From Cohnella sp. SGD-V74 (lineage in GTDB: Bacteria; Bacillota; Bacilli; Paenibacillales; Paenibacillaceae): DNA of 64,000 nucleotides. Of this stretch, positions 1 through 64,000 are shown in pieces; position 1 is the stretch's first letter; the number at the start of each line of letters is the position of its first letter. The notes under the pieces were generated by a model that was given only the letters and a program-made list of their open reading frames with translations, was not told the DNA's origin and did no database searches. The stretch lies in the NCBI RefSeq assembly GCF_003001675.1, contig NZ_PVYW01000002.1, forward strand, positions 496,001 to 560,000, given 5' to 3'. The position numbers and the translations under genes were made by a program.

Positions 1-633
1 AGCCACGGCCCGCTCCGCCCCGCGCTTGCGTTCCGCGAAGCTGTACGAGAAGCCGGGATCGCCCGCGAACAGCAGCTTGCGATGTCCTTTCTGCAGCAGG
101 AGGGAAGCAGCCTCATAGCCGCCTCGGTAATTGTCGGCAAGCACGTGATCCAGCTTCAGTCCGTCCGCCATGACATCCGCCAGCACGACGGGAATGCCTG
201 TCGCCAGCACTTCCGCAATGTAGCCGACGGGGACGCGGCCCATGACGATCGCGCCATCGACCTTGCGGTCCGTTATGCAGCTCGGCAGGCCGCTCTTCAC
301 CGGTTCGTCCGTCGCGATGCAGCCCAGCACGAGACTGAACGCCGAGCGATGAAGCTCCTCCTCCGTCCCGCCAACGACCTTGCCCCAGAACTCGGCGTCC
401 CTGAGATGCGCGCGCGGCATCAGCACCGCCACGTTGCCCGTGCGCGAAGAAGGAACTGCCGCAGCGGAAGAGTTGATCGGATACCCCAGCTCCATCGCCG
501 TCAGTCTCACCTGTTCCTTCGTCCTGTCGCTGACCTGCGCGTCGCCGGCCAGCGCTCTGGACACCAGCGATTTCGATATGCCTAATTTGTCAGCGATATG
601 CTGCATCGTCGGCTTTTTTCTTGATCCGTTCAC
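1..633 (-). CDS. LacI-family transcriptional regulator, 3' end outside the window
   Basis: The visible 211 residues start with a LacI-type helix-turn-helix (residues about 5-50, with MQHIADKLGISKSLVSRAL) followed by a periplasmic-binding-protein-like sensor domain (GNVAVLMPRAHL, later LADNYRGGYEAASLLLQKGH). The family represses sugar genes until a sugar ligand binds. The start chosen is GTG at 633, because the HTH begins right after it; GGAAGGAG lies about 13 bases upstream, a rather long gap. The gene runs off the left edge, so about 120 residues of the ligand domain are missing and the target cannot be inferred. Confidence 0.9.
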   Translation of the reverse strand, partial: MNGSRKKPTMQHIADKLGISKSLVSRALAGDAQVSDRTKEQVRLTAMELGYPINSSAAAVPSSRTGNVAVLMPRAHLRDAEFWGKVVGGTEEELHRSAFSLVLGCIATDEPVKSGLPSCITDRKVDGAIVMGRVPVGYIAEVLATGIPVVLADVMADGLKLDHVLADNYRGGYEAASLLLQKGHRKLLFAGDPGFSYSFAERKRGAERAVA

Positions 634-662
634 CTTCGCGTCTTGTCTCCTTCCGCTGAAAA

Positions 663-680
663 CTTCCGCCCGGGCGGAAG
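663..680 (-). terminator. Perfect 18-bp palindrome between the DUF4157 and LacI genes
   Basis: CTTCCGCCC and GGGCGGAAG are perfect inverted repeats with no spacer. Read on the minus strand the palindrome is followed by TTTT, so it may end the DUF4157 transcript. It also has the central CpG of LacI-family operators and lies 30 bases upstream of the LacI start, so an autoregulatory operator is equally possible. A second hairpin (GCGGCA/TGCCGC) adjoins it at 680-696. Confidence 0.45.
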
Positions 681-729
681 CGGCAAGGGATGCCGCCCTT
701 CCCGGGAGCATCCCTGCTGGTCGCAAGCC

Positions 730-1137
730 TTAAATAGGGTCGGGCAAGGTTGGCTGCACCCGGCCTTGCGCCTGCTGCATGACGTGCCAAGCTTCGTGAG
801 GCGTATGCTGTTCCTGGCCGGAGGCGACGTGAATATCGCTCCCTTGCGCGTACGCATGGGCGTTAAGCTGCGCCGGTTTGTCGGAATTGTAGTGGACTTT
901 CACGTCGTCCATCGAATAGCCGGACAAATTCTCCATCCCGCTCCTCAAGTTGTCCGGAAGCCCCGAGGCCTCCTGTTCCATCATGCCCATCGTCGCTTGA
1001 TTGCCGACCGACGCCTGCATCGCCAGTATCCGGTCTGCCTGCATGCCATGCGACGGGGAAGCGTTCCGCCCCGCGTTCCCTTGCGCGCGCCCGCCGCCCG
1101 CCGTCGACTTTGTCCCCTGAAAACGCCTCGCCGCCAT
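730..1137 (-). CDS. Minimal stand-alone DUF4157 protein
   Basis: This 135-residue protein has a Gly/Ala-rich, disordered-looking N-terminus (1-35) and then a DUF4157 domain (about 58-130): LPDNLRSGMENLSG, DVKVHYNS, AQGSDIHVASGQ and the metallopeptidase-like HEAWHVMQQ motif, ending in GRVQPT. DUF4157 is known from extracellular contractile injection system loci and polymorphic toxins, usually at the N-terminus of much longer proteins. Here nothing follows the domain, there is no signal peptide, and no tail-like or toxin gene is near. The start ATG at 1137 has AAAGGGCGG upstream. Substrate and partner are unknown. Confidence 0.8.
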   Translation of the reverse strand: MAARRFQGTKSTAGGGRAQGNAGRNASPSHGMQADRILAMQASVGNQATMGMMEQEASGLPDNLRSGMENLSGYSMDDVKVHYNSDKPAQLNAHAYAQGSDIHVASGQEQHTPHEAWHVMQQAQGRVQPTLPDPI

Positions 1138-1155
1138 TGCTCATCCGCCCTTTAA

Positions 1156-1722
1156 TCAGACTCGAAACAATCCGTACCCGTTTAACGGAACGACAGGCGT
1201 CCTATCGATCGCCAGCCCGTCCATGCTGCCGTGAAGCGCGACGTCCACGAGCCACTTCGTGAAGGGCGCCACGTTCATCGTCTCCATCTCCTCCAAGCTG
1301 TAGAACCCTGCGGCGTCGACCTCCGCCTGATCCGGGACCGGCTCTCCGCCGACGTAGTCCAACTCGAAAGCGATATACACATTATGTATGCTTCTCGGCT
1401 GATCGCGCAGCGCGATGATGCCTTTCACCGCGGCGTCAATGCCGCTCTCCTCTTTGACTTACCGGACGATCGTCTCCTCGATCGGCTCGAGCTGTTCGAT
1501 ATAGCCGCCCGGATTCGTCCAATAGCCCTTCCCGGGATCTTGCGCCCGGCGGACGAGCAGCACCTTGTCTTCCTTCACGACAAGCGCGCCCACGCCGATG
1601 CTGTAATTGCCCCAATGGACGAAGCTGCACTGCGTGCAGGCCCTTCTCGGCGTTCCGTCCACGTCTCTCGTCTCCATTTTGCCGCCGCATGCCGAACAAT
1701 AATTGATTTCCACCGATGTCAC
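1156..1722 (-). pseudogene. Nudix hydrolase with an in-frame stop inside the Nudix box
   Basis: One continuous frame of 188 residues is interrupted by a single TAA at 1459-1461. The N-terminus carries a zinc ribbon (CSACGGKM...RRACTQC), then the Nudix fold with GGYIEQLEPIEETIVR before the stop and VKEESGI after it. Aligned to the Nudix signature GX5EX7REUXEEXGU, the stop replaces exactly the first Glu of REUXEE, a metal-binding residue; GAA to TAA is one base change. Both halves keep family-like sequence without other damage, so the lesion is recent, or a sequencing error. Members with this zinc ribbon hydrolyse nucleotide diphosphate substrates; the specific one cannot be told here. Confidence 0.85.
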
Positions 1723-1781
1723 CTGCTCTGTTCGCCGTTAAACTCGCTACTCTCAGTTATACTCCTGCGGACCGAATCAGG

Positions 1782-1828
1782 CAAGGGGCATATCTCTTCC
1801 CGTCCAGCGGGAAGAGATATGCCCCTTG
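1782..1828. terminator. Perfect 21-bp stem hairpin behind the mannosidase gene
   Basis: Two perfect 21-base arms (1782-1802 and 1808-1828) enclose the loop TCCAG, 8 bases past the mannosidase stop. There is no T-run on either side, so it is not a canonical intrinsic terminator. It may protect the 3' end of the mRNA or be a small dispersed palindrome. Confidence 0.5.
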
Positions 1829-1835
1829 TACGCCT

Positions 1836-4800
1836 CTATTTCCGGAAGCGCAACGTTTTGACCTCGAAAGGCTTGAACGACAAGACGACTTTGGTCGCTC
1901 CGGCCGCGGCTTCCACGGGCAATTCCGCATAAACCTCGTCTTCGAGCATGTTCGTCTCCCGGGCCTCCGAGACGGCTGCGCCGATCGTGACGGAGCAGCG
2001 CGCCGACGCCCCTTTCGCTTCGTACGCCCGCGCGATCCAGTCTCCCGAGCCGTCTTCCGCGAGCTTGATCGCGTCGATGACGACGTTGTCCGCATCGCAG
2101 ACAATCAGGCTCGGTCCAGCCGCCGGCGCCTGTCCGCGGACTTGCAGCAGCGGAACATTCAGCCCGTAAGCTTCCCGCACGACCGGGTTGCTCATCCATC
2201 CGTCGTTCCAGACATGGACGGCATACGTGAACTCGTGCACGCCTTCGTCCGCGCGATCGTCCGGCCACCCTGGCGAACGCAGCAGCGTCAAGTTCATCTC
2301 CGAACCCAGCGCGTTGATGCCGTACTTGCAATCGTTCAGCAGCGAGAAGCAGCGGTTGCCTTCGATCATCGCCGACCACTTGTGTTGACCGACCTCGTAG
2401 CGGTCGGCGTCGTGAGGCCGCGAGTAGTGATTCGGCCGCTTCGCGTAACCGTACTGGATTTCGTGCAGCGCTTCGTTCGCGTGGAGATCCAAATCGAAGC
2501 CGACCTTCAGCAGCTTGTGCCTTTCCTTCCAATCTATCCGGGTCGCGAACTTGACCGTGCGGCTTCCAGCTTCGAGGCGGATTTCCTGGACTAGACGAGA
2601 GCGGTTCAGTTGCCGTTCGACGAGTACGGAAGCGACCAGTGGACCTTCCGAAACGACGGATATCGCGGCTGGCTCTTCCAACGCGACCAGCGACTCGGCA
2701 TACCGGCGGTCGATCTCCCAAGCGTCGTAATTGGAAGTTTGGTCGCGGTACATCTTGAACCTGTTGCCCGGGCTGTTCAGCCACTCGGAACCCGTTTCCT
2801 TATCGTACAGGCTCGTTATTTCCCCGAACTCGTTCAGCGTCACTCGCAGCAGCTCGTTCTCCAGTCCTCCTGCGGTCGCAACGACCAAGCCCTGATGAGC
2901 GGAAACGCCGACTGCATCGGACTCGCTCACCGATGCTTGCCCGAACGCGGGCACCGTCACTCTTGCGAACCCGCCTTTGCCCTTCGTTCCGTCCGCAGGC
3001 AGCTCTACGATTTCCGTCCGCTCCCAGGGCAGCGAGTTGAAGAACGTCGCTTTCCCATCGGAACCGTCCGTCAACGCCGCAGCCGCTTCGCCGGCAATCG
3101 ACCGGACGTCCCGGATCAGTTCCTCGAACTCCCGCTCCGCCTCCTCGTGAACTCGCGTGATCGAGGTGCCCGGGAGAATGTCGTGGAATTGCAGCAGGAG
3201 CAGCCGCTTCCAGAGCTCCTCCAGTTCCTTCGCGGGGTAAGCTCTCCCTGCCTGCAAGCTGGCGATTGTACACCATACTTCCGCTTCCCGCAAGGCGAAC
3301 TCCGCCTGCCTGTTGCCCGTCTTCATTTTCGCCTGGGACGTTAAAGTTCCTCTGTGGGCGGGATAGTACAGCTCTCCGACATAGCGCGCGTCCGGCATGC
3401 CCCTCTCCGCCAAATCCTCGAAATAATCGATCGGAGACGCAATGACCGTCCGGGGAACCCCTTCGAGATTGCCCATTCTGCGCAAAAACTCAAGATCGTC
3501 GCGGTTCGCTCCCCCTCCGCCGTCCCCGTACCCAAATTGCACGAGTCGGGTCGAGATGCCTTCCTTCTGCACGCGCTCGTTCCACTGGATCAACGCGTAC
3601 TTGACGTCCGCCGGATTCGGGAACGGACCGTAGTCGAGCAGATGCACGGGAACCGACGATCCGTCGATGCCCTCCCAGTCGAACGTGTTGTACGGGAATG
3701 GGTCGACGACGTTGTCGTAGGTCTGGAACATTTTGACGGAGGCGAAGCAGCGGATGCCGCTCTTGCGCATGATTTGCGGCAGGCTGCCCGAATAGCCGAA
3801 GACGTCGGGAAGCCACAGCATGCGGCTGTCCGTGCCGAATTCCTCGCGGTAGAACCGCTGGCCGTACAGGAACTGGCGGACGAGACTTTCGCCGCTCGGA
3901 ATGTTCGTATCGGGCTCCACCCACATGCCGCCTTCCGGAATGATGCGCCCCTCGGCCACATATGCCTTGATTCTCCCATACAGCTCGGGATACAGCTCCT
4001 TAACCATGCGGAAAAGATAAGGCTGGCTCTGCGTGTACCGATACTCCGAGTACTCGTCCAGCAGCGCGAGCTGATTGGACAGCGTTCTGGCGATTTTGCG
4101 CTTCGTCTCTTCGAGCGGCCACAGCCAGGCGATATCCAGATGGGACTGGCCCATCATGAACAACGTGGGCACGGTTGAGCCGTTCACGCATTCGAGCAGC
4201 GGCTTCAAGATCGCCCTCGCCCGCAGCGCGGCTTCCGACGCGACCGCCGCATCCTCGGATGCGGCCAGTTCCCAATCGATGTCCGCGATCAGTCGGGAGA
4301 AGCCTTTGTCGATCTCCGCGACCCGCAGGGAAGAAGCCTCAAGCCCTTCGCGAAGCTGGTACAGCGCGGCCAGGTCGATGAAGAACTGGTACCACTCCTC
4401 GTTCACAACCGATACGGTCGTTCGGCCGCAGACCGGCAGCTCGCGATCGTGTCCGGCGTAAGCTTCGGCCAACAAGTCGAACCGCTCCCCCGCCTTGGCT
4501 TGCAGCGATAGCGTCGTCCAGCGATGCTGCCAATCTTTCGATCCTGCCAGCTTGCCGTTAATGTAGATCGTGCTCTCCGAGCCGAAGTCGGGCTCCAGCG
4601 CGATTCGCCGTCCTTCCGCCTCCGGAGGCGCGACGAACGTCCCTTTGAACCACCCGTAGTGCCAGGACTCCCCCCACTTATCGCCCGGCCGAATCGGGGA
4701 GAATGCTGCCTCCGCAGCTTCCTCCACCGGCATCCACTTATTCGCCGGAAGATACGCGATGTCGAGCGGTTCGCCGATCTTGCGGTAGATGAACCGGTCC

Positions 4801-4850
4801 TTCTCTCTTAACCATTTCTCAATATGAAACAACACTTCTCTATTTCGCAT
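1836..4850 (-). CDS. Alpha-mannosidase, glycoside hydrolase family 38
   Basis: The 1004-residue protein hydrolyses terminal alpha-mannosides, probably from imported oligosaccharides, since there is no signal peptide. It shows the GH38 zinc-site motif MGQSHLDIAWLWP (about residues 233-245) and WLPDVFGYSG, whose Asp (about 349) is the expected nucleophile, followed by the helical and beta-rich C-terminal domains usual for this family and length. The ATG at 4850 is preferred over the TTG at 4859: AGGAGG (4861-4866) is 10 bases from the ATG but almost touches the TTG. It is the last gene of the importer and regulator locus to its right, has its own TTGACA/TATCAT promoter and a perfect operator between promoter and start. 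Confidence 0.95.
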   Translation of the reverse strand: MRNREVLFHIEKWLREKDRFIYRKIGEPLDIAYLPANKWMPVEEAAEAAFSPIRPGDKWGESWHYGWFKGTFVAPPEAEGRRIALEPDFGSESTIYINGKLAGSKDWQHRWTTLSLQAKAGERFDLLAEAYAGHDRELPVCGRTTVSVVNEEWYQFFIDLAALYQLREGLEASSLRVAEIDKGFSRLIADIDWELAASEDAAVASEAALRARAILKPLLECVNGSTVPTLFMMGQSHLDIAWLWPLEETKRKIARTLSNQLALLDEYSEYRYTQSQPYLFRMVKELYPELYGRIKAYVAEGRIIPEGGMWVEPDTNIPSGESLVRQFLYGQRFYREEFGTDSRMLWLPDVFGYSGSLPQIMRKSGIRCFASVKMFQTYDNVVDPFPYNTFDWEGIDGSSVPVHLLDYGPFPNPADVKYALIQWNERVQKEGISTRLVQFGYGDGGGGANRDDLEFLRRMGNLEGVPRTVIASPIDYFEDLAERGMPDARYVGELYYPAHRGTLTSQAKMKTGNRQAEFALREAEVWCTIASLQAGRAYPAKELEELWKRLLLLQFHDILPGTSITRVHEEAEREFEELIRDVRSIAGEAAAALTDGSDGKATFFNSLPWERTEIVELPADGTKGKGGFARVTVPAFGQASVSESDAVGVSAHQGLVVATAGGLENELLRVTLNEFGEITSLYDKETGSEWLNSPGNRFKMYRDQTSNYDAWEIDRRYAESLVALEEPAAISVVSEGPLVASVLVERQLNRSRLVQEIRLEAGSRTVKFATRIDWKERHKLLKVGFDLDLHANEALHEIQYGYAKRPNHYSRPHDADRYEVGQHKWSAMIEGNRCFSLLNDCKYGINALGSEMNLTLLRSPGWPDDRADEGVHEFTYAVHVWNDGWMSNPVVREAYGLNVPLLQVRGQAPAAGPSLIVCDADNVVIDAIKLAEDGSGDWIARAYEAKGASARCSVTIGAAVSEARETNMLEDEVYAELPVEAAAGATKVVLSFKPFEVKTLRFRK

Positions 4851-4866
4851 GTCGGGCAAACCTCCT

Positions 4867-4888
4867 TTGTATCATTAAATTGATACAA
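4867..4888. promoter_or_regulatory. Probable operator of the GntR-LacI repressor
   Basis: TTGTATCA and TGATACAA form perfect 8-base arms with a 6-base AT spacer, directly before the ribosome binding site of the mannosidase gene. A related half site lies in the repressor's own promoter at 6230-6238. The position, downstream of the -10 box, fits repression by blocking elongation. Confidence 0.75.
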
Positions 4889-4920
4889 ATAAAAATTATC
4901 TGTATTACTTTTCTTCATGA

Positions 4921-4949
4921 ATGATAGTTTAGCGACCCAATATTGTCAA
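4921..4949 (-). promoter_or_regulatory. Sigma-A promoter of the mannosidase gene
   Basis: TTGACA (4949-4944) and TATCAT (4926-4921) are separated by 17 bases on the minus strand, an almost ideal vegetative promoter. The perfect palindrome at 4867-4888 follows within the leader. Confidence 0.8.
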
Positions 4950-4993
4950 TTCGTTTTACTGATATCGAATAACTTTAATACAGATGATATAGG

Positions 4994-5024
4994 AAAGGGC
5001 TGCTCGCTTATCGAACAGCCCTTT
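4994..5024 (-). terminator. Hairpin after the GntR-LacI regulator
   Basis: AAAGGGCTG and CAGCCCTTT pair around a 13-base loop, 17 bases past the regulator stop. On the minus strand only three Ts follow, so termination may be moderate. Confidence 0.6.
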
Positions 5025-5040
5025 TCAGCTTGCCTGACTC

Positions 5041-6177
5041 TTATCTCGTTTCTTCCCGGTCCGCTTGCCGCGGCACTCCAATCTGGGCGACCGTGCCGCC
5101 CTTATGAATCTCCGCCTTGCAGATTTGGCCCAGAACAGACTGATGCCCCTTGCCTTCGATCAGATTCATCAATTGGACGGCCGCGGTTCTTCCCATATCG
5201 TAGAAGGGCTGATTGACGCCAGTTACGTCCAGCTTGAATTTGCGGTTCAGGTTGACGGCGTCATACGACACGAGCGAGACGTCTCCCGGCATGGCCATCC
5301 CCAACTTGTTCAAGGCGGCGATGACCGCTTCCGCGATCTGGTCGTTCGCCGCGAACACGGCCGTGCATCCCCGCAGCCGAATCACTTCCGCGACGCGCGA
5401 CGCGTATGCTTCGAACTCTTCTTCGAAATTTTCGAAACGGGTCGGGATAAGAATGTCCTGTTCCGGCGAAAATTCGAGCCCGCGATCCAAATAAGCCTGC
5501 TTAAAGCCCAAAAACCGTTCGTTCAGCGTACTCAAGTCGGAATTCCGGATGAAGACGACGTTGCGATGGCCATGATCGATGAGCAGCTTCGTCAGACTGT
5601 AAGCTCCAGCCACGTTGTCGCTAGTGACGAACGGAATATCGCTGTCATAGAGATGACGGTCGAGAAACACGAGCGGCGTTCCGTTGCTCTGCAGCCATTC
5701 GAACAACCGCTTGTTGCGCTCCAAGTTCTCCCGGTCTACGAACGGGCTCAGGATGACGCCGTCCACTCGCTTCGCGACCGCCCCCTTGATCAACGATTCC
5801 AGCTTCTCCAAGCTTCTGTCGTCGCTGTAGCTGAGCAAGTGAAAGCCGTGAACGTGCAGCACGTCCTCGATGCCCCGAAGCGCCGTCGCCCAAAGAGGGT
5901 TTTCGATGCCGATGACGGAAGCCGCGACAAGGCCCGATCCGCCGTGTTCCGCCTTCGCTTTCACTCCGCTGTCGACGAATGTCCCCCTCCGGCTGTCCCG
6001 CTTCAGCAGCCCGTCCGCGCACAGCTCTTTGATCGCTTTCTCGACCGTGTTGACACTGGCCTGATAATGAACGGCAAAATCCCGACTGGAGGGCAGCTTC
6101 GCGTTTTTGAGCCATTCGCCCTCCATAATTCTGCGCTTGATGTCGTCTTTGATACGGGAATAGGGATAACTCGACAT
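5041..6177 (-). CDS. GntR-type HTH fused to a LacI-type sugar sensor (AraR-like repressor)
   Basis: The 378 residues combine a GntR winged helix (about 5-70: YSRIKDDIKRRIMEGEW, ASVNTVEKAIKELCADGLL) with a periplasmic-binding-like effector domain (about 80-365: VIGIENPLWATALRGIEDV, VTSDNVAGAYSLTKLLID, VFAANDQIAEAVIAAL). This is the architecture of the arabinose repressor AraR. Such proteins bind palindromes and release them with sugar. Its likely sites are the perfect TTGTATCA palindrome before the mannosidase gene and the half site in its own promoter. The neighbouring mannosidase and importer suggest a mannose-containing inducer; that is an inference. Confidence 0.9.
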   Translation of the reverse strand: MSSYPYSRIKDDIKRRIMEGEWLKNAKLPSSRDFAVHYQASVNTVEKAIKELCADGLLKRDSRRGTFVDSGVKAKAEHGGSGLVAASVIGIENPLWATALRGIEDVLHVHGFHLLSYSDDRSLEKLESLIKGAVAKRVDGVILSPFVDRENLERNKRLFEWLQSNGTPLVFLDRHLYDSDIPFVTSDNVAGAYSLTKLLIDHGHRNVVFIRNSDLSTLNERFLGFKQAYLDRGLEFSPEQDILIPTRFENFEEEFEAYASRVAEVIRLRGCTAVFAANDQIAEAVIAALNKLGMAMPGDVSLVSYDAVNLNRKFKLDVTGVNQPFYDMGRTAAVQLMNLIEGKGHQSVLGQICKAEIHKGGTVAQIGVPRQADREETR

Positions 6178-6217
6178 AGCCTACGATTCCTTTCCTTCTA
6201 CGAACAAGAATACATAG

Positions 6218-6247
6218 ACTATAGTTCACTTGTATCAACTGTGTCAA
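6218..6247 (-). promoter_or_regulatory. Promoter of the GntR-LacI regulator with an operator half site
   Basis: TTGACA (6247-6242) and TATAGT (6223-6218) are 18 bases apart on the minus strand. The spacer holds TTGATACAA (6238-6230), the same half site as in the mannosidase operator, so the repressor probably controls its own gene. Confidence 0.75.
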
Positions 6248-6282
6248 TTTACGTGCATTCTTAATTTCTTTCGTCTCACGCT

Positions 6283-7899
6283 TTATTGCAAGCCCGCGTA
6301 CAATTGCCGAGCTTCCTCCATCACCTTGTCTCCGCCCATGGCGTTCCACTCGGCAACATATTTATCGAAATCGTCCAGACTGCTTCGTCCGGAAATGAAG
6401 TTGATGAACGATTTGACCGTAAATTGATCCAACCGATCAAAATAATCGTTATAGACGGGTTTGTGCACGGGATACAAAATATCGTATTTGCCCTTGCCTG
6501 TCTGTTCCGCTTCCCGCCGAATCTCTCTGTACTGAGGCGCGGTCATAAACGGCGCTTGCAGATCGTAGTTGTTGAAGATACCGTCATAATGATAGATGCT
6601 GCGGTCAATGCCGAATTTCTGCTGCTCCTCCTTTTTATCGTAAGGAGGAATCCATTCGTAGGCTTCGCCGTTTTTCCGGAAGGTAACCCCTTCCTCGCCG
6701 TAGTTGGCTAACTCCAAATACTCGGGCTCGAAATTGAAAGCTTCGATCATCTCGATATACCGAATCATCTTCTCCCGATCCTGTTCCATGTGCTTGAGGA
6801 ACAGCACGCCGGAGTTGGTCATCGGATTGCCTTGCGTCAAGCCGGCATCGCCATTGGGACCTTGCGGACCGTTCAGCACAAGCCATTTGGCATCGGGCAT
6901 CTTGTCGACGTATTTGCCTTCGAAGAACGCTTCCGGTGGAATAAAGTTCCACCAGGCGGATTGCAGCATGCCGACCTTCGATTCGAATACCTTCTGATCG
7001 AGGTTATCTCCCTTGTTAATGACAAACTCGGGATCGATCAGCCCCGCTTCATACCAACGGCGCAACACGGCAAGCGCATCCTTGGCGGCGGGTTCGATCT
7101 CGCCGCGCTTGATGGAGCCGTCCTTCTCGTAAAATAGGCCGGGATGTACGCCGAAAGCCGCAAATACGTAGCTGAACAAACCTTGGATGTCGTTAGCCGA
7201 ACCGAGTGCCGCCGATACGCCATAGGTATCCTTCTTGCCGTTATTGTCGGGATCGTCGTTGCGGAATTTGATCAACGCCTCTTCGAATTCGGCGAGCGTT
7301 TCCGGTTTTTTGGCAATGCCGACCTTCTCCAGCCAATCTTCCCGCATGCCCAGCGCGTTGACCGACACTGCGGGCGTCCACATATTCGGCATGGCGTAGT
7401 TTTTCCCGTCGCGTTGGAAGTAACGGAACGGATCGTCGCTGCCCATCACCTCTTTCAACCAAGCCATATATTTGGGCGCATGCTGCTCCAGCAGCTCGAT
7501 CGGAATTTCCGCAAGTACGCCCTGCTGCACGTATTGGTCGTATTCGGCAAAAGACATATCCTTGATGTAATCGGGAAAATCACCGGATACAATCATCAAA
7601 TTGACTTTTTCTTTGTAATTGTCGTCCATCACCAAGTGTTCGATATTCACGTTAAAGCGGTTCTCCGCATACTTCTTGGTAAAAGCGTTCTCTACCGGCA
7701 ATCCGCGAGTCCAAAATTTCATATCCAGCCGAGCCGCGCTCTCGCCTTCGTCGGAAGCGGCGGCCGAAACCTGCGGCTGCGATGTTGCGGAAGATTCGGC
7801 AGTTCCCTTGTTGCCGGAGCTGCTGCAGCCGGCCATCACCGTGCCCGCTACGATGATCATGCACAACATGGAGATAAGTCCGCGCTTGTTTTTTTTCAT
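6283..7899 (-). CDS. Extracellular solute-binding lipoprotein of an oligosaccharide importer (locus 1)
   Basis: The 538-residue protein has a lipoprotein signal (lipobox VMAGC, Cys25) and the two-lobed family-1 binding fold (LDMKFWTRGLPVENAF, SGDFPDYIKDMSFAEYDQYV, KKDTYGVSAALGSANDIQGL). It would be anchored outside the membrane and hand oligosaccharides to the two permeases upstream of it. Large binding proteins of this LipO type accompany LplB/YtcP permeases in Paenibacillus. The gene closes the transporter unit, 45 bases after the second permease. No ATPase is encoded; a shared MsmX-type ATPase elsewhere is expected. Confidence 0.92.
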   Translation of the reverse strand: MKKNKRGLISMLCMIIVAGTVMAGCSSSGNKGTAESSATSQPQVSAAASDEGESAARLDMKFWTRGLPVENAFTKKYAENRFNVNIEHLVMDDNYKEKVNLMIVSGDFPDYIKDMSFAEYDQYVQQGVLAEIPIELLEQHAPKYMAWLKEVMGSDDPFRYFQRDGKNYAMPNMWTPAVSVNALGMREDWLEKVGIAKKPETLAEFEEALIKFRNDDPDNNGKKDTYGVSAALGSANDIQGLFSYVFAAFGVHPGLFYEKDGSIKRGEIEPAAKDALAVLRRWYEAGLIDPEFVINKGDNLDQKVFESKVGMLQSAWWNFIPPEAFFEGKYVDKMPDAKWLVLNGPQGPNGDAGLTQGNPMTNSGVLFLKHMEQDREKMIRYIEMIEAFNFEPEYLELANYGEEGVTFRKNGEAYEWIPPYDKKEEQQKFGIDRSIYHYDGIFNNYDLQAPFMTAPQYREIRREAEQTGKGKYDILYPVHKPVYNDYFDRLDQFTVKSFINFISGRSSLDDFDKYVAEWNAMGGDKVMEEARQLYAGLQ

Positions 7900-7944
7900 G
7901 GTGCGCTCCCTCTTTTCAACAAATGTATAGTTGTATTAAGCAAA

Positions 7945-8820
7945 TTACCCTTTAACTGCCCCCACCATAATGCCTCTTACGAAATATTTCTGGACGAACG
8001 GATAGACGACCAGCATCGGAAGAACGGACAAGCAGATCATCGTCGCCTGAAGCTGCTTGGCGGAAAACAGACTGTCGATCGACGTCCCCATCGTCAGACG
8101 CTCCATGTCGGTCAGACTGTTCTCGATAATGATTTTCCGCAGAATAACTTGAAGCACTTGCTTGTCGGGCGAGCTGATGTAGATCATCGCATCGAACCAA
8201 GCGTTCCAGTGGTTAACGGCGATCCATAACGCAACGGTTGCCAGAACCGGCGCCGACAGCGGCACAACAATCCGCGTGAAGATCAGAAAGTAACCTGCTC
8301 CGTCAATCTGGGCCGATTCCTCCAAGCTGTCCGGCAGCGAACGGAAAAAGTTCCGCATAATGAAGACATTAAAGGCCCCGGCCAGACTCGGAAGCAGCAG
8401 CGCCCAAAAGGTATCCAGCAAGTTCAGCGACTTGATCAGCAGGTAGTTCGGAATCAAACCTCCGCCGAACAGCATGGTGAACAGAACCATACCGGTAATC
8501 AAACCGTTAAACGGAAGCTTTGACTTGGCCAGCGGATAGGACAGCATGGCGGTTACAGTAATACTCAGCACAACGCCGCATACGGTACGCAGAATCGTGT
8601 TGCGGTATCCTGTCCACAACCCCGGATAGTCCAGACTGAGGCGAAAGCTTTGGAAAGAAAGACTTTTGGGATAAAAGGTAATCGTCTCCCCTTGGTTGCC
8701 CGACAACGCAGTCACGATCTGATTCCAGAACGGAAAGACGGTAACGAACAAAACGAACATAAGCACCGCGTAGATGAACACGTCGTAAACGATGTCGGCT
8801 CGCGTTCTGAATTTCACCAT
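7945..8820 (-). CDS. Sugar ABC permease, YtcP/MalG type (locus 1)
   Basis: A 291-residue inner membrane protein with six hydrophobic segments and the permease EAA loop (SLEESAQIDGAGYFLIFTRIVVPLSAPVLA, about 168-197, in which EESAQIDGAG contacts the ATPase), ending in the family-typical FVRGIMVGAVKG. It pairs with the LplB-type permease, whose stop codon overlaps its start by 7 bases, so the two are probably translationally coupled. Its ribosome binding site (GGGAAGGAG) lies inside the upstream gene. Confidence 0.93.
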   Translation of the reverse strand: MVKFRTRADIVYDVFIYAVLMFVLFVTVFPFWNQIVTALSGNQGETITFYPKSLSFQSFRLSLDYPGLWTGYRNTILRTVCGVVLSITVTAMLSYPLAKSKLPFNGLITGMVLFTMLFGGGLIPNYLLIKSLNLLDTFWALLLPSLAGAFNVFIMRNFFRSLPDSLEESAQIDGAGYFLIFTRIVVPLSAPVLATVALWIAVNHWNAWFDAMIYISSPDKQVLQVILRKIIIENSLTDMERLTMGTSIDSLFSAKQLQATMICLSVLPMLVVYPFVQKYFVRGIMVGAVKG

Positions 8821-9758
8821 AAAGCGTACTCCTTCCCCCCGATCGTTCTGACAATGCGATTCACGATCAGGATAAGGATTAGCGCAACGGCCGACTTGAA
8901 CAATCCGACCGCGCTGGAGTAGCTGTATTGCATCTCAACCAAGCCTTTCCGGTATACATAGGTATCGATAATATCGGAAACATGGTACACGCTCGGATTA
9001 TACATATTGAAAACTTGATCGAAACCGGCGTCCAGGATGCCAGACATATTCAGGATCAGCATAATCGCGATTACAGGTACAAGCATCGGCAGCGTAATCC
9101 GCAGCGCTCGCTGGAGCCGCCCCGCTCCGTCCATGATCGCCGCCTCGTACAATTGAGGGTCAATCCCCGAAATAGCGGCAAAATAAATGATCGAGCCCCA
9201 TCCGAATCCTTTGAAAATATCGGTAATCACCAAAATACTGCGAAAATACCGCTCATCCGCCAAGAAAAGGACCGGATCGCCTCCCAACGCCTTGATCAGT
9301 TCGTTGATCGGACCGTCGAATGAAAACACCATGATGAAAATTCCGGACATCACGACCCAGGAAATAAAATGCGGCAAGTACGACGCGGTCTGCACCAGCT
9401 TCTTGAATCGCAGGGAAGTGACTTCATTCAACAGCAGGGCGAACAGGATCGGGACAGGAAAACCGAAAAACAGCTTGTAGAGGCTGATCAACAAGGTATT
9501 GCGGATAATCTGAAAGAAATAGGGATCTGAGAAAGCCTTTTCAAAGTGTTTCAGACCGACCCACGGACTGCCCGATATGCCTTCCATGAACAAGAAGTTT
9601 TTGAAAGCAAGCGTTACGCCGTACATGGGCACATAGTGAAACAGAATGAAGTAGGCGATTCCGGGCAGCATCATGACATACAACACTCTATAATGAACAA
9701 CCTGCTTCCATATCCCCCCTCTTTTATCGATTCTTGCTGGTACAGCATCGCTTTCCAT
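8814..9758 (-). CDS. Sugar ABC permease, LplB type (locus 1)
   Basis: The 314-residue protein starts at ATG 9758, which has a GGGGGGAG-like site; the longer frame to 9872 has no such site and would add an untypical tail. It has the LplB signature near the first membrane segment (FHYVPMYGVTLAFKNF), six hydrophobic segments and the EAA loop DPQLYEAAIMDGAGRLQRAL. It forms the membrane channel with the following YtcP-type permease. A terminator-like hairpin and a separate extended -10 promoter precede it, so the transporter can be expressed apart from the sensor genes. Confidence 0.92.
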   Translation of the reverse strand: MESDAVPARIDKRGGIWKQVVHYRVLYVMMLPGIAYFILFHYVPMYGVTLAFKNFLFMEGISGSPWVGLKHFEKAFSDPYFFQIIRNTLLISLYKLFFGFPVPILFALLLNEVTSLRFKKLVQTASYLPHFISWVVMSGIFIMVFSFDGPINELIKALGGDPVLFLADERYFRSILVITDIFKGFGWGSIIYFAAISGIDPQLYEAAIMDGAGRLQRALRITLPMLVPVIAIMLILNMSGILDAGFDQVFNMYNPSVYHVSDIIDTYVYRKGLVEMQYSYSSAVGLFKSAVALILILIVNRIVRTIGGKEYALW

Positions 9759-9802
9759 GCCGGCTCCCCCCTTGTTGTCATCCGAATGGCAAGCCTTGTT
9801 CC

Positions 9803-9837
9803 AAAAAAAATGAAACCAGGAATTTCGCCTGATTTCA
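9803..9837 (-). terminator. Terminator between sensor kinase and transporter, overlapping a promoter
   Basis: On the minus strand TGAAATCAGG (9837-9828) pairs with CCTGGTTTCA (9820-9811), with one G-T pair, and eight Ts follow (9810-9803). An extended -10 sequence TGCTATAGT lies at 9845-9837, overlapping the left arm, so a transcript from it would begin near 9830 and lack most of that arm. Confidence 0.7.
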
Positions 9838-9897
9838 CTATAGCACCCGCTATTTGGGGGCGTATGCGACAAACTTTTTCGATATACGCAAATATTT

Positions 9898-11571
9898 TTA
9901 GCTGTTTCGCCGGAATGCCGGAATTACGACCGTGACCCTGGTTCCCTCCGTCGGCCGGCTGTCGATGCGCAGTCCGTACTCCGGTCCGAACAGCAGTTGA
10001 ATCCGCTCCCGCGTATTGAAAATGCCGTAACCGCGGCCTTTGCCGAGTCGCAGCGACTCCAACGTATCCGCCTCCATGCCCGGACCGTTGTCCGTAATGG
10101 CAATTTCAATCGTGCCGTCCTTGGCACTCCCCTCCAGCAGCAACAGGCCCCCTCCTTCGCGACGGTGGTCGATGCCGTGTTCGATCGCGTTCTCAACAAG
10201 CGGCTGCAGCAACAAGTTGAGCATGTCGTATTCACAGATTGCTTCTTCTATCCGGTAATGAACCTCGAAGCTGTGATCGTGCATAATCAATTGAATGTCG
10301 ATGTACGCTTTGGTCAGTTCCAACTCGTCCCGTACCGAAATAATATTGTTCCCTTTGTTCAAGGCTTTCCGATAGAAACGCGACATGGTCGTGACGATTC
10401 GGCTGATCTCCTCCGAACCGAGCTGCAGCGCCTTCCAGTTGACAATGGATAACGTATTGTATAGAAAATGAGGATTGATTTGCGCCTGCAGCGCGATTAG
10501 TTGGGCTTCCCGCTTCTTGATTTGATGCTGGTAGACCTCTTCGATCAGCTCATTGATCCGGGCAAGCATGTCGGAGAATTGATTGGTCAGCATGCCGATC
10601 TCGTCTCTGGCCGCGCTGCGAATCTGCACTGTGAAGTCTCCGCGTTTCACCAGGTCCATCTTCGTGTACAAATACAAAATCGGACGAACCAGCGTTCGGG
10701 AAAAGAACCAGCTCAGCACGAGCATGATCAGAATGCAGACGCCGATAATCAGGAACATGGTGTACAAGATGCTTTCCGTTTCCTGCAAAACATATTTTTG
10801 CGACATTTCATACTGGATAGTCCAACCCGAAACCGGAAGAAGTCGCTGAAGTTGCAGGTGACGGCCGCTTTCCTCGGACGAGCGCTGTGCATGTTCGGTT
10901 CCGGCAAACAGAATGTAACCGTTCTCATCGATAATTTTCAAATCTCCTGGAGTGCTCACCGTGCCTTCAAGTCCGGCAAAAAATTGGTCCTGATCGAGGC
11001 TCATGTACAGAAATCCGAGACTGGGCGAGCTCGAAGCGCTGGGAATATTACGGACGGCCTCAATCCGCTTCAACTGTGTATTAACATACCAGCCGATCTT
11101 ATTGTTTATCAACCGATTGCGGTCAATCAACGATTCATATTGGAAGGACTCGGCGTTAAGCAGATAATTGCCGTAACGCGGCAGCGACTTGTTCGGATAA
11201 ATGGTCAATTGCCGAATTTCCGCGTTGCTCAACGTAGTAATTTTGAATAAGGGATCGAGATACCCTTTCAAATCCGCAGCCAAATTAATGTAATCGATAT
11301 AGTCGTGAGACAAAATTCGCGTCGTCGACGAATTGAGAATGATGATGTCCATGATCGCGTTGTAGCGATCCATCTTATAGGCCAAATGGCTCTCGATCGT
11401 GTCCAATTCGCGTTCAATGCTTTGAACCGCCTGTCTCTCGAGCAACACGCGGCTTTGGAAGTAAGCGTAGCTTCCGAGCACAAGCAGCGGTATAAAAATC
11501 ACGATCGAATAGGTCACGATTAGTTTGCGCTGCAGCAGCATGTTCTCAAAAAGCTTCACCAACAGCTTCAT
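9898..11571 (-). CDS. YesM-type sensor histidine kinase (locus 1)
   Basis: The 557 residues begin at ATG 11571, which overlaps the response regulator stop as ATGA. There are two membrane segments (about 13-35 and 270-295) around an extracellular cache-like domain, then HAMP, a His-kinase domain with the phosphate-accepting His in QINPHFLYNTLSIV, and an HATPase domain (LVENAIEHGI, DNGPGMEAD, GRGYGIFNTRERI). It should sense an extracellular sugar or a loaded binding protein and phosphorylate the YesN-type regulator encoded just upstream. The frame could extend to 11634, but the GGGAGG site favours 11571. Confidence 0.93.
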   Translation of the reverse strand: MKLLVKLFENMLLQRKLIVTYSIVIFIPLLVLGSYAYFQSRVLLERQAVQSIERELDTIESHLAYKMDRYNAIMDIIILNSSTTRILSHDYIDYINLAADLKGYLDPLFKITTLSNAEIRQLTIYPNKSLPRYGNYLLNAESFQYESLIDRNRLINNKIGWYVNTQLKRIEAVRNIPSASSSPSLGFLYMSLDQDQFFAGLEGTVSTPGDLKIIDENGYILFAGTEHAQRSSEESGRHLQLQRLLPVSGWTIQYEMSQKYVLQETESILYTMFLIIGVCILIMLVLSWFFSRTLVRPILYLYTKMDLVKRGDFTVQIRSAARDEIGMLTNQFSDMLARINELIEEVYQHQIKKREAQLIALQAQINPHFLYNTLSIVNWKALQLGSEEISRIVTTMSRFYRKALNKGNNIISVRDELELTKAYIDIQLIMHDHSFEVHYRIEEAICEYDMLNLLLQPLVENAIEHGIDHRREGGGLLLLEGSAKDGTIEIAITDNGPGMEADTLESLRLGKGRGYGIFNTRERIQLLFGPEYGLRIDSRPTEGTRVTVVIPAFRRNS

Positions 11572-13076
11572 GTGGCCACGTCCTCCCGATGCTTCTGGGG
11601 CGTGATACCGTAATGAGTACGATAGAGCGAGCAAAAATAAGACAAATTTTCGTAGCCGACGCTTCTGGCGATCTCCACGATTTTCATGTTGGTTTCCCGG
11701 ACGAGCCGTTCCGCTTTTTGCATCCGATACGTCGTAATGTATTTATTGAGGCTTGTGCCGGTCTCCTTGCGAAATAGGAAGCTCAAGTAACTTGGTACGA
11801 GATAAACGCGGGAGGCAAGCCACTCCAGCCCGATCGACTCCCCATAATGCTCTTCAATCAGACGTTTGACATGATGGATCTGCGTACTGTATTTCGGCTC
11901 GGAGACGAGCCCCCTCTCCCAATCCCCTACAACGTTCAACAAGAGATCGCGAATATCCGCAAGGCTGCCGGCAGCGTCGATGGAATCCGCCACCTGTCGG
12001 GAACTGCCCTCTTCCTTCAATCGGGCCATGCCGGTCTTCACCAGTTCGAACAGCATAACCTTGATGTAGAACTGCGAATAGCTCCGTTTGGTTTGCAGGT
12101 GGCCGAACAGAAGGTCCAGATGATATCTGACCTTGGTCACGTCGTCTGCTTCGAACGCCGCCTTGATCGCTTGCGTACACGACTCCACAATCTCTCCGTC
12201 TGATGCCGCGGACTCTCCGTCGGTTAGGATCAGGCTGCGGTCGGAGAAAGACTGATAGGTCAGCGCTTGCTCCAGCTTGTCAAACTCGGCTGCATAGTGT
12301 TCTTGGCTTCGGATCGGATTGCTGCAGGTCATAAATACGGTTTGACGGAAGATGTCCTCGAACAACTGCACAATTCGCGGCGCGACTGCCGCGAAATCAA
12401 AGCCGTCCCGATCGTCCACAAACAGAAGGCATTGCGATTCGTTCAACACCAGGTCCTCATAATCCGTGTCGACCGCATCCCGAAGCGGACCGCTCCACTC
12501 CTCCTTCTCTCTGTCGAAGAAGGAAGAGCGACAGGATAACAGCAGCATTCGTACCGGGAATTCGTTCCGCTCCTGCGGGGAACTGGACGGAGAAGGCCGA
12601 AGACCGTTGATCAAGTTGAACAGCAGCCGTTCCTTCTCGTACTGGCGTGCTTGCAGCGACATGGCCGCTACTGCTGCCGCCTCCCGCTTCTTCGCTTCGT
12701 CGCACCGGCACTCCTCCAATACTTTTTTCATCATAGATTCGAACTCTTCCGGAATGATCGGCTTCAGTAAATAACCCAAAGCGCCGATTTCAATCGCCTG
12801 CTTGGCGAAGGAAAACTCTCCGTAAGCGGTAAGAAAAACAATTTTCAAATCCGGATAAAGCGCTTTCGCTTTTGCCGACAATTCCATCCCGTCCATATAG
12901 GGCATCTTGATATCGCAGAACATGATTTCGCAAGGTTCTTTGTCCAACTCCTCCAGCGCCCTTTCGCCGTTCTCCGCTTCCCGGCAACGGATCGGAAACC
13001 CGAATTTCCGAATCAGAAAGGCAATGCCCTCCCTCTCGATCCGTTCGTCATCGACAATCAGAATATTGTACGTCAT
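11568..13076 (-). CDS. YesN-type response regulator with AraC DNA-binding domain (locus 1)
   Basis: The 502-residue protein has an N-terminal receiver domain (ILIVDDERIEREG; phospho-acceptor Asp55 in FCDIKMPYMDG; Lys in LLKP), a long middle region and a C-terminal AraC-type double HTH (HVKRLIEEHYGESIGLEWLA to FCSLYRTHYGITPQKHR). It starts at ATG 13076 behind GGAGG; the longer frame to 13175 has no good site. It is expected to activate the transporter genes downstream. It is first in the locus and translationally coupled to its kinase. Confidence 0.93.
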   Translation of the reverse strand: MTYNILIVDDERIEREGIAFLIRKFGFPIRCREAENGERALEELDKEPCEIMFCDIKMPYMDGMELSAKAKALYPDLKIVFLTAYGEFSFAKQAIEIGALGYLLKPIIPEEFESMMKKVLEECRCDEAKKREAAAVAAMSLQARQYEKERLLFNLINGLRPSPSSSPQERNEFPVRMLLLSCRSSFFDREKEEWSGPLRDAVDTDYEDLVLNESQCLLFVDDRDGFDFAAVAPRIVQLFEDIFRQTVFMTCSNPIRSQEHYAAEFDKLEQALTYQSFSDRSLILTDGESAASDGEIVESCTQAIKAAFEADDVTKVRYHLDLLFGHLQTKRSYSQFYIKVMLFELVKTGMARLKEEGSSRQVADSIDAAGSLADIRDLLLNVVGDWERGLVSEPKYSTQIHHVKRLIEEHYGESIGLEWLASRVYLVPSYLSFLFRKETGTSLNKYITTYRMQKAERLVRETNMKIVEIARSVGYENLSYFCSLYRTHYGITPQKHREDVAT

Positions 13077-13321
13077 GCCAGATACCTCCCAGTCGGACTC
13101 TATCGTCTCATCAAATTGGCGATTCTTCAAGTTGTCATCCAAGGCCATACCGATTCCGGATGCCCCGACACGCATTCAATCAGGCAAATTCCCGCGAACG
13201 CGCATCGATAGCAAAAGTCGAAATCGTATGCTATAACGTCGTCATCGTTAGATGATTTAGGGATTTTCCTCGATTATAGTGGTAGATGTCATACGATTCC
13301 AATGATACAGGAGGCTTCCCT

Positions 13322-14290
13322 ATGAAGCAGCAGCGATTAATCCAAAGGCAGCAATGGTTCGTGAATAAGCGGTCGGGCATGTTCATTCATTTCAATAGCG
13401 CGACGTTCCAGTTCGCCAGCTCGGAGATCGAGGATTGGGAGTACTCGCACGAGAATCACGGCGCGCCTCGCAGATTCGTCTTCGATCCGCAAGACTGGCA
13501 CCCCGACCAACTCGATTGCGCGCAATGGGCCGGAGCGGCCAAGTCCGCCGGCATGACCTTCGCCGCGTTGACGGCCAAGCATCACGAAGGCTTCAGCCTA
13601 TGGCCCACCCGATATACGGAGCATTGCGTCCGGAATGCAGCGATCGCAAGAGACGTCGTGAAGGAGTATTTGGACGCATTCCGCAAGGAAGGAATCGAAG
13701 CCGGGCTGTATTTCTCCATGCTGGATTTGCACCATCGGATCGGCCGAAATAAATGCACGACGGAAGATAAGCAATTCATCAAAGACCAGCTTCGCGAGCT
13801 GTTGACCGAATACGGCGATCTACCGTTCCTGATCATCGACGGTTGGAACGCGCACTGGGGAGGGCCCAATTACGAGGATCTTCCATTCGAGGAAATCGAC
13901 GGCCTCGTGAAGGAACTGCAGCCCGATTGCCTGCTTATGAACATCGGCTGCGATGATCTCGCCCATACCGACATCGCTTTCTACGAAAACGCCGCAGGAC
14001 AGGAAATCTCCGATGCGTTCGCCGGACCTGGCGCGAGCTGCAACATTCTGACGAAAACCTGGTTCTGGAGAACGACGGATACGGACATGGAGTTGAAATC
14101 GGCCGATTGGGCCCTCGACAAAATCAACGATTCGAATAGCCGCAACGTGTCCTTCCTTCTGAACGGCGCGCCGAACCAGAGCGGGCTGCTCGACGACAAC
14201 GTGCTGGAACGCTTCAAGGAAATCGGCGAGCGCTACCGGCGGCCGGCGGATCTTGAGGAGCTGCCCGCCAACTGGCTGACCCGTGAATAA
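13322..14290 (+). CDS. Alpha-L-fucosidase, glycoside hydrolase family 29
   Basis: The 322-residue protein is a compact GH29 enzyme that removes terminal alpha-L-fucose with retention. Visible motifs are RSGMFIHFN near the start, TAKHHEGFSLWP (about 84-95) and FLIIDGWN, whose Asp173 is the probable nucleophile. It lacks the C-terminal beta-sandwich of longer fucosidases and has no signal peptide, so it acts in the cytoplasm. The ATG at 13322 is chosen because AGGAGG lies 9 bases before it. It is the only plus-strand gene between the two importer loci and is transcribed away from the locus 1 regulator genes. Confidence 0.93.
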   Translation: MKQQRLIQRQQWFVNKRSGMFIHFNSATFQFASSEIEDWEYSHENHGAPRRFVFDPQDWHPDQLDCAQWAGAAKSAGMTFAALTAKHHEGFSLWPTRYTEHCVRNAAIARDVVKEYLDAFRKEGIEAGLYFSMLDLHHRIGRNKCTTEDKQFIKDQLRELLTEYGDLPFLIIDGWNAHWGGPNYEDLPFEEIDGLVKELQPDCLLMNIGCDDLAHTDIAFYENAAGQEISDAFAGPGASCNILTKTWFWRTTDTDMELKSADWALDKINDSNSRNVSFLLNGAPNQSGLLDDNVLERFKEIGERYRRPADLEELPANWLTRE

Positions 14291-14313
14291 TTCTGCCTTC
14301 ATGCACATGGCGA

Positions 14314-14526
14314 GGCTGTTCCCTAAGCACTTCAAGTTGCTTCTAAAAGATAATCGATGAACAAGGCGCAAGGGGTATGCACCTCCTTCCGATGCTATAC
14401 GCTCCTGAAATGGGAATGGTAAACCCGTGATAGGGTGATTTCAGGAGCGTATGAGGCATTCTCCAGGAGGTACATACCCCTTCTTTGTCTATCGATCAGC
14501 TCAAGCAACTTGCTTAGGGAACAGCC
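14314..14526. repeat. 213-bp foldback element, long imperfect palindrome
   Basis: The outer 16 bases are perfect inverted repeats (GGCTGTTCCCTAAGCA at 14314-14329, its complement at 14511-14526). The arms keep pairing inward with small mismatches: AGTTGCTT, ATCGAT and AAGGGGTATG recur as complements, and ATACGCTCCTGAAAT (14397-14411) matches 14438-14452 perfectly. The whole can fold into one hairpin. It contains no gene. It fills the gap between the convergent fucosidase and binding-protein genes and could act as a terminator, but looks like a non-autonomous mobile palindrome. Confidence 0.8.
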
Positions 14527-14545
14527 CAGTCGGCTGCAATGAAGC

Positions 14546-16213
14546 CTATCGGTTATACTTTGAGTCGTAAACTTCCTGATACAGCGACAAATAATGCTCC
14601 AGGTTCATCTTTCTCAGGTTGTCCAGATAGCTGTCCCAGTCCTTGTCGAGATCGGCGTCTCCGATCGTGAACCGGGCGATCATCTCGTTCACGTAATCGT
14701 TGATCGTCTTGGACAGATCGGCGATCTCGATCGCTTGCTCGTTCGAGAAGAACAGAGGCGGCAGCACGTTCTCCACCGCTTGCTGGTAGGGCTCGTACTT
14801 CGTCTTCGCTTCGTCGTACATGACGATCTCAAGCGGCTTCTCCGGGTTGGCCACTTCTCCCAGGCGAAGCTCGTTCGTCCGCAGAGAAGGTCCGGTCTGC
14901 CCCCAGTTGATGTTCTGCACTTGACCCCAGTCGGCGATTTGCTTCCACTTGGCCGGTTCGCCGTTAATGCCGGTTTCTCCTGCCTGAGCCTCCACCCATT
15001 CCTGTCCTGGACGGCCGATTACGGAGCGCAGCGTCGTCTCTTCGTTATACAGGAAGTCGGCCAATCGGAACGCCGCCTCCGCATGCTTGCTTTCCTTCAT
15101 GATCAGGTAAGAGCCAGTTCCGACGAGATGATAGGCTTCCCGCGGTGCGACCCGCAAACCTTGCGGCCCTTGCAGCGGCGGGATCGTCTTGTACTCCAGC
15201 CAGCGGTTGCTCGCTCCGTAAAACTCGCTGAATACACCCATGTGCATGCCCCCCGTGACGCCGAGAATCGCCGTATCCGGGTTCTCCCCCAGTCTCCTGA
15301 GCTGATCTTCGTCCTGGGTCAGCGCCTGAGGATCGAGCAGCTTCTCCTCGTACAGCTTGTGCAGGAAGCGCAGCCCTTCCCGCCATTCCGGCTTGTCGAA
15401 CGGGATGACCACACGGCCGTTCTCCAGATATAGCCGGTCGCCGCCCGGATTATAGATAAAAGCGTTCATCAGAAAGGAATCGATGCTCGACATGAATCCA
15501 GTCGGAGATCCGGACATTGGAATCTCGTCGGCTTTGCCGTTGCCGTTCGGATCCTGCTCCTTAAACGCCTTCAGCACCTGATAAAATTCGTCCGTCGTCG
15601 TCGGCATCTTCAAGCCGAGCTTGTCCAGCCAGGGCTCGTAGATCCACATTCTGCGCGGAAGCGTGCAGTGGAAGCACTCGTTCGTATGCGGCAGGGAGTA
15701 AATATTGCCGTCCGGCGCCGTCATCGAATCTTTGACCACCGGCATCTGCTCGAACATCTTCTTCGTCTCGAAACCGTACTTGTCGATCAAATCGTTAAGT
15801 GGACGAATGACCCCCTGGGTGCCGAAAATCATTTGCTGCGAATTCGACATATTAAACCCCATAATGACGTCGGGGAGACCTTCTCCGCTCGAAAGCACGA
15901 GATTCAGCTTCTCCCCCGCGGACGAGCCCGGAACGACATCCCATTCGATATGGATGTTCGTCTGTTCCTCCAAGTACTTCGTGAATTCGTTCGTCGAGAA
16001 GTCCTCGACGATCGCATTGTCGGGAACCATAACGCGAATAGTCGTCTTCTCTTTGGTAATCGGCAGCTGACCGGCTGGGGAGACTTCGTTACCCGCTCCG
16101 GAGACCGTTGCCGCCGGGGAAGCGGCCTCGTCCGATTTGGCGCATCCGCCGAGCAGGGCCACGGCCAGAATCACCCACAGACTAACGATGATCGTGCCTC
16201 TTTTCAGCTTCAT
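14546..16213 (-). CDS. Extracellular solute-binding lipoprotein (locus 2)
   Basis: The 555 residues start with a lipoprotein signal (lipobox LLGGC, Cys24) followed by the large family-1 solute-binding fold (TTIRVMVPDNAIVEDFSTN, GLPDVIMGFNMSNSQQ, YSLPHTNECFHC). It should deliver an oligosaccharide to the two permeases encoded upstream. It is the last gene of the unit, 29 bases behind the YtcP-type permease, with a GGGAGG site before ATG 16213. The nearby fucosidase and GH172 genes suggest fucosylated or furanoside-containing glycans; that is contextual inference only. Confidence 0.92.
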   Translation of the reverse strand: MKLKRGTIIVSLWVILAVALLGGCAKSDEAASPAATVSGAGNEVSPAGQLPITKEKTTIRVMVPDNAIVEDFSTNEFTKYLEEQTNIHIEWDVVPGSSAGEKLNLVLSSGEGLPDVIMGFNMSNSQQMIFGTQGVIRPLNDLIDKYGFETKKMFEQMPVVKDSMTAPDGNIYSLPHTNECFHCTLPRRMWIYEPWLDKLGLKMPTTTDEFYQVLKAFKEQDPNGNGKADEIPMSGSPTGFMSSIDSFLMNAFIYNPGGDRLYLENGRVVIPFDKPEWREGLRFLHKLYEEKLLDPQALTQDEDQLRRLGENPDTAILGVTGGMHMGVFSEFYGASNRWLEYKTIPPLQGPQGLRVAPREAYHLVGTGSYLIMKESKHAEAAFRLADFLYNEETTLRSVIGRPGQEWVEAQAGETGINGEPAKWKQIADWGQVQNINWGQTGPSLRTNELRLGEVANPEKPLEIVMYDEAKTKYEPYQQAVENVLPPLFFSNEQAIEIADLSKTINDYVNEMIARFTIGDADLDKDWDSYLDNLRKMNLEHYLSLYQEVYDSKYNR

Positions 16214-16242
16214 TTTCGTTTCCTCCCGAATCGATTCTAAAT

Positions 16243-17139
16243 TTATCCTTTTAACGATCCAATCATGACGCCTTTGACGAAGTGCTTCTGAACGAACGGA
16301 TAGACCAACATCAGCGGCAGCGTGGATACTACGATCAGCGAATATTTCAAGAGTACCCGCAGCGCTTCCCGCTGAGCGACATTGGCGATATCGGAAAGCA
16401 TGAGCGCGTTCACGTCGTTCTGGATGAGAATATTCCGCAGAACGATCTGCAGCGGATACAAGTTCTGCTTGTTCAAAAAGATCATGGCGTTGAAATACTG
16501 ATTCCAGTGCCCGACGGCGTAATATAACGTCATCACCGCGATAATCGGACCGGACAACGGAATGACGATCTTCCCGACGAATTTGAAGTCGTTGCAGCCG
16601 TCAATCTGCGCGGCCTCCAGCAGCTCCGCGGGGAGAGCCGTCTGAAAATAGGTGCGCGTAATGATGACGTTCCAGACGCTGAGAGCCCCTGGCAGCACCA
16701 TTGCCCATACCGTGTTGAGCATGCCCAAGTCTTTGACCAGCAGATATCCGGGAATCAGGCCGCCGGAAAACATCGTCGTGAAGACGAACAGGAGCATGAT
16801 TACGTTCTTCCCGTACAGGTCGCTGCGGGAAAGCGGATACGCCGCCAGTACCGTCATGACGATATTGATCAACGTTCCGAATACGGTATAGTAGACCGAA
16901 TTCGCAAATCCGGAGCCGATCAGCTTGTGCTTAAACACAGCCTCGTAGCCCATCAAGGTCGGCTGTACCGGCCACAGCCACACTTTACCGGAAACGACGG
17001 CCGAAGGATCGCTGATGGAAGCGCTTAAAATAAAGATCAACGGATAGAGAACCATCAGAAAGAATACGCTCAGCAGCGCGTAGATCATCGAGGTGAACAG
17101 CCGGTCGCCGACGGACGATTTGATGCGAGTATGTTCCAC
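16243..17139 (-). CDS. Sugar ABC permease, YtcP/MalG type (locus 2)
   Basis: A 298-residue membrane protein with six hydrophobic segments, the EAA loop LLEAAQIDGCNDFKFVGKIV and the C-terminal FVKGVMIGSLKG. The start is set at GTG 17139, behind AAGGAGAG; the open frame continues to 17160, but that extension covers the ribosome binding site. It forms a heterodimer with the preceding LplB-type permease, which ends at 17154, 14 bases before this start. As in locus 1 no ATPase is encoded nearby. Confidence 0.92.
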   Translation of the reverse strand: MEHTRIKSSVGDRLFTSMIYALLSVFFLMVLYPLIFILSASISDPSAVVSGKVWLWPVQPTLMGYEAVFKHKLIGSGFANSVYYTVFGTLINIVMTVLAAYPLSRSDLYGKNVIMLLFVFTTMFSGGLIPGYLLVKDLGMLNTVWAMVLPGALSVWNVIITRTYFQTALPAELLEAAQIDGCNDFKFVGKIVIPLSGPIIAVMTLYYAVGHWNQYFNAMIFLNKQNLYPLQIVLRNILIQNDVNALMLSDIANVAQREALRVLLKYSLIVVSTLPLMLVYPFVQKHFVKGVMIGSLKG

Positions 17140-17153
17140 TATGAATGCTCTCC

Positions 17154-18065
17154 TTACCACAAGCTGGCTTGATTGGTTTTCCGGGCGAGTTGGTTAACGG
17201 CGAGAATGAGCAGAAAGCCGATGACCGATTTGAACAATCCGATGGCCGCGGAATAGGAATAGTTCATCGCTTGCGACACCAGACCGACTTTGTAAACATA
17301 AGTATCGATGACTTCCGATGTGCGCGTATTCAGCGGATTTTGCATCAGCAGCACCTTCTCGAATCCGACATCCAGCATGCTGCCCATGTTCAAAATAAGC
17401 AAAATGACGGCAACCGGCACGATGCCGGGCAGATCGATGTGCAGCATTCTCTGCCGCTGACTGGCTCCGTCGATAACGGCCGCCTCGTGCAGCGAAGGAT
17501 CAATGCTTGAAAGCGCCGCCAAAAAGATGATGCAGTTGAAACCCGCGCTTTGCCAAATGCCGGACCATACATAGATGGACTTGAAATATTCCGGATTGCC
17601 CATGAAATTAACCGCTTCGAAGCCGAACGCCTGGAGAAGATTGTTCACGATGCCGTTGCGCGGATCCAGCAGCTCGAACAGCATGCCGACCATGACTACC
17701 GTCGAGATGAAATGCGGCGCGTAGGTGACCATCTGCACCGTCTTTTTGAACCAGCGAACCCGTACATAGTTGAGACCTAGAGCAAGGATTAGCGGGAACG
17801 GGAATCCGGCAATCAGATTGTAGACGTTGAGCAGCAGCGTGTTCGCCATGATCTTGCCGAAGTCGTAGGAATGGACGAAACGGTCGAAATGCTTCAGCCC
17901 GACCCAATCGCTGTCCCATATTCCCTTCGCCACGGTGAAATCCTTGAACGCGATCTGCGCGCCGTACATCGGCACATACTTGAAAACGATCAGATAGAGA
18001 AGCGGAAGCGCGAGCAATGCATAAAGCTGCCATACCTTGAATATCCGTTCGAGCGGTCTGTACAC
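17154..18065 (-). CDS. Sugar ABC permease, LplB type (locus 2)
   Basis: The 303-residue protein starts at GTG 18065, seven bases after AAAGGGGG; the frame runs on to 18098 without a site. It has the LplB motif VFKYVPMYGAQIAFKDF near residue 30, six membrane segments and the EAA loop DPSLHEAAVIDGASQRQRML. It is paired with the following permease. The AraC-type sensor gene lies 132 bases upstream on the same strand; that gap has a short CCCCG/CGGGG hairpin but no clear promoter. Confidence 0.92.
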   Translation of the reverse strand: MYRPLERIFKVWQLYALLALPLLYLIVFKYVPMYGAQIAFKDFTVAKGIWDSDWVGLKHFDRFVHSYDFGKIMANTLLLNVYNLIAGFPFPLILALGLNYVRVRWFKKTVQMVTYAPHFISTVVMVGMLFELLDPRNGIVNNLLQAFGFEAVNFMGNPEYFKSIYVWSGIWQSAGFNCIIFLAALSSIDPSLHEAAVIDGASQRQRMLHIDLPGIVPVAVILLILNMGSMLDVGFEKVLLMQNPLNTRTSEVIDTYVYKVGLVSQAMNYSYSAAIGLFKSVIGFLLILAVNQLARKTNQASLW

Positions 18066-18197
18066 TTGCGTACCCCCTTTCTGTAAGTTGATTCCCACTG
18101 TAGTCCGAAAGGGCCGTTGCGGCTATCTGCAATCGAACAATCCGTATTCCCCGCTTAACAACGGGGCTTATTCATTTTGTCCGAGACCGTGCGTTCG

Positions 18198-20417
18198 TTA
18201 AGATTGGCTGTCCTCTGCGGCCGAACTGCTGTCCCTGTAGGCGGTGGGACTGATCCCGTGAATTCTTTTGAAAGCCCGGGAGAACGAATTCGTAGAACCG
18301 TAACCGGACCGCTGCGCGATCTCGTTCACGGTCGCCGATACGTCCCGCAGCATGGAACGGGCTTGGTCCATCCGCAAGTTCTCCAAATAATCGGAAAAGT
18401 TAATGCCCGTCTGTTCCTTGAAGAAGTTCGAGAAGTAGACCCGCGAAATGCCCGCCTGATCGGCAACGGCGTCCAGATTAAGAGCCGGGTTCCCGTATTG
18501 CGCATGAACGATCTGCCGGATCCGCTCCAACAGTTGGACATTCCGGCTCTTCTTGCGCCTGACGATCCGGTCGCAGATGTCGGCATACAATGCCCGCACG
18601 GACTCGAATGCTTCAGCGGGATTGTCCGCCTCATCGGTTTGACGCAGCAGGGCCTCGATTTTCCCGTCCTCCTCTGCCGACGGCTGATCCTTGAGCTTCA
18701 TGAGGCTGCCCGCCATCTCGTACAGCAGCAGTTTCTGAATGGATGAGGGCAAATTCCGTTTGCGGAAGTTCCGTTCGTACACGTCGTCCAGCAACAGCCC
18801 CACCTCGCCGTAATCCCCGGCTTTGGCATGATTCATCAAGCGGGTCTCTATCTCGCCTGGATAGTAATGGCTGTCCGATAGATCGGGAAGCTCCCGGAAC
18901 AGGATGACGCCCCTCAGTTGCCTCCAATGCGCGTAATTCAACGCCTGCTTGGCTTCGCCGTAAGAACGGGAAACGTCGATCGGCGCCGAATAGATTCCCC
19001 CCTCCGCGATGAGGAGGCCGGCGCGCAGTTCGGCCGGCGCGATACGCATCATTTCATCGAACAGCGACTTCATCGTGCGCGCGCATTCTTCCTGCGGCAT
19101 ATCCGATTCGAGAACCAGCAAAACGATTTTGTCCTCCGAGACATCGTGCCAATGGAACGTGCCTGACGGCCACTCCGGGGAAATTTCCCGCAGCAGGATC
19201 CGAAGGCGCGCCAACTCCTTCAGCCGCTTCTCCTCGACGTTTTCCGTCGGAATAAATTGGACGATCGCCGTCGCTGCCGCGGATATCCGAGGGTTTATCC
19301 GCAGACGCTTCATCATGCTTTCCATTTCGCTGCCGACGATCTCCCCCTTCAGCAGCCTCTCGATAATGCTCGCCCTAAGAAAAGGCTCCTGGTTTCGCAT
19401 TTCTTCCCTAAGCGAATAATGGCTGTCCAGTACGCGAGACACTTTGCGGCTGTTCCGGAAAGTAAAGAAATAGGCCAGCACCAGACCGACGGCCATAAAA
19501 GCCAAAGTCGTGCCGAGGGTAATCCGCTTAATATAGTTGACTTTGGCCAGAGCAATCCGGGGGGACTGGGCCAGTACGTAATACCAACCGTTCTCCGAAG
19601 ATCGCGTATGCGTCACGAGCATTCCCCGGGTCCGGAGAGATTCCTCGATCCAGCCGGACTGCCCGGCCATCAGGCCCGGATCCAACCTGACGAAATCACC
19701 GATCGAAGAAATCACATTCCCTTGATTGTCCGCAATATAGGCCCAACCTTCCTTTTCGACGACAAGGCTTTTCAGAAGCTTCAGAATTTGATCGTTGTCG
19801 ATCAGCATCACGACGCTGCCCCGAGACACGCTCGGAATCGTACCCAACGGATAGCTGTAGGTGACAATGGAATGGGGTTTGCCTTTGTAACGCGCGGACA
19901 TCGCCGGCAGAACGTACTTGCGGTTATCCCCTTCGAAGAACGTCCGGTGCCACTGGTCGTAAGTCATGCCGTCGTAGTCCAGAGCGAGCCCATAGAACGC
20001 ATCCGACAGATACAGCATGGACGGGGCGAGCACGATCTCGCTGCTGCGGTAGTAAACCATGTAATTCAAGATGAATTTATTCGTAACGTTGAAATGATAC
20101 AGTCCCTTCTGGGCAGTCAGCAGTTTGAACGGATTCGTGCCCTCGAACGGTTGTTTGATCTGCTGAAGCTGAAGAAGTCCGGGATCGTTGGCCACCTTCA
20201 TCGCGAGAGTATCGATCTCCGCCAACCGGCCGTCCAGCGTCGATTTGACCTGGCTCAGCAGATGCATATGGTTATTTCGTTCCTCCTCCGCTACCAGATC
20301 GAGCGTGCTTCGATAAATCAACCCGCTTGCGGTCAGAGCCATGACCAGGAAAAAAGCGTACGGAAGCAGCAGACGTATGAACCAGTTGTCTCTGTTGATC
20401 CGTCGGATGAGCTTCAT
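18198..20417 (-). CDS. Membrane-bound AraC-type sensor-regulator (locus 2)
   Basis: The 739 residues join a transmembrane sensor to an AraC DNA-binding domain, so sensing and transcription control are in one protein with no kinase step. TM1 is at about 15-37, an extracellular cache-like domain at about 40-290, TM2 at about 297-318, a linker, and a C-terminal double HTH (about 640-732: IVHAQYGNPALNLDAVADQ, FSRAFKRIHGISPTAYR). ATG 20417 follows AAGGAG. It probably activates the importer genes just downstream. A cre-like site lies in its leader, suggesting glucose repression. Confidence 0.9.
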   Translation of the reverse strand: MKLIRRINRDNWFIRLLLPYAFFLVMALTASGLIYRSTLDLVAEEERNNHMHLLSQVKSTLDGRLAEIDTLAMKVANDPGLLQLQQIKQPFEGTNPFKLLTAQKGLYHFNVTNKFILNYMVYYRSSEIVLAPSMLYLSDAFYGLALDYDGMTYDQWHRTFFEGDNRKYVLPAMSARYKGKPHSIVTYSYPLGTIPSVSRGSVVMLIDNDQILKLLKSLVVEKEGWAYIADNQGNVISSIGDFVRLDPGLMAGQSGWIEESLRTRGMLVTHTRSSENGWYYVLAQSPRIALAKVNYIKRITLGTTLAFMAVGLVLAYFFTFRNSRKVSRVLDSHYSLREEMRNQEPFLRASIIERLLKGEIVGSEMESMMKRLRINPRISAAATAIVQFIPTENVEEKRLKELARLRILLREISPEWPSGTFHWHDVSEDKIVLLVLESDMPQEECARTMKSLFDEMMRIAPAELRAGLLIAEGGIYSAPIDVSRSYGEAKQALNYAHWRQLRGVILFRELPDLSDSHYYPGEIETRLMNHAKAGDYGEVGLLLDDVYERNFRKRNLPSSIQKLLLYEMAGSLMKLKDQPSAEEDGKIEALLRQTDEADNPAEAFESVRALYADICDRIVRRKKSRNVQLLERIRQIVHAQYGNPALNLDAVADQAGISRVYFSNFFKEQTGINFSDYLENLRMDQARSMLRDVSATVNEIAQRSGYGSTNSFSRAFKRIHGISPTAYRDSSSAAEDSQS

Positions 20418-20471
20418 AGAAATTCTCCTTTTTTTGATCTGTGACGTAATCGGCCAAAAATCGCCTAACAA

Positions 20472-20485
20472 TGAAAGCGTTGTCA
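20472..20485. promoter_or_regulatory. cre-like catabolite repression site
   Basis: TGAAAGCGTTGTCA matches the Bacillus cre consensus TGWNANCGNTNWCA at every fixed position. It lies 55 bases upstream of the AraC-type sensor gene, where CcpA binding would repress locus 2 on preferred sugars. Confidence 0.7.
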
Positions 20486-20641
20486 TTTTATTGCATTCCA
20501 ACGCTCTCCTCTCCCCCTGTATTTCCGTCCGTATTTTCATCATAGGATATCTACCACTCTACCCGAAACGGATACCACAAACAGCTGACAATGGCGACTT
20601 CCTATAGTACAATTTCTACATTCCTGATAAGGGGTGAGGCA

Positions 20642-21520
20642 ATGCTCGCGCTCGAATTGAAGGTTCCGCCGTTCCCGCTGCTTGCCACGGTCGGCTACGT
20701 TCTCTGGCCATCCGGAGTCGTGCATGCCGAGCGAAATTTCGAGGCGTTCGATATGATCTTTTGCGTGAAGGGCACTTTGTTTATGGAGGAGAACGGGGTT
20801 AAGTACGATATTCGCCAAGACATGATGCTCGTGCTTGAACCGGGGAAAACGCATCGCGGCTTTCGCCCGACGGAGGAGGAAACCGAGGTGTACTGGATTC
20901 ACTTTCAATATCCGATGCTCTCCGAGCCGATTTTGAAAGAAAAGAACGGTTGGCAGCAGCCGCTGCTGAAACCGACGAATCAGGACACCGCGCCTCCTCC
21001 GGCGATGATCGACGTTCCCAAATTCTCCTCCGTCGACATGCGCGCGATTTTGCCGCTCCTGCAAGAAATGCTGCGGCTGCATGACGTGCTGACCGCTTAC
21101 GGCACTTTCGAATTGCATCTTTTGTTCGGCCAGGTACTGACGCAGCTCCAGACCGGAATGAGGAAGAGCAGTCCGCAAGCCCGCTCTTATTTTCTGGGAG
21201 AGAAGGTGGCCGCTTACCTGGCGAACCGCTTGGAGCTTCCTTTCGATTCGGTGGAGATGGAGAGCGCTCTGCACTACCATTTCGATTATTTGGCGCGGTG
21301 TTTGAAGCATTATTCTGGGATGAGTCCGTTGCAGTATCGGCATCGCCTGCAGATCGACCGCGCGAAGCGCCTGCTCACCCATTCGGAGCTGTCTTTGACC
21401 AAAATCCGCGAGCAATGCGGCTTCCAGGACAACAACTATTTTACGCGGCTGTTCAAGCGGCAAACTTCGTTTACTCCGGGAGAGTACCGGAGGCGATTCC
21501 AGGCGTTCCACGTGGATTAA
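20642..21520 (+). CDS. AraC-family regulator with cupin-type sensor
   Basis: The 292-residue protein has an N-terminal cupin-like sugar-sensing domain (about 10-110: FDMIFCVKGTLFMEENG, LVLEPGKTHRGF) and a C-terminal AraC double HTH (about 190-285: YHFDYLARCLKHYSGMSPLQYRHRLQI split over two helices, then IREQCGFQDNNYFTRLFKRQ). ATG 20642 follows AAGGGGTGAGG; the open frame to 20591 lacks a site. It is divergent from the sensor-regulator and converges on the first GH172 gene, which it may control. Confidence 0.9.
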   Translation: MLALELKVPPFPLLATVGYVLWPSGVVHAERNFEAFDMIFCVKGTLFMEENGVKYDIRQDMMLVLEPGKTHRGFRPTEEETEVYWIHFQYPMLSEPILKEKNGWQQPLLKPTNQDTAPPPAMIDVPKFSSVDMRAILPLLQEMLRLHDVLTAYGTFELHLLFGQVLTQLQTGMRKSSPQARSYFLGEKVAAYLANRLELPFDSVEMESALHYHFDYLARCLKHYSGMSPLQYRHRLQIDRAKRLLTHSELSLTKIREQCGFQDNNYFTRLFKRQTSFTPGEYRRRFQAFHVD

Positions 21521-21535
21521 ACGGAACATCGCCGC

Positions 21536-21572
21536 AAAAAAAATGACGGGCAGCCAAAAAGCCGACCGTCAT
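21536..21572 (-). terminator. Intrinsic terminator of the GH172 gene pair
   Basis: On the minus strand ATGACGGTCGGC pairs with GCTGCCCGTCAT (one mismatch) around a T-rich loop and is followed by a run of eight Ts (21543-21536). It directly follows the stop codon of the first GH172 gene. Confidence 0.8.
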
Positions 21573-21579
21573 CCTTATT

Positions 21580-22662
21580 CTAGATCACTTCCCGCTCGTC
21601 GTTGCCCGGAAGCGCCGGGAATGGAGCGTGAGGCTCCGCCTGATACCAGAAGACGGTCGAGGCGATGTCGCTTTGCTGCGGCAGATAACGTCCGCCGGAA
21701 CGCCAGCCGAGATCCTGGATCGTCACCTTGAGCTCCGATTCGAAACGAATCGGGTCCATGACGTGCCAGCGGTACATGCCGAAGCGCTGCTGGCTGCGAT
21801 ACAAGCCGTCGGGCTTGATGACCTGGTGCATGCCCAGATACGGGGTGGAGTAGGTGCCGTATTCTCCTTTGGGCTGCTCCCAGTTCCACGCGCCTCCGAA
21901 ATAATCCTCCGTCCCCGTACCGCAGATCGTCGGAAAATCGCGATCCCCGTCCATGTAAAACTTGATTTCCCCTTCTCCCCACCAGCCCGTGTTGTTGACC
22001 TGCCACGCCAGATAGGTTCCGACGTAATGGCCTTTGCCCTGAATGCCGTCAACGAGCGTATGAACGTCCTTGTACGGTACGGGGTTGCTCCTGCGCCACT
22101 GAGCGTGAAAATACGCCGTATCGTCGGGAACGTCGGTCAGCGTATAGTCGATCTGATAATAGAGAACGGCTCGCTCCTCGGACTTGTTCTCGACGGTCAG
22201 CCGCGCCGTTTTCCGGAAGGGCATCAGCCAATAGCTGTTCATCCCTCCGGCCGGATTGACGGCGACGGGCAGGGAGTTCACGTTGCATCTTTCCTGCCAG
22301 CCGTTGCAGAACAGATCCCCGACCGGCACTTCCACGGAAGGCTGCTCCTCGTCGTCCCAATACATGCGCACGATCATATTGCGCCACAAGGAAGGAGTGC
22401 AAGTCAGCCAAATATGCTGAATGGCGCCCATCCCTTGAATATGCGCCATCTCGAAGGTCGTTCCCGGCTCGATCTCGACGGAAGGAGACACCTTCCAGCC
22501 AAGGCCGAGATCGCGGGCGCATCGCGCGCCGGTTCCTTCGGTCGCCATGCCTCCCTTGCCTTTCTCGCCCTTGAAGTTCTCCGCGCTGATCGACCTCGTT
22601 ACCGCATTCGACAGCCGCGACAGGTTGCCCAATCCCATATCCAACCCGTTAAAACCGCTCAT
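21580..22662 (-). CDS. GH172 (DUF2961) glycosidase, copy A
   Basis: The 360-residue protein is a single DUF2961 domain, now glycoside hydrolase family 172, whose characterised members act on furanosides such as difructose anhydride and D-arabinofuranan. Conserved stretches are SISAENFKGEKGKGG near the start, PSVEVPVGDLFCNGW, GWWGEGEIKFYMDGD and the signature ICGTGTEDYFGGAWN; the Glu residues of GEGE and TED are the likely catalytic pair. There is no signal peptide. ATG 22662 follows AAGGAGAG. It lies 80 bases behind a paralogue, probably in one transcript. The actual substrate cannot be told. Confidence 0.9.
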   Translation of the reverse strand: MSGFNGLDMGLGNLSRLSNAVTRSISAENFKGEKGKGGMATEGTGARCARDLGLGWKVSPSVEIEPGTTFEMAHIQGMGAIQHIWLTCTPSLWRNMIVRMYWDDEEQPSVEVPVGDLFCNGWQERCNVNSLPVAVNPAGGMNSYWLMPFRKTARLTVENKSEERAVLYYQIDYTLTDVPDDTAYFHAQWRRSNPVPYKDVHTLVDGIQGKGHYVGTYLAWQVNNTGWWGEGEIKFYMDGDRDFPTICGTGTEDYFGGAWNWEQPKGEYGTYSTPYLGMHQVIKPDGLYRSQQRFGMYRWHVMDPIRFESELKVTIQDLGWRSGGRYLPQQSDIASTVFWYQAEPHAPFPALPGNDEREVI

Positions 22663-22742
22663 CCGATTTCTCTCCTTTTTCTCTCCTTGTATGCAGGTGT
22701 CGTTCATTCCCGCCTCGTACACGGTATCGTTGTTTACATTCG

Positions 22743-23849
22743 TTATCTCGGCCAGCGTCTCTCGACCGGCGGAAGTATCGGGAACGGGGCATGCGGCTCC
22801 GCCTGGTACCAGTAAGCCACAGAGGATACGTCGTCGGTCCGCTCGAACAGATCCCGGCTGTTATGGCCAATCTGCTGAATCGTGACTCTGAGCTCTTCCT
22901 CGAACCGGATCGGGTCCATCAGGTGCCAGCGGTACAGTCCGTGCATCGGAACGGCGTCTTCCCCGAACTGCTCGATACGCGTCTGATCCGTCTTGGAGTA
23001 GAAAGGATAGCCCAGATACGGTGTGTTATAAGGGACCTCCACGATTTTGCCGTCCCTCTTCTCGTAGAAGCACCACGCCCCGCCGAAGTAGTCTTCGGTT
23101 CCCGTACCGCAGATCGTCGGCCAATCCTCATCCCCGTCCATGTAAAATTTGATTTCGCCCTCTCCCCACCAGTACCGCTCCAACGCCGCCCAGGCCAAGT
23201 ACGTGCCGACATATTGGCCCTTGCCCTTCACGTTGTCCAGAATCGTATAATCTTTCCCCTCCGTCGTCAGGTTCTCCCGTCTCCATTGCGCGTGGAAGTA
23301 GCCCGCCTCCTCGGGAAGCTGATCGACCAAAGTATAGTTGAATTGATAGAAAAATCCCCCGATATCGGCCGCATGCTGATTTTCCACGGTGATTTTGGCC
23401 TTTTGGCGGAACGGCATCGGAAAATAGCAATTCATGCCGCCCGTCGGATTGACGACGATCGGCAAGGAATTGACCAAGCTGCGGGCGCCGAAGCCGTTGC
23501 AGAAGAAATCGCCCAGCGGGACTTCCACGGACGGCGTCTCCTCGCCGTCCCAATACATGCGCAGCACGAGATCGCGCAGCACGAAATATCCCTTGTCGGT
23601 TCGGTCGGTTACCGTAATCCAGAAATGCTGGATGACTCCGGGGCCGTCCGTCTCCATCAGCGTGACCGTCGCTCCTTGCGGGAGCGTTATGCACGGGCGG
23701 CCCTTCCGCCCGACGCCAAGATGGCTGGCTTCCTTGCCTCCCGCTCCGACCTCTCCCCGCGGGTTTTCCGCACTGATTGAACGGGTTTTCCCGCTTGTCA
23801 TAAGCGGCGCCGTCGATAATCCAAAGCCGAGTCCCTGGTTGTGCAGCAT
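22743..23849 (-). CDS. GH172 (DUF2961) glycosidase, copy B
   Basis: The 368-residue paralogue of copy A has the same landmarks: SISAENPRGEVGAGG, PSVEVPLGDFFCNGF, YWWGEGEIKFYMDGD and ICGTGTEDYFGGAWC. It differs mainly in an insertion after that signature (EKRDGKIVEVPYN, YSKTDQTRIEQFGED), close to the presumed active site. Two non-identical copies in tandem suggest two linkages of one glycan, or that they form the mixed oligomers for which the trimeric family could be suited; both are inference. ATG 23849 follows AGGAGG; the open frame to 23963 has no site. Confidence 0.9.
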   Translation of the reverse strand: MLHNQGLGFGLSTAPLMTSGKTRSISAENPRGEVGAGGKEASHLGVGRKGRPCITLPQGATVTLMETDGPGVIQHFWITVTDRTDKGYFVLRDLVLRMYWDGEETPSVEVPLGDFFCNGFGARSLVNSLPIVVNPTGGMNCYFPMPFRQKAKITVENQHAADIGGFFYQFNYTLVDQLPEEAGYFHAQWRRENLTTEGKDYTILDNVKGKGQYVGTYLAWAALERYWWGEGEIKFYMDGDEDWPTICGTGTEDYFGGAWCFYEKRDGKIVEVPYNTPYLGYPFYSKTDQTRIEQFGEDAVPMHGLYRWHLMDPIRFEEELRVTIQQIGHNSRDLFERTDDVSSVAYWYQAEPHAPFPILPPVERRWPR

Positions 23850-24092
23850 CCTGTACAGCCTCCTATTTGTCCAATTAGCGCCCCGGTCTGTACCTGCCTT
23901 CCCTTGCGAATCCCGTCCATTCAGGACACACGGAAGTAGCGAAACATTGCCCGGACCGCCCAAACCTTCTATAATCGATATAGCGCTTACAGCTGTTATT
24001 CTATAAGAGCTCTATGAAAATTTCTTTAGCGGAAAAAGCGATATATTTAACGTAAATTGCTCAGCTTGACAGGATGGAGGGAACGCAAGCCG

Positions 24093-24962
24093 ATGAACTT
24101 GAACACGCTCTCCCCTTATATCCGCGTCGCTTGGGATTCTACTCTCTATCCCCCTGTCCATCTGTCGGAAAGAGTCATATTCGACTACGAGCTGTTGTTC
24201 ATCAAGGAGGGGGAATGCGAGGTCGTCGTGGACGGGAATGCGTACCGGGGTATTCCGGGGGATCTGTTCCTGTTCAAGCCGAACCAGCCTCATTCGCTTC
24301 GCACGTTGGACGATCGACCGCTTCGGCAGCCGCATCTGCACTTCGACTTGTATTATCGCGACGACAGCCCGGAAGTCCCGGTGTCCTTCAAGCCCTATTC
24401 GCGGCTTAGCGAACAGGAGAAGCTGTGGCTGCGCCCGGACGACTTGCGGGACGCCGATCCGCCGTTGCCCAGTCATATTCGGCTGAACAAGCCGGAAGCG
24501 ATCGAGCAATTGATGCAGGACATCATTTTCGAGTTCGACCGCAAATTCCCGTATTACGAGACGACGGCGAAAGGGTTGTTCATCCAGCTATGGGTGCATC
24601 TTATGCGGGAGATTCATTGGCAGCGCAATCCTCATCTGCTCTCCAACCGCGAACAGCTCGACCGGGTAAAAAGCTATCTGTCCCATCATCTGCACAGGGA
24701 CGCGACGCTTGACGAGCTGGCCGAGTTGGCCAATATGAGCAAATTTTATTTGTGCCGGCTGTTCAAGAAAGCGTACGGCGTCACGCCGATTCAATATCAT
24801 GTGTCCGTTCGTCTGGAGAAGGCCAAAGAAATGATCCGCTTCACCGACCTGTCGCTGACGCGCATCGCCGAGGAGCTCGGCTTCCAGAGCATACATGCGT
24901 TCAGCCGCGCTTTCCGCATGCGCGAAGGCGTGTCGCCTTCGGCCTACCGCAGGATGAGCTGA
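24093..24962 (+). CDS. AraC-family regulator divergent from the GH172 pair
   Basis: The 289-residue protein has a cupin-type sensor half (about 20-110: YELLFIKEGECEVVVDGNAY, GDLFLFKPNQPHSLR) and a C-terminal AraC double HTH (about 190-285: ATLDELAELANMSKFYLCRLF, RIAEELGFQSIHAFSRAFRM). ATG 24093 is used, with GGAGGG about 11 bases before it. The gene is transcribed away from the GH172 pair across a 243-base spacer with an imperfect cre-like sequence at 23982-23995, so it is the best candidate for their activator. Confidence 0.9.
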   Translation: MNLNTLSPYIRVAWDSTLYPPVHLSERVIFDYELLFIKEGECEVVVDGNAYRGIPGDLFLFKPNQPHSLRTLDDRPLRQPHLHFDLYYRDDSPEVPVSFKPYSRLSEQEKLWLRPDDLRDADPPLPSHIRLNKPEAIEQLMQDIIFEFDRKFPYYETTAKGLFIQLWVHLMREIHWQRNPHLLSNREQLDRVKSYLSHHLHRDATLDELAELANMSKFYLCRLFKKAYGVTPIQYHVSVRLEKAKEMIRFTDLSLTRIAEELGFQSIHAFSRAFRMREGVSPSAYRRMS

Positions 24963-25097
24963 ACGGGTTTCGCGCAGCCTTGAGTCTGATCCGCACTCGC
25001 GCCGCGTGCAGCGAGATAAGCCCGTGGTACGGCGCTAATGGCGAGCTCGGGCCCGGGGCCGGGCGGATAAGCGCATCGGGCAGGCTTAAGCGCAGCC

Positions 25098-25127
25098 AAA
25101 AAAAGCCGGACGGTTCTCCGCCGGCTT
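25098..25127 (-). terminator. Intrinsic terminator of the locus 3 operon
   Basis: On the minus strand AAGCCGGCGG pairs with CCGTCCGGCT around AGAA and is followed by seven Ts (25104-25098). It lies 17 bases past the last oxidoreductase gene. The 24963-25097 stretch to its left holds only GC-rich sequence without a recognisable feature. Confidence 0.8.
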
Positions 25128-25143
25128 CTTGCCTATTGCGCCG

Positions 25144-25992
25144 CTACTTGGGCAGCTCCACCCATTCGAAAGGCCGCTCCGCAGCCTTCCGCCCGTATTC
25201 GATCAATTGAATGACCGCAATCGTCTCGGCCGGGTCCACCGAAGATACGCCCGTCCGGTAGAAGCGGACAAGATCCCGCACGAACGGCGCGAAGAAATCG
25301 GCCTCGGCCGCCGCCAGAGCGGACGATCCTTCCTCGTACTGGAACGCGAGCCGGAACGGGCTGTCCTGCAGCATGTGCATCGTCGCCTTGCGCCCGTCCA
25401 GGTAGTCGATCAGCAGCGCCGGCGTGCGGTCCGAGCCGATGAACATGATTCGGCGCGCGTCCGCTCCCATCAACGCCACGATCGGCTCAAGCTGATGGAT
25501 CGCATAGTTGCCGAACAGACCCGACCCCTGGCTGCACAGCGTCTCGATCCTCCGCCCGCCCGAGCGCTCCAACTCGGCGGCATACTCCGGCGCATAGCGC
25601 AGCGCGGAGGAGGAGAAGACCGGCGTGCCGTGCGCCCGCGCCAAGTCGAACAAACGAACGGCGACCGCCCGATCCGGAGCGAACGTCTTGTCGACGAACG
25701 TCGGCTTGCCCGAGCGCAGCGGAAGGTCCGCCAGCCGCTCGTGCATCTCCGGATGATCAGGCGACAGCACGGCGATATAATCGCTGCGCTCGACGACTGC
25801 CTCGATCGAATCCAGCAGCTCGATCCCCATCTCCTCGCACCACTCCGCATTGCCGAGTCCGTTCGGCGCATCCGTCAACCCGTAGGCGTAAGCGACTTTC
25901 ATTTCTCCGTCCGACGCTTTCTCGATCCATTCGGGCAGATGCCGGGCATGCCACTCGTCCAAATAATAATCGATAAAACCGATCTTTTTCAT
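25144..25992 (-). CDS. Short Gfo/Idh/MocA-type oxidoreductase-like protein
   Basis: The 282-residue protein has the overall pattern of the family: an N-terminal beta strand (KKIGFIDYYLDEW), SDYIAVLSPDHPEMHERL, a KPTFVDKTFAPD segment in place of the usual EKP motif, and a C-terminal dehydrogenase-like half. It is shorter than the usual 330-380 residues, and the classical GXGXXA nucleotide loop is not visible, so it may be a divergent or non-catalytic member. It follows a canonical member by 15 bases at the end of the locus 3 operon, and both probably modify the imported sugar. Confidence 0.75.
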   Translation of the reverse strand: MKKIGFIDYYLDEWHARHLPEWIEKASDGEMKVAYAYGLTDAPNGLGNAEWCEEMGIELLDSIEAVVERSDYIAVLSPDHPEMHERLADLPLRSGKPTFVDKTFAPDRAVAVRLFDLARAHGTPVFSSSALRYAPEYAAELERSGGRRIETLCSQGSGLFGNYAIHQLEPIVALMGADARRIMFIGSDRTPALLIDYLDGRKATMHMLQDSPFRLAFQYEEGSSALAAAEADFFAPFVRDLVRFYRTGVSSVDPAETIAVIQLIEYGRKAAERPFEWVELPK

Positions 25993-26007
25993 CCGAGCCG
26001 CCTCCGC

Positions 26008-27069
26008 TTAATCCAGAATCATTTCCTTGCGCTGCTCCGACGAATCGTAGATCGCCTGAATGATCCGGGAAGTCAGAATCGCCGCGTCGATATGGGACGG
26101 CAGCTTCTCTCCGGTGCGGATGCTGCGCAGGAAGGCGTCGATCTCGTTCTGGAACATGTCGCTCGTGCGGAACTTCGGCGTCGATTCGATCAGCGCCCCG
26201 TTGCTGGCCCCGTAGAGCTTGAAATCCTGGCCGTACTGAAGGCGGATACCCGCCTTATCGCCCAGAAAATCGATATACATCTCAGGAACTCCGATGTTCT
26301 GCGCCCAGGCTCCGTTCAGCGAGATCGTCGGTCCTTCCGTGCGGACGAGCGCCGTCACGAAGTCGTCGACGTCGTACGTTCCTTCCGGGTTCGGCGGACC
26401 GGCCCACATGTCCACATACGCGTAGTTGGCCAGATCCGCGCCCAGCTTGCTGTAAGCTTGGCCCGAGACGGTTCGCGGCAGAGGGTCGCCCAGACAGTAC
26501 ATGACGAGGTCGAGAAAATGGACGCCCCAATCGATCAGAGCCCCGCCCCCGGCGATCGCCTTCGTCGTGAACGGGCCGCCGAGCCCGGGAATGGAACGAT
26601 GAGCGCGGAAGCTGACGTATACATGGTAGACTTCTCCAAGCTCGCCGGAGTCGATCATCCCCTTGATCACGTTAACGCCGTCGTTAAAGCGATTGACGAC
26701 GCCGATGTTGAGCGCCTTGCCGCTCTCGCGCTGCGCCTGCTGCATCTCCAGCGCTTCCGCGTAGGTGCGGGCCGCCGGCTTCTCGCACAGCACGTGTTTG
26801 CCCGCGCGCAAGCAGGCGATGGACAGCGGCGCATGCAGATGGTTCGGCGTGCAGATCGACACCGCCTCCACCTCGGGATCTTCGAGAATGACGCGATAGT
26901 CCGTAATCGCCTGGCCGCAGCCGAATTCGCGAACGGCCGCTTCCGCGCGCTCCGGATTAATGTCGCATAAATATTTGATCTCGGCGTCGGGATTACCGCA
27001 ATACGCCCGAATATGCTGACTGCTGGCGATCGCCCCGCAGCCGATTACCGCCACTTTGATTTTGCCCAT
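26008..27069 (-). CDS. Gfo/Idh/MocA-family NAD(P)-dependent sugar oxidoreductase
   Basis: The 353 residues comprise a Rossmann domain (VAVIGCGAIASSQH, about 5-18), the catalytic EKP motif in HVLCEKPAARTYAEAL (about 92-107), and the C-terminal sheet domain (GGALIDWGVHFLDLVMY, with the conserved Asp and His). Such enzymes oxidise, reduce or epimerise sugars and sugar derivatives; 2,7-anhydro-sialic acid oxidoreductases belong here too. It overlaps closely with the upstream permease (6 bases between stop and start), tying it to the importer. Confidence 0.92.
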   Translation of the reverse strand: MGKIKVAVIGCGAIASSQHIRAYCGNPDAEIKYLCDINPERAEAAVREFGCGQAITDYRVILEDPEVEAVSICTPNHLHAPLSIACLRAGKHVLCEKPAARTYAEALEMQQAQRESGKALNIGVVNRFNDGVNVIKGMIDSGELGEVYHVYVSFRAHRSIPGLGGPFTTKAIAGGGALIDWGVHFLDLVMYCLGDPLPRTVSGQAYSKLGADLANYAYVDMWAGPPNPEGTYDVDDFVTALVRTEGPTISLNGAWAQNIGVPEMYIDFLGDKAGIRLQYGQDFKLYGASNGALIESTPKFRTSDMFQNEIDAFLRSIRTGEKLPSHIDAAILTSRIIQAIYDSSEQRKEMILD

Positions 27070-27075
27070 GCACGG

Positions 27076-27939
27076 TCACCCCTTGATCCCGGTTAGCTTA
27101 ATGCCTTCGATGAATTGCTTCTGCGCGAAGAAGAACAGCACGATGATCGGCAGCGTGAACATCGCCGAAGCCGCCATCAGCTTCTCCCACATAATATAGT
27201 GGGTCTGCATGAACGCATACAGCCCGAGCGAAAGCGTATAGTCCTTCTCATTGTTCAGATACAGCAGCGGGCCGAGGAAGTCCGACCAGGTCGCCAGAAA
27301 CAGCAGGACGCCTACCGTCGCGATGATCGGCTTGCTGAGCGGCATCAGAATTTGCAGGTAGATGCGCAGCTCGGAAGCGCCGTCGATTTTGGCGGAATGG
27401 ATGAGCGATACCGGCAGCGTCATGAAGAACTGCCGCAGCAAGAAGATGTAATACCCCGCCCCGGCGCTCAGAAACGCGGGCAGGATCAGCGGCATATACG
27501 AGCCGATCATGCCGAGCTTGCCCCAGATGATATACGTCGGAATCATCGTGACTTGATAAGGGAGCAGAAGCGTTCCGATGACAAGCGCGAAAATGACGTT
27601 CTTGCCTTTCCATTCGATATGCGAGCACGCGTAGGCGACCAGCGGAGCCGATATCAGCACTCCGATGACGCACATGATGGAGATGAAAAAGGTGTTCCAG
27701 GTCATGCCGAGAAAGTTGATCTCGCGGAAGACGTCGACGTAATTTTCCCAGCGCGGTTGCTTCGGGAAGAGCACCGGAGGATTGGCGTACAAATCCTTGT
27801 CGGACTTGATCGAAGTCAGCAGTAGCCACAGGATCGGCATGACGAACACGGCGCTGAACGCCGCAAGGAACAGATGGGGCACGAAGCGGCGAATGCCTTT
27901 GCCCGCGCCGCCGCCGAATGAACCGGTTGCCGAACTCAT
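27076..27939 (-). CDS. Sugar ABC permease, MalG/UgpE type (locus 3)
   Basis: The 287-residue protein has a cytoplasmic N-terminus rich in Gly/Ser, six membrane segments and the EAA loop SLIHSAKIDGASELRIYLQI, ending in FIEGIKLTGIKG. It belongs to the classic MalG/UgpE branch rather than the YtcP branch of loci 1 and 2. Its start codon lies one base past the stop of the partner permease, indicating coupling. The cognate ATPase is not in the window. Confidence 0.93.
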   Translation of the reverse strand: MSSATGSFGGGAGKGIRRFVPHLFLAAFSAVFVMPILWLLLTSIKSDKDLYANPPVLFPKQPRWENYVDVFREINFLGMTWNTFFISIMCVIGVLISAPLVAYACSHIEWKGKNVIFALVIGTLLLPYQVTMIPTYIIWGKLGMIGSYMPLILPAFLSAGAGYYIFLLRQFFMTLPVSLIHSAKIDGASELRIYLQILMPLSKPIIATVGVLLFLATWSDFLGPLLYLNNEKDYTLSLGLYAFMQTHYIMWEKLMAASAMFTLPIIVLFFFAQKQFIEGIKLTGIKG

Positions 27940-27940
27940 G

Positions 27941-28840
27941 TCAATCCCCCCCGTAAGTCACCCATCGGTTGGATGAGCGGAAGATCAGATAGGTCACGAT
28001 GGACGTAATCAGGAACAGCACCCACGCCATCGCGCTGGCATGCCCCATCCGGAAGTCGACGAACGCTTCCCGGTAGAGCAGCACCGCGTAGAACAGAAGC
28101 GACTTCTCCGGTCCCGCCATCGTCTGGTTGGCGCCGGAATTCGTCATCGACGCCAGCATGAATGCCTGCGCGAAGTACTGGAAGTACGTGATCAATCCCA
28201 TGATCAGCTGGAATAAAATGATCGGCGAAATGCTGGGCAGCGTAATGCTGAGAAACTTGCGTACTTTGCCCGCGCCGTCAATCTCCGCCGATTCGTACAA
28301 GCTTCTCGGCACGTCCTGCAGGGAAGCGAGGAAGATGATCATGATGCCGCCGGCTCCCCAGGCTCCCATCAGAATGAGCGAAGGCTTCGTCCAGACCGGA
28401 TCGAGCAGCCAGTTCGGTCCCCGTATGCCGAGGTAGCCGAGCGCCGTATTGATAAGACCGCTTTTCGGATTAAGCACCCACATCCAGACGAGCGACGTCG
28501 CGATAGCCGGGACGATCGAAGGAATATAGTACAAGGTGCGGTAGATGGACTGGCCGCGAACCTTCATATTCAGCATTTGGGCGAGCAGCAGCCCAACGAT
28601 CAGGCTGATCGGCGTAGCGAACAAGACCATGTAAAGCGTATTGGCGATGCTCTTCCAGACGTCCTTCTCCTGGAACACCCAACGGTAGTTGTCCAGTCCG
28701 ACCCAGGAAGGAGACTTGAACATGTTGAAGTCCGTGAAGCTGTAGACGAGCGATGCGCCGATCGGATACAAGGTGAACGCAATAAAACCGATCAGGAACG
28801 GACTGGAGAACAGCAGTCCGGTAAGGGTCGCTCTTTTCAT
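27941..28840 (-). CDS. Sugar ABC permease, MalF/UgpA type (locus 3)
   Basis: The 299-residue membrane protein shows FLIGFIAFTLYPIGASLVYS in the first segment, six hydrophobic segments and the EAA loop RSLYESAEIDGAGKVRKFLS. ATG 28840 follows GGAGGTGA. With the next permease it forms the channel for the ligand bound by the lipoprotein encoded upstream. A stable hairpin separates it from the binding-protein gene. Confidence 0.93.
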   Translation of the reverse strand: MKRATLTGLLFSSPFLIGFIAFTLYPIGASLVYSFTDFNMFKSPSWVGLDNYRWVFQEKDVWKSIANTLYMVLFATPISLIVGLLLAQMLNMKVRGQSIYRTLYYIPSIVPAIATSLVWMWVLNPKSGLINTALGYLGIRGPNWLLDPVWTKPSLILMGAWGAGGIMIIFLASLQDVPRSLYESAEIDGAGKVRKFLSITLPSISPIILFQLIMGLITYFQYFAQAFMLASMTNSGANQTMAGPEKSLLFYAVLLYREAFVDFRMGHASAMAWVLFLITSIVTYLIFRSSNRWVTYGGD

Positions 28841-28882
28841 ATCGGGTCACCTCCGTATCTTGGAGCGGATGGAGCTGTACAA

Positions 28883-28930
28883 GCGCAACAGCCGGGGGCC
28901 CGGATTCGGAACCCCCAACCGTTCGTGCGC
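28883..28930 (-). other. Stem-loop between binding-protein and permease genes
   Basis: GCGCAACAGCCGGGGG (28883-28898) can pair, with G-T pairs and a few bulges, with CCCCCAACCGTTCGTGCGC (28912-28930). There is no T-run. Such hairpins after binding-protein genes, as between malE and malF, protect the upstream mRNA and keep the binding protein in excess. Confidence 0.55.
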
Positions 28931-30270
28931 TATTTCAGAAATTCCGCCAGCTTGCCTTCGAGCACGCTCATCGTTTCGTCCGGCGTTTTCTTCAAGTTGA
29001 ACATCAGCTCAAGCTCTTCGCCCAACAGCTTGTCGAAGTCGCTGCGCTTGGCGAAATGCGGAATCGACTTCAGGTTCGGGCTTTCGGTCAGCGGCATAAT
29101 CTGCTCCGAATCGACCATGTCCTTCATGGCCGGCTGCGCCATCGCGCTCTTCGTCGCCGGGATGTTGCCCATCAGCGACATGAATTTCGCCAGCGGCTCC
29201 GGCGAGTACAGGTACTTCATGAACTCCCAGGCTCCGTCAACGTTTTTGCTCGTCTTCGCGATGTAGAAGATGGAGCTGCTGACGAGTCCGCCGCCGGCCG
29301 TCTCCGGCTTGCCGTCCAGATAAGGCAGCGGGGCGATGCCGTAATCGACGTCGATGTTCATGTTCTTGATATGGGCGGACAGCCACGGTCCGTCGAAGCG
29401 GATCGCTTGCTTGCCCGTCAGGAACGGATCGGTCGGGTCCAGCCACTTGCCGGCCGCTTGCAGCTGGCGGATGTTGTCCACGCCAAATTGGGTATTGTAG
29501 TCGTAGATCATCTGCATGGCGGCCTTCGTGCTCTCGTTGTTGAACGTCAGCTCCTTGGCGCCCTCGCTCAAGTAGGCAGAGCCGAAGCCGTGAGCCAAGG
29601 CGTTGAACAGATAGGCCTCGGACGGATAAGATGGGAAGCCGATGACTTCGATAGAGCCGTCGCCGTTGACCTTCGTCGTCTTCAGGGCGACATCGTACAG
29701 CTCTTTGCTCGTTTTCGGCGGCTCGGAGTAGCCCGCGTCGGCAAGCAGCTTTTTATTGTAGTACATAATGGAGAAGTTCGCGTTCAGCGGCAGGGAATAC
29801 AGCTTGTCGTCGAATCGGCCGGATTCCAAGGCGGCAGGGATGAAATCGGACACATCGTAGCCGTCTCTGGCGATCAGATCGTCGAGCGGCAGCGCGATGC
29901 CTTGCTGAGCGTACTGGGGAACGACCCAGTCGAAGGAGTCGGTCAAGTCGGGGCCGTTGCCCCCGGCGATGGCGACCTTGATCTTCTGCTCGTCGGGCAC
30001 GGACAGCCCTTCTACCGTATATTTGTCCTGGCTGGCGTTGAAGTCTTGAATGATCTGTTCCAGCGCTTCGCCTTCGGCTCCGCCCCACAAATACCATACC
30101 GATACTTTCGATTTTTCCCCCGCGGGCTTGCCGGACTCGCTTGCGGATGAAGACGGAGAGGCGCTGCCTTTATTCCCGTTATCGCTGCCGCTGCACGCGG
30201 ACAGCACACCCGCAACCATCATAACGACAACCAGAAGCAATGACGCTTTTCTACCTTGCTTTGCATTCAT
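28930..30270 (-). CDS. Sugar-binding lipoprotein, family 1 (locus 3)
   Basis: The 446-residue protein has a lipobox VLSAC (Cys26), a Ser/Gly-rich linker and a family-1 binding fold of the UgpB/MalE branch (KVSVWYLWGGAEGEALEQII, FNASQDKYTVEGL, PLNANFSIMYYNKKLL). It is smaller than the binding proteins of loci 1 and 2 and goes with UgpA/UgpE-type permeases. It begins 182 bases behind nanE on the same strand. Together with nanE, a ROK kinase and an RpiR regulator it suggests an amino sugar as ligand, which is inference. Confidence 0.92.
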   Translation of the reverse strand: MNAKQGRKASLLLVVVMMVAGVLSACSGSDNGNKGSASPSSSASESGKPAGEKSKVSVWYLWGGAEGEALEQIIQDFNASQDKYTVEGLSVPDEQKIKVAIAGGNGPDLTDSFDWVVPQYAQQGIALPLDDLIARDGYDVSDFIPAALESGRFDDKLYSLPLNANFSIMYYNKKLLADAGYSEPPKTSKELYDVALKTTKVNGDGSIEVIGFPSYPSEAYLFNALAHGFGSAYLSEGAKELTFNNESTKAAMQMIYDYNTQFGVDNIRQLQAAGKWLDPTDPFLTGKQAIRFDGPWLSAHIKNMNIDVDYGIAPLPYLDGKPETAGGGLVSSSIFYIAKTSKNVDGAWEFMKYLYSPEPLAKFMSLMGNIPATKSAMAQPAMKDMVDSEQIMPLTESPNLKSIPHFAKRSDFDKLLGEELELMFNLKKTPDETMSVLEGKLAEFLK

Positions 30271-30451
30271 GCTTGTTCACCCTCGCTTTGAATGATAATT
30301 TTCTCTTGTCATCATTTCTCTTGCGAACTGCAGACCGCTTCCCCCCTCCACACCCCCTTCAATTAGTCAAAATAGCAAACATTATTTCTTTTTTCGATAA
30401 ACAATAGGAGGAATTATCCGCCAATTGAGATTAAAGGAAGACAGCTTCCGG

Positions 30452-31162
30452 TTATTGCGCCAACTCCCGCTGCGACGCCGAACGGATCGCGCCCACGAAT
30501 CTGCGGGTAATTTCCTGAGGACGGGTAATCGCCGTCCCGACGACAACGGCATGCGCACCGGCTTGCAGACAAGCCGTGCATTCCTCGATCGTCCAGATCT
30601 TCCCCTCTGCCAGCACCGGCACTTCGCGCAGCGCGGCCAACCGCCCGACCAGCTCGATATCGGGCTCATCCTGCTGCGGGCTGTGCGGGGTGTAACCCGA
30701 CAGCGTAGTCGATACGAGATCGACGCCAAGCTTCATCGCCGCGACCCCTTCTTCGAAAGTGGATACGTCGGCCACGATCCGCACTTGCGGACATTCCTCG
30801 CGGATCGACGCGATCAATTCCGCCAGCGTCCGTCCGTCCGGTCTTGGCAGCGAAGTGGCGTCCAAGGCGACGAACTCCGCTCCCGCCTCCGCGATCTCCT
30901 TCACCTCGAGCATGGTCGGCGTGATGTACACGTCCGAATCGGGGTAATGCTTCTTGTACAGTCCGATAATCGGCAGCCCGCATGCCTGTTTAATCGCTTT
31001 CACGTCTTGCGGCGTGTTGGCCCGGATCGCTACCGCTCCTCCTTCCGCAGCCGCAACCGCCATGGCCGCCATATGCTCGGGACCGTACAACGGCTCGCCG
31101 TCCAGAGCTTGGCAGGAAACGATAAGCCCTCCCGCTATTTCTTCAATAAGGTTTCGAGTCAT
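30452..31162 (-). CDS. nanE: N-acetylmannosamine-6-phosphate 2-epimerase
   Basis: The 236-residue TIM-barrel enzyme converts ManNAc-6-phosphate to GlcNAc-6-phosphate in sialic acid and ManNAc breakdown. Family landmarks are GGLIVSCQALDGEPL near the start, AVAIRANTPQDVKAIK, PIIGLYKKHYPDSDVYITPT, FVALDATSLPRPDG and VLAEGKIWT, and the length is typical. The open frame extends to 31660, but ATG 31162 with AGGTGA before it gives the normal NanE N-terminus. No NanA lyase, NagA or NagB is in the window, so its substrate may come from ManNAc rather than sialic acid. Confidence 0.95.
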   Translation of the reverse strand: MTRNLIEEIAGGLIVSCQALDGEPLYGPEHMAAMAVAAAEGGAVAIRANTPQDVKAIKQACGLPIIGLYKKHYPDSDVYITPTMLEVKEIAEAGAEFVALDATSLPRPDGRTLAELIASIREECPQVRIVADVSTFEEGVAAMKLGVDLVSTTLSGYTPHSPQQDEPDIELVGRLAALREVPVLAEGKIWTIEECTACLQAGAHAVVVGTAITRPQEITRRFVGAIRSASQRELAQ

Positions 31163-31317
31163 TCCATCACCTGTTATCCCTGAGTTTGCACCGATAGATT
31201 CGGATTCGCTATTGCACTGCGATGGCCTCATTATAACAGCAGCCTTTTCGAAATTAAAGATATTTTTTTTATTTTTAAATATAAAAGTGGATCTAACCTC
31301 CATTTTGTCGATTGCTG

Positions 31318-31326
31318 TGCTATAAT
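31318..31326 (+). promoter_or_regulatory. Extended -10 promoter of the DUF4127 gene
   Basis: TGCTATAAT is a perfect extended -10 element 88 bases before the start codon. No good -35 hexamer is present, as is common with extended -10 promoters. The flanking 31240-31290 stretch is strikingly AT-rich for this genome and may hold regulator sites for both divergent genes. Confidence 0.6.
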
Positions 31327-31414
31327 GAACTTGCTCTGATTCCCAATAGAGGCGCACGTTCGCAAAGTCCGGCTCCGGCTTTCGGGAACTGCCGCCAATG
31401 AAGGAGATTCGTCC

Positions 31415-32980
31415 ATGACTGCTATCGTTTATGTGCCTTTGGATGAAAGACCTTGCAATGCCGATTATCCGCTGCAAATCGCCGCCGCGACCGATCTGAA
31501 CCTGATCGTGCCGCCCCGGGAGCTGCTCGGACGCAAGAAACAGCCCGCCGATACCGGACGGCTCGCCTCCTGGCTGACAGGGCAGGCCGCCGAGGCTGAC
31601 GTGCTGATCGTATCGATCGACATGCTCGTCTACGGAGGCATCGTGCCGTCCCGGCTTCACCAGTGGAGCTTGGAGGAATGCTCCAGGCGGCTAAGCGCGC
31701 TGGAGGAATGCAAGCGCGTGAATCCAGAGCTGAAAATATACGCCTTCAACTTGATCATGAGGGCTCCGGCTTACAGCAGCAGCGAAGAAGAACCGGATTA
31801 TTACGCCGATTACGGCGCGCAGCTGTCCCGCAGCGGCTGGCTTCGGGACAAGGAACGCCGCGACGGCTTGACCGACGAGGAGGCGCGCGAACTGGAGCGG
31901 ATCTCCGCATCCTTGCCGGAAGAAGTATATGAAGATTTCACCCGCCGCCGGGCCACGAATGCGGAGGTCAACCGATTAAGCGTAGAGCTGGCGCGGGACG
32001 GCGCGATCGACTTCCTGATCATTCCGCTCGACGACAACGCCAAGTACGGCTACACGTCCGCGGAGCAGCGGAAGCTGCTGCTGACGATCGAGCGGGAAGG
32101 ATTGCTTGACCGGGTGCACATGTATCCGGGAGCGGACGAGATCGGGTGCACGCTGTTCGCGCGCGTCTTATGCGAGCTGAAGGGCTATCGGCCCGAGGTG
32201 TTCATCCGCCACTCCGCGACGAACGGACCGTTCGTTATTCCGAAGTACGAGGATCGCAGCCTCGGAGAAAGCCTGAAATCCCATCTCACCGCGATGGGCG
32301 CGTTCATCGCCGACAACTCGCTCGAGGCCGACGTCGTGCTGATGATCAACTCGGCTCCGGTCGGCGCCTCTGACATGGCGGAGACGGACGGAGCTTACGG
32401 AGACCGCCATGCCGCCTACTTCTCCGAGGTCGGACTCCGGGAGTTCGCCCTGGCTATCCAGACTTACAGCGACAAGGGCAAGCTCGTCGCGCTGGCGGAC
32501 GTCGCTGCCTGCAACGGCGGAGACGAGCCTCTATTGAAGCTGCTGTCTTCATCCGGCTTGCTCTCCCGCCTGTCGGCATACGCCGGCTGGAACACCTCGG
32601 GCAACTCGCTCGGCACCGTGATTTCCCATGCGATCGTGGAGTCGTATTACCGACGCCAAGGCTCCGCCGCGGACAGCGACTTCGAGCAGACCCGGGCGCT
32701 AAGCAGCAGACTGTTCTATGTATCCCGGCTGCTGGAGGACTGGGGATACCAAGCCGTCATTCGTACCGATATCGTAAAAAACCGTCTGGCGGAAATGGGC
32801 GGCGGCTACTTCCGCATCGCGCATATCCAGGACGAGGTAACGGCGCTTATTCACGAACGGCTGGAGCAATTTCTGGCGCAGCATGCGGCAGGTCTTGTTC
32901 CCGGCGAGGTAAGGGTGACGGAAGTCGCGCTGCCCTGGAATCGGATGTTCGAGGTCTCCTTCCGATTGGAAATCGCGTAA
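31415..32980 (+). CDS. DUF4127 family protein
   Basis: The 521-residue protein matches the DUF4127 pattern: IVYVPLDERPCNADYPLQIA at the N-terminus, VSIDMLVYGGIVPSRLH, YAFNLIMRAPAYSS, FLIIPLDDNAKYGYT, YPGADEIGCTLFAR and LADVAACNGGDEPLL. The many conserved Asp, Asn and Gly residues suggest a catalytic, possibly metal-dependent enzyme, but I know of no established reaction. It has no signal peptide. It is divergent from nanE across 252 bases and converges on the ROK kinase gene, so it probably acts in the same amino-sugar pathway. AAGGAG precedes the start. Confidence 0.88.
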   Translation: MTAIVYVPLDERPCNADYPLQIAAATDLNLIVPPRELLGRKKQPADTGRLASWLTGQAAEADVLIVSIDMLVYGGIVPSRLHQWSLEECSRRLSALEECKRVNPELKIYAFNLIMRAPAYSSSEEEPDYYADYGAQLSRSGWLRDKERRDGLTDEEARELERISASLPEEVYEDFTRRRATNAEVNRLSVELARDGAIDFLIIPLDDNAKYGYTSAEQRKLLLTIEREGLLDRVHMYPGADEIGCTLFARVLCELKGYRPEVFIRHSATNGPFVIPKYEDRSLGESLKSHLTAMGAFIADNSLEADVVLMINSAPVGASDMAETDGAYGDRHAAYFSEVGLREFALAIQTYSDKGKLVALADVAACNGGDEPLLKLLSSSGLLSRLSAYAGWNTSGNSLGTVISHAIVESYYRRQGSAADSDFEQTRALSSRLFYVSRLLEDWGYQAVIRTDIVKNRLAEMGGGYFRIAHIQDEVTALIHERLEQFLAQHAAGLVPGEVRVTEVALPWNRMFEVSFRLEIA

Positions 32981-32983
32981 GAC

Positions 32984-33039
32984 AAAGCCCCGCGAGAGCA
33001 GTACGGCCGAACGTGCCGCACCGCTCCCGCGGGGCTTTT
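32984..33039. terminator. Bidirectional terminator between DUF4127 and ROK genes
   Basis: AAAGCCCCGCGAGAGC (32984-32999) pairs with GCTCCCGCGGGGCTTT (33023-33038) with one mismatch, with TTTT on the plus side and TTT on the minus side. It serves both convergent genes. Confidence 0.85.
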
Positions 33040-33044
33040 CCTCT

Positions 33045-33992
33045 CTATTGTCCGTCGCTGTACAGCCAGACTTGCGCCGCCGCTCCGATTACTCCGGCAT
33101 CATTGCCTACGTAGGCGGGCAGCAGCCGGTAAGCGGACCTGACGCTGGGCGAAGTTCGGACGCGCACCTCCCGGTCCAACGCCTCCAGGAAGGAAGGCCC
33201 CGTCTCCGAGACGCCCCCTCCGACGATGACCGCCTGCGGGTTGCACATGTGGATGTAACCGGCGATCGCCGCGGCCAGGGCGCGGATCGCAACGTCCATC
33301 ACTCGAGCGGCTTGCGGATCGCCTCGAAGCCACGCCTGCGCAATCTCGCGAGAATCCGGCCGCCAAACCGGCGGCTCCGCGGATTCGGCGATCAGCTCGC
33401 GTCCGAGCCGGGCAATGCCCGAGCCGGAGGCGTACAGCTCGACGCACCCGTTGTTGCCGCAATTGTCGCAGCGCGGCCCGTTAAAGTCGACGGACACATG
33501 CCCCAGCTCTCCGGCGCAGCCTTGCGCTCCCCGCACGATTCGACCGGCTTCGACGATCGCGCCGCCGATTCCCGTTCCGAGCGCGACGCACAGGAAGCTG
33601 TCGAGCCCGCGGCCCGCACCGTATAGCTGCTCCGCGACGGCCACGACGTTCACGTCGTTGTCCACGTAGGCCGGCAAGCCGAACCGCTCTTCCACGCGCG
33701 ACTTGATCGACGTGCCGGTCCAGCCCGGGAGCTGATCTCCGGCAAAGGCAACCGTACCCGACGCAAAATCGATCTGCCCGGCGCTGCCTATGCCGATACC
33801 GGCGATGCCGGCGTCTCCGGGCAGCCGGCTCAGCGTCAGCTCGACTCCCGTCAGCACCTTCTCCATCACCTGGCCAGGACCCAGATGCGCTTCGGTTGGC
33901 ACCAGGTGACGGCAGATCACGCACCCTTCCCGGTCGACCGCGGCAACCTGGATTTTCGTTCCTCCGATATCCGCACCAATCGCGTATTCCAT
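33045..33992 (-). CDS. ROK-family sugar kinase (glucokinase or ManNAc kinase type)
   Basis: The 315-residue protein has the ATP-binding DIGGTK (residues 8-13), the phosphate-binding ALGTGIGGAIV, the acceptor motif CAGELGHVSVDF with the catalytic-site His, and the ROK zinc motif CDNCGNNGCVE. Such kinases phosphorylate glucose, ManNAc, GlcNAc or allose. Next to nanE, a ManNAc kinase (NanK role) is plausible because its product would be the NanE substrate; sequence alone cannot prove this. It has its own promoter and shares a terminator with the DUF4127 gene. Confidence 0.92.
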   Translation of the reverse strand: MEYAIGADIGGTKIQVAAVDREGCVICRHLVPTEAHLGPGQVMEKVLTGVELTLSRLPGDAGIAGIGIGSAGQIDFASGTVAFAGDQLPGWTGTSIKSRVEERFGLPAYVDNDVNVVAVAEQLYGAGRGLDSFLCVALGTGIGGAIVEAGRIVRGAQGCAGELGHVSVDFNGPRCDNCGNNGCVELYASGSGIARLGRELIAESAEPPVWRPDSREIAQAWLRGDPQAARVMDVAIRALAAAIAGYIHMCNPQAVIVGGGVSETGPSFLEALDREVRVRTSPSVRSAYRLLPAYVGNDAGVIGAAAQVWLYSDGQ

Positions 33993-34034
33993 GCTCTCCC
34001 TCCATTTTGCCGGAAATATCTTTTTATATAGTTA

Positions 34035-34062
34035 ATTATAGAGGATATAATCTCCAATTCAA
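34035..34062 (-). promoter_or_regulatory. Promoter of the ROK kinase gene
   Basis: On the minus strand TTGAAT (34062-34057) and a perfect TATAAT (34040-34035) are 16 bases apart, 43 bases before the start codon. Confidence 0.65.
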
Positions 34063-34091
34063 GACAAAGTTTACCGGTGCTCGGCTCTATT

Positions 34092-34263
34092 GGCGCTATC
34101 GGCCAGGGCGTGTATGCATACTCCGAAGATAGCAGATGTTGCCGAATGTTCGTTCCATGCAAGGAACTTTTGTGAAGGCGTACCGGGGGTACGTCAAGCA
34201 AAAGTGACGCAGCAGGGGGTGATAGATGCCCCTGAGCGGGTTTGCATACACGCCCTAGCGCCA
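34092..34263. repeat. 172-bp foldback element
   Basis: GGCGCTA (34092-34098) mirrors TAGCGCC (34257-34263), and AGGGCGTGTATGCA (34105-34118) mirrors 34244-34257 perfectly. Inside, CTTTTG...GCGTACC pairs with GGTACGT...CAAAAG around GGG. No gene is present. The left end (18 bases) and right end (10 bases) recur, fused together, at 45108-45139, so this is a dispersed element. It fills most of the 309-base gap between the RpiR regulator and the ROK gene. Confidence 0.8.
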
Positions 34264-34301
34264 CCGCTTATTTTTCCTCCAATAGCCCCGACAAAAGGGG
34301 A

Positions 34302-35177
34302 TCAGTACAGCTTGTCCACGACCGACAAAGCCGTCTTGTCCAGCGCCTTGCTCGCTCCCTGCGCCTTAAGCGTCAACAGCGTCGTCAAAATATTGAGCAG
34401 ATGAATCTGCGTGAACTTCGTCGACAGCGCCCCGCCTTCCGTCGGCATCTCCCGGGACGGAACGAGCAGCACCGTATCGGCGTAGGCGGCGATCGGAGAA
34501 CGCAGATGGCTTGTCAGACAGATGACGACGGCTCCGTTCTTCTTGGCCTGCTTGACCGGATCGACCAAATCCCGGGTGCTGCCCGAAGTGGATATGCCGA
34601 ATACGAGATCGCCGGGCTTCACGAGCGAAGCCGACATTGCGATGATGTGGGCGTCCCGATGGGCCTCGACGTTAAAGCCGGTGCGCATGAGCCGGTAATG
34701 CAAATCCAGCGCCGTGATGCCGGACGAACCGACTCCGTACACGTAGATTTTATTCGCGGCCAGCATCTGGTCGACCGCGATTCGGAGACTGTCCGCGCTG
34801 AGCAGGTCCAACGTGTTCTTCAGCATCATCTCGTGGTTCATCGTTACTTTGCGGGCGACGGTCATCAAGTCGTCATCTTCGCCGATTACCGCGCTGCTCA
34901 GCGATGACGGGCGATCCACCAGATCCTGCGCGACCGACAGCTTGAATTCATGGTACCCGCGAAATCCGAGCTTGCGGCAAAACCGGATGACCGACGTCTC
35001 GCCGACGCCCGCCTGCTCCGCCAAATCGGTTACGGTGGCCAGCACCGCTTCCTCCGGATTGGCGGTAACAGCGTCCGCCACCTTCTTCTCGGCTTTCGTG
35101 AGCGACGAATAGATGCTCGAAATCATGAGCAGCGTATTCGACTGACTCAGCTTGCTTCCTACTCTTGCCAACGTCAA
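34302..35177 (-). CDS. MurR/RpiR-family transcriptional regulator
   Basis: About 290 residues: an N-terminal RpiR HTH (about 15-90: SSLTKAEKKVADAVTANPEE, LAEQAGVGETSVIRFCRKLG) and a C-terminal SIS domain that binds phosphosugars (about 130-260: ANKIYVYGVGSSGITALDL, LVFGISTSGSTRDLV). Family members control sialic acid, MurNAc, GlcNAc and ribose genes. With nanE and the ROK kinase in the same cluster it is the likely regulator of the amino-sugar genes. The start is uncertain: TTG at 35177 or TTG at 35171, the latter better spaced from GGGTGA. Confidence 0.9.
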   Translation of the reverse strand: MTLARVGSKLSQSNTLLMISSIYSSLTKAEKKVADAVTANPEEAVLATVTDLAEQAGVGETSVIRFCRKLGFRGYHEFKLSVAQDLVDRPSSLSSAVIGEDDDLMTVARKVTMNHEMMLKNTLDLLSADSLRIAVDQMLAANKIYVYGVGSSGITALDLHYRLMRTGFNVEAHRDAHIIAMSASLVKPGDLVFGISTSGSTRDLVDPVKQAKKNGAVVICLTSHLRSPIAAYADTVLLVPSREMPTEGGALSTKFTQIHLLNILTTLLTLKAQGASKALDKTALSVVDKLY

Positions 35178-35390
35178 TCACCCGCTTTTTGTTACTTTTT
35201 TGTAGTTCAAGCATAGTGGATATAGCATCTGTTGACAAGATCGAATTGGGAGATTTATTTTTCCTCATTGTGAATGGCGGAGAATTTCTCCACAAATCCC
35301 CGCATCTTCGGCTAGGTAAGCCCGCGGGACGGACTTACCCGGTGAGGCTGCGGAACGGGGATGCGTTTTGCCGGAGACGATTCAGATATG

Positions 35391-35438
35391 AAAAAAGCGC
35401 ATCCGATACGTCTGACTTCAGACACGTTCGGATGCGCT
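35391..35438 (-). terminator. Terminator of the ThuA-oxidoreductase operon
   Basis: On the minus strand GCGCATCCGAACGTGTCTGA pairs with its complement on the other side of a two-base loop (one bulge), followed by six Ts (35396-35391). The remaining 35178-35390 stretch has no gene or clear signal. Confidence 0.85.
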
Positions 35439-35452
35439 TCGCTGTATTGCGT

Positions 35453-36490
35453 TTACAGCACGATCTCGCGCCCGCGCTCGGCGGACTCGTAAATCGCGGA
35501 CAAAATCTTGATCATGTCGACGCCGTGCTCCGGCGTGATGATCGGCTGCTCCCGGCCGAGCACGCATTCGACGAAATGCCGGATGTTGGCCGTATGCTGC
35601 GGTACGGGCGCCGCCGTAAACAGAGGCTGCTGGTTGATCAGCGCGCCTTCGTTCTCCGTGAACAGGCTCAGCTTGTCGTTGATCAGGCTGAAGCCGCCTT
35701 CGGTGCCTCTCCATTCGAGGAATTTCTTCTCCTCCTCGATGTTGGACGCCCAACTGAACTCGATCTGCAGCGACGCGCCGTTATCGAAGCGGATAAATCC
35801 TGCCGCCAAATCCTCGACGTCGAACGTGCCTTGCGGAATGTTGCCCGACGCGTCTGGACGGTCCGCGAACTTGCGATACGTCGAGCCGGATACGGTGACC
35901 GGCTTCGGATTGCCCGCCAGCCACATCGCCATGTCGATCATATGAACGCCGAGATCGATCAGCGGGCCGCCGCCGGACAGCTCCTTCGTCGTAAACCATC
36001 CGCCGCGTCCCGGAATGCCCCGACGGCGAATCCAACCGCAGCGTCCCGTGTACAGTTCGCCCAATTGCCCTTTCTCGATAATGCGCTTGGCGAACTTCGC
36101 TTCTTCGCTGAAGCGGTTGTTGCGCATCGTCATCAGCAGCTTGCCGGATTCACGAGCCGCGTCCGCCATCTTCTGCGCTTCGTCCGGATTGATCGCGTCC
36201 GGCTTCTCGCAGAAAACGTGCTTGCCCTTGCGCAGAGCGGCGATGGCAATCTCAGAGTGATACAGATTCGGCGTGCTGATGCCGATAATGTCGATCGACG
36301 GGTCCGCGATCAGCTCGCGATAGTCGTCGTATACTTTCGTTCCGGGAAAATCTTTGGCCGTCGCTTCGGCGGACGCCTTAAACGCGTCGCAGAAGGCGAC
36401 GATCTCCACTTCGTCGTGCGACAGCCAGCCCGGCAGATGCGCATGCTTGAATATGCCGCCTGTGCCGACGACTCCTACTTTTAACGTCAT
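35453..36490 (-). CDS. Gfo/Idh/MocA-family oxidoreductase
   Basis: The 345-residue protein has the NAD-binding GVVGTGGIFKHAHL (about 6-19), the EKP motif in HVFCEKPDAINPDEA (about 93-107) and GGGPLIDLGVHMIDMAMW, with the conserved Asp and His of the sugar site. It would oxidise or reduce a sugar or inositol-like substrate with NAD(P). It starts one base past the ThuA stop, with AGGAGAAG inside the ThuA gene, so both are translationally linked; ThuA and Gfo/Idh/MocA pairs are common and associated with disaccharide oxidation to keto-sugars. Confidence 0.92.
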   Translation of the reverse strand: MTLKVGVVGTGGIFKHAHLPGWLSHDEVEIVAFCDAFKASAEATAKDFPGTKVYDDYRELIADPSIDIIGISTPNLYHSEIAIAALRKGKHVFCEKPDAINPDEAQKMADAARESGKLLMTMRNNRFSEEAKFAKRIIEKGQLGELYTGRCGWIRRRGIPGRGGWFTTKELSGGGPLIDLGVHMIDMAMWLAGNPKPVTVSGSTYRKFADRPDASGNIPQGTFDVEDLAAGFIRFDNGASLQIEFSWASNIEEEKKFLEWRGTEGGFSLINDKLSLFTENEGALINQQPLFTAAPVPQHTANIRHFVECVLGREQPIITPEHGVDMIKILSAIYESAERGREIVL

Positions 36491-36491
36491 C

Positions 36492-37223
36492 TTAGTGCTT
36501 CTCCTTGATCGTCTCTAATGGCTGCGCGTTGCCGTACTTCGGATAATCGCGATCGACCGGCGCCGCCCATTTGACCGCATTGGAGATGACTTTGCGGACT
36601 TGCGGGTTATAATAAGTCGGATACGTCTCGTGGCCCGGACGGAAGTAGAAGATTTTGCCCATACCGCGTGTATAGCAGCAGCCGCTGCGGAACACTTCTC
36701 CGCCTTCGAACCAGCTCACCAAGACGAGCTCGTCCGGCTGCGGGATGTCGAAGTGCTCGCCGTACATCTCTTCTGCCGGAAGCTCGATGTATTCGCCGAT
36801 TCCGTCAACGATCGGATGACCCGGGTTCACGACCCAGATGCGTTCCTTCTCGTCGGCTTCGCGCCATTTCAGATCGCAGGACGTACCCATCAATTTTTTG
36901 AAAATTTTCGAGAAATGGCCGGAGTGAAGCACGATCAACCCCATGCCGCGAAGCACGCGCTGGTGCACTCTGTTCACGATCTCGTCCTGAACTTCGTCGT
37001 GCGCCATATGGCCCCACCAAATCAGCACGTCGGTGTTGTTCAGCACTTCTTCCGTCAAGCCGTGCTCCGGATCGTCCAGCGTGGCCACCGTTACTTTCCC
37101 CGAAATGTCCAAGCCTTCGGCGATTGCCGTATGCATGCCTTGCGGATAGACGGATGCGACTTTTTCGTTCGTTTTTTCATGGCGATGCTCGTTCCAAACT
37201 GTAACGTTGATTGTTTGGCTCAT
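36492..37223 (-). CDS. ThuA domain protein (trehalose-utilisation family)
   Basis: The 243-residue protein is one ThuA domain with a class I glutamine amidotransferase-like fold (ITVWNEH-type start, [40 protein letters not shown]). ThuA is linked to conversion of trehalose and related disaccharides to 3-keto forms, although its exact reaction is not settled. ATG 37223 is chosen because GGGAGAG lies 8 bases before it. It forms a two-gene operon with the following oxidoreductase; the divergent AraC gene probably controls it. Confidence 0.9.
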
Positions 37224-37401
37224 AACCGGACTCTCCCTTATCGTTGTTTTCCTTCTCATTGTAGTTGAAGGTCGATTGCGTATCGATTGCCTATTCGGTT
37301 TATTTCTTCCGGTATTCTGTCATACTCTATAGGATTGCACACAACTGTGCTAAACTATTCTTACGCAATCCTGTCTTAATTCGACATCGAGGAGTTCCGA
37401 T

Positions 37402-38325
37402 ATGTATCCTGAAATGCGGCACGAGCAAGTCGTGTATCAAAATCCTTTTCTGGCCATGCGGATCTGGCAGATTGATTCGGAAACGACGACGACCGAGGAA
37501 TTGATGAGAAGAGCGGAACAGAACTGGCGGCAGAAAAATTACTACGGCTGGCACTATCACGAGGAAGTGGAGTTTCTTCTGGTTCTCGAAGGAGGGATTA
37601 CCGCTTACTGCCGGGAGGAGCAGATCGTGCTCGGCCCGGGCGATATCGCCTTATTCGGCTCGTCGGAGCCGCATACGACGATGCAGACCCAGCCGGGGCG
37701 GACGAAGCAGATCGTCTTCCAGATCGACCTGCGCAAATACTGGGATCTCAGCACGCTGAACAGCATGCAGCATTTCTCCGAAGTGATCCGTCCGCTTAGC
37801 TCGCTTAACTATATTTATAAGGAAAATACGGAAGTTCGCCAGCGGACCGCCGAGCTGATCGTCGAGATTTTCCGGGAAATGAACGACGGCAGTCTCGGCT
37901 ACGAGCTTGCCGTGTCGTCGCGAATCAAAAATATTCTGCTCCTGCTCCTCCGCAACGATACCCGGCAGCAGCTCAATTATAACGACAATCTTCTGCTGGG
38001 CCGATTGCAGCCCGCCGTCGACTACGTGGAGAACAATCTGGACGGCAAGCTGTCGGTCTCCGAGATCAGCGCACGGCTCAACATGAGCTACACCCATTTC
38101 ATCAAGACATTCAAAAAAGCCGTCGGCATGTCGTTCACCGACTTCGTCGTGCTGAAGCGGATCAAGAAAGCAGAACAGCAGCTGCTCACGAGCGACGTCA
38201 GCATCGCCGAGGTGGCCGAATCGGTCGGCATCTCCAACCTCGGCCACTTCTACGACATGTTCCGCCGCCTTAACGGCTGCTCTCCCAAGCAGTTCAGGGA
38301 TCGGCTTCGAGAGACGGTTCGTTAA
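37402..38325 (+). CDS. AraC-family regulator with cupin domain
   Basis: The 307 residues contain a cupin sugar-sensing domain (about 45-115: WHYHEEVEFLLVLEGGITAY, GDIALFGSSEPHTT) and a C-terminal AraC double HTH (about 205-300: KLSVSEISARLNMSYTHFIKTF, EVAESVGISNLGHFYDMFRR). GAGGAG precedes ATG 37402. It is divergent from the ThuA operon; the spacer carries an 8-base inverted repeat (AGGATTGC 37331-37338, GCAATCCT 37365-37372) that could be its binding site. Confidence 0.9.
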   Translation: MYPEMRHEQVVYQNPFLAMRIWQIDSETTTTEELMRRAEQNWRQKNYYGWHYHEEVEFLLVLEGGITAYCREEQIVLGPGDIALFGSSEPHTTMQTQPGRTKQIVFQIDLRKYWDLSTLNSMQHFSEVIRPLSSLNYIYKENTEVRQRTAELIVEIFREMNDGSLGYELAVSSRIKNILLLLLRNDTRQQLNYNDNLLLGRLQPAVDYVENNLDGKLSVSEISARLNMSYTHFIKTFKKAVGMSFTDFVVLKRIKKAEQQLLTSDVSIAEVAESVGISNLGHFYDMFRRLNGCSPKQFRDRLRETVR

Positions 38326-38385
38326 GCAAAGATTAAAGAACGTCTCGACGAGGCGTTCAAAAGATAAATACATCTCGAAAATGAG

Positions 38386-38423
38386 AACGCACCGCTTGCT
38401 TTTAGCAAGGCGTGCGTTTTTTT
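38386..38423 (+). terminator. Intrinsic terminator of the AraC gene
   Basis: AACGCACCGCTTGCT pairs with AGCAAGGCGTGCGTT around TTT, and a run of seven Ts ends at 38423. Confidence 0.9.
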
Positions 38424-38499
38424 CATTTAATCATGGGAGACAAGCAGTCGATCTACCGGGTAGGCGCGCTTGCTTACCAGCAATAGACACGACAAACAA

Positions 38500-38652
38500 T
38501 CAAATCCGAAACCGATAACCCGCTCCCCAGATCGTCTCGATGTATTGCGGATTGGACGGGTCGTGTTCGACCTTCTCGCGCAGCTTGCGAATGTGCACCG
38601 TGACGGTGGCGATCTCTCCCATCGCGTCCATGCCCCAAATCTGATCGAGCTT
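38500..38652 (-). pseudogene. 3' remnant of an OmpR-type response regulator
   Basis: The last 50 codons of a winged-helix output domain survive: LDQIWGMDAMGEIATVTVHI, then RKLREKVEHDPSNPQYIET and IWGAGYRFRI before TGA at 38502-38500. This is the recognition helix and wing of an OmpR/PhoB regulator. A TAG stands two codons before the first recognisable residue, and no receiver domain lies upstream. The 5' part was probably lost in the rearrangement that left the repeat array beside it. Confidence 0.88.
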
Positions 38653-38655
38653 CTA

Positions 38656-38866
38656 AACTGCGGGTAAGCAGGCAAGTCGGTTCGGAGAGGAAGGCAAGTT
38701 GGCGAAAAAGCGAAACGTCGGGGCGTTGCTCGACGAGGGGGGAGGAATCGGAGAGTGAATGGTGCGGCGAATCGCAATAAGAGGCCGCCCCCTAGGGGAC
38801 GGCCTAGTAGAGCGCCCCCGAAGTAACGTAACCAAGATGTTGAAGAATCTAGGCTGACTCAGTCTT
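38656..38866. other. Intergenic stretch between pseudogene and tandem array
   Basis: No coding sequence is supported. The only structure seen is the near-perfect palindrome GGCCGCCCCCTAGGGGACGGCC at 38783-38804 (one mismatch pair). The minus-strand open frames here are non-repetitive in composition terms but lack family features and start sites. Confidence 0.5.
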
Positions 38867-39283
38867 GCTGAGTCGGGTTGGAGCGACGAAAGGGCCGGTA
38901 GAGTAGCTGGAACCGTGCTGAGTCGGGTTGGAGCGGCGAATGAGCTGGTAGAGTAGCTGCAAACGTGCTGAGTCGGGTTGGAGCGGCGAATGAACTGGTA
39001 GAGTAGCTGCAGCCGCGCTGAGTCGGGTTGGAGCGACGAAAGGGCCGGTAGAGTAGCTGCAACCGTGCTGAGTCGGGTTGGAGCGACGAAAGGGCCGGTA
39101 GAGTAGCTGCAACCGTGCTGAGTCGGGTTGGAGCGACAAAAGGGCCGGTAGAGTAGCTGCAACCGTGCTGAGTCGGGTTGGAGCGGCGAATGAGCTGGTA
39201 GAGTAGCTGCAACCGTGCTGAGTCGGGTTGGAGCATCGAATGGGACGTCAGAGTCGCTGCAACCGCGCTGAGTCGGGTTGGAG
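38867..39283. repeat. Tandem array of 50-bp units, eight and a third copies
   Basis: Units start at 38867, 38917, 38967, 39017, 39067, 39117, 39167 and 39217, with a 17-base partial unit at 39267. The consensus begins GCTGAGTCGGGTTGGAGCGA and ends GAGTAGCTGCAACCGT. Two variants alternate inside: GACGAAAGGGCCGG and GGCGAATGAGCTGG. Across each unit border GCTGCAACC can pair with GGTTGGAGC (one mismatch). The period is not a multiple of three, so the long minus-strand open frames here are artefacts of a unit without stops. Confidence 0.95.
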
Positions 39284-39355
39284 AGTAAGATTGCATCGGC
39301 TTCGAGCGCAATCGCATTTTACTTCTGGAATGCTCTACTAGCCATTCAGAGCTGT

Positions 39356-42250
39356 TCAGTTCAAGCGTTCCAGCTTCGTTTCCTTGATCTCGCCCGAGAA
39401 GCCTTCCGGCAGCTTGATCTGCACGGTTACGTCGGCCGGATACGAGACGTTAAGCTGCATCGTCTTCGCCGCTTCGTCCGCCGTCCAGCTTACGTCGATC
39501 CGGCCGCCTGCAGGATGCGGCACGCTGCCGCGCGCCCACGTCAGTCCGCACGGAGCCGGGGCGATCTCGACCTCGGTCCATCCCGGCGCGAGGCTGCGAA
39601 CGCCGAGCGTCTCGCGGCCGAGGAAATAAGCCGGCGCGGACGACCACGCATGGCAATGGCTGCGCGTCAGCTCGTCCGGGTTGGCGCGGTTCTCGGCGAA
39701 GTTCGGATACTGCTCCCAACAGGTCGTCGCGCCGTGGCGAATCATGTTGCCGTAATTTTTGCGAATGTCGTCCAGAATGACAGCCGCGCCGCCTACCTTG
39801 GCCAGCGCCTCGTAGTAGAAGAACGACATGAACGGGCTGCCAATCTGCACGAAATCGATTGGCGAGGCAAACAGGTAAGCATCCATGATCCGCTTGCGCT
39901 CTCCCTCGGCGACGCCGGTCAGCGAAGCGACGACCTGCGTCTGCATGCTGAGAACGCTCGAACGGCGGCCGTCCGCGTGGATGCAGTCGATGTACGCTTG
40001 CTTCTCCTCGTTCCACAGGTGCTCGTTGATCGCGGCCGCCAACCGTTCGGAGGCTTCGCGGAATCGGGTCGCGCCGTCCGCGTCTCCGGTCAATTCGCCC
40101 ATCTCGGCGGCCACTCGCAGCGTTTGCGCCAGGAACAGGTTTTGATGCGTCACAACGCCCTCGTTCGGCTGATCGATCGGCGACCAGTCGAGCAAGTTCC
40201 AGCCTTTGACGTTAAACAGGCCGTTGCCGTCGATTTTCTGCAAATAATGCTCCAGCGTGAACCGAATGTGCGCGTACATCTCGACGGCGAACGCCCGGTC
40301 CCCCGTCTGGTCGTAGTATTCCTTGCAGGCGATCGCCCAGAAAAACGTCCAGTTCGGGATAACGCTGCTCCAGCCGCTCGGCACCTGGTCGACGTACAGC
40401 GGAGACTGATCCTTCGAGCCGGGCACGAGGCGAAGGCAGCGCTTCAGCATGTCCTGCACTCCGTACAGATAGTTGCTGACGAGCGCTTCGTTGCGGCTGT
40501 CGCCGACCCAGAACGTCTGCTCGTAGGCCGGGCAATCGACGAACGTATCCTCCATGCACAGCTTCGTCGTATGCCGGCTGATCTCCCAAATGTCGTTCAG
40601 CAGCGGGTCGGAGCATTCGAACCGGCCGATCTCGGCGACCGGGTAATTGCTTTGCGAGAACGCAACGCCGTAGATCTTCACCGGAGCTCCCGTCCCGCGC
40701 ACGTTAAGCGCCAAATACCGCAAACCCCGGCGAACCGGCGTAGCGTACGTCTGTCTGCCCGACTTGGCGACGTACCGGATCGTATTGTCGAGCCCGTACG
40801 TCTGCTGGCGGTAGTCGCCGGACATGTACTCGAAGCCGTACCAATCCAGCACCGTCCCCGCTTCCGCCTCGATCTCGAACGACAGGTAGCCGGAATACTC
40901 TTTGCCCAGATCGATCAGCACCTCGGTGTCGAAGCCGTCGAACACGGGCACGACGCCCGCTTCTCCGTTCGGGATGACCGCGTTCTGAAGTTGTGCCGGA
41001 ACAGCCAGCTTCACGTTCTCCTTCCGCCAGACGCTCAGGCCGAAGACGTCCGCTTCGGATACGTATTTCAGCGGAATCGGCTTCGCTACATCGGTATAGC
41101 GTCCCAGGTCCGTCGCTCCCTTTACGTCGCCAAGCACGGACTTATAGGCCTCGTCTTCCCAATTTATTTCGCGCGACGGCTTGTGATCGTAGTTGACCGA
41201 GGTGTCGTACGGACCGATCGCAAGGAACGGCGATTCCGCTTCACCCTCACCGGGATAGGCAAAGCTGAGCTCGATCGGATCGTCGGCGTAGACGCCGATG
41301 TTCAGTTTGCCATGATGCACCCGCACCGTGGAAATATCGATCAGCAGCAGGTTATCCCCCTCGCTCAGTTCGACGTCGACGTATCTTTCCGGCATGATGC
41401 CGTAGAAGCGCTCCGCCTCAACATGCTCACCGTTCCAGGAAAAGCGCCTCAGACACTCTCCCCAAGCGAGGAAGCCGAGCGCTGCGCGACCCGCCTTGCT
41501 GGCACGAACCGTCGTCGCCACGTAACCGGTGAATTGCACAATATCCGCATGCTCCTCGCTGCCCGGCGACATGACGGCGCGAACGTCGACGACGGTCGAC
41601 AGCTTAAACGTGCGTACCTTGGCCAGCGACTCGACGCGTACCGGGTAAACGGTTTCTTCCGTCAGCAGCGGAATGTCGCGAGGCTTCATCGACGTCCACG
41701 GGGCCATGCCGACCTCGCCCAGCTCGACGGAACCCGCCCAGCCCGAATCGTCGTACCCGGGGTTCATCCAGTCGCCTTCCCAGTCCCTCGCGTCCACGTA
41801 TTCGGCGAACGCCTGCTGGCACGACATGCGCGGCGATCTCGGATGCTGGCCTTGGTGAATCGACGTCAGCCAAGAGGCGTCGGTCTTCAAGCCGACTTCG
41901 CCGAAGCCGTAATCGAGCTGGGCCAGCAGCCCGCCCCGCCCCCGCAAATAGTAGAACGTCGACACGCCGAAATGCAGCACGAGCGCCGCGATCGTATTCG
42001 GCTCCCCTGCCCGCAGCAGATGTCCGACCTCGTATGTATCGTAAGATTGCTCGAACGGCCACGACCGCACCGGCCCCCGTCCGACCTGCGTTCCGTTGAC
42101 GTACAGCACATATCTCGAATCCGCGGAAATCCGCAAGGATGCCGACTCCGCGCCTGCGGCCGGAACGTCGAACGTCCTGCGGAAGCACCTCCATTCGTTG
42201 CGCGGGCTTTCCTCGCCGTCTCCCCATATCCACAAAGCTTGCCAGCTCAT
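39356..42250 (-). CDS. Alpha-L-rhamnosidase-like enzyme, glycoside hydrolase family 78
   Basis: The 964-residue protein has N-terminal beta-sandwich domains (SWQALWIWGDGEESPRNEW, ISADSRYVLYVNGTQVGRGP) and an (alpha/alpha)6 catalytic barrel beginning around residue 520. Visible active-site stretches are EDTFVDCPAYEQTFWVGDSR, a variant of the usual DCPQREERLGWTGD motif, and GATTCWEQYP with the likely catalytic base Glu. There is no signal peptide. The changed first motif may mean a specificity other than rhamnose. ATG 42250 behind AAAGGTG is preferred over the frame to 42310. A divergent AraC gene lies 134 bases away. Confidence 0.9.
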   Translation of the reverse strand: MSWQALWIWGDGEESPRNEWRCFRRTFDVPAAGAESASLRISADSRYVLYVNGTQVGRGPVRSWPFEQSYDTYEVGHLLRAGEPNTIAALVLHFGVSTFYYLRGRGGLLAQLDYGFGEVGLKTDASWLTSIHQGQHPRSPRMSCQQAFAEYVDARDWEGDWMNPGYDDSGWAGSVELGEVGMAPWTSMKPRDIPLLTEETVYPVRVESLAKVRTFKLSTVVDVRAVMSPGSEEHADIVQFTGYVATTVRASKAGRAALGFLAWGECLRRFSWNGEHVEAERFYGIMPERYVDVELSEGDNLLLIDISTVRVHHGKLNIGVYADDPIELSFAYPGEGEAESPFLAIGPYDTSVNYDHKPSREINWEDEAYKSVLGDVKGATDLGRYTDVAKPIPLKYVSEADVFGLSVWRKENVKLAVPAQLQNAVIPNGEAGVVPVFDGFDTEVLIDLGKEYSGYLSFEIEAEAGTVLDWYGFEYMSGDYRQQTYGLDNTIRYVAKSGRQTYATPVRRGLRYLALNVRGTGAPVKIYGVAFSQSNYPVAEIGRFECSDPLLNDIWEISRHTTKLCMEDTFVDCPAYEQTFWVGDSRNEALVSNYLYGVQDMLKRCLRLVPGSKDQSPLYVDQVPSGWSSVIPNWTFFWAIACKEYYDQTGDRAFAVEMYAHIRFTLEHYLQKIDGNGLFNVKGWNLLDWSPIDQPNEGVVTHQNLFLAQTLRVAAEMGELTGDADGATRFREASERLAAAINEHLWNEEKQAYIDCIHADGRRSSVLSMQTQVVASLTGVAEGERKRIMDAYLFASPIDFVQIGSPFMSFFYYEALAKVGGAAVILDDIRKNYGNMIRHGATTCWEQYPNFAENRANPDELTRSHCHAWSSAPAYFLGRETLGVRSLAPGWTEVEIAPAPCGLTWARGSVPHPAGGRIDVSWTADEAAKTMQLNVSYPADVTVQIKLPEGFSGEIKETKLERLN

Positions 42251-42319
42251 GCTCCCACACCTTTCATCGATAGTCGTTCCTCTCTTCATTGTAAAAAATC
42301 GGGCGAGCAACGTTATGGG

Positions 42320-42348
42320 TTGATCGCGACTTCGAATAGGGATATGAT
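42320..42348 (+). promoter_or_regulatory. Promoter of the AraC gene beside the GH78 gene
   Basis: TTGATC (42320-42325) and TATGAT (42343-42348) are 17 bases apart, 37 bases before the start codon. Confidence 0.7.
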
Positions 42349-42384
42349 GACTTCATTAAGCGCAAAGCGGAAACGGGGATTACG

Positions 42385-43260
42385 ATGAGAAAATCGGGAG
42401 TCTGGCTGGAAAAAGGGGAGTTGTTCTTCCATAACGGGCTGAACATTTTCGTCAACAGAGTCAGCGAGCGGTTCGACCTTCCGAAGCACGAACACGACTT
42501 TATCGAGATTTGCTACGTCTGGTCGGGCAGCGGCTTTCATTACATCGGCGAAGAGACGATCCGCGTCTCCCAGGGAGATTTATTTTTCCTGCCGGTCGGC
42601 GTCTCCCATATTTTCCGTCCGTCGTCTCCGAACGCCAAGGAGCCGCTTCTGATCGTCAACTGCATTTTCGAAGAGAAGCTGTTTCGCTTCTTGACGTCCA
42701 TTCTGCCTGCCGAGTACGGCCTGTACCGCTTCCGTCGGCTCGCGGCGGAGCCCGGCAGGTGGCTGCGGATGAGAGAAAAGTCCGGCGAATTCGGCAGACT
42801 GTTCGACTCCCTTCACGCCGAGTTCGAGAGCAAGCGGACCGGCTTCGAGACGATGCTCGTCGGCCTGCTGCTGCAGCTGCTGATCGGCATGGAACGCGCG
42901 ATGGAACCGGAAGCGGCCGGGACCGCCGCCGTTCCCGATCGCATCGAGAGGGCGCTTCGGCACATTCGCGAACATCTTCAGATCAGACTTACCCTTGCGC
43001 AGGTCGCCAGGCACGCCGGCATCGGAGAGAGACAGCTTCAGCGCGATCTGACGGCATGGACGGGACTGAGCTTCAGCGCTCTCCTGCAAAAAGAAAGGAT
43101 CGACCGCAGCCGCGAGCTGCTCGCCGATCCTTCCCTCTCTTCCTTAACCGTCGCCGACGTCGCCGCCCGCTGCGGCCTTCCCGATCTTAAACGGTTCCAC
43201 CGCCTGTTCAAGCAGGCGACGGGCATGACCCCGGGACAATTCCGGGAGACGACCCGCTGA
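42385..43260 (+). CDS. AraC-family regulator divergent from the GH78 gene
   Basis: The 291-residue protein has an N-terminal cupin domain (about 30-90: KHEHDFIEICYVWSGSGFHY, GDLFFLPVGVSHIFRP) and an AraC double HTH (about 195-288: RLTLAQVARHAGIGERQLQRDL, VADVAARCGLPDLKRFHRLFKQ). It probably activates the divergent GH78 gene when its sugar is present. The leader has a clear sigma-A promoter. Confidence 0.9.
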   Translation: MRKSGVWLEKGELFFHNGLNIFVNRVSERFDLPKHEHDFIEICYVWSGSGFHYIGEETIRVSQGDLFFLPVGVSHIFRPSSPNAKEPLLIVNCIFEEKLFRFLTSILPAEYGLYRFRRLAAEPGRWLRMREKSGEFGRLFDSLHAEFESKRTGFETMLVGLLLQLLIGMERAMEPEAAGTAAVPDRIERALRHIREHLQIRLTLAQVARHAGIGERQLQRDLTAWTGLSFSALLQKERIDRSRELLADPSLSSLTVADVAARCGLPDLKRFHRLFKQATGMTPGQFRETTR

Positions 43261-43307
43261 ATGCGGCGCCCGCTGGCGGAAATCGGAGATCCTCGTCTGA
43301 ATATGCC

Positions 43308-44129
43308 TTACGGCTTGACGTCGACGACGATCTCACCCACTGCCGTGTACGCGTCAATGCGATAGCCGTTCGATCCGATCGTACCGACCTTTTTGTTCGA
43401 CGCTTGCTGGCCGTACTCGACCTGCTCCAGGTTCAGCTTGACTTCTCCCACTTCGCTGTCGAGGTTAAAGCTGGCGTCCGTCGGCGATTCGCTCAGATGA
43501 ATGGCGATCTTCCCTACATCCGTCCTCGCCTTCACGTCGCCGCTGAGCACGAGATCTTCGACGACGATTTCGCCTGCGTTCGCTTCGAGGTTCAATTGTC
43601 CGCCGACGCCGCTCAGCCGGATGCTGCCCGCATCGATGCGGATGTCCGCCAGCTCCGTCTTGACGCCGGACGCTTCGATAGCCCCGAAAGTATTGCGAAT
43701 CGTCAAGCTGCGGTAGGCTTTGTCCGGAAGAACGATCCGCAGCGTTCTCTCGCCTCTCTGATCTTTAAGAACGCCCGCTTTCGCCTTCTCCTCCACTTCC
43801 ACCTTCAGCACGCCCGACTCGACTTCCGCTCCGAAGGCAAGCCGGTCGCGAAGCGAGTCGTCCGCGAGCAGTTCCACCTCGGCCTTGTCTCCCGAGCCTT
43901 TCGCGATGTGAATGACCATCGCTTCCGTCCGCACCTGAAGCTCGTCGAATCCGTCCGCTGCGAAAGCCTGTTTCTCCAGAGAAACCAGTTTCCCCGAACC
44001 CGAGCCTGCGCCGATAACGTTCCCCTGAACTTCCTCCGTGAACGAGCCCGCCAAGTCTCCGCAAGCCGTCAACGACGCCGCCAATACGATAATCGCGAAC
44101 AGCTTCGCGCTATTTCTGCCTTTTTTCAT
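43308..44129 (-). CDS. DUF4097-type lipoprotein
   Basis: The 273-residue protein has a lipobox LTAC (Cys23) and then a right-handed beta-helix-like DUF4097 domain with repeated short strands (IRNTFGAIEASGVKTELAD, IRIDAGSIRLSGVGGQLN, ANAGEIVVEDLVLSGDVKA, TDVGKIAIHLS). Such proteins are often next to stress-sensing membrane systems, but no biochemical role is settled. ATG 44129 follows GGGAGGC. The gene is on the strand of the response regulator upstream but 193 bases away, so joint transcription is unproven. Confidence 0.85.
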   Translation of the reverse strand: MKKGRNSAKLFAIIVLAASLTACGDLAGSFTEEVQGNVIGAGSGSGKLVSLEKQAFAADGFDELQVRTEAMVIHIAKGSGDKAEVELLADDSLRDRLAFGAEVESGVLKVEVEEKAKAGVLKDQRGERTLRIVLPDKAYRSLTIRNTFGAIEASGVKTELADIRIDAGSIRLSGVGGQLNLEANAGEIVVEDLVLSGDVKARTDVGKIAIHLSESPTDASFNLDSEVGEVKLNLEQVEYGQQASNKKVGTIGSNGYRIDAYTAVGEIVVDVKP

Positions 44130-44322
44130 TTCTCGGCCTCCCGCTATTTTCCACTTCCATCCTTTCTCCATTATAGAGAGAGCGGCTTTGCGCTCCGACG
44201 GTCCCCCGGCCAGATTGCGGCTGGACCAAGGTCGAGTGCTGGACTATCGCGGGAAACTAGCGAAAAGAACAAAAAAGGGTCAACAGCATCAAATAATACC
44301 TCGACGCCATGACCTCATTTTT

Positions 44323-45012
44323 TTACGTACTTCCGGCAACCAGCATGTATCCTGTCCCCCGGATCGTAACGATTCTCTCTGGATGGGCAGGGTCAGCCTC
44401 GATTTTTTTGCGTAAATTGCTGATGTGCACAGCGACCGTTCTCGTATCCTCCAGACTCTCCGTTCCCCAGATGAGCTGAAACAACGCCTCGACACTGACG
44501 ACACGATTCACGTTTTGTGCCATATAGGAGAGCAGACCGAACTCTTTTTTCGATAAAAAGACGGTTTCACTTCCCATAATGACAGACTGTGCGTAGTAAT
44601 CCAGCATCAAACCCGGCAACTCCAGCAGTTGTTCCCTTCTGCCCGTCGACACTCTGCGAAGATGCGCCTTGATCTTGGCCATAAGCACCCCGGGACTGAA
44701 CGGCTTGGTCACATAATCGTCGCCGCCGTCGGATAATGCGCTAATTTTCACCTCGTCCTCCTCACGACTGCTCAGAAACACGATTGGCGCATTCGTGTAG
44801 CTGCGTGCGTTCCTGCACCAATCGATTCCGTTTTCATTCGCCAGCATGACATCCAGTACAATCAGATCCGGCTCGAACGACGCAAGCAGCTTCATGGCAT
44901 CTGCACCGCTATAACTATAGGAGGAGATAAAGCCCTCCCGCTCGCAATACGCCTGAACAATCTCGCAGATATGGGGATCATCATCGACGATCATAATTTT
45001 ATGCGCGTCCAT
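44323..45012 (-). CDS. OmpR/PhoB-type response regulator of the surface-protein cluster
   Basis: The 229 residues form a receiver domain (IMIVDDDPHICEI; Asp54 in LIVLDVMLANENG; KPFSPG) and a C-terminal winged helix (EFGLLSYMAQNVNRVVSVEALF, DTRTVAVHISNLRKKIEADP, IRGTGYMLV). The cognate kinase is probably the 7TMR-DISM protein at 45713-47848; a 12-codon copy of this gene's start directly behind the kinase gene suggests the two were once adjacent. Likely targets are the two promoters with the 7-4-7 box at 45641-45658 and 55310-55327. A lone half site CTTAAAG lies at 45056-45050 in its own leader. Confidence 0.93.
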   Translation of the reverse strand: MDAHKIMIVDDDPHICEIVQAYCEREGFISSYSYSGADAMKLLASFEPDLIVLDVMLANENGIDWCRNARSYTNAPIVFLSSREEDEVKISALSDGGDDYVTKPFSPGVLMAKIKAHLRRVSTGRREQLLELPGLMLDYYAQSVIMGSETVFLSKKEFGLLSYMAQNVNRVVSVEALFQLIWGTESLEDTRTVAVHISNLRKKIEADPAHPERIVTIRGTGYMLVAGST

Positions 45013-45107
45013 CCCAACCTCACCTCGTGACTCGTATAAACCATTCTATCTTTAAGGATTTGCAAACCTTGCTGATGATGATAGACGGTCAGCCAAACCA
45101 TCGTTGT

Positions 45108-45139
45108 CGCTGGGGCGTGTATGCATACTCGCCCTAGCG
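45108..45139. repeat. Shrunken copy of the 34-kb foldback element
   Basis: GGGCGTGTATGCATACTC (45113-45130) is identical to the left end of the foldback at 34106-34123, and CGCCCTAGCG (45130-45139) is identical to its right end at 34252-34261. The 130 bases between them are absent here. The 32 bases form one imperfect palindrome, 8 bases behind the 133-residue gene. Confidence 0.75.
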
Positions 45140-45147
45140 TATTCGTC

Positions 45148-45549
45148 TTACTTCAGTGAGGCATACTTGCTCGACCGCATGAACTCACGGTGGGATTCCT
45201 GAATCGCATTTGTACGCATCAGTTGCTCCTCCGAACCACCATGTTTCAGTTGCCCCGCAATCTGCATCAGCTTGAACGTGTTGTAATAGTTCGCATCCGC
45301 TTTGCTGCGGCTATGCTGCAAGGCATCCTCATACGCTTGGCGTTCCAGTGAAAGGCTCATTGCTTGAGCATGCATATTGGGATCATGTCGCTGTAAGTAG
45401 TGCATTTCGTCGGAGCGCAGCTTCTTGCCCAGCATGAGTACATTTCGAATAGCTGTCAACCGCGATTGATCCTTCGTCTCGCGCGCGTCCTTGTATTGCT
45501 GCATCGCTTGGAAATAATCACTGACTGACTGCACAGATTTTACATTCAC
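45148..45549 (-). CDS. 133-residue helical protein of unknown function
   Basis: I do not recognise a named family. The protein is charged and almost wholly helical in appearance, with no signal peptide or membrane segment, and has three probable helices: DYFQAMQQYKDARETKDQSR, SLSLERQAYEDALQHSRSKA and the C-terminal NAIQESHREFMRSS. The GTG at 45549 is supported by AAGGGGGG nearby. The gene has a promoter whose 20-bp upstream element, spacing and leader length copy those of the giant surface-protein gene, and it sits between the kinase and regulator genes, so it belongs to that regulon. A role in signalling or secretion of the surface protein is possible but unproven. Confidence 0.75.
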   Translation of the reverse strand: MNVKSVQSVSDYFQAMQQYKDARETKDQSRLTAIRNVLMLGKKLRSDEMHYLQRHDPNMHAQAMSLSLERQAYEDALQHSRSKADANYYNTFKLMQIAGQLKHGGSEEQLMRTNAIQESHREFMRSSKYASLK

Positions 45550-45607
45550 GCTATTCCCCCCTTGTTACAAATCTCGTCACATGCAAGCCCCGCAACTAAT
45601 CCTTCTA

Positions 45608-45662
45608 ATTTTACCATTGCAGATTGCTCTATATAGGAAGCTTAAAGAAAACTTTAAGTTCG
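45608..45662 (-). promoter_or_regulatory. Activator box and promoter of the 133-residue gene
   Basis: On the minus strand CTTAAAG-TTTT-CTTTAAG (45658-45641) is a perfect 7-4-7 inverted repeat that also reads as an 11-bp-spaced direct repeat, typical of OmpR-type sites. After 27 bases comes the -10 TAAAAT (45613-45608), with no -35. The box ends 92 bases from the start codon. Twenty bases (45643-45662) are identical to 55312-55331. Confidence 0.75.
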
Positions 45663-45696
45663 CGTCTGCAACGATCATCATGTTGTGCGTGTCCAC
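45661..45696 (-). pseudogene. Second copy of the response regulator 5' end
   Basis: Directly behind the kinase stop, GTG and 11 codons read VDTHNMMIVADA, matching MDAHKIMIVDDD of the regulator at 45012. The leader also matches: AAGGTGACGTTGGG here, GAGGTGAGGTTGGG there. The frame then enters the activator box and ends at a TGA 28 codons later without receiver-domain sequence. It marks a duplication or insertion break point. Confidence 0.82.
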
Positions 45697-45712
45697 CCCA
45701 ACGTCACCTTCC

Positions 45713-47848
45713 TCATTTCCCCACGCAAGGAAACGATACATAGAAGACCGACCCCGTCTTGCCGTCGCTCTCCGCTCGAACCGTTCCTCCATGCGCTTGC
45801 ACGATTTCCCTGCAAATCGCCAGCCCGAGCCCGCTGCCCTCTACGCCTTTCTCGCCCGGTTGATCATACCTGTAATTGCGATCGAAGATTTGCTCAAGCT
45901 GCTCCGGCGGAATCCCCATGCCTGAGTCTTGCACGCTAATGATCGCATAGCGGGTACGATTCACCTCATCCACAACCAGCCCAAGACGCACCGCACCGCC
46001 CCTTGGGGTAAACTTCATGGCGTTCGACACCAGATTAAACAACGCTTGCTCCAGTCGTTGCGCATCCATCACGACAACAGGCGAATCAGACCCTTGATCT
46101 GCCTCATCTCTGCAATCGAGTCTGAAATCCAGACCAGCGTCACGCACAACCAGCTCATATTGTTCATAGAACCGGCGCAAGAAGTGAATCACATGAACCG
46201 GCTCCATGCGATACGAGACCTGTCCCGTCTCCAAATGCGACAAGAAGCTCAGCTCCTCGATCATGCGGTTAATCCTTATCGTGTTATCCCGAATATATTT
46301 CAGGTACTGATCATTGCGTTCCGGTTTGACTCTGTCCTGCACAGCTTCTACATAACCCAGCATGCTGGACAGCGGCATGCGCAGATCATGCGTAATATAG
46401 GCAAGGAGCTTCTTCCGCCCTTCCTCGGATTGAAGCAGCTGGTCATACGATAAGCGGAGATCGTCATGAGCTGCGGACAAGGCCTGTGTGCGTTCCTGCA
46501 CGGTCCGTTCCAGATTCGTATTCATCTCGATAAGCTTGTCGTTAGCGACCAGCAACTCGCGCGCAATCTTCTCCTCGTTCGCCGCCGCCCTCGTAAATCT
46601 CGAAGAAAGCAGCATCATCTGTGCGATTGTAAACACCAACAGACCCAGCGGAGAGGTATTTCCGATTCGCGACCATTCGTTGTAATATAAAAAGTCGTTG
46701 ATAACCGTCACTAAAGCAACCACCGACACCAGCAGGAAGATCAGCGCTCCCTCCCTACGCCGCACAGCCGCTTGGGCCAGTCCAACCATCAGATAAACCA
46801 TATGCAGGACAACGATCACACCGATCATTGGCAACATTTGGGTATAGATAATGGCAGGGGTCGCCACAACAACAATACACAATGCTCCGGTTACGAACCG
46901 CGTGCCATGATGGAACCAACGCGACACATAATTCGGAAAGATGCAATTGAAGTACATCGTGATGATATACCCGCTGCTGCACAGAATCAGGTACTCGATC
47001 TTGAACTGCAATTCCCACGGAAAAGTCGGCCACCATTGGGTGAGCAATAGCTCGCCGACCAGCAACGAGCGGATGCCGAACATTAGGGTGAACAGCCCAA
47101 AGAACAAGGGCGCCCTGTCTTTGCGTCGCAAGGCGAACAACAGCAGGTGATAGACCCCAATGACCAGCAGGCTTGCGGTGATGAACATTTCAGCGGCGAT
47201 GTTCAGATGGGTTTTGACCGTTAATACATCACTTCCGCCCAACTCGATATACTGGGTGATGCCGCCTCGCTTATGATGGAAGTTGGCAACTTGCATCACC
47301 AGTTCCACCGAACCTTGCTCGGGCTGGAAGAACACAAGCTTCGTTGCCAGACGCGGGATCGCTCTGCTCTTGTCCCGACCAACCACACCAACCTCTTCCA
47401 GAAGCTCGCCGTTAACCCACAATTTATACGCATGAAAAATCGCAGGCAGCCGCAGCGCAAGCCGCTCGCTGCGATCCTGCTCGCTAAGTTCGATGACGAC
47501 CCGAAAGGTGGCATAACCTGTACCGCTCAGCCGCTGGCCATCTAACCGATCGCCTAGCCAAGAGTTCGGGATGCTGATCCAGCGTTCATGATTGCCGCCC
47601 CTTGCCATGCGATTCTGTATATCCTCGGGCGACAGCAGCTCTTGCCAGTAGAACGCCCACTCCCCCGCTAACTTTAGCGGATTCTCGCGGACATGAACCT
47701 GGGTTAAATCCAGAATGCCTTCTTTGCTTTCGAGCTTGGGGGAGTCCGGTGCAGGCATGACGGCATAGCTTGCAACCAAACCGACAACAACGGCAGCAGT
47801 GATATAAAGCAAGATCATACGAGAACCGAAGCGGAGAATACCCCTCAT
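45713..47848 (-). CDS. 7TMR-DISM sensor histidine kinase
   Basis: The 711 residues start with a membrane anchor, an extracellular jelly-roll domain (about 50-200: GEWAFYWQELLSPEDIQ, LALRLPAIFHAYKLWVNGEL), which in 7TMR-DISM receptors probably binds carbohydrate, then seven membrane helices (about 215-415), a short coiled coil, a HisKA domain with the phospho-acceptor His in LAYITHDLRMPLSSML, and an HATPase domain (NLVSNAMKFTP, DSGMGIPPEQ, GSGLGLAICREI). It probably signals to the OmpR-type regulator at 44323-45012. A weak half copy of the activator box is upstream (47913-47919), suggesting autoregulation. Confidence 0.93.
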   Translation of the reverse strand: MRGILRFGSRMILLYITAAVVVGLVASYAVMPAPDSPKLESKEGILDLTQVHVRENPLKLAGEWAFYWQELLSPEDIQNRMARGGNHERWISIPNSWLGDRLDGQRLSGTGYATFRVVIELSEQDRSERLALRLPAIFHAYKLWVNGELLEEVGVVGRDKSRAIPRLATKLVFFQPEQGSVELVMQVANFHHKRGGITQYIELGGSDVLTVKTHLNIAAEMFITASLLVIGVYHLLLFALRRKDRAPLFFGLFTLMFGIRSLLVGELLLTQWWPTFPWELQFKIEYLILCSSGYIITMYFNCIFPNYVSRWFHHGTRFVTGALCIVVVATPAIIYTQMLPMIGVIVVLHMVYLMVGLAQAAVRRREGALIFLLVSVVALVTVINDFLYYNEWSRIGNTSPLGLLVFTIAQMMLLSSRFTRAAANEEKIARELLVANDKLIEMNTNLERTVQERTQALSAAHDDLRLSYDQLLQSEEGRKKLLAYITHDLRMPLSSMLGYVEAVQDRVKPERNDQYLKYIRDNTIRINRMIEELSFLSHLETGQVSYRMEPVHVIHFLRRFYEQYELVVRDAGLDFRLDCRDEADQGSDSPVVVMDAQRLEQALFNLVSNAMKFTPRGGAVRLGLVVDEVNRTRYAIISVQDSGMGIPPEQLEQIFDRNYRYDQPGEKGVEGSGLGLAICREIVQAHGGTVRAESDGKTGSVFYVSFPCVGK

Positions 47849-47972
47849 GATGAAGCCGACCCCAATCTACAGGATGCGCGATATATAAGTTAATTCTCCT
47901 AATGATAACATCATTAAAGAAAATTGTGCCCTGCAAATCTGTTCGGGGCGTTGAACATGCCGGGCTAACAGC

Positions 47973-48006
47973 AGAGCAGCCAACTCCGGTGGGAGTAGGC
48001 TGCTCT
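47973..48006 (-). terminator. Hairpin behind the giant surface-protein gene
   Basis: AGAGCAGCC and GGCTGCTCT pair perfectly, and inside them ACTCC and GGAGT pair around GGTG; only one A-A pair interrupts the stem. It lies 21 bases past the stop. No T-run follows, so its termination strength is unclear. Confidence 0.65.
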
Positions 48007-48027
48007 AATATGTGCTACGAGAGACGG

Positions 48028-51000
48028 TTACTTGCCGGAATCATGCTTCATCACCGTCAAGTTAACTGGAATACCCAGAGGCACGTTATCCACATAGAAC
48101 ACATACACGCTGTCGCGGCTGTCTATCGTCATCCCGGTTTGATAAGCTGCTGTTTCGGTGAAGTTGGCGTTACCTACAAGCGTCCAACTGCCGCCCTCGT
48201 ATTTCATCACGGTCGCCTTGTTCCCGTATCCGTAAACGACATAAGGCGTGCCAGTGCTATCGAAAGCAAGGTTTGAATCGGTTTTCCAGTTATTTCCTGT
48301 CGCAATCATACCGATCGTGTCCCAGTTGTTGGAGCCAACATTATACCTGATCACGCTCATTGTTGAATTATTCCTGTAGACGATATACGGCACATCATTC
48401 GGATCAAGCGCAAACGAGAGAGCTTGATGATTAAGCTCACCCAGGTTGCTAACAGTCACCCAAGCGCCATTCTCGTATTTAGAAACAGTTGCGTCCCCGT
48501 ACATGACTTCTTGGTATAAATACAGGATGTTGCCTTTGCTAAACTTGATGATTGGAGGCAGCCAACCGCTTACGAGACTCTCGCCGCCAGCTACATCGAC
48601 CCAATTCGTGCCGTTATATTTGACCACTCTGATGCGTTCTGGTGATCCATCGCCATGCACATAAGCGAGATAAGGAACATTATCTCCGTCGAAGGCAAGA
48701 GACGGGTTATTCGTGAAGCTTTGGAGTGCGTTAGCGCCTACGTTTGCCCAGGTTTCCGTGCTAGCGTCATATTTAAGTACGGCTAGCTCAGAAATGCCTC
48801 GATGCCTATAAACAATGTAAGGAACATCCTCGTTGTCCAAGGCAAACTCCAATTGGTTCCGCTCCCCCGCGAAGGAGCCGATATTGATCCACGCACCTCC
48901 ATCATACTTCATCACGTATACAGTGCCATCTAGCGCACCCGCAACATAAGGCGTACCGCGACTGTCGAGCGCAGACTTAAATTCGAAAACTTGACCGACC
49001 GTATCCCCTACATTTTGCCACAGGGACAGCGTCCACTTCGCGTACAGTGTGAGGTCTTCCGTCACCGCTGTATTGAAGTCGTAGACTGGCATACCCTCGT
49101 TGAGATCCACGTACCAGCCGTCGAATCTGTAGCCCCTCCACGTCGGATCGCTCGGCACCGCAGCCTTGTTTCCAGGACTCACTGTCTGGCTGTTCACGAC
49201 TGAGCCGCCGTTGCTGTCGAAGCTCACCGTGTAGCTGTTCTCCGTCCACTTCGCGTACAATGTGATGTTCCCCGCTACAGGTGTCGTGAAGCTGTAGGCT
49301 TCACTCAGACTGCTGTCGCTGTACCAGCCGCCGAACGCATGCCCCGAACGGATCGGGTTGGCAGGCGCCGCAGCCGCAGTCCCTTCATTCACCGTCTGAG
49401 CGTCCACTGCCGAACCGCCGTTACTCTCAAAGCTCACAGTGTAGGTAGCGATCCACTTCGCATACAGCGTGACATTCCCCGTTACCGGGGTCGTGAAGCT
49501 ATAAGCTTGACTATGTCCCGCATCGCGGTACCAGCCGCTGAACGCATGCCCGGAACGAGTCGGATCGGCAGGCTTCGCAGCCGTGTCCCCGTAATCTACC
49601 GACTGGCTGCTCACCAGCGACCCTCCATCGCTAGTGAAGCTCACCGTGTAACTGTTCTTCGTCCACTTCGCGTACAGCGTAAGATCCCCTGTCACGCCTG
49701 CTGTAAAACCGTAAGGACTTGTCCAGCCACTATCGCTGTACCAGCCTCCGAACGTATGTCCCAATAGCGTCGGAGCGGGCGGTGCCGTAGCTACAGCCCC
49801 TTCGTTCACCGTCTGGTCCTCCACGGTCGAGCCGCCATTGCTCTCGAAGCTTACCGTGTAGGTTGTTTTCTGATCCATCGTCCACTTCGCATACAGCTCG
49901 AGATTACCCGTCACCACCTCTGTGGTGAAGTCGTAGACGGTCGTGAAGGTTTCATCGCGATACCAACCGCTGAACACATGGTCTTCCAGCGTAGGAGCGA
50001 CAGGCGCTACCGCTTTGGCACCGTCATTCACCTGCTGATCCGCTACCGGCGATCCGCCCTTGCTGTCGAAGCTCACCGTGTAGCTGCGCAGCCACTGCGC
50101 ATACAACGTGAAGTCGCCCGTCACCTGTGTCGCGAAGTCGTAGACGCTCGTCAGTGCGCCATCGCTGTACCAGCCTCCGAACACCCAATCGTTCTTGGTC
50201 GGTTCAGTCGGTTCTTCTGCCTGGAAGCCATAACCGACCGTCTGGGCGTTCACCGCCGAGCCGCCGTTGCTGTCGAAGCTCACCGTGTACTCATTAAGCG
50301 TCCACTGTGCGGTGAACTGGACATCCTCCGCCGGCATCGTAGCGGGTGGAGTCGGCAACCAGCCTGCGAAGGCATACCCCTGCCGTGTCGGAGTACCGAG
50401 AGAGATCGTGGCGCCAAGCGGAACCTCAATGACCTTGGTCGCCACACCGGAACCGTTGTAATCGACCGTCATCGTGTGCGCATCGCGCGTGTAGTACACC
50501 TTCAGAACCGTTGTGCCGTCGCCTGCGATCGTGCGCGCAAGCACTGTGCCGGGAACTTCGTCGTCGAACCTGAAGCCCGGATAAGACTTCATCGTAACAT
50601 TCGTCAGATTCGCCTCAGCGCCGGTAATCCCGTAATAAGATTCCGTATCCGCCACCGTGTAGGTGTCGCTTGCGATATTTTGCTTCAAGTACACGACTTT
50701 ATAAGGCGTATTCGCACGCGCAGTCCACGTTGCGGTATAGGTCGTGTCGGAAGTCGGCATGAGGCTCGGCGCCTCCGGCGACCACCCGGCGAACGTATAG
50801 CCCGGTCTTGTCGGCACAGGAATACGCGCGGCAATATTTTTACCGAACAGTGCCGTGATCGACGCTGCAGGAGCACCCGCATAATTCAGGTTGAACGTCA
50901 TGGTTCGATTCGTGGGATAATAATCCACACGCACTACCGCCGAACCGTCGCCCTTGATGGTCGAACCGCTTGACGTCCCGTTCGCATAGCCTTGATCCTT

Positions 51001-54000
51001 GAAGCGATCCGAGTCTATCAGAATCTCTGTATCCGTTGTTCCGGTCAATACTTCCGTATACGCAGACGAAGTTGCGGATCTGCTGTTCGGTTCTATTAAA
51101 TAATGCTCCACGGTATACGGCGTATTCGTGTTCGCCGTCCAATGCGCGTACAGATGAAGATCCGCCGCTGGCATTTGACCTGGAATCGTCGTTATCGCGC
51201 CATCGACAGCCTCCGTATACCAGCCGTCAAAGGTGTAGCCCGGATATACCGGGGTCGCCGCGCTAATCGCCGTGTTAGGCGCGCCAACGATAACCTCCGT
51301 CACTCCGCCATTCTGCGGGTCCAACTGCAGGACATATTCCCCTGCCCTGATGCGCCATGTCACCGGAATCGTACGCTTGAGCGGTTCAGATCCGAACGAC
51401 AGTGGAGCCCCCTTCCACGTAATGACCAGGTTCCCCTTGCTCAGCGGGCTGTTCGTATTCAGCACCTCAATTTTGCGGGTTGCCGGGTCATACTTGAAAT
51501 TCGCATGATCCACCTGAATATCGAACCGCGAAGCGTCATAGGTCTGAGTATCGGTGCCGCCTGTCTTCAGATCAAACATGCTCATCTCGAACAGCATCTT
51601 CGGCACAGTGAGAGATGACGCAGAGCCTGCCAAGTTCAGCTCAGGCGCCTCATCCTGCGGATAGGCAAAGTCTGTAACATTCCGCTGCTCCCCTACCGTG
51701 TACAACGGCCATGTATTCTCGTATACCGGTATACTGCCCGAGAGCAAGCCATCGCCCAATTGAGCGCCGATTGCAGTCTCTAGATAGATACCGATCTCTA
51801 CATACAGAGCGCCCATGGATCGGGTAGTCTGCTCCCCGTTCAGTCGCTTCAACTGATAATAGAAGTACCCCCACAGATTCACGTACGCACCGGCTTCAAT
51901 AGACACCCCGATGCTATTCAGCTTAACACTGCCAACCCCCGCTTTAAGCTCCAGCAGAACTCCCGCCCGCAAGCCGATTGTCCCCATTACATAGAAGGTA
52001 AACTGGTAATTGCCGTCACCCGGCAAGCTTACGGTGTTGCTCGTGCCTCGGAAACCAAGCACGTGCACGGTAGCCGAGTAGCGTTTGGCTGTCGTATAGT
52101 TGAAATCCGCGCCGATCGTCAAGTTCACATTGGCGCTGACAACAAACTCGGCTGTAAAGTTGACTTCAACGATACCCATAACTACGCGCACGCTCTTCTC
52201 GAAGAGCTTCTTTTTGATCAACGGAACCCAATCCGTCTCGTTCTCCATCATCTCTTGATACTGTGCTTTCAACGATTCCGCATCTACGCCGGTATCCTGC
52301 ACGCCGTCGATTAACGCTTTAATCTCTGTCGCAATATCGCGTACGTTGCTTAGTACGCCGCCATTATGCGCGCCATCCCAATCCCCCAGCGCCTCCTGCA
52401 GCTTATCGTGCGCCACCGTGGCAATCTCCGCCGTAATATTAATTCCGGTATACGTGTACGCATCCAGATTGGCGGTAATCCGATAATCTTTCGGGTAAGG
52501 CACACAGAGAATCCAAACACACGCCTTCCCCCAATCCGTCCCCCCATCGATGCCGAGATTCAAAGTAATCTCCTGTAAGAACGTACCCGTCATATGGATG
52601 ACGAGATCGCTCTCCTCATGGATGCGAATGACAATGTCCGCGCCGATCTGAAGCGTAGCGCTGACTCCGGAGGATTGTCCGGCAATATGATTTACTCTCG
52701 TGCCCAACGCAGCGACAACCGTCAGATTCTCCACACTGACTTTGCCTGCGCCGTTAGCCGCTAGCATCTTCACTTCCATCTGCGTCTTGAAGGCATCCGT
52801 CTCCATGGCCAGCGCAGACAGATAGTCCGCAGCCTGATCGACGAAGCCGCTGGCGATCGCTTGCTGCTCTATCTGATCCTCGAGCTGCGCAATCTCCTCA
52901 TCCGACAGCAGTTCCTCACCCTCAATCGCGCGCTGCTGATAGATGTCGAAGGCATGATCAATGTCTGCTTCCGTGACGTCGACATACGTAATAATATCCA
53001 TCTCCGCCACAGGCGTAATCGACGTAATGCGTCCATAACCGATTAACAGTTGGGAGCCGCCATTCACTAACTCACCCTCATAGAAAGCGATAAAATCGCC
53101 TACATCGACGGTGGTGAGCTCGCTCAAGCCTAGTGCCGCATACATGCTGTCGCTGTAGTTCATGACCGTATGCGGAACCGTAATCGAATGATTATTCGGG
53201 TCTTCATCCGTATCCGCATCTACACTCACAGGCAGAACATCCGGCCTGAACAACACTTGCTCGGCATCTGCGTGAACATAGGTGTAGCTACTGCCGCTAA
53301 TCGCTGTGATTCGCACATAAGCGACAGCGCCGTCGGCGGCGCCGGTTGTGTCTACCGTTCGCAGATCGGGACGAACCCCTTCGTAGATTGCAACGACAGC
53401 GCCAACTTGAATCTCGCTGCTTCCGCTGTAGGAGAAAGTTCCACTGCCGCCATTCGCGGCGGCAAGACCGTTCTCGCTGTCACCTACCGTCGTCGTAATG
53501 AGCGGAATGGCCGGCGAACCTACTTCCGCGCCATCGAGCATCATATTCGTGACATGTGCGAAAGGCAGATAGATCATATTTGGATTTAGCGGGACATTCA
53601 TGACTTCTTCCTTGGCAACGCTAAAAACATAGATGCTCGTCGTCGCGTCTTGACCTTGGAAAGACAGATTGTCATCCGTTAACGTCAATTGATAGGTGTG
53701 TCCTTCTGTGAACCGACCGCCTTCGGCCGCTAACGTGAAGAGACCATTCGCGCCGGTGACGGTAATCCCCGTAAAATCAGGATCTGAGGTATCCTCGAAC
53801 GTCATACGCGCCTGCACCCCGGACGCCGTCAGGCTGCCCGTCGCATCTTCTATATCGATGGTGAAGCTCGGAGCGACATCCAGCACCGAGTAGATCGGAG
53901 TGCTCTGTACGGCATTACTCACATGATCGATATACTTCGCATACAACTGCGTATTGTCAGTAACCGTACTGCTTTCCGTGAAAATAAGCGACAAACCGCT

Positions 54001-55218
54001 GTCTCTGAACCACCCTTGGAAAATATATCCCTCTTTCGCCGGAGCTGGCAGGTGGCTTAACGTCTCCCCTTCCTGCACCGTCTGCGCAGCTACCGCCGAC
54101 CCTCCATTACTGTCGAAGCTCACCGTATAGTTGGCAATCCACTTCGCGTACAACGTCATATTACCCGTTACCACCTCTGCGAAGTCGTACGGCAGGGTCA
54201 GATCGGTGTCGCTGTACCAGCCGCCGAACGGATACCCTGATCTTGTCGGCACTTCAGGCAGAACAGCCACCGAGCCTTCCTGCACCGTCTGCGCAGCTAC
54301 CGCCGACCCGCCGTTGCTCTCGAACGTAAGCGTATACGTAGGGACATTGGGGTTGCCGCCTGTGTTTCCTCCGGTCGTTCCGCCGCCACCGCCGCCAGCT
54401 CCGGGCGTCGGCAGCCCTGCGCCGTTCGTCGTGCCATTATCCGTATCGGATGTTGGCGTCGGCGTCTCTTGATTCTGATTTTTCCACGCCTCCACAATCG
54501 CGTTGTTGCGCATGAAGAAAACAGCCGCTTCTGCACGAGTCGCCTGTTTATGTGGATTGAAATTGCCATTGCTGTCCCCGTCGAACAAACCCGCTTGCCA
54601 CAGCTTCACAACTGCATCCGTCGCCCAGGAAGACACGTTTGCAACATCACCCGGCTTCGTAGTTACAAGGTTGCTAGTTTGATAGGGAATCTGATAGCTT
54701 TCAAAGTATCGCAAAGTCAGCGTCGCCATCTGTTCCCGGGATACGGTTGCATCGGGAGAAAAGTTCCGGACGCCCGTGCCGGAAGTAATCCCCTTCTTAA
54801 CCGCCCACTCTACATATGGCGCATACCAAATGCCCGCCGGCACGTCGGCAAAGCTCGAGGCGGAATACTCGCCGACATCCACGCCGGCCATTCGTCCAAG
54901 CGCCGTCACATACATGGCGCGCGTCATCGTTCCCTTAGGGGAGAAGGCGCCCCCGCCCGTTCCGCCGAATATACCATTCTTCCGGACATAGACGGCCGCA
55001 TCGTAGAACCAGTCCGTTGGTCTCACATCCTGGAATCCGCTTGATTCGGCCGCCGCCACCTGTTGCACCGACAGCTCGGGCACTATCGCCTGCTGTACCG
55101 GCAATTCGGCCGCCGACGCCTGCTGCACCGGCAGTGCGGTCACGATCATGCTGACGATCAGCATCCACGCCAAAATTCGTGATGTTAACTTCCATTCCCG
55201 TTTTGTTGTCTTCTTCAC
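48028..55218 (-). CDS. Giant SLH-anchored surface protein with InlB-type repeats
   Basis: The 2396 residues begin with a signal peptide (cut near Ala36), then three decapeptide repeats (LPVQQASAAE, LPVQQAIVPE, LSVQQVAAAE), three S-layer homology domains (about 61-105, 120-165, 188-235; ITSGTGVRNFSPDATVSREQ), a Gly/Pro linker, two InlB B-repeats (YTLTFESNGGSAV...GWYSDTDL), a unique region of about 900 residues, nine more B-repeats broken by two MucBP-like modules, and a C-terminal beta-propeller-like part with repeats such as VPYIVYRNNS and VMKYEGGSW. The SLH domains should bind pyruvylated wall polymers, leaving the repeats as a stalk for adhesion or polysaccharide binding. GTG 55218 follows AGAAGGGA. 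Confidence 0.93.
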   Translation of the reverse strand: MKKTTKREWKLTSRILAWMLIVSMIVTALPVQQASAAELPVQQAIVPELSVQQVAAAESSGFQDVRPTDWFYDAAVYVRKNGIFGGTGGGAFSPKGTMTRAMYVTALGRMAGVDVGEYSASSFADVPAGIWYAPYVEWAVKKGITSGTGVRNFSPDATVSREQMATLTLRYFESYQIPYQTSNLVTTKPGDVANVSSWATDAVVKLWQAGLFDGDSNGNFNPHKQATRAEAAVFFMRNNAIVEAWKNQNQETPTPTSDTDNGTTNGAGLPTPGAGGGGGGTTGGNTGGNPNVPTYTLTFESNGGSAVAAQTVQEGSVAVLPEVPTRSGYPFGGWYSDTDLTLPYDFAEVVTGNMTLYAKWIANYTVSFDSNGGSAVAAQTVQEGETLSHLPAPAKEGYIFQGWFRDSGLSLIFTESSTVTDNTQLYAKYIDHVSNAVQSTPIYSVLDVAPSFTIDIEDATGSLTASGVQARMTFEDTSDPDFTGITVTGANGLFTLAAEGGRFTEGHTYQLTLTDDNLSFQGQDATTSIYVFSVAKEEVMNVPLNPNMIYLPFAHVTNMMLDGAEVGSPAIPLITTTVGDSENGLAAANGGSGTFSYSGSSEIQVGAVVAIYEGVRPDLRTVDTTGAADGAVAYVRITAISGSSYTYVHADAEQVLFRPDVLPVSVDADTDEDPNNHSITVPHTVMNYSDSMYAALGLSELTTVDVGDFIAFYEGELVNGGSQLLIGYGRITSITPVAEMDIITYVDVTEADIDHAFDIYQQRAIEGEELLSDEEIAQLEDQIEQQAIASGFVDQAADYLSALAMETDAFKTQMEVKMLAANGAGKVSVENLTVVAALGTRVNHIAGQSSGVSATLQIGADIVIRIHEESDLVIHMTGTFLQEITLNLGIDGGTDWGKACVWILCVPYPKDYRITANLDAYTYTGINITAEIATVAHDKLQEALGDWDGAHNGGVLSNVRDIATEIKALIDGVQDTGVDAESLKAQYQEMMENETDWVPLIKKKLFEKSVRVVMGIVEVNFTAEFVVSANVNLTIGADFNYTTAKRYSATVHVLGFRGTSNTVSLPGDGNYQFTFYVMGTIGLRAGVLLELKAGVGSVKLNSIGVSIEAGAYVNLWGYFYYQLKRLNGEQTTRSMGALYVEIGIYLETAIGAQLGDGLLSGSIPVYENTWPLYTVGEQRNVTDFAYPQDEAPELNLAGSASSLTVPKMLFEMSMFDLKTGGTDTQTYDASRFDIQVDHANFKYDPATRKIEVLNTNSPLSKGNLVITWKGAPLSFGSEPLKRTIPVTWRIRAGEYVLQLDPQNGGVTEVIVGAPNTAISAATPVYPGYTFDGWYTEAVDGAITTIPGQMPAADLHLYAHWTANTNTPYTVEHYLIEPNSRSATSSAYTEVLTGTTDTEILIDSDRFKDQGYANGTSSGSTIKGDGSAVVRVDYYPTNRTMTFNLNYAGAPAASITALFGKNIAARIPVPTRPGYTFAGWSPEAPSLMPTSDTTYTATWTARANTPYKVVYLKQNIASDTYTVADTESYYGITGAEANLTNVTMKSYPGFRFDDEVPGTVLARTIAGDGTTVLKVYYTRDAHTMTVDYNGSGVATKVIEVPLGATISLGTPTRQGYAFAGWLPTPPATMPAEDVQFTAQWTLNEYTVSFDSNGGSAVNAQTVGYGFQAEEPTEPTKNDWVFGGWYSDGALTSVYDFATQVTGDFTLYAQWLRSYTVSFDSKGGSPVADQQVNDGAKAVAPVAPTLEDHVFSGWYRDETFTTVYDFTTEVVTGNLELYAKWTMDQKTTYTVSFESNGGSTVEDQTVNEGAVATAPPAPTLLGHTFGGWYSDSGWTSPYGFTAGVTGDLTLYAKWTKNSYTVSFTSDGGSLVSSQSVDYGDTAAKPADPTRSGHAFSGWYRDAGHSQAYSFTTPVTGNVTLYAKWIATYTVSFESNGGSAVDAQTVNEGTAAAAPANPIRSGHAFGGWYSDSSLSEAYSFTTPVAGNITLYAKWTENSYTVSFDSNGGSVVNSQTVSPGNKAAVPSDPTWRGYRFDGWYVDLNEGMPVYDFNTAVTEDLTLYAKWTLSLWQNVGDTVGQVFEFKSALDSRGTPYVAGALDGTVYVMKYDGGAWINIGSFAGERNQLEFALDNEDVPYIVYRHRGISELAVLKYDASTETWANVGANALQSFTNNPSLAFDGDNVPYLAYVHGDGSPERIRVVKYNGTNWVDVAGGESLVSGWLPPIIKFSKGNILYLYQEVMYGDATVSKYENGAWVTVSNLGELNHQALSFALDPNDVPYIVYRNNSTMSVIRYNVGSNNWDTIGMIATGNNWKTDSNLAFDSTGTPYVVYGYGNKATVMKYEGGSWTLVGNANFTETAAYQTGMTIDSRDSVYVFYVDNVPLGIPVNLTVMKHDSGK

Positions 55219-55277
55219 ACCCGCTCATCCCTTCTCGTAACCTGCCCACAGGAAAATGATGTCGATTTTCTCCTCTC

Positions 55278-55331
55278 ATTCTAGCAAGCAGGCGGGATCG
55301 CTTGTGAATTGTAAAGAAAACTTTAAGTTCG
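55278..55331 (-). promoter_or_regulatory. Activator box and promoter of the giant surface-protein gene
   Basis: On the minus strand CTTAAAG-TTTT-CTTTACA (55327-55310) is followed after 26 bases by the -10 TAGAAT (55283-55278), again without a -35. The box ends 92 bases before the start codon, exactly as at the 133-residue gene. The rest of 55219-55518 holds only a GC hairpin (CCCGCC/GGCGGG near 55385-55402) and the leader of the next gene. Confidence 0.75.
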
Positions 55332-55518
55332 TGCTTGCAATGCGCTTCTGCCAACCGGAGTGACAGCTCGAGAACGTCAAATAGCCCCCGCCAAACGGCG
55401 GGAGCAGACTATCGCGGGAAGCAGGCCTCCTGGACGAACTCGTAATCTCCCGTTCACGCTCCGTTCATAATGCGCGGCTACATTGATAGGGAAAACCAAT
55501 GCAAGGAGAGAAATCCTC

Positions 55519-55908
55519 ATGACCGCATACAGCAAATGGTTGATCCGCATGGCGGCTTTGTACTCGTTGATCGGCGCATTGATTGGAGCGGATATGGCCG
55601 GCCGGGAAGACTATGCGATGATTCCCGTTCACGCGCACATTCTCGTTGTCGGCTGGCTGACCCTTTTCGCTTACGGAATCTTCTATTCCGTCTTCAAGAA
55701 CGTTCGCATGGTCAGAACGGCCAAGCTTCAAGCCTGGACCGCTCTGCTCGGGGGAGGACTCATGCCGCTGGGCATGCTTGCCTACTACAAAGCGGAAAAT
55801 ACGGCGACGCTACTCGCATTCATCGTCCCGGCATCCGTTCTGCTTGTTGGCATTGCGCTGTTTGTCGTCGTTTTGTTTTTCGACAAGCAATTGTTCGCGC
55901 AGAAATAA
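55519..55908 (+). CDS. Small membrane protein with an HAH helix motif
   Basis: The 129-residue protein has four predicted membrane helices (about 8-28, 38-62, 72-93, 98-122). The second contains MIPVHAHILVVGWLTLFAYG, a pattern like the heme-ligand helix of small oxidase-subunit-I-like proteins; whether it binds heme is unknown. ATG 55519 follows AAGGAG, and the frame from 55483 lacks a site. It is convergent with the SDR gene and has no evident operon partner. Confidence 0.8.
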   Translation: MTAYSKWLIRMAALYSLIGALIGADMAGREDYAMIPVHAHILVVGWLTLFAYGIFYSVFKNVRMVRTAKLQAWTALLGGGLMPLGMLAYYKAENTATLLAFIVPASVLLVGIALFVVVLFFDKQLFAQK

Positions 55909-55924
55909 TTCGAACTCCCCGCCG

Positions 55925-56692
55925 CTACAGCTCCGCCGTCATTCCTCCGTCGGCGACGAGCGTCGAGCCGGTCATGAACGAATTGTCGGGGCTGGCCGCG
56001 AAGAAGACGACCGAGGCGATCTCCTCGGGCCGGCCGACCCGGCCGATCGGCTGCGAATCGTCCCACTGCTTCATGATTTCTTCCTTGGGCGTATCCAGGT
56101 TCTTGACGCTGCTCTCCAGCATCTGCGTGTGGACCGCTCCCGGAAGCACCGTGTTCGCCCGGATGTTCATCTTGGCGTAGTCCAGCGCGATAGCCCGCGT
56201 CAGTCCGGCTATTCCGGCCTTCGAAGCGGCGTAGGCGGAATAGCCGTCCAGCGTGGCGAGCGCGTGGACGGAGCTGACGTTAACGATTGCCCCGCCCCCT
56301 TGCTCCAGCATCGCCGGAACGACTTCCCGGCAGAACAGGAATACGGACGTCAAATTGTTCGTGATAACTCCATTCCACTCATCCAAACTCATGTCCGTCA
56401 ACCGGACTTGCGGGCAGACGGCCGCATTGTTGACCAGCACGTCGATCCGGCCGAACTCGGCCAGCGTTTCCCGAACGACCCGCTTCACGTCCGCTTCGGA
56501 GGCAACGTTCGCGGCCTTGGCCGCGGCGCGCCCGCCCTGCGTGACGATCTCCGCGGCGACAGCTTCCACTTTGGCCGCCGTGCGCCCCACGACGACGACG
56601 CTCGCTCCCGCTTCGGCGAACTTCTTGGCGACCGCCCGTCCGATGCCGCTTCCTCCTCCGGTCACGATGACCGTTTTGTTTTCCCAGCTCAT
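55925..56692 (-). CDS. Short-chain dehydrogenase/reductase
   Basis: The 255-residue protein is a classical SDR that oxidises or reduces an alcohol or carbonyl with NAD(P). It shows TGGGSGIGRA (11-20), the NNAAV motif, the catalytic Ser in IVNVSSVHA, YSAYAASK with the Tyr and Lys, and the PG motif in NTVLPGAVHT. The length is typical. The substrate is not evident. A decayed GntR regulator gene stands divergent to it and was probably its former controller. Confidence 0.93.
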   Translation of the reverse strand: MSWENKTVIVTGGGSGIGRAVAKKFAEAGASVVVVGRTAAKVEAVAAEIVTQGGRAAAKAANVASEADVKRVVRETLAEFGRIDVLVNNAAVCPQVRLTDMSLDEWNGVITNNLTSVFLFCREVVPAMLEQGGGAIVNVSSVHALATLDGYSAYAASKAGIAGLTRAIALDYAKMNIRANTVLPGAVHTQMLESSVKNLDTPKEEIMKQWDDSQPIGRVGRPEEIASVVFFAASPDNSFMTGSTLVADGGMTAEL

Positions 56693-56772
56693 GCTTGCAC
56701 CTCGCAGGTTCAGATTAGATCGTCGACAAATACGTTTCGCGCGAATGGCGATTTATAGAGCAAGAAATATAG

Positions 56773-57249
56773 CTCGAGCTGGAAGGCTACGTCCGCATCG
56801 CGCCCAAACACGGCGTCATTCTGCTCGACTCCTCGTCCAAGCGGGTCGGGGATTTGCTGGAGACGATCGTCTCGATGGCTCTCTTCTCCGTCAGCTTCTC
56901 CTGGAACGACAAAGCAGACGAGCGCACCCTCTGCGCCCGCCTGCTGTCGCAACAATATCGCTCGATCCCCCGGGACGATCCGGAACGAGCCTCCGCCCTG
57001 GCCGCCTTCGACTACGAGCTGTTCCGTACGCTCATCTCCCTGGCCAGCAACGAGGAGATGGACGGAACGTTCCGCACCGCGGCTTCCCGGTTGTTCTGGA
57101 ACCGGAACGCCGAGCGCTGGAAGTCCCTTCACGCCCGGGAAACATCCGAGCGGCTGGAACGTCTGCTTGCCGCACTGGAGCAGAACGCCGAAACGTTCAG
57201 GGAAGCCTTATTCGCATATATGCATATACTTAAACGCAGCTGGCTGTAG
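56773..57249 (+). pseudogene. Decayed GntR-family regulator (FCD type), 5' part lost
   Basis: The frame reads LELEGYVRIAPKHGVILLD, the wing of a GntR helix-turn-helix, then a helical FCD-like domain (DLLETIVSMALFSVSF, FDYELFRTLISLASNEEMDG, ending FAYMHILKRSWL). A TAG at 56770-56772 stands directly before it. Further upstream DKYVSREW in the same frame resembles the recognition helix, but the segment between is garbled and no start with a ribosome site exists. The remaining frame with TTG at 56854 would lack the DNA-binding part, so I call it broken. Confidence 0.7.
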
Positions 57250-57315
57250 AGCGGCAACTCTCATCCGTCCAGGCTGTTTTCGTTCATCGGTATTGAGGCT
57301 CCCGCTCCGCGGGCT

Positions 57316-57861
57316 TTACGGCTTGGACACCGATACGAGAAGCTCGTTTGCCCCGGAGACGACCGTCACTTCGGGCGGCAGCTCCAGGTCCCTCACGAAC
57401 AGCGTATCCCCGATTTCCATCGCGCCAATGTCCAGCTCGACCGAGGACGGCAAGTCCTTCGGCAAGGCTTCCACTTCCACGTACGGGTCTTGAACCTGCA
57501 CGATGCCTCCCGACTTCGTTCCGACCGGAGTGCCTTTGAGCTTCACCGGAAGCTTCGTGCGCACAATCTCGTTCGTCTGAACAAGCTGAAAGTCGACGTG
57601 AAGAAGCGAGCGGGTGACCGGGTCGCGATGAAGATCTTCCAACAGCACCGTCAGCGAGCTCTCGCCCTCCACTTGCAACTCGATGAAGCCGGAAGCCCCT
57701 TGCTTCAACCATTTCTCGAACTGTTTCGTTGAAATATGAATGACTTCGTTGATCGCGTTTTTGCCGAATACGACGCCCGGCAGCCGTCCCTCCTTGCGTA
57801 AATTCCGCAGTCCGGAAGTGTTTAACCGCGGACGTTTCTCCGCTTGAATGCATGCAGCCAT
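57316..57861 (-). CDS. ctc: 50S ribosomal protein L25, general stress protein Ctc
   Basis: The 181-residue protein joins the 5S rRNA-binding L25 domain (about 5-92: RNLRKEGRLPGVVFGK, DPVTRSLLHVDFQ) to the C-terminal TL5/CTC beta domain (about 100-180: VKLKGTPVGTKSGGIVQ, DLPSSVELDIGAMEIGDTLF). In Bacillus the orthologue is a sigma-B-controlled stress protein of the large ribosomal subunit. It is monocistronic here, away from its usual neighbours prs and pth, so it may be a second, stress-type copy. Confidence 0.95.
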   Translation of the reverse strand: MAACIQAEKRPRLNTSGLRNLRKEGRLPGVVFGKNAINEVIHISTKQFEKWLKQGASGFIELQVEGESSLTVLLEDLHRDPVTRSLLHVDFQLVQTNEIVRTKLPVKLKGTPVGTKSGGIVQVQDPYVEVEALPKDLPSSVELDIGAMEIGDTLFVRDLELPPEVTVVSGANELLVSVSKP

Positions 57862-58020
57862 GCTCTATCCTCTCCTCTATATGAGTGATCTTAGCGCTTT
57901 ACCGGCAGCCGTCCGATCTCCCCTGGACGGGGACAAATAGAGAAACATAGCATCACGACCTCCATGTCCTTTCGGAATGATAGGGATACATTAAATGTAA
58001 AAACCCGCAAATATAGACGA

Positions 58021-58052
58021 AGGCACCCCACTCTGGAAGGAGTGGAATGCCT
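58021..58052 (-). terminator. Hairpin behind the two-component kinase gene
   Basis: AGGCACCCCACTC (58021-58033) pairs with GAGTGGAATGCCT (58040-58052) with two mismatches. It lies 20 bases past the stop; no strong T-run follows. The rest of 57862-58071 holds no feature that I can name. Confidence 0.5.
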
Positions 58053-58071
58053 ATGGGTTTCCTACACCATA

Positions 58072-59109
58072 TCATACAATCTCGGCTGTGTCGACCGGCA
58101 GGAAAAGCGAGAACACACTCCCCCGGCCCGGCTCCGAAGATACCTTCACGTAACCGCCCTGCTCCGCCAAAATTTTACGCGCCAAGTACAGGCCGACGCC
58201 GACGCCCGGCGTATCGGACGAGGAGGCCCCCCGGAAAAACCGCTGGAACACCTTGGCAAGCTCGGCTTCGGGAATGCCGCGTCCGTTGTCGGCGACGTCG
58301 ATTCGGGCGAACATCTCGTACCGTTCGACGGTCACCTTGATGCTGCCGCCAGCGGGGGTATATTTGATCGCGTTGTCCAGCACGTTGCCGATCGCCTCGC
58401 CCGTCCACTTCGCGTCATGAAGCAGTTGAACGGACCGACTCCCCTCCAACGCGATCTCCAGTTCCTTCTCTTCCGCCGAAGGATAAGCCGTCTTGATCGC
58501 CGCCAGCACCGTATCGGCAACGTTCCCCCTCTCCGCGCGAATCTCGATGATTCCGCTCTCCAGCCGGGAGATTTTCACCAGACTGTCCATAAGCCACGTC
58601 AGCTTCTCCGTCTGATCCCGCATAATTCGGGCAAACTCCGTTCTTTTGTCCGGAGGCAGCGATTCGTCCGCCAGCAGCCCGTTATACATATTCAGATTGG
58701 CGAGCGGCGTCCGAAGCTGGTGGGTAATGTCCGTAATGAGCGATTTCATCTCCTCGCCCTCTTCCTTGTACCGAAGCTTCTGCATCCTTAAAATGCCCGA
58801 CAGCTTCAGCACCTGATCCTGCAGCTTGGAGAGCAGATTGTCCTCGGAGACGGGGAATTGCTGCTTGTCCTGCCCGTCGATCAGCGACTGCACGGTCAGC
58901 GACAGCTTGTCCAGAATCTCTATCATCCTCGAGCGCAGCGACAGCAAGTAGCCCGCGAAAATAGCAGCCGTCGCCAGGACGAATGCCGCCGCCCCCCACC
59001 AAATCTCCTTGTCCGCCCGAGAGCAGGCGAGAACGGCAAAAAACGCGCCGCAAGCGAGCGCGTACAATGCCGAACATACGATAATGATGCGGACAAAGGA
59101 GCTTCTCAT
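58072..59109 (-). CDS. Sensor histidine kinase of the ABC exporter module
   Basis: The 345-residue protein has two membrane helices (about 7-30 and 37-58) with almost no extracellular loop, then HisKA with the phospho-acceptor His in ITDITHQLRTPLANLN and HATPase (LDNAIKYTPAGG, DNGRGIPEAE, GVGVGLYLARKI). Kinases without an outer sensor domain commonly sense through a partner ABC permease, and such a permease is encoded two genes upstream. Its start lies 3 bases behind the regulator stop. Confidence 0.92.
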   Translation of the reverse strand: MRSSFVRIIIVCSALYALACGAFFAVLACSRADKEIWWGAAAFVLATAAIFAGYLLSLRSRMIEILDKLSLTVQSLIDGQDKQQFPVSEDNLLSKLQDQVLKLSGILRMQKLRYKEEGEEMKSLITDITHQLRTPLANLNMYNGLLADESLPPDKRTEFARIMRDQTEKLTWLMDSLVKISRLESGIIEIRAERGNVADTVLAAIKTAYPSAEEKELEIALEGSRSVQLLHDAKWTGEAIGNVLDNAIKYTPAGGSIKVTVERYEMFARIDVADNGRGIPEAELAKVFQRFFRGASSSDTPGVGVGLYLARKILAEQGGYVKVSSEPGRGSVFSLFLPVDTAEIV

Positions 59110-59112
59110 CGT

Positions 59113-59790
59113 CTAGTCTCCCCAGGTATAGCCGATTCCGAACACGGTTTTGACGAAGCGCGGCCGCTTCGGATCGTTCTCGATTTTGCTTCGCAATCTC
59201 TTGATCGTCACGCTGAGCGTATTCTCGTCCACGAAGTTGCCCCCCGCGTCCCACAGCTTCTCCAGAAGAACGTCCCGCGTCAGCACCTGGTTGCGGTTCT
59301 GGGTCAGCGCAGCAAGCAGCTTGAATTCGTTCGTCGTCAGCTTGAGCTCTTGGCCGCTCTTGAACACTTTCATTTTATCATAATGAATCGTCAATTCTTG
59401 GTATGCGAACAGCGCTCCATGGTCTCCGCTCCCGCCTCTGCGAAGCACGGCCTTCACCCTCTCGCGGAGCACGGCCATGCTGAACGGCTTGGCCATGTAA
59501 TCGTCCGCTCCGAGCTTAAAGCCGAGCACCATGTCCTTCTCGGTATCGTTGGCCGTCAGAAAAACGATCGGAATGTCCGAGGTGGCGCGGACGGCCGAGC
59601 ACAGCTCCTTTCCCGGGCGATCGGGGAGGTTGACGTCGAGCAGGATCAGGTGAATTTCGCGGCTGCGGAAAGCAGCCAGCCCTTCCTCGCAGGAGTAAGC
59701 CGATACGATCTCATAGTGGTCCGCCCCGAGCGCGTACGCCAACCCTTCGTTTAGAGGACGATCGTCTTCCACGATCAAGATCGTCGCCAT
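59113..59790 (-). CDS. OmpR-type response regulator of the ABC exporter module
   Basis: The 225 residues comprise a receiver domain (ILIVEDDRPLNEG; Asp52 in LILLDVNLPDRPG; KPFSMA) and a winged helix (EFKLLAALTQNRNQVLTRDV, TLSVTIKRLRSKIENDP, VKTVFGIGYTWGD). ATG 59790 is used rather than ATG 59802 because GGAG is well spaced from it. It is coupled to its kinase and follows the exporter genes, whose expression it probably controls. Confidence 0.93.
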   Translation of the reverse strand: MATILIVEDDRPLNEGLAYALGADHYEIVSAYSCEEGLAAFRSREIHLILLDVNLPDRPGKELCSAVRATSDIPIVFLTANDTEKDMVLGFKLGADDYMAKPFSMAVLRERVKAVLRRGGSGDHGALFAYQELTIHYDKMKVFKSGQELKLTTNEFKLLAALTQNRNQVLTRDVLLEKLWDAGGNFVDENTLSVTIKRLRSKIENDPKRPRFVKTVFGIGYTWGD

Positions 59791-59901
59791 TCGAATCTCC
59801 ATCCTTCCTTGCGGAGCCCTCTCGGAACCGGGGCAGCGTTTAGTCCCTCTTCGTCGAGCCGTTGCGTTGGACCTCTTCGTTCAACCGTTGCACTTCTTCG
59901 C

Positions 59902-62397
59902 TCAGCCTGCTTCCCGCAGCCGTTCGACGATGCTCTTCTTTCCGACTCTGTGAAAAGCAACGAACGGAACGATCCAGCAAGAAGCAAGGATCAGCGCGAA
60001 AGCGACCGCCAGCGGCACCGCCGGGAACGTATAAATCGCGTAATCCGCTTCCTGGCTGAACAGGGCGTACGCGCCGTAGCTGATCAGCGTGCCGAGCGTG
60101 GACACGAGCAGAAGAGAGATCGCCGCGTACCCCGTCCCTTCCCATAATAACAGGTTGCGCAGCTGCTTGCGCGTCATGCCGATGCTTTCCATCACCGCGA
60201 ACTCCTTCTTGCGGACGACAACGCTCGTGAGCATCGTACTGACGAAGTTCAGTATGCCGATCAAAGCCAGAATAAGCGTAACGGCGCCTCCGAGGATGTA
60301 GAAAACGACTTTGGCGGATTCAAGCTGCTCCGCCCAATCCAGCTTGGAAGAAAGCTTCAGCTCGCGGGAATCGGCAACCAGCGATTCGAGCCTCTCCTGA
60401 ATTTGCGGATGCCGATTCTCATCGGCTTGTATGGCCAGTCGGTAGGCTATCGGCTCCTGTCCGAGCCACTGCCTCATCGCCTGCTCGCTTACGTATACGT
60501 TCGGAGCGAAGCTGCCGAAAGGAATTCCGTAAGTGTGCGGAACTTCCCCTCCTACCTCGAAATCCCATTCGGCGGAGCCGCCGGGCAGCCCCAGCATAAT
60601 GCTTGCTCCCCGCTCCACGTTCGGCGTGTTCAGAAGAGCGATCTCGCCCTTCTCGAATCGCTCGAGGTCGATCGGCGTCTCCAGTTCCTCATTCAGCTTT
60701 TCTATATCCCGGGTATCCAGCCCGACCGCGAAGCCCGCAAATCCTTCCCGGTTCACGGACAACTCCTCGTCGGACGGCCGCTCGAAGCCGCTCTGCTCGG
60801 CGAAGGCATCCATATATTTGCCGAACACGTCGGCGGAATAAGGCATGTACGCTCTCTGCACGTAAGTCGCCCGAATGTCCTCAACCCCGTCGATCTGCCG
60901 GATTTGCTCAATCAGACTGTTCGTGAGCAGCGGCTTCGGTTCGCCCTCGTACCTGAAGCCGAACGTTTCGTTCTCGACTTCGAAGTCGTTGCCGACATAA
61001 GTGTCGACGAAATTGTCGGCATCCATGCTGAGCACAAGCGTGTTCGCGGTCAGGAACGTCGTCATCCCCAGGAACAGCGACAGGAACACGGTCGCTGCCC
61101 GCTTCTTGTCGCGGAACAGATTGCGCAGCGCCATGCGGTGGAGCTTGGCGCCGCCCCGTCCCCGTTTTCGCTTCCGGGAGGCTTGCTCATATTTCGAGGC
61201 TTCGATCGGCGATATCCGCCCGGCGATCTTCGCGGGCTTCCGGCTGCCGGCCATCGTCGTCAGCCAGGCGAACAACGCCGCTCCGACGAATATGACCGGG
61301 TGGAACGAGATTTCCGCATCCGTCTCGAGCGAAGTGATTCGAAGCGCGAGCGGCACGGCGACGAAGGACGTAACCGCGCCCGCGGCGAGCCCGAGCGGTA
61401 CGCCGACCAGCGCCAGGCGATTGGCCTGGCCGCGAACAAGCCGCTTGATCTGCCTCCGGGTGGCGCCGATCGTCTTCAATAAGCCGTATTGCTTCGTATC
61501 CGTAGAGACGGATACGTAAAGAACGTTATAGACGAGCAAGTAGCCGCTGAACATGACGAGGGCGACCATTCCCCCCATCCCCGCGTATGTCCGGGCCCGG
61601 TCCGCGGGATCGCCGACCGTCCTTTGCACCGGATCGAACGGCTGCTTGCCGCTCAGACCCAATTGTTCCTCCGCTCGCTGCATCGAAGCTCCGACGTCTT
61701 TTCCGCTCTTGAACGAGACGGAAGCGACCGTCCCTGCCCCGGGCTCGGTTCCTCCCCGAATGTCGTCGGCGAAAGCCTTCGAGACGACGATCGTCCCGGC
61801 GCGTCCCGCCAAATGCGAATAGTCGGTATACCATCCGCTCAGGACAAAGGACTCCGTGCGTTCGACCAGTCCCTCTCCGCCTGTCGGTCGCGCGGAGTAA
61901 GTCAAGGAAACGGTCATCCCCGCCTGCGGCTTTTCGATGCCCAACTCGTCCAAAATCCAGGTCGGCACGATCGCTTCGTTCCGGCCGTCCGGATATTCGT
62001 TCGCGCTCTTGCCCCAGAGCGGCGCTCTCATCTTGCGCCATTCAACGTCATCGTACCATGCGAAGGAGGCAGCCAGCCCATCGTCCGCCACCGGGGGAAC
62101 CCAACGTGCGACTTGTACCTCCAGACCGACCTCGCTCACGTCCGCCATGCCCTGCAGACGCGTCACTTGCTCCGCCGTCGGATTCGCCAATCTCGCATCC
62201 GCAGTCGTTCCTTGCATTTTTTGCGCTTGCGCTTCGAACGATTGCACGTAGCTCAGACCGATGCTGAACACGGACGTAATCAGCCAAGCCGTCAAGGCAA
62301 TCGCCAGCACGACGTAGCGGTTTCTGGAACGGTTCGCCTTCAGGCTCCGCTTCATCAGCTTGTCTATCGCGGCTTTGTTGGCGTTCGGGAACATCAT
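59902..62397 (-). CDS. FtsX-type ABC exporter permease
   Basis: The 831-residue protein has about ten membrane segments arranged as two FtsX units, each with a long outer loop (first helix about 28-50; LQGMADVSEVGLEVQVARWV in the first loop; FVSTMLTSVVVRKKEFAVME before the last helices). Such permeases act with a MacB/LolD-type ATPase in export, signalling or resistance to antimicrobial peptides. Its start overlaps the ATPase stop as ATGA. The neighbouring two-component system suggests a peptide-sensing resistance module. Confidence 0.92.
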   Translation of the reverse strand: MMFPNANKAAIDKLMKRSLKANRSRNRYVVLAIALTAWLITSVFSIGLSYVQSFEAQAQKMQGTTADARLANPTAEQVTRLQGMADVSEVGLEVQVARWVPPVADDGLAASFAWYDDVEWRKMRAPLWGKSANEYPDGRNEAIVPTWILDELGIEKPQAGMTVSLTYSARPTGGEGLVERTESFVLSGWYTDYSHLAGRAGTIVVSKAFADDIRGGTEPGAGTVASVSFKSGKDVGASMQRAEEQLGLSGKQPFDPVQRTVGDPADRARTYAGMGGMVALVMFSGYLLVYNVLYVSVSTDTKQYGLLKTIGATRRQIKRLVRGQANRLALVGVPLGLAAGAVTSFVAVPLALRITSLETDAEISFHPVIFVGAALFAWLTTMAGSRKPAKIAGRISPIEASKYEQASRKRKRGRGGAKLHRMALRNLFRDKKRAATVFLSLFLGMTTFLTANTLVLSMDADNFVDTYVGNDFEVENETFGFRYEGEPKPLLTNSLIEQIRQIDGVEDIRATYVQRAYMPYSADVFGKYMDAFAEQSGFERPSDEELSVNREGFAGFAVGLDTRDIEKLNEELETPIDLERFEKGEIALLNTPNVERGASIMLGLPGGSAEWDFEVGGEVPHTYGIPFGSFAPNVYVSEQAMRQWLGQEPIAYRLAIQADENRHPQIQERLESLVADSRELKLSSKLDWAEQLESAKVVFYILGGAVTLILALIGILNFVSTMLTSVVVRKKEFAVMESIGMTRKQLRNLLLWEGTGYAAISLLLVSTLGTLISYGAYALFSQEADYAIYTFPAVPLAVAFALILASCWIVPFVAFHRVGKKSIVERLREAG

Positions 62398-63071
62398 GGC
62401 CGCATCCCTCCGACGATCTTGCCGTCCCCGATACGGACGACGGCGTCGGCCAACTGCGCGATCTCTTCGCTGTGGGTGATCATGACGATCGTCTGGTTGA
62501 ACTGACGGCTCGTCACTTTCAGCAGCCCGATTACTTCCTGGCTCGTGCGGCTGTCCAGATTCCCCGTAGGCTCGTCCGCCAAAATGATCGCAGGCTTCGC
62601 AGCCAGCGCGCGGGCGATGGCGACCCGCTGCTGCTGTCCGCCGGACAGCTCGCCGGGCAAGCTATTCAGCTTCTGCGCGAGTCCCAGCGTCCGAACGACA
62701 TGTTCCACGAACTCCCTGTCGATCGCGTTCCCATCCAGCTCGATTGGCAGCACGATATTTTCGTAGACGTTCAGGATCGGCACGAGATTGTACTGCTGGA
62801 ACACGAAACCGATTTTGCGCCTGCGGAATACGGTCAGTTCGTCGTCGTTCATCTCGAACAGCGATTTGCCTCCGATGAACACTTGCCCTCCGGTCGGTCG
62901 GTCCAACCCTCCGAGCATGTGCAGAAGCGTCGACTTCCCGCTGCCCGAGCTGCCGACGATGGCGACGAATTGTCCCTCCCGCACCTCCATCGTAACGCCG
63001 TCGAGCGCTTTGACGAGATTCGGCTCCCGTCCGTATATTTTCGTTAAGTCTACCGTTCTCAACAAGGTCAT
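62394..63071 (-). CDS. ABC exporter ATPase, MacB/LolD type
   Basis: The 225-residue ATPase has Walker A GSSGSGKST (40-48), the Q-loop FVFQQYNLVP, the signature LSGGQQQRVAIARAL and Walker B IILADEPTGNLDS followed by the H-loop ITHSEE. It powers the FtsX-type permease encoded just downstream with a 4-base overlap. It is first in the four-gene module ATPase, permease, regulator, kinase. Confidence 0.95.
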   Translation of the reverse strand: MTLLRTVDLTKIYGREPNLVKALDGVTMEVREGQFVAIVGSSGSGKSTLLHMLGGLDRPTGGQVFIGGKSLFEMNDDELTVFRRRKIGFVFQQYNLVPILNVYENIVLPIELDGNAIDREFVEHVVRTLGLAQKLNSLPGELSGGQQQRVAIARALAAKPAIILADEPTGNLDSRTSQEVIGLLKVTSRQFNQTIVMITHSEEIAQLADAVVRIGDGKIVGGMRP

Positions 63072-63167
63072 TGGTTACAACTCCAGACTGTAGAAAGATG
63101 AGTATAGCTTGCAGTATACCCTCCGGTTCTTACATTCTGGTGACAGAGTCGTCTCGTTCTGTTCAAC

Positions 63168-63950
63168 CTAATCGCTTATCCGTCTTACCGTCGCGGACAC
63201 CGGATAATGGTCCGATGGATAGCGCCCGTCGTACCGTCCGCGGTCGACCTCGACGCCGGCGATCTCCAGATCCGGCGACGCGAATATGTAATCGATCGGC
63301 TCTCCCGGCTCACCGCCCAGAAACTCATGGAACGTCCGGCCGACGCCTTGGCTGCCTTCCGCTAGAACAGAATAGGCGTTAAGATAGCCCGCTCCTTCCA
63401 AGCCGGATACGACGATGTGCGCCGGGCCGACGTTGAAGTCCCCCGTCAGGACGACGGGAAGACCGGTCGTCTCGCGGAACCGTTCGATCCGCTGACGGAT
63501 CAGCGCCATTCCCTTCGTCTGGGCTTCATCGCTGATATGATCCAGATGGGTGTTGAACGCAGCGAATTCCGCTCCGTCGGCCGACTTGAATCTCGCCCAT
63601 GTACACATGCGCGGGCAAGCCGTATTCCAGCTCATCGCGCCCAGCTTCTCCGGCGTCTCCGACAGGCCGAAGACACCGACCTCCTCCGCGCTCCACTTCC
63701 CTTTCTTGTACAGAATCGCACTGTATTCGCCTTCCTCGCCGCCTTCCCGACCTTCGCCGACCCAGGCATATTCCGGCAGCAACGGCTCCAGATCTTTGAT
63801 CATGGCGAGCAGCCCTTCCTGAATCCCAACGATATCCGCATCGTGGCGCTTGATCGCCTCGGCAGCCGCTCGCACCCGCAGCGGCCATGCGTTCTCTCCG
63901 TCCGACTCCACGTTTAACCGCAGATTAAAAGTCATGATTTTCGCAAGCAT
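63168..63950 (-). CDS. Endonuclease/exonuclease/phosphatase-family protein
   Basis: The 260-residue protein has the metal-dependent phosphodiesterase fold: MTFNLRL at the start, IVGIQEG with the metal-binding Glu, FNTHLDH, LTGDFNVGP and the C-terminal SDHYPVSA with the catalytic Asp-His. Members cleave nucleic acids, phosphoinositides or other phosphodiesters; the short form with GGEPGEPIDYIFAS is usual for cytoplasmic hydrolases of unknown substrate. ATG 63950 follows AAGGAGGG. It is separated from the exporter genes by 96 bases. Confidence 0.9.
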   Translation of the reverse strand: MLAKIMTFNLRLNVESDGENAWPLRVRAAAEAIKRHDADIVGIQEGLLAMIKDLEPLLPEYAWVGEGREGGEEGEYSAILYKKGKWSAEEVGVFGLSETPEKLGAMSWNTACPRMCTWARFKSADGAEFAAFNTHLDHISDEAQTKGMALIRQRIERFRETTGLPVVLTGDFNVGPAHIVVSGLEGAGYLNAYSVLAEGSQGVGRTFHEFLGGEPGEPIDYIFASPDLEIAGVEVDRGRYDGRYPSDHYPVSATVRRISD

Positions 63951-64000
63951 AATAGTCCCTCCTTGATCGTAATTCCCCAACCATTGTACACCTTCGGATC

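Follow-up and report, generated by a model that had tools for sequence, protein, structure and literature searches.

How does a bacterium choose among dozens of surface proteins of one kind? The genome of Cohnella sp. SGD-V74 carries at least about 72 reading frames with SLH domains among the matches listed (the first 150 scored matches, separated by contig and frame length), and the literature that we searched offers no account of how the choice is made. One of these frames, a giant, lies in the stretch of 64,000 nucleotides analyzed here, referred to as the window, close to a sensor kinase and a response regulator (RR). A preliminary description of the window noted that 20 bases upstream of the giant gene recur upstream of a small gene, encoding p133, and assigned this box to the neighboring OmpR-type regulator as the basis of a small surface regulon. 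An analysis of the window and of 394 genomes of the same family leads us to a similar answer: with a probability of roughly 0.86, the box serves the adjoining two-component system as its operator, and the RR of that system would activate both the SLH gene and the p133 gene. The features of the locus are as follows.

44323..45012, minus strand: response regulator (RR) with Response_reg and Trans_reg_C domains, the proposed box-binding activator
45148..45549, minus strand: p133, a conserved 133-aa protein with a GTG start
45608..45616, minus strand: extended -10 of the p133 promoter, TGGTAAAAT (TGG-TAAAAT), its hexamer 30 bases past CTTT
45643..45662, minus strand: box 1, CGAACTTAAAGTTTTCTTTA (then AGCTTC), 5' of p133 and kept 5' of p133 orthologues
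45713..47848, minus strand: sensor kinase of 711 residues with 7TMR-DISM_7TM, HisKA, and HATPase_c domains, the proposed partner of the RR
47898..47919, minus strand: half copy of the box (47913-47919) with the letters that follow it (CTTTAATGATGTTATCATTAGG), likely the kinase's own core promoter
48028..55218, minus strand: giant SLH surface protein of 2396 aa with a GTG start, three SLH stretches, and 11 List_Bact_rpt stretches
55278..55286, minus strand: extended -10 of the SLH promoter, TGCTAGAAT (TGC-TAGAAT), its hexamer 29 bases past CTTT
55312..55331, minus strand: box 2, CGAACTTAAAGTTTTCTTTA (then CAATTC), 5' of the SLH gene and kept 5' of SLH-giant orthologues

Along the minus strand the genes follow one another in the order SLH gene, kinase, p133, RR. 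The kinase scores well above the Pfam cut-offs for its three domains (7TMR-DISM_7TM, 79.7 bits against 29; HisKA, 53.3 against 26.9; HATPase_c, 92 against 26.4). So does the RR for its two domains, which place it in the OmpR/PhoB family (Response_reg, 82.6 against 30.2; Trans_reg_C, 88.5 against 26.2). The NCBIfam equivalog cut-offs lie beyond its reach, with scores of 181.7 against 296.2 for PhoB, 193.4 against 300 for MtrA, and 179.6 against 340 for YycF (WalR). The solved structures closest to it are those of MtrA and RegX3.

Two copies of a box in the genome and their conservation

Direct comparison confirms that positions 45643-45662 and 55312-55331 carry the same 20 bases, CGAACTTAAAGTTTTCTTTA, both read on the minus strand like the genes that they precede. 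How unusual is such a pair? A scan of the whole 8.24-Mb genome, which the preliminary description had called for, found exactly two copies of the 16-base core CTTAAAGTTTTCTTTA, both in the window, where base composition would lead one to expect 0.0009. One mismatch added a single site on a different contig, and the reversed pattern gave 0 sites. When the upstream GAA and a conserved TTC were included with the core and three mismatches were allowed, the genome scan returned the same two sites only. Within the window itself, up to three mismatches gave 2 matches against 0.16 expected, and two or more matches turned up in 4 of 100 shuffles. The extra one-mismatch site (L003, contig 15) has CATT in place of the boxes' CTTT and lies just 5' of the start of an opposite-strand frame; it was taken as chance. 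Set against the number of SLH frames in the genome, two boxes would make for a switch that picks out a small subset.

In their layout, the two copies call for some revision of the first account. The 7-4-7 inverted repeat is complete in the p133 copy alone, the SLH copy ending in CTTTACA. The distance from the end of the box to the GTG start is equal in the two genes, as claimed, and comes to 93 bases rather than 92 when counted from CTTTA. The gaps of 27 and 26 bases to TAAAAT and TAGAAT are those counted from the end of a full 7-4-7 unit; counted from CTTT they are 30 and 29. The reported lack of a -35 stands, with a scan of the p133 promoter for a sigma-70 -35/-10 pair finding none and inspection of the SLH promoter by eye revealing no -35, while the extended -10 elements of both promoters had gone unmentioned. 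The p133 promoter fits a relaxed promoter pattern with 0 mismatches.

Twenty identical bases at two places could, of course, be a matter of chance or of copied DNA, that is, a recent duplication or a dispersed repeat without any regulatory role. Outside the box, however, merely 32 of 93 upstream positions agree between p133 and the SLH gene, and the box is kept across genera 5' of unrelated genes and tracks the RR, as described below. The chance that copying or coincidence accounts for it is close to negligible.

Is the box retained where the genes are retained? The window and the fetched loci together make 78 sequences, which contain 15 SLH-giant orthologues. The start is visible in 14 of these, window included, and every one of the 14 has a same-strand box 5' of it; nine of these loci were fetched by routes other than the box. 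The distance from box to gene is about 400 bases or less in 12 of the 14 and about 700 in two (L139, L141). For p133, 31 upstream regions (window included) contain the exact core in 23 cases and a one-mismatch core in 2. Three of the six unboxed copies lie directly after an RR gene (L065, L067, L068). The remaining three are a copy whose genome lacks a close RR (L071, in G301), a disrupted copy (L078b), and a copy cut by a contig end (L037).

Equal leader length, which had been put forward as a shared feature of the two genes, does not survive this comparison. Leaders range from 68 to 166 bases for p133 and from 94 to several hundred for the SLH giants. Of the 21 relatives whose boxed p133 is intact, 14 have a leader of 154-166 bases, and that of the window, at 94, is some 67 bases shorter. 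Read against these relatives, the equality in the window is a coincidence.

What else lies downstream of the box? A strict 18-base form of it matches 97 sites in 58 of the 394 family genomes, and the reversed pattern matches 7. Forty regions, selected by us, were fetched around part of the 97 strict sites, and 100 boxes were collected over the window and the fetched loci. A downstream frame of at least 100 aa starts within 450 bases of 85 of these boxes and is absent in 15. Clustering of the downstream genes, picked automatically as the longest frame starting within 450 bases, gave 23 p133 entries (one gene shared by two boxes), 21 entries in an SLH-linked cluster, 7 RR genes, 4 genes for response regulators with a BTAD domain (RR-BTAD), 4 SLH-clostripain genes, and smaller groups. 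Eighteen of the 85 downstream proteins, again of our own picking, were compared with Pfam. SLH domains were found in 12. Of the other six, two matched nothing, and the rest are a FliD-like, an RR-BTAD, an HD-domain, and an invasin-like protein. The box is real and conserved and, as far as sequence comparison can tell, very likely functional.

Position of the box relative to the promoter

Setting aside the boxes that belong to an intact p133 leaves 78. In 67 of these, a motif that was no part of the pattern used to find the boxes, TGnTAnnnT, lies exactly 30 bases past CTTT, although many of the boxed genes are homologous and the 78 sites are thus not fully independent. It lies at 29 bases in 4 of them, and all other distances from 10 to 47 together give 5 matches. 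For strict boxes, the check for a -10 covered the fetched loci. Placing the -10 hexamer at -12 to -7 puts the box at about -57 to -36. OmpR/PhoB-family regulators such as PhoB, PhoP, MtrA, and KdpE use class II sites. A class II activated promoter with an extended -10 is expected to keep its activator site at a fixed distance from the -10 and to lack a -35; the spacing at those 67 sites and the scan of the p133 promoter agree with this. The promoters are very likely of this class II activator type, with the box in place of the -35 and an extended -10.

Might the same RR instead bind the box as a repressor, shutting polymerase out from a site that extends to the -35 region until the signal displaces it? 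The end of the site, at about -36, does adjoin the -35 region. Yet no recognizable -35 is present, the near-fixed gap of 30 bases to the extended -10 suits activation, and such constant spacing is not required of a repressor site. Repression by the RR is improbable on these grounds.

A different proposal would make the box the -35 of an ECF-type sigma factor, reading GAACTT, a spacer of about 17 bases, and a -10 around TTTCAT. ECF sigma factors typically recognize a -35 of the GAAC type. Conservation in the boxes outside p133 extends beyond the palindrome to TTC, and the conservation of both CGAA and TTC at a fixed spacing is in keeping with the proposal. It leaves unexplained, however, the extended -10 found thirty bases on in 67 of 78 sites, and the partner that co-occurs with the box is a response regulator. 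An ECF promoter is very unlikely.

One feature is not explained by activation through the RR, the reading that we favor, and counts against it: an additional conserved stretch, about TGG.C.AATCTACCA, lies between the site and the -10. How would an OmpR/PhoB-type protein contact the box? Members of this family commonly use 11-bp direct repeats, or two direct half-sites about 11 bp apart. Read as CTTAAAGTTTT/CTTTAAGTTTC, the box forms an 11-bp direct repeat, and an offset of 11 scores best among those from 8 to 14 (0.64, with p 0.005 by column shuffle). The 7-4-7 palindrome is at least the equal of this repeat (p 0.0002) in the core, where the letters had been fixed by the search pattern, and the site may be read in either way. 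A structured RNA leader was also considered and rejected, since Rfam matched nothing in the window at its gathering score.

Co-occurrence of the box and the regulator

If the RR reads the box, do the two travel together? A close RR orthologue (E <= 1e-70) is present in 84 of the 394 family genomes. The strict box and the RR occur together in 54 genomes, the box alone in 4, and the RR alone in 30 (Fisher p ~1e-39). Taken genus by genus, the co-occurrence reaches p < 0.05 in six of the nine genera tabulated (g1, g2, g4, g8, g15, g16); the three without significance (g9, g10, g17) have 0-3 genomes with both or either feature. The strict boxes of three genomes without a close RR (G253, G254, G359) have no -10 and look like chance rather than true boxes, and another strict-box genome, G017, holds RR pieces at contig ends (L064).

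The genomes with an RR and no strict box are equally informative. The relaxed full promoter, at up to three mismatches, is found in 26 of these 30 and in none of 30 RR-less controls, which we chose, not at random, from 306 (18 of the window's genus and 12 of g16). The last four RR genomes (G016, G380, G386, G388) have, no farther than about 4 kb from the RR, a box with 1-3 mismatches to the 18-mer followed by an extended -10 at the proper spacing, and shuffles yielded no such combination of box and -10. In G386, which has two RR copies, a box follows each. At one of the three stringencies or another, the box is present in all 84 RR genomes, the -10 having been checked for strict matches in the fetched loci only. 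The small surface regulon of the preliminary description is borne out and enlarged by this result.

Beyond the family, an even draw of 338 genomes from the class was searched with the relaxed pattern. Among the family members drawn, the pattern was present in all 10 with the RR and in 2 of the 20 without it; among the 308 genomes from elsewhere in the class, it was present in 1. The two RR-negative genomes with a box-like promoter (G194, G050) count against the proposed pairing. The match outside the family lies 3-6 kb from an RR and a kinase with 89% and 82% identity, respectively, and looks like a transfer of the whole module.

Proximity points in the same direction in part. Of the 97 strict sites, 53 lie within 15 kb of an RR, in 37 of the 58 genomes; the other 44 have no RR within 15 kb on the same contig, which also counts against the pairing. 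In 7 fetched cases the boxed target is the RR gene itself. A control OmpR-type regulator (59113-59802), treated with the same cut-off, gave a strict box in 7 of 25 genomes, which is not significant (p = 0.07). Co-occurrence, proximity, and the RR genes carrying a box of their own together favor the original assignment of the box to the adjoining OmpR-type regulator. Because the box is conserved, fixed in geometry, and co-occurs with the RR, the RR is very likely the activator that binds there.

Co-occurrence is unable to distinguish the RR from any other constant companion of the kinase-RR pair. Could such a factor be the reader? One candidate is the RR-BTAD protein, whose gene is preceded by the box in 4 fetched cases (domains shown for one). 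Relatives of it (at least 50% identity), however, turned up in no more than 5 of the 70 loci fetched, which are stretches of 4-20 kb rather than genomes, and two of the five overlap. With homologues in 28 of the 394 family genomes, two of these weak matches, p133 is too rare to be a general reader. The likelihood that a companion factor, and not the RR, reads the box is slim. Since the switch is shared near the same two-part sensor across this family of mostly soil bacteria, the box is very probably that sensor's DNA site, through which it very probably turns surface genes on.

Predicted circuit, known relatives, and feedback

How would the switch operate? The 7TM kinase would phosphorylate the OmpR/PhoB-type RR, and a dimer of the RR would bind the box at about -57 to -36. 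There it would recruit RNA polymerase to promoters that have no -35 and rely on the extended -10 (TGnTAAAAT), so that binding would bring activation rather than repression. In the window genome, the boxed promoters would drive the giant SLH protein and p133. The p133 promoter probably also drives the RR gene, on the same strand after a gap of 135 bases, which would provide positive feedback. Read-through of this kind is plausible. A search of the gap found no terminator-like site; a hairpin without a T run can fold there, and a weak promoter-like match (9/12) overlaps the RR start.

The proposed mechanism is of a known kind. The RR is like the class II regulators of the OmpR/PhoB family (PhoB, PhoP, MtrA, KdpE) in its receiver and winged helix and in an operator that reaches the -35 region. 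If the box is indeed read as an 11-bp direct repeat, that would be a further likeness. It is unlike PhoB, MtrA, and YycF in its scores, which are far below the equivalog cut-offs, in the fixed-spacing extended -10, and in its SLH surface targets. The regulon is apparently undescribed: a literature search covering few subscription journals found no published description of the regulon or the box, and the motif strings matched nothing.

Two surface proteins from the same bacterial family as the window genome invite comparison. SlhA of Paenibacillus alvei is an SLH surface protein whose loss abolishes swarming and reduces biofilm, and the available part of the report describes slhA with its own promoter and names no regulator (PMC3776848). 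CmoA of Paenibacillus sp. NAIST15-1 is a large extracellular protein of surface motility. It differs in being encoded in a flagellar operon and in having vWFA and IPT/TIG domains, and the accessible portion of its description includes no SLH domain and no such box (PMC5072692).

With a fixed operator coupled to one kinase-RR pair, the regulon can be tested directly in 84 genomes, and the surface genes expected to respond are sharply predicted. The operator also gives a first handle on conserved uncharacterized proteins such as p133. What might p133 be? Identity is 69-86% across 25 aligned relatives. The window protein matches no family in Pfam or NCBIfam, its relatives have scattered weak Pfam matches (the best, E 0.00044, in 1 of 26 members), and the PDB offers two weak matches (E 0.18 and 0.65). 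Of the 30 loci with p133 that were searched, 14 have a FliD-like gene or piece of one 3' of p133. It is nearly full length in 9, and Pfam identified FliD domains in one such protein. In the window genome, the only relative of the FliD-like gene is 43% identical and located elsewhere. This neighborhood suggests that p133 may be partnered with a flagellar-cap-like protein.

A broader speculation is that the locus exemplifies a transferable, family-wide switch for surface remodeling. A rigid operator and a 7TM kinase-RR pair, sometimes duplicated with the box, would control changing giant SLH adhesins along with the p133/FliD-like pair. p133 would help the FliD-like protein, and the cell surface would be reprogrammed on contact with a surface or polysaccharide. 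We consider this whole scheme possible but rather unlikely.

Is the kinase gene also under the control of the box? A weak half copy in front of it (47913-47919) had been taken as a sign of feedback. The letters are there and the box geometry is not: CTTT lies 8 bases from a -10-like hexamer, versus 30 in the boxes, and the half copy was rejected as an activator box. Of the 13 regions compared 5' of kinase genes, that of the window among them, every one has GATGnTATnAT and 5 have CTTTAATGATG; the four relatives among these 5 show CCTTTA there, a break in the box's TTTTCTTT. The half copy is likely part of a kinase promoter with a different geometry, and a feedback loop by way of the RR gene has the better support. 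Three of the 13 regions (L062, L067, L068) do contain the true box of a divergent gene, a point that counts against the rejection, and in these three the box may control the kinase.

The stretch between box and -10

The promoters of genes that carry the box, a 20-base putative activator site, contain a second conserved stretch, TGG.C.AATCTACCA, located at about -30 to -16, between the box and the -10. This stretch is accounted for by neither the activator nor the -10.

The module and its neighbours in other genomes

Does the module occur outside the Paenibacillaceae? The kinase, the response regulator and the box are found together in one such genome (G521, locus L188), and their joint presence there suggests horizontal transfer of the module. 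In some loci, the response regulator is present in two copies within one neighborhood (L195 in G386, L117 in G032, L121 in G280, and L060 in G006), and a box of its own can lie near each copy.

Directly 3' of p133, the gene for a conserved 133-residue protein, relatives encode a FliD-like protein of 416 residues (loci L059, L060, L063, L064, L065, L070, L071, L037, and L046) or carry only a partial FliD-like gene (L066, L069, L074, L036, and L038). A search of the window genome found no close copy.

Other features of the window

At 38653-39317, a repeated peptide is encoded in overlapping frames, which points to a putative tandem DNA repeat array. The window also contains, in the region 58072-63071, a second two-component system, whose regulator served as the control regulator in this analysis:

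58072-59109, kinase
59113-59802, regulator

Near this system are genes resembling an ABC transporter permease and ATPase.
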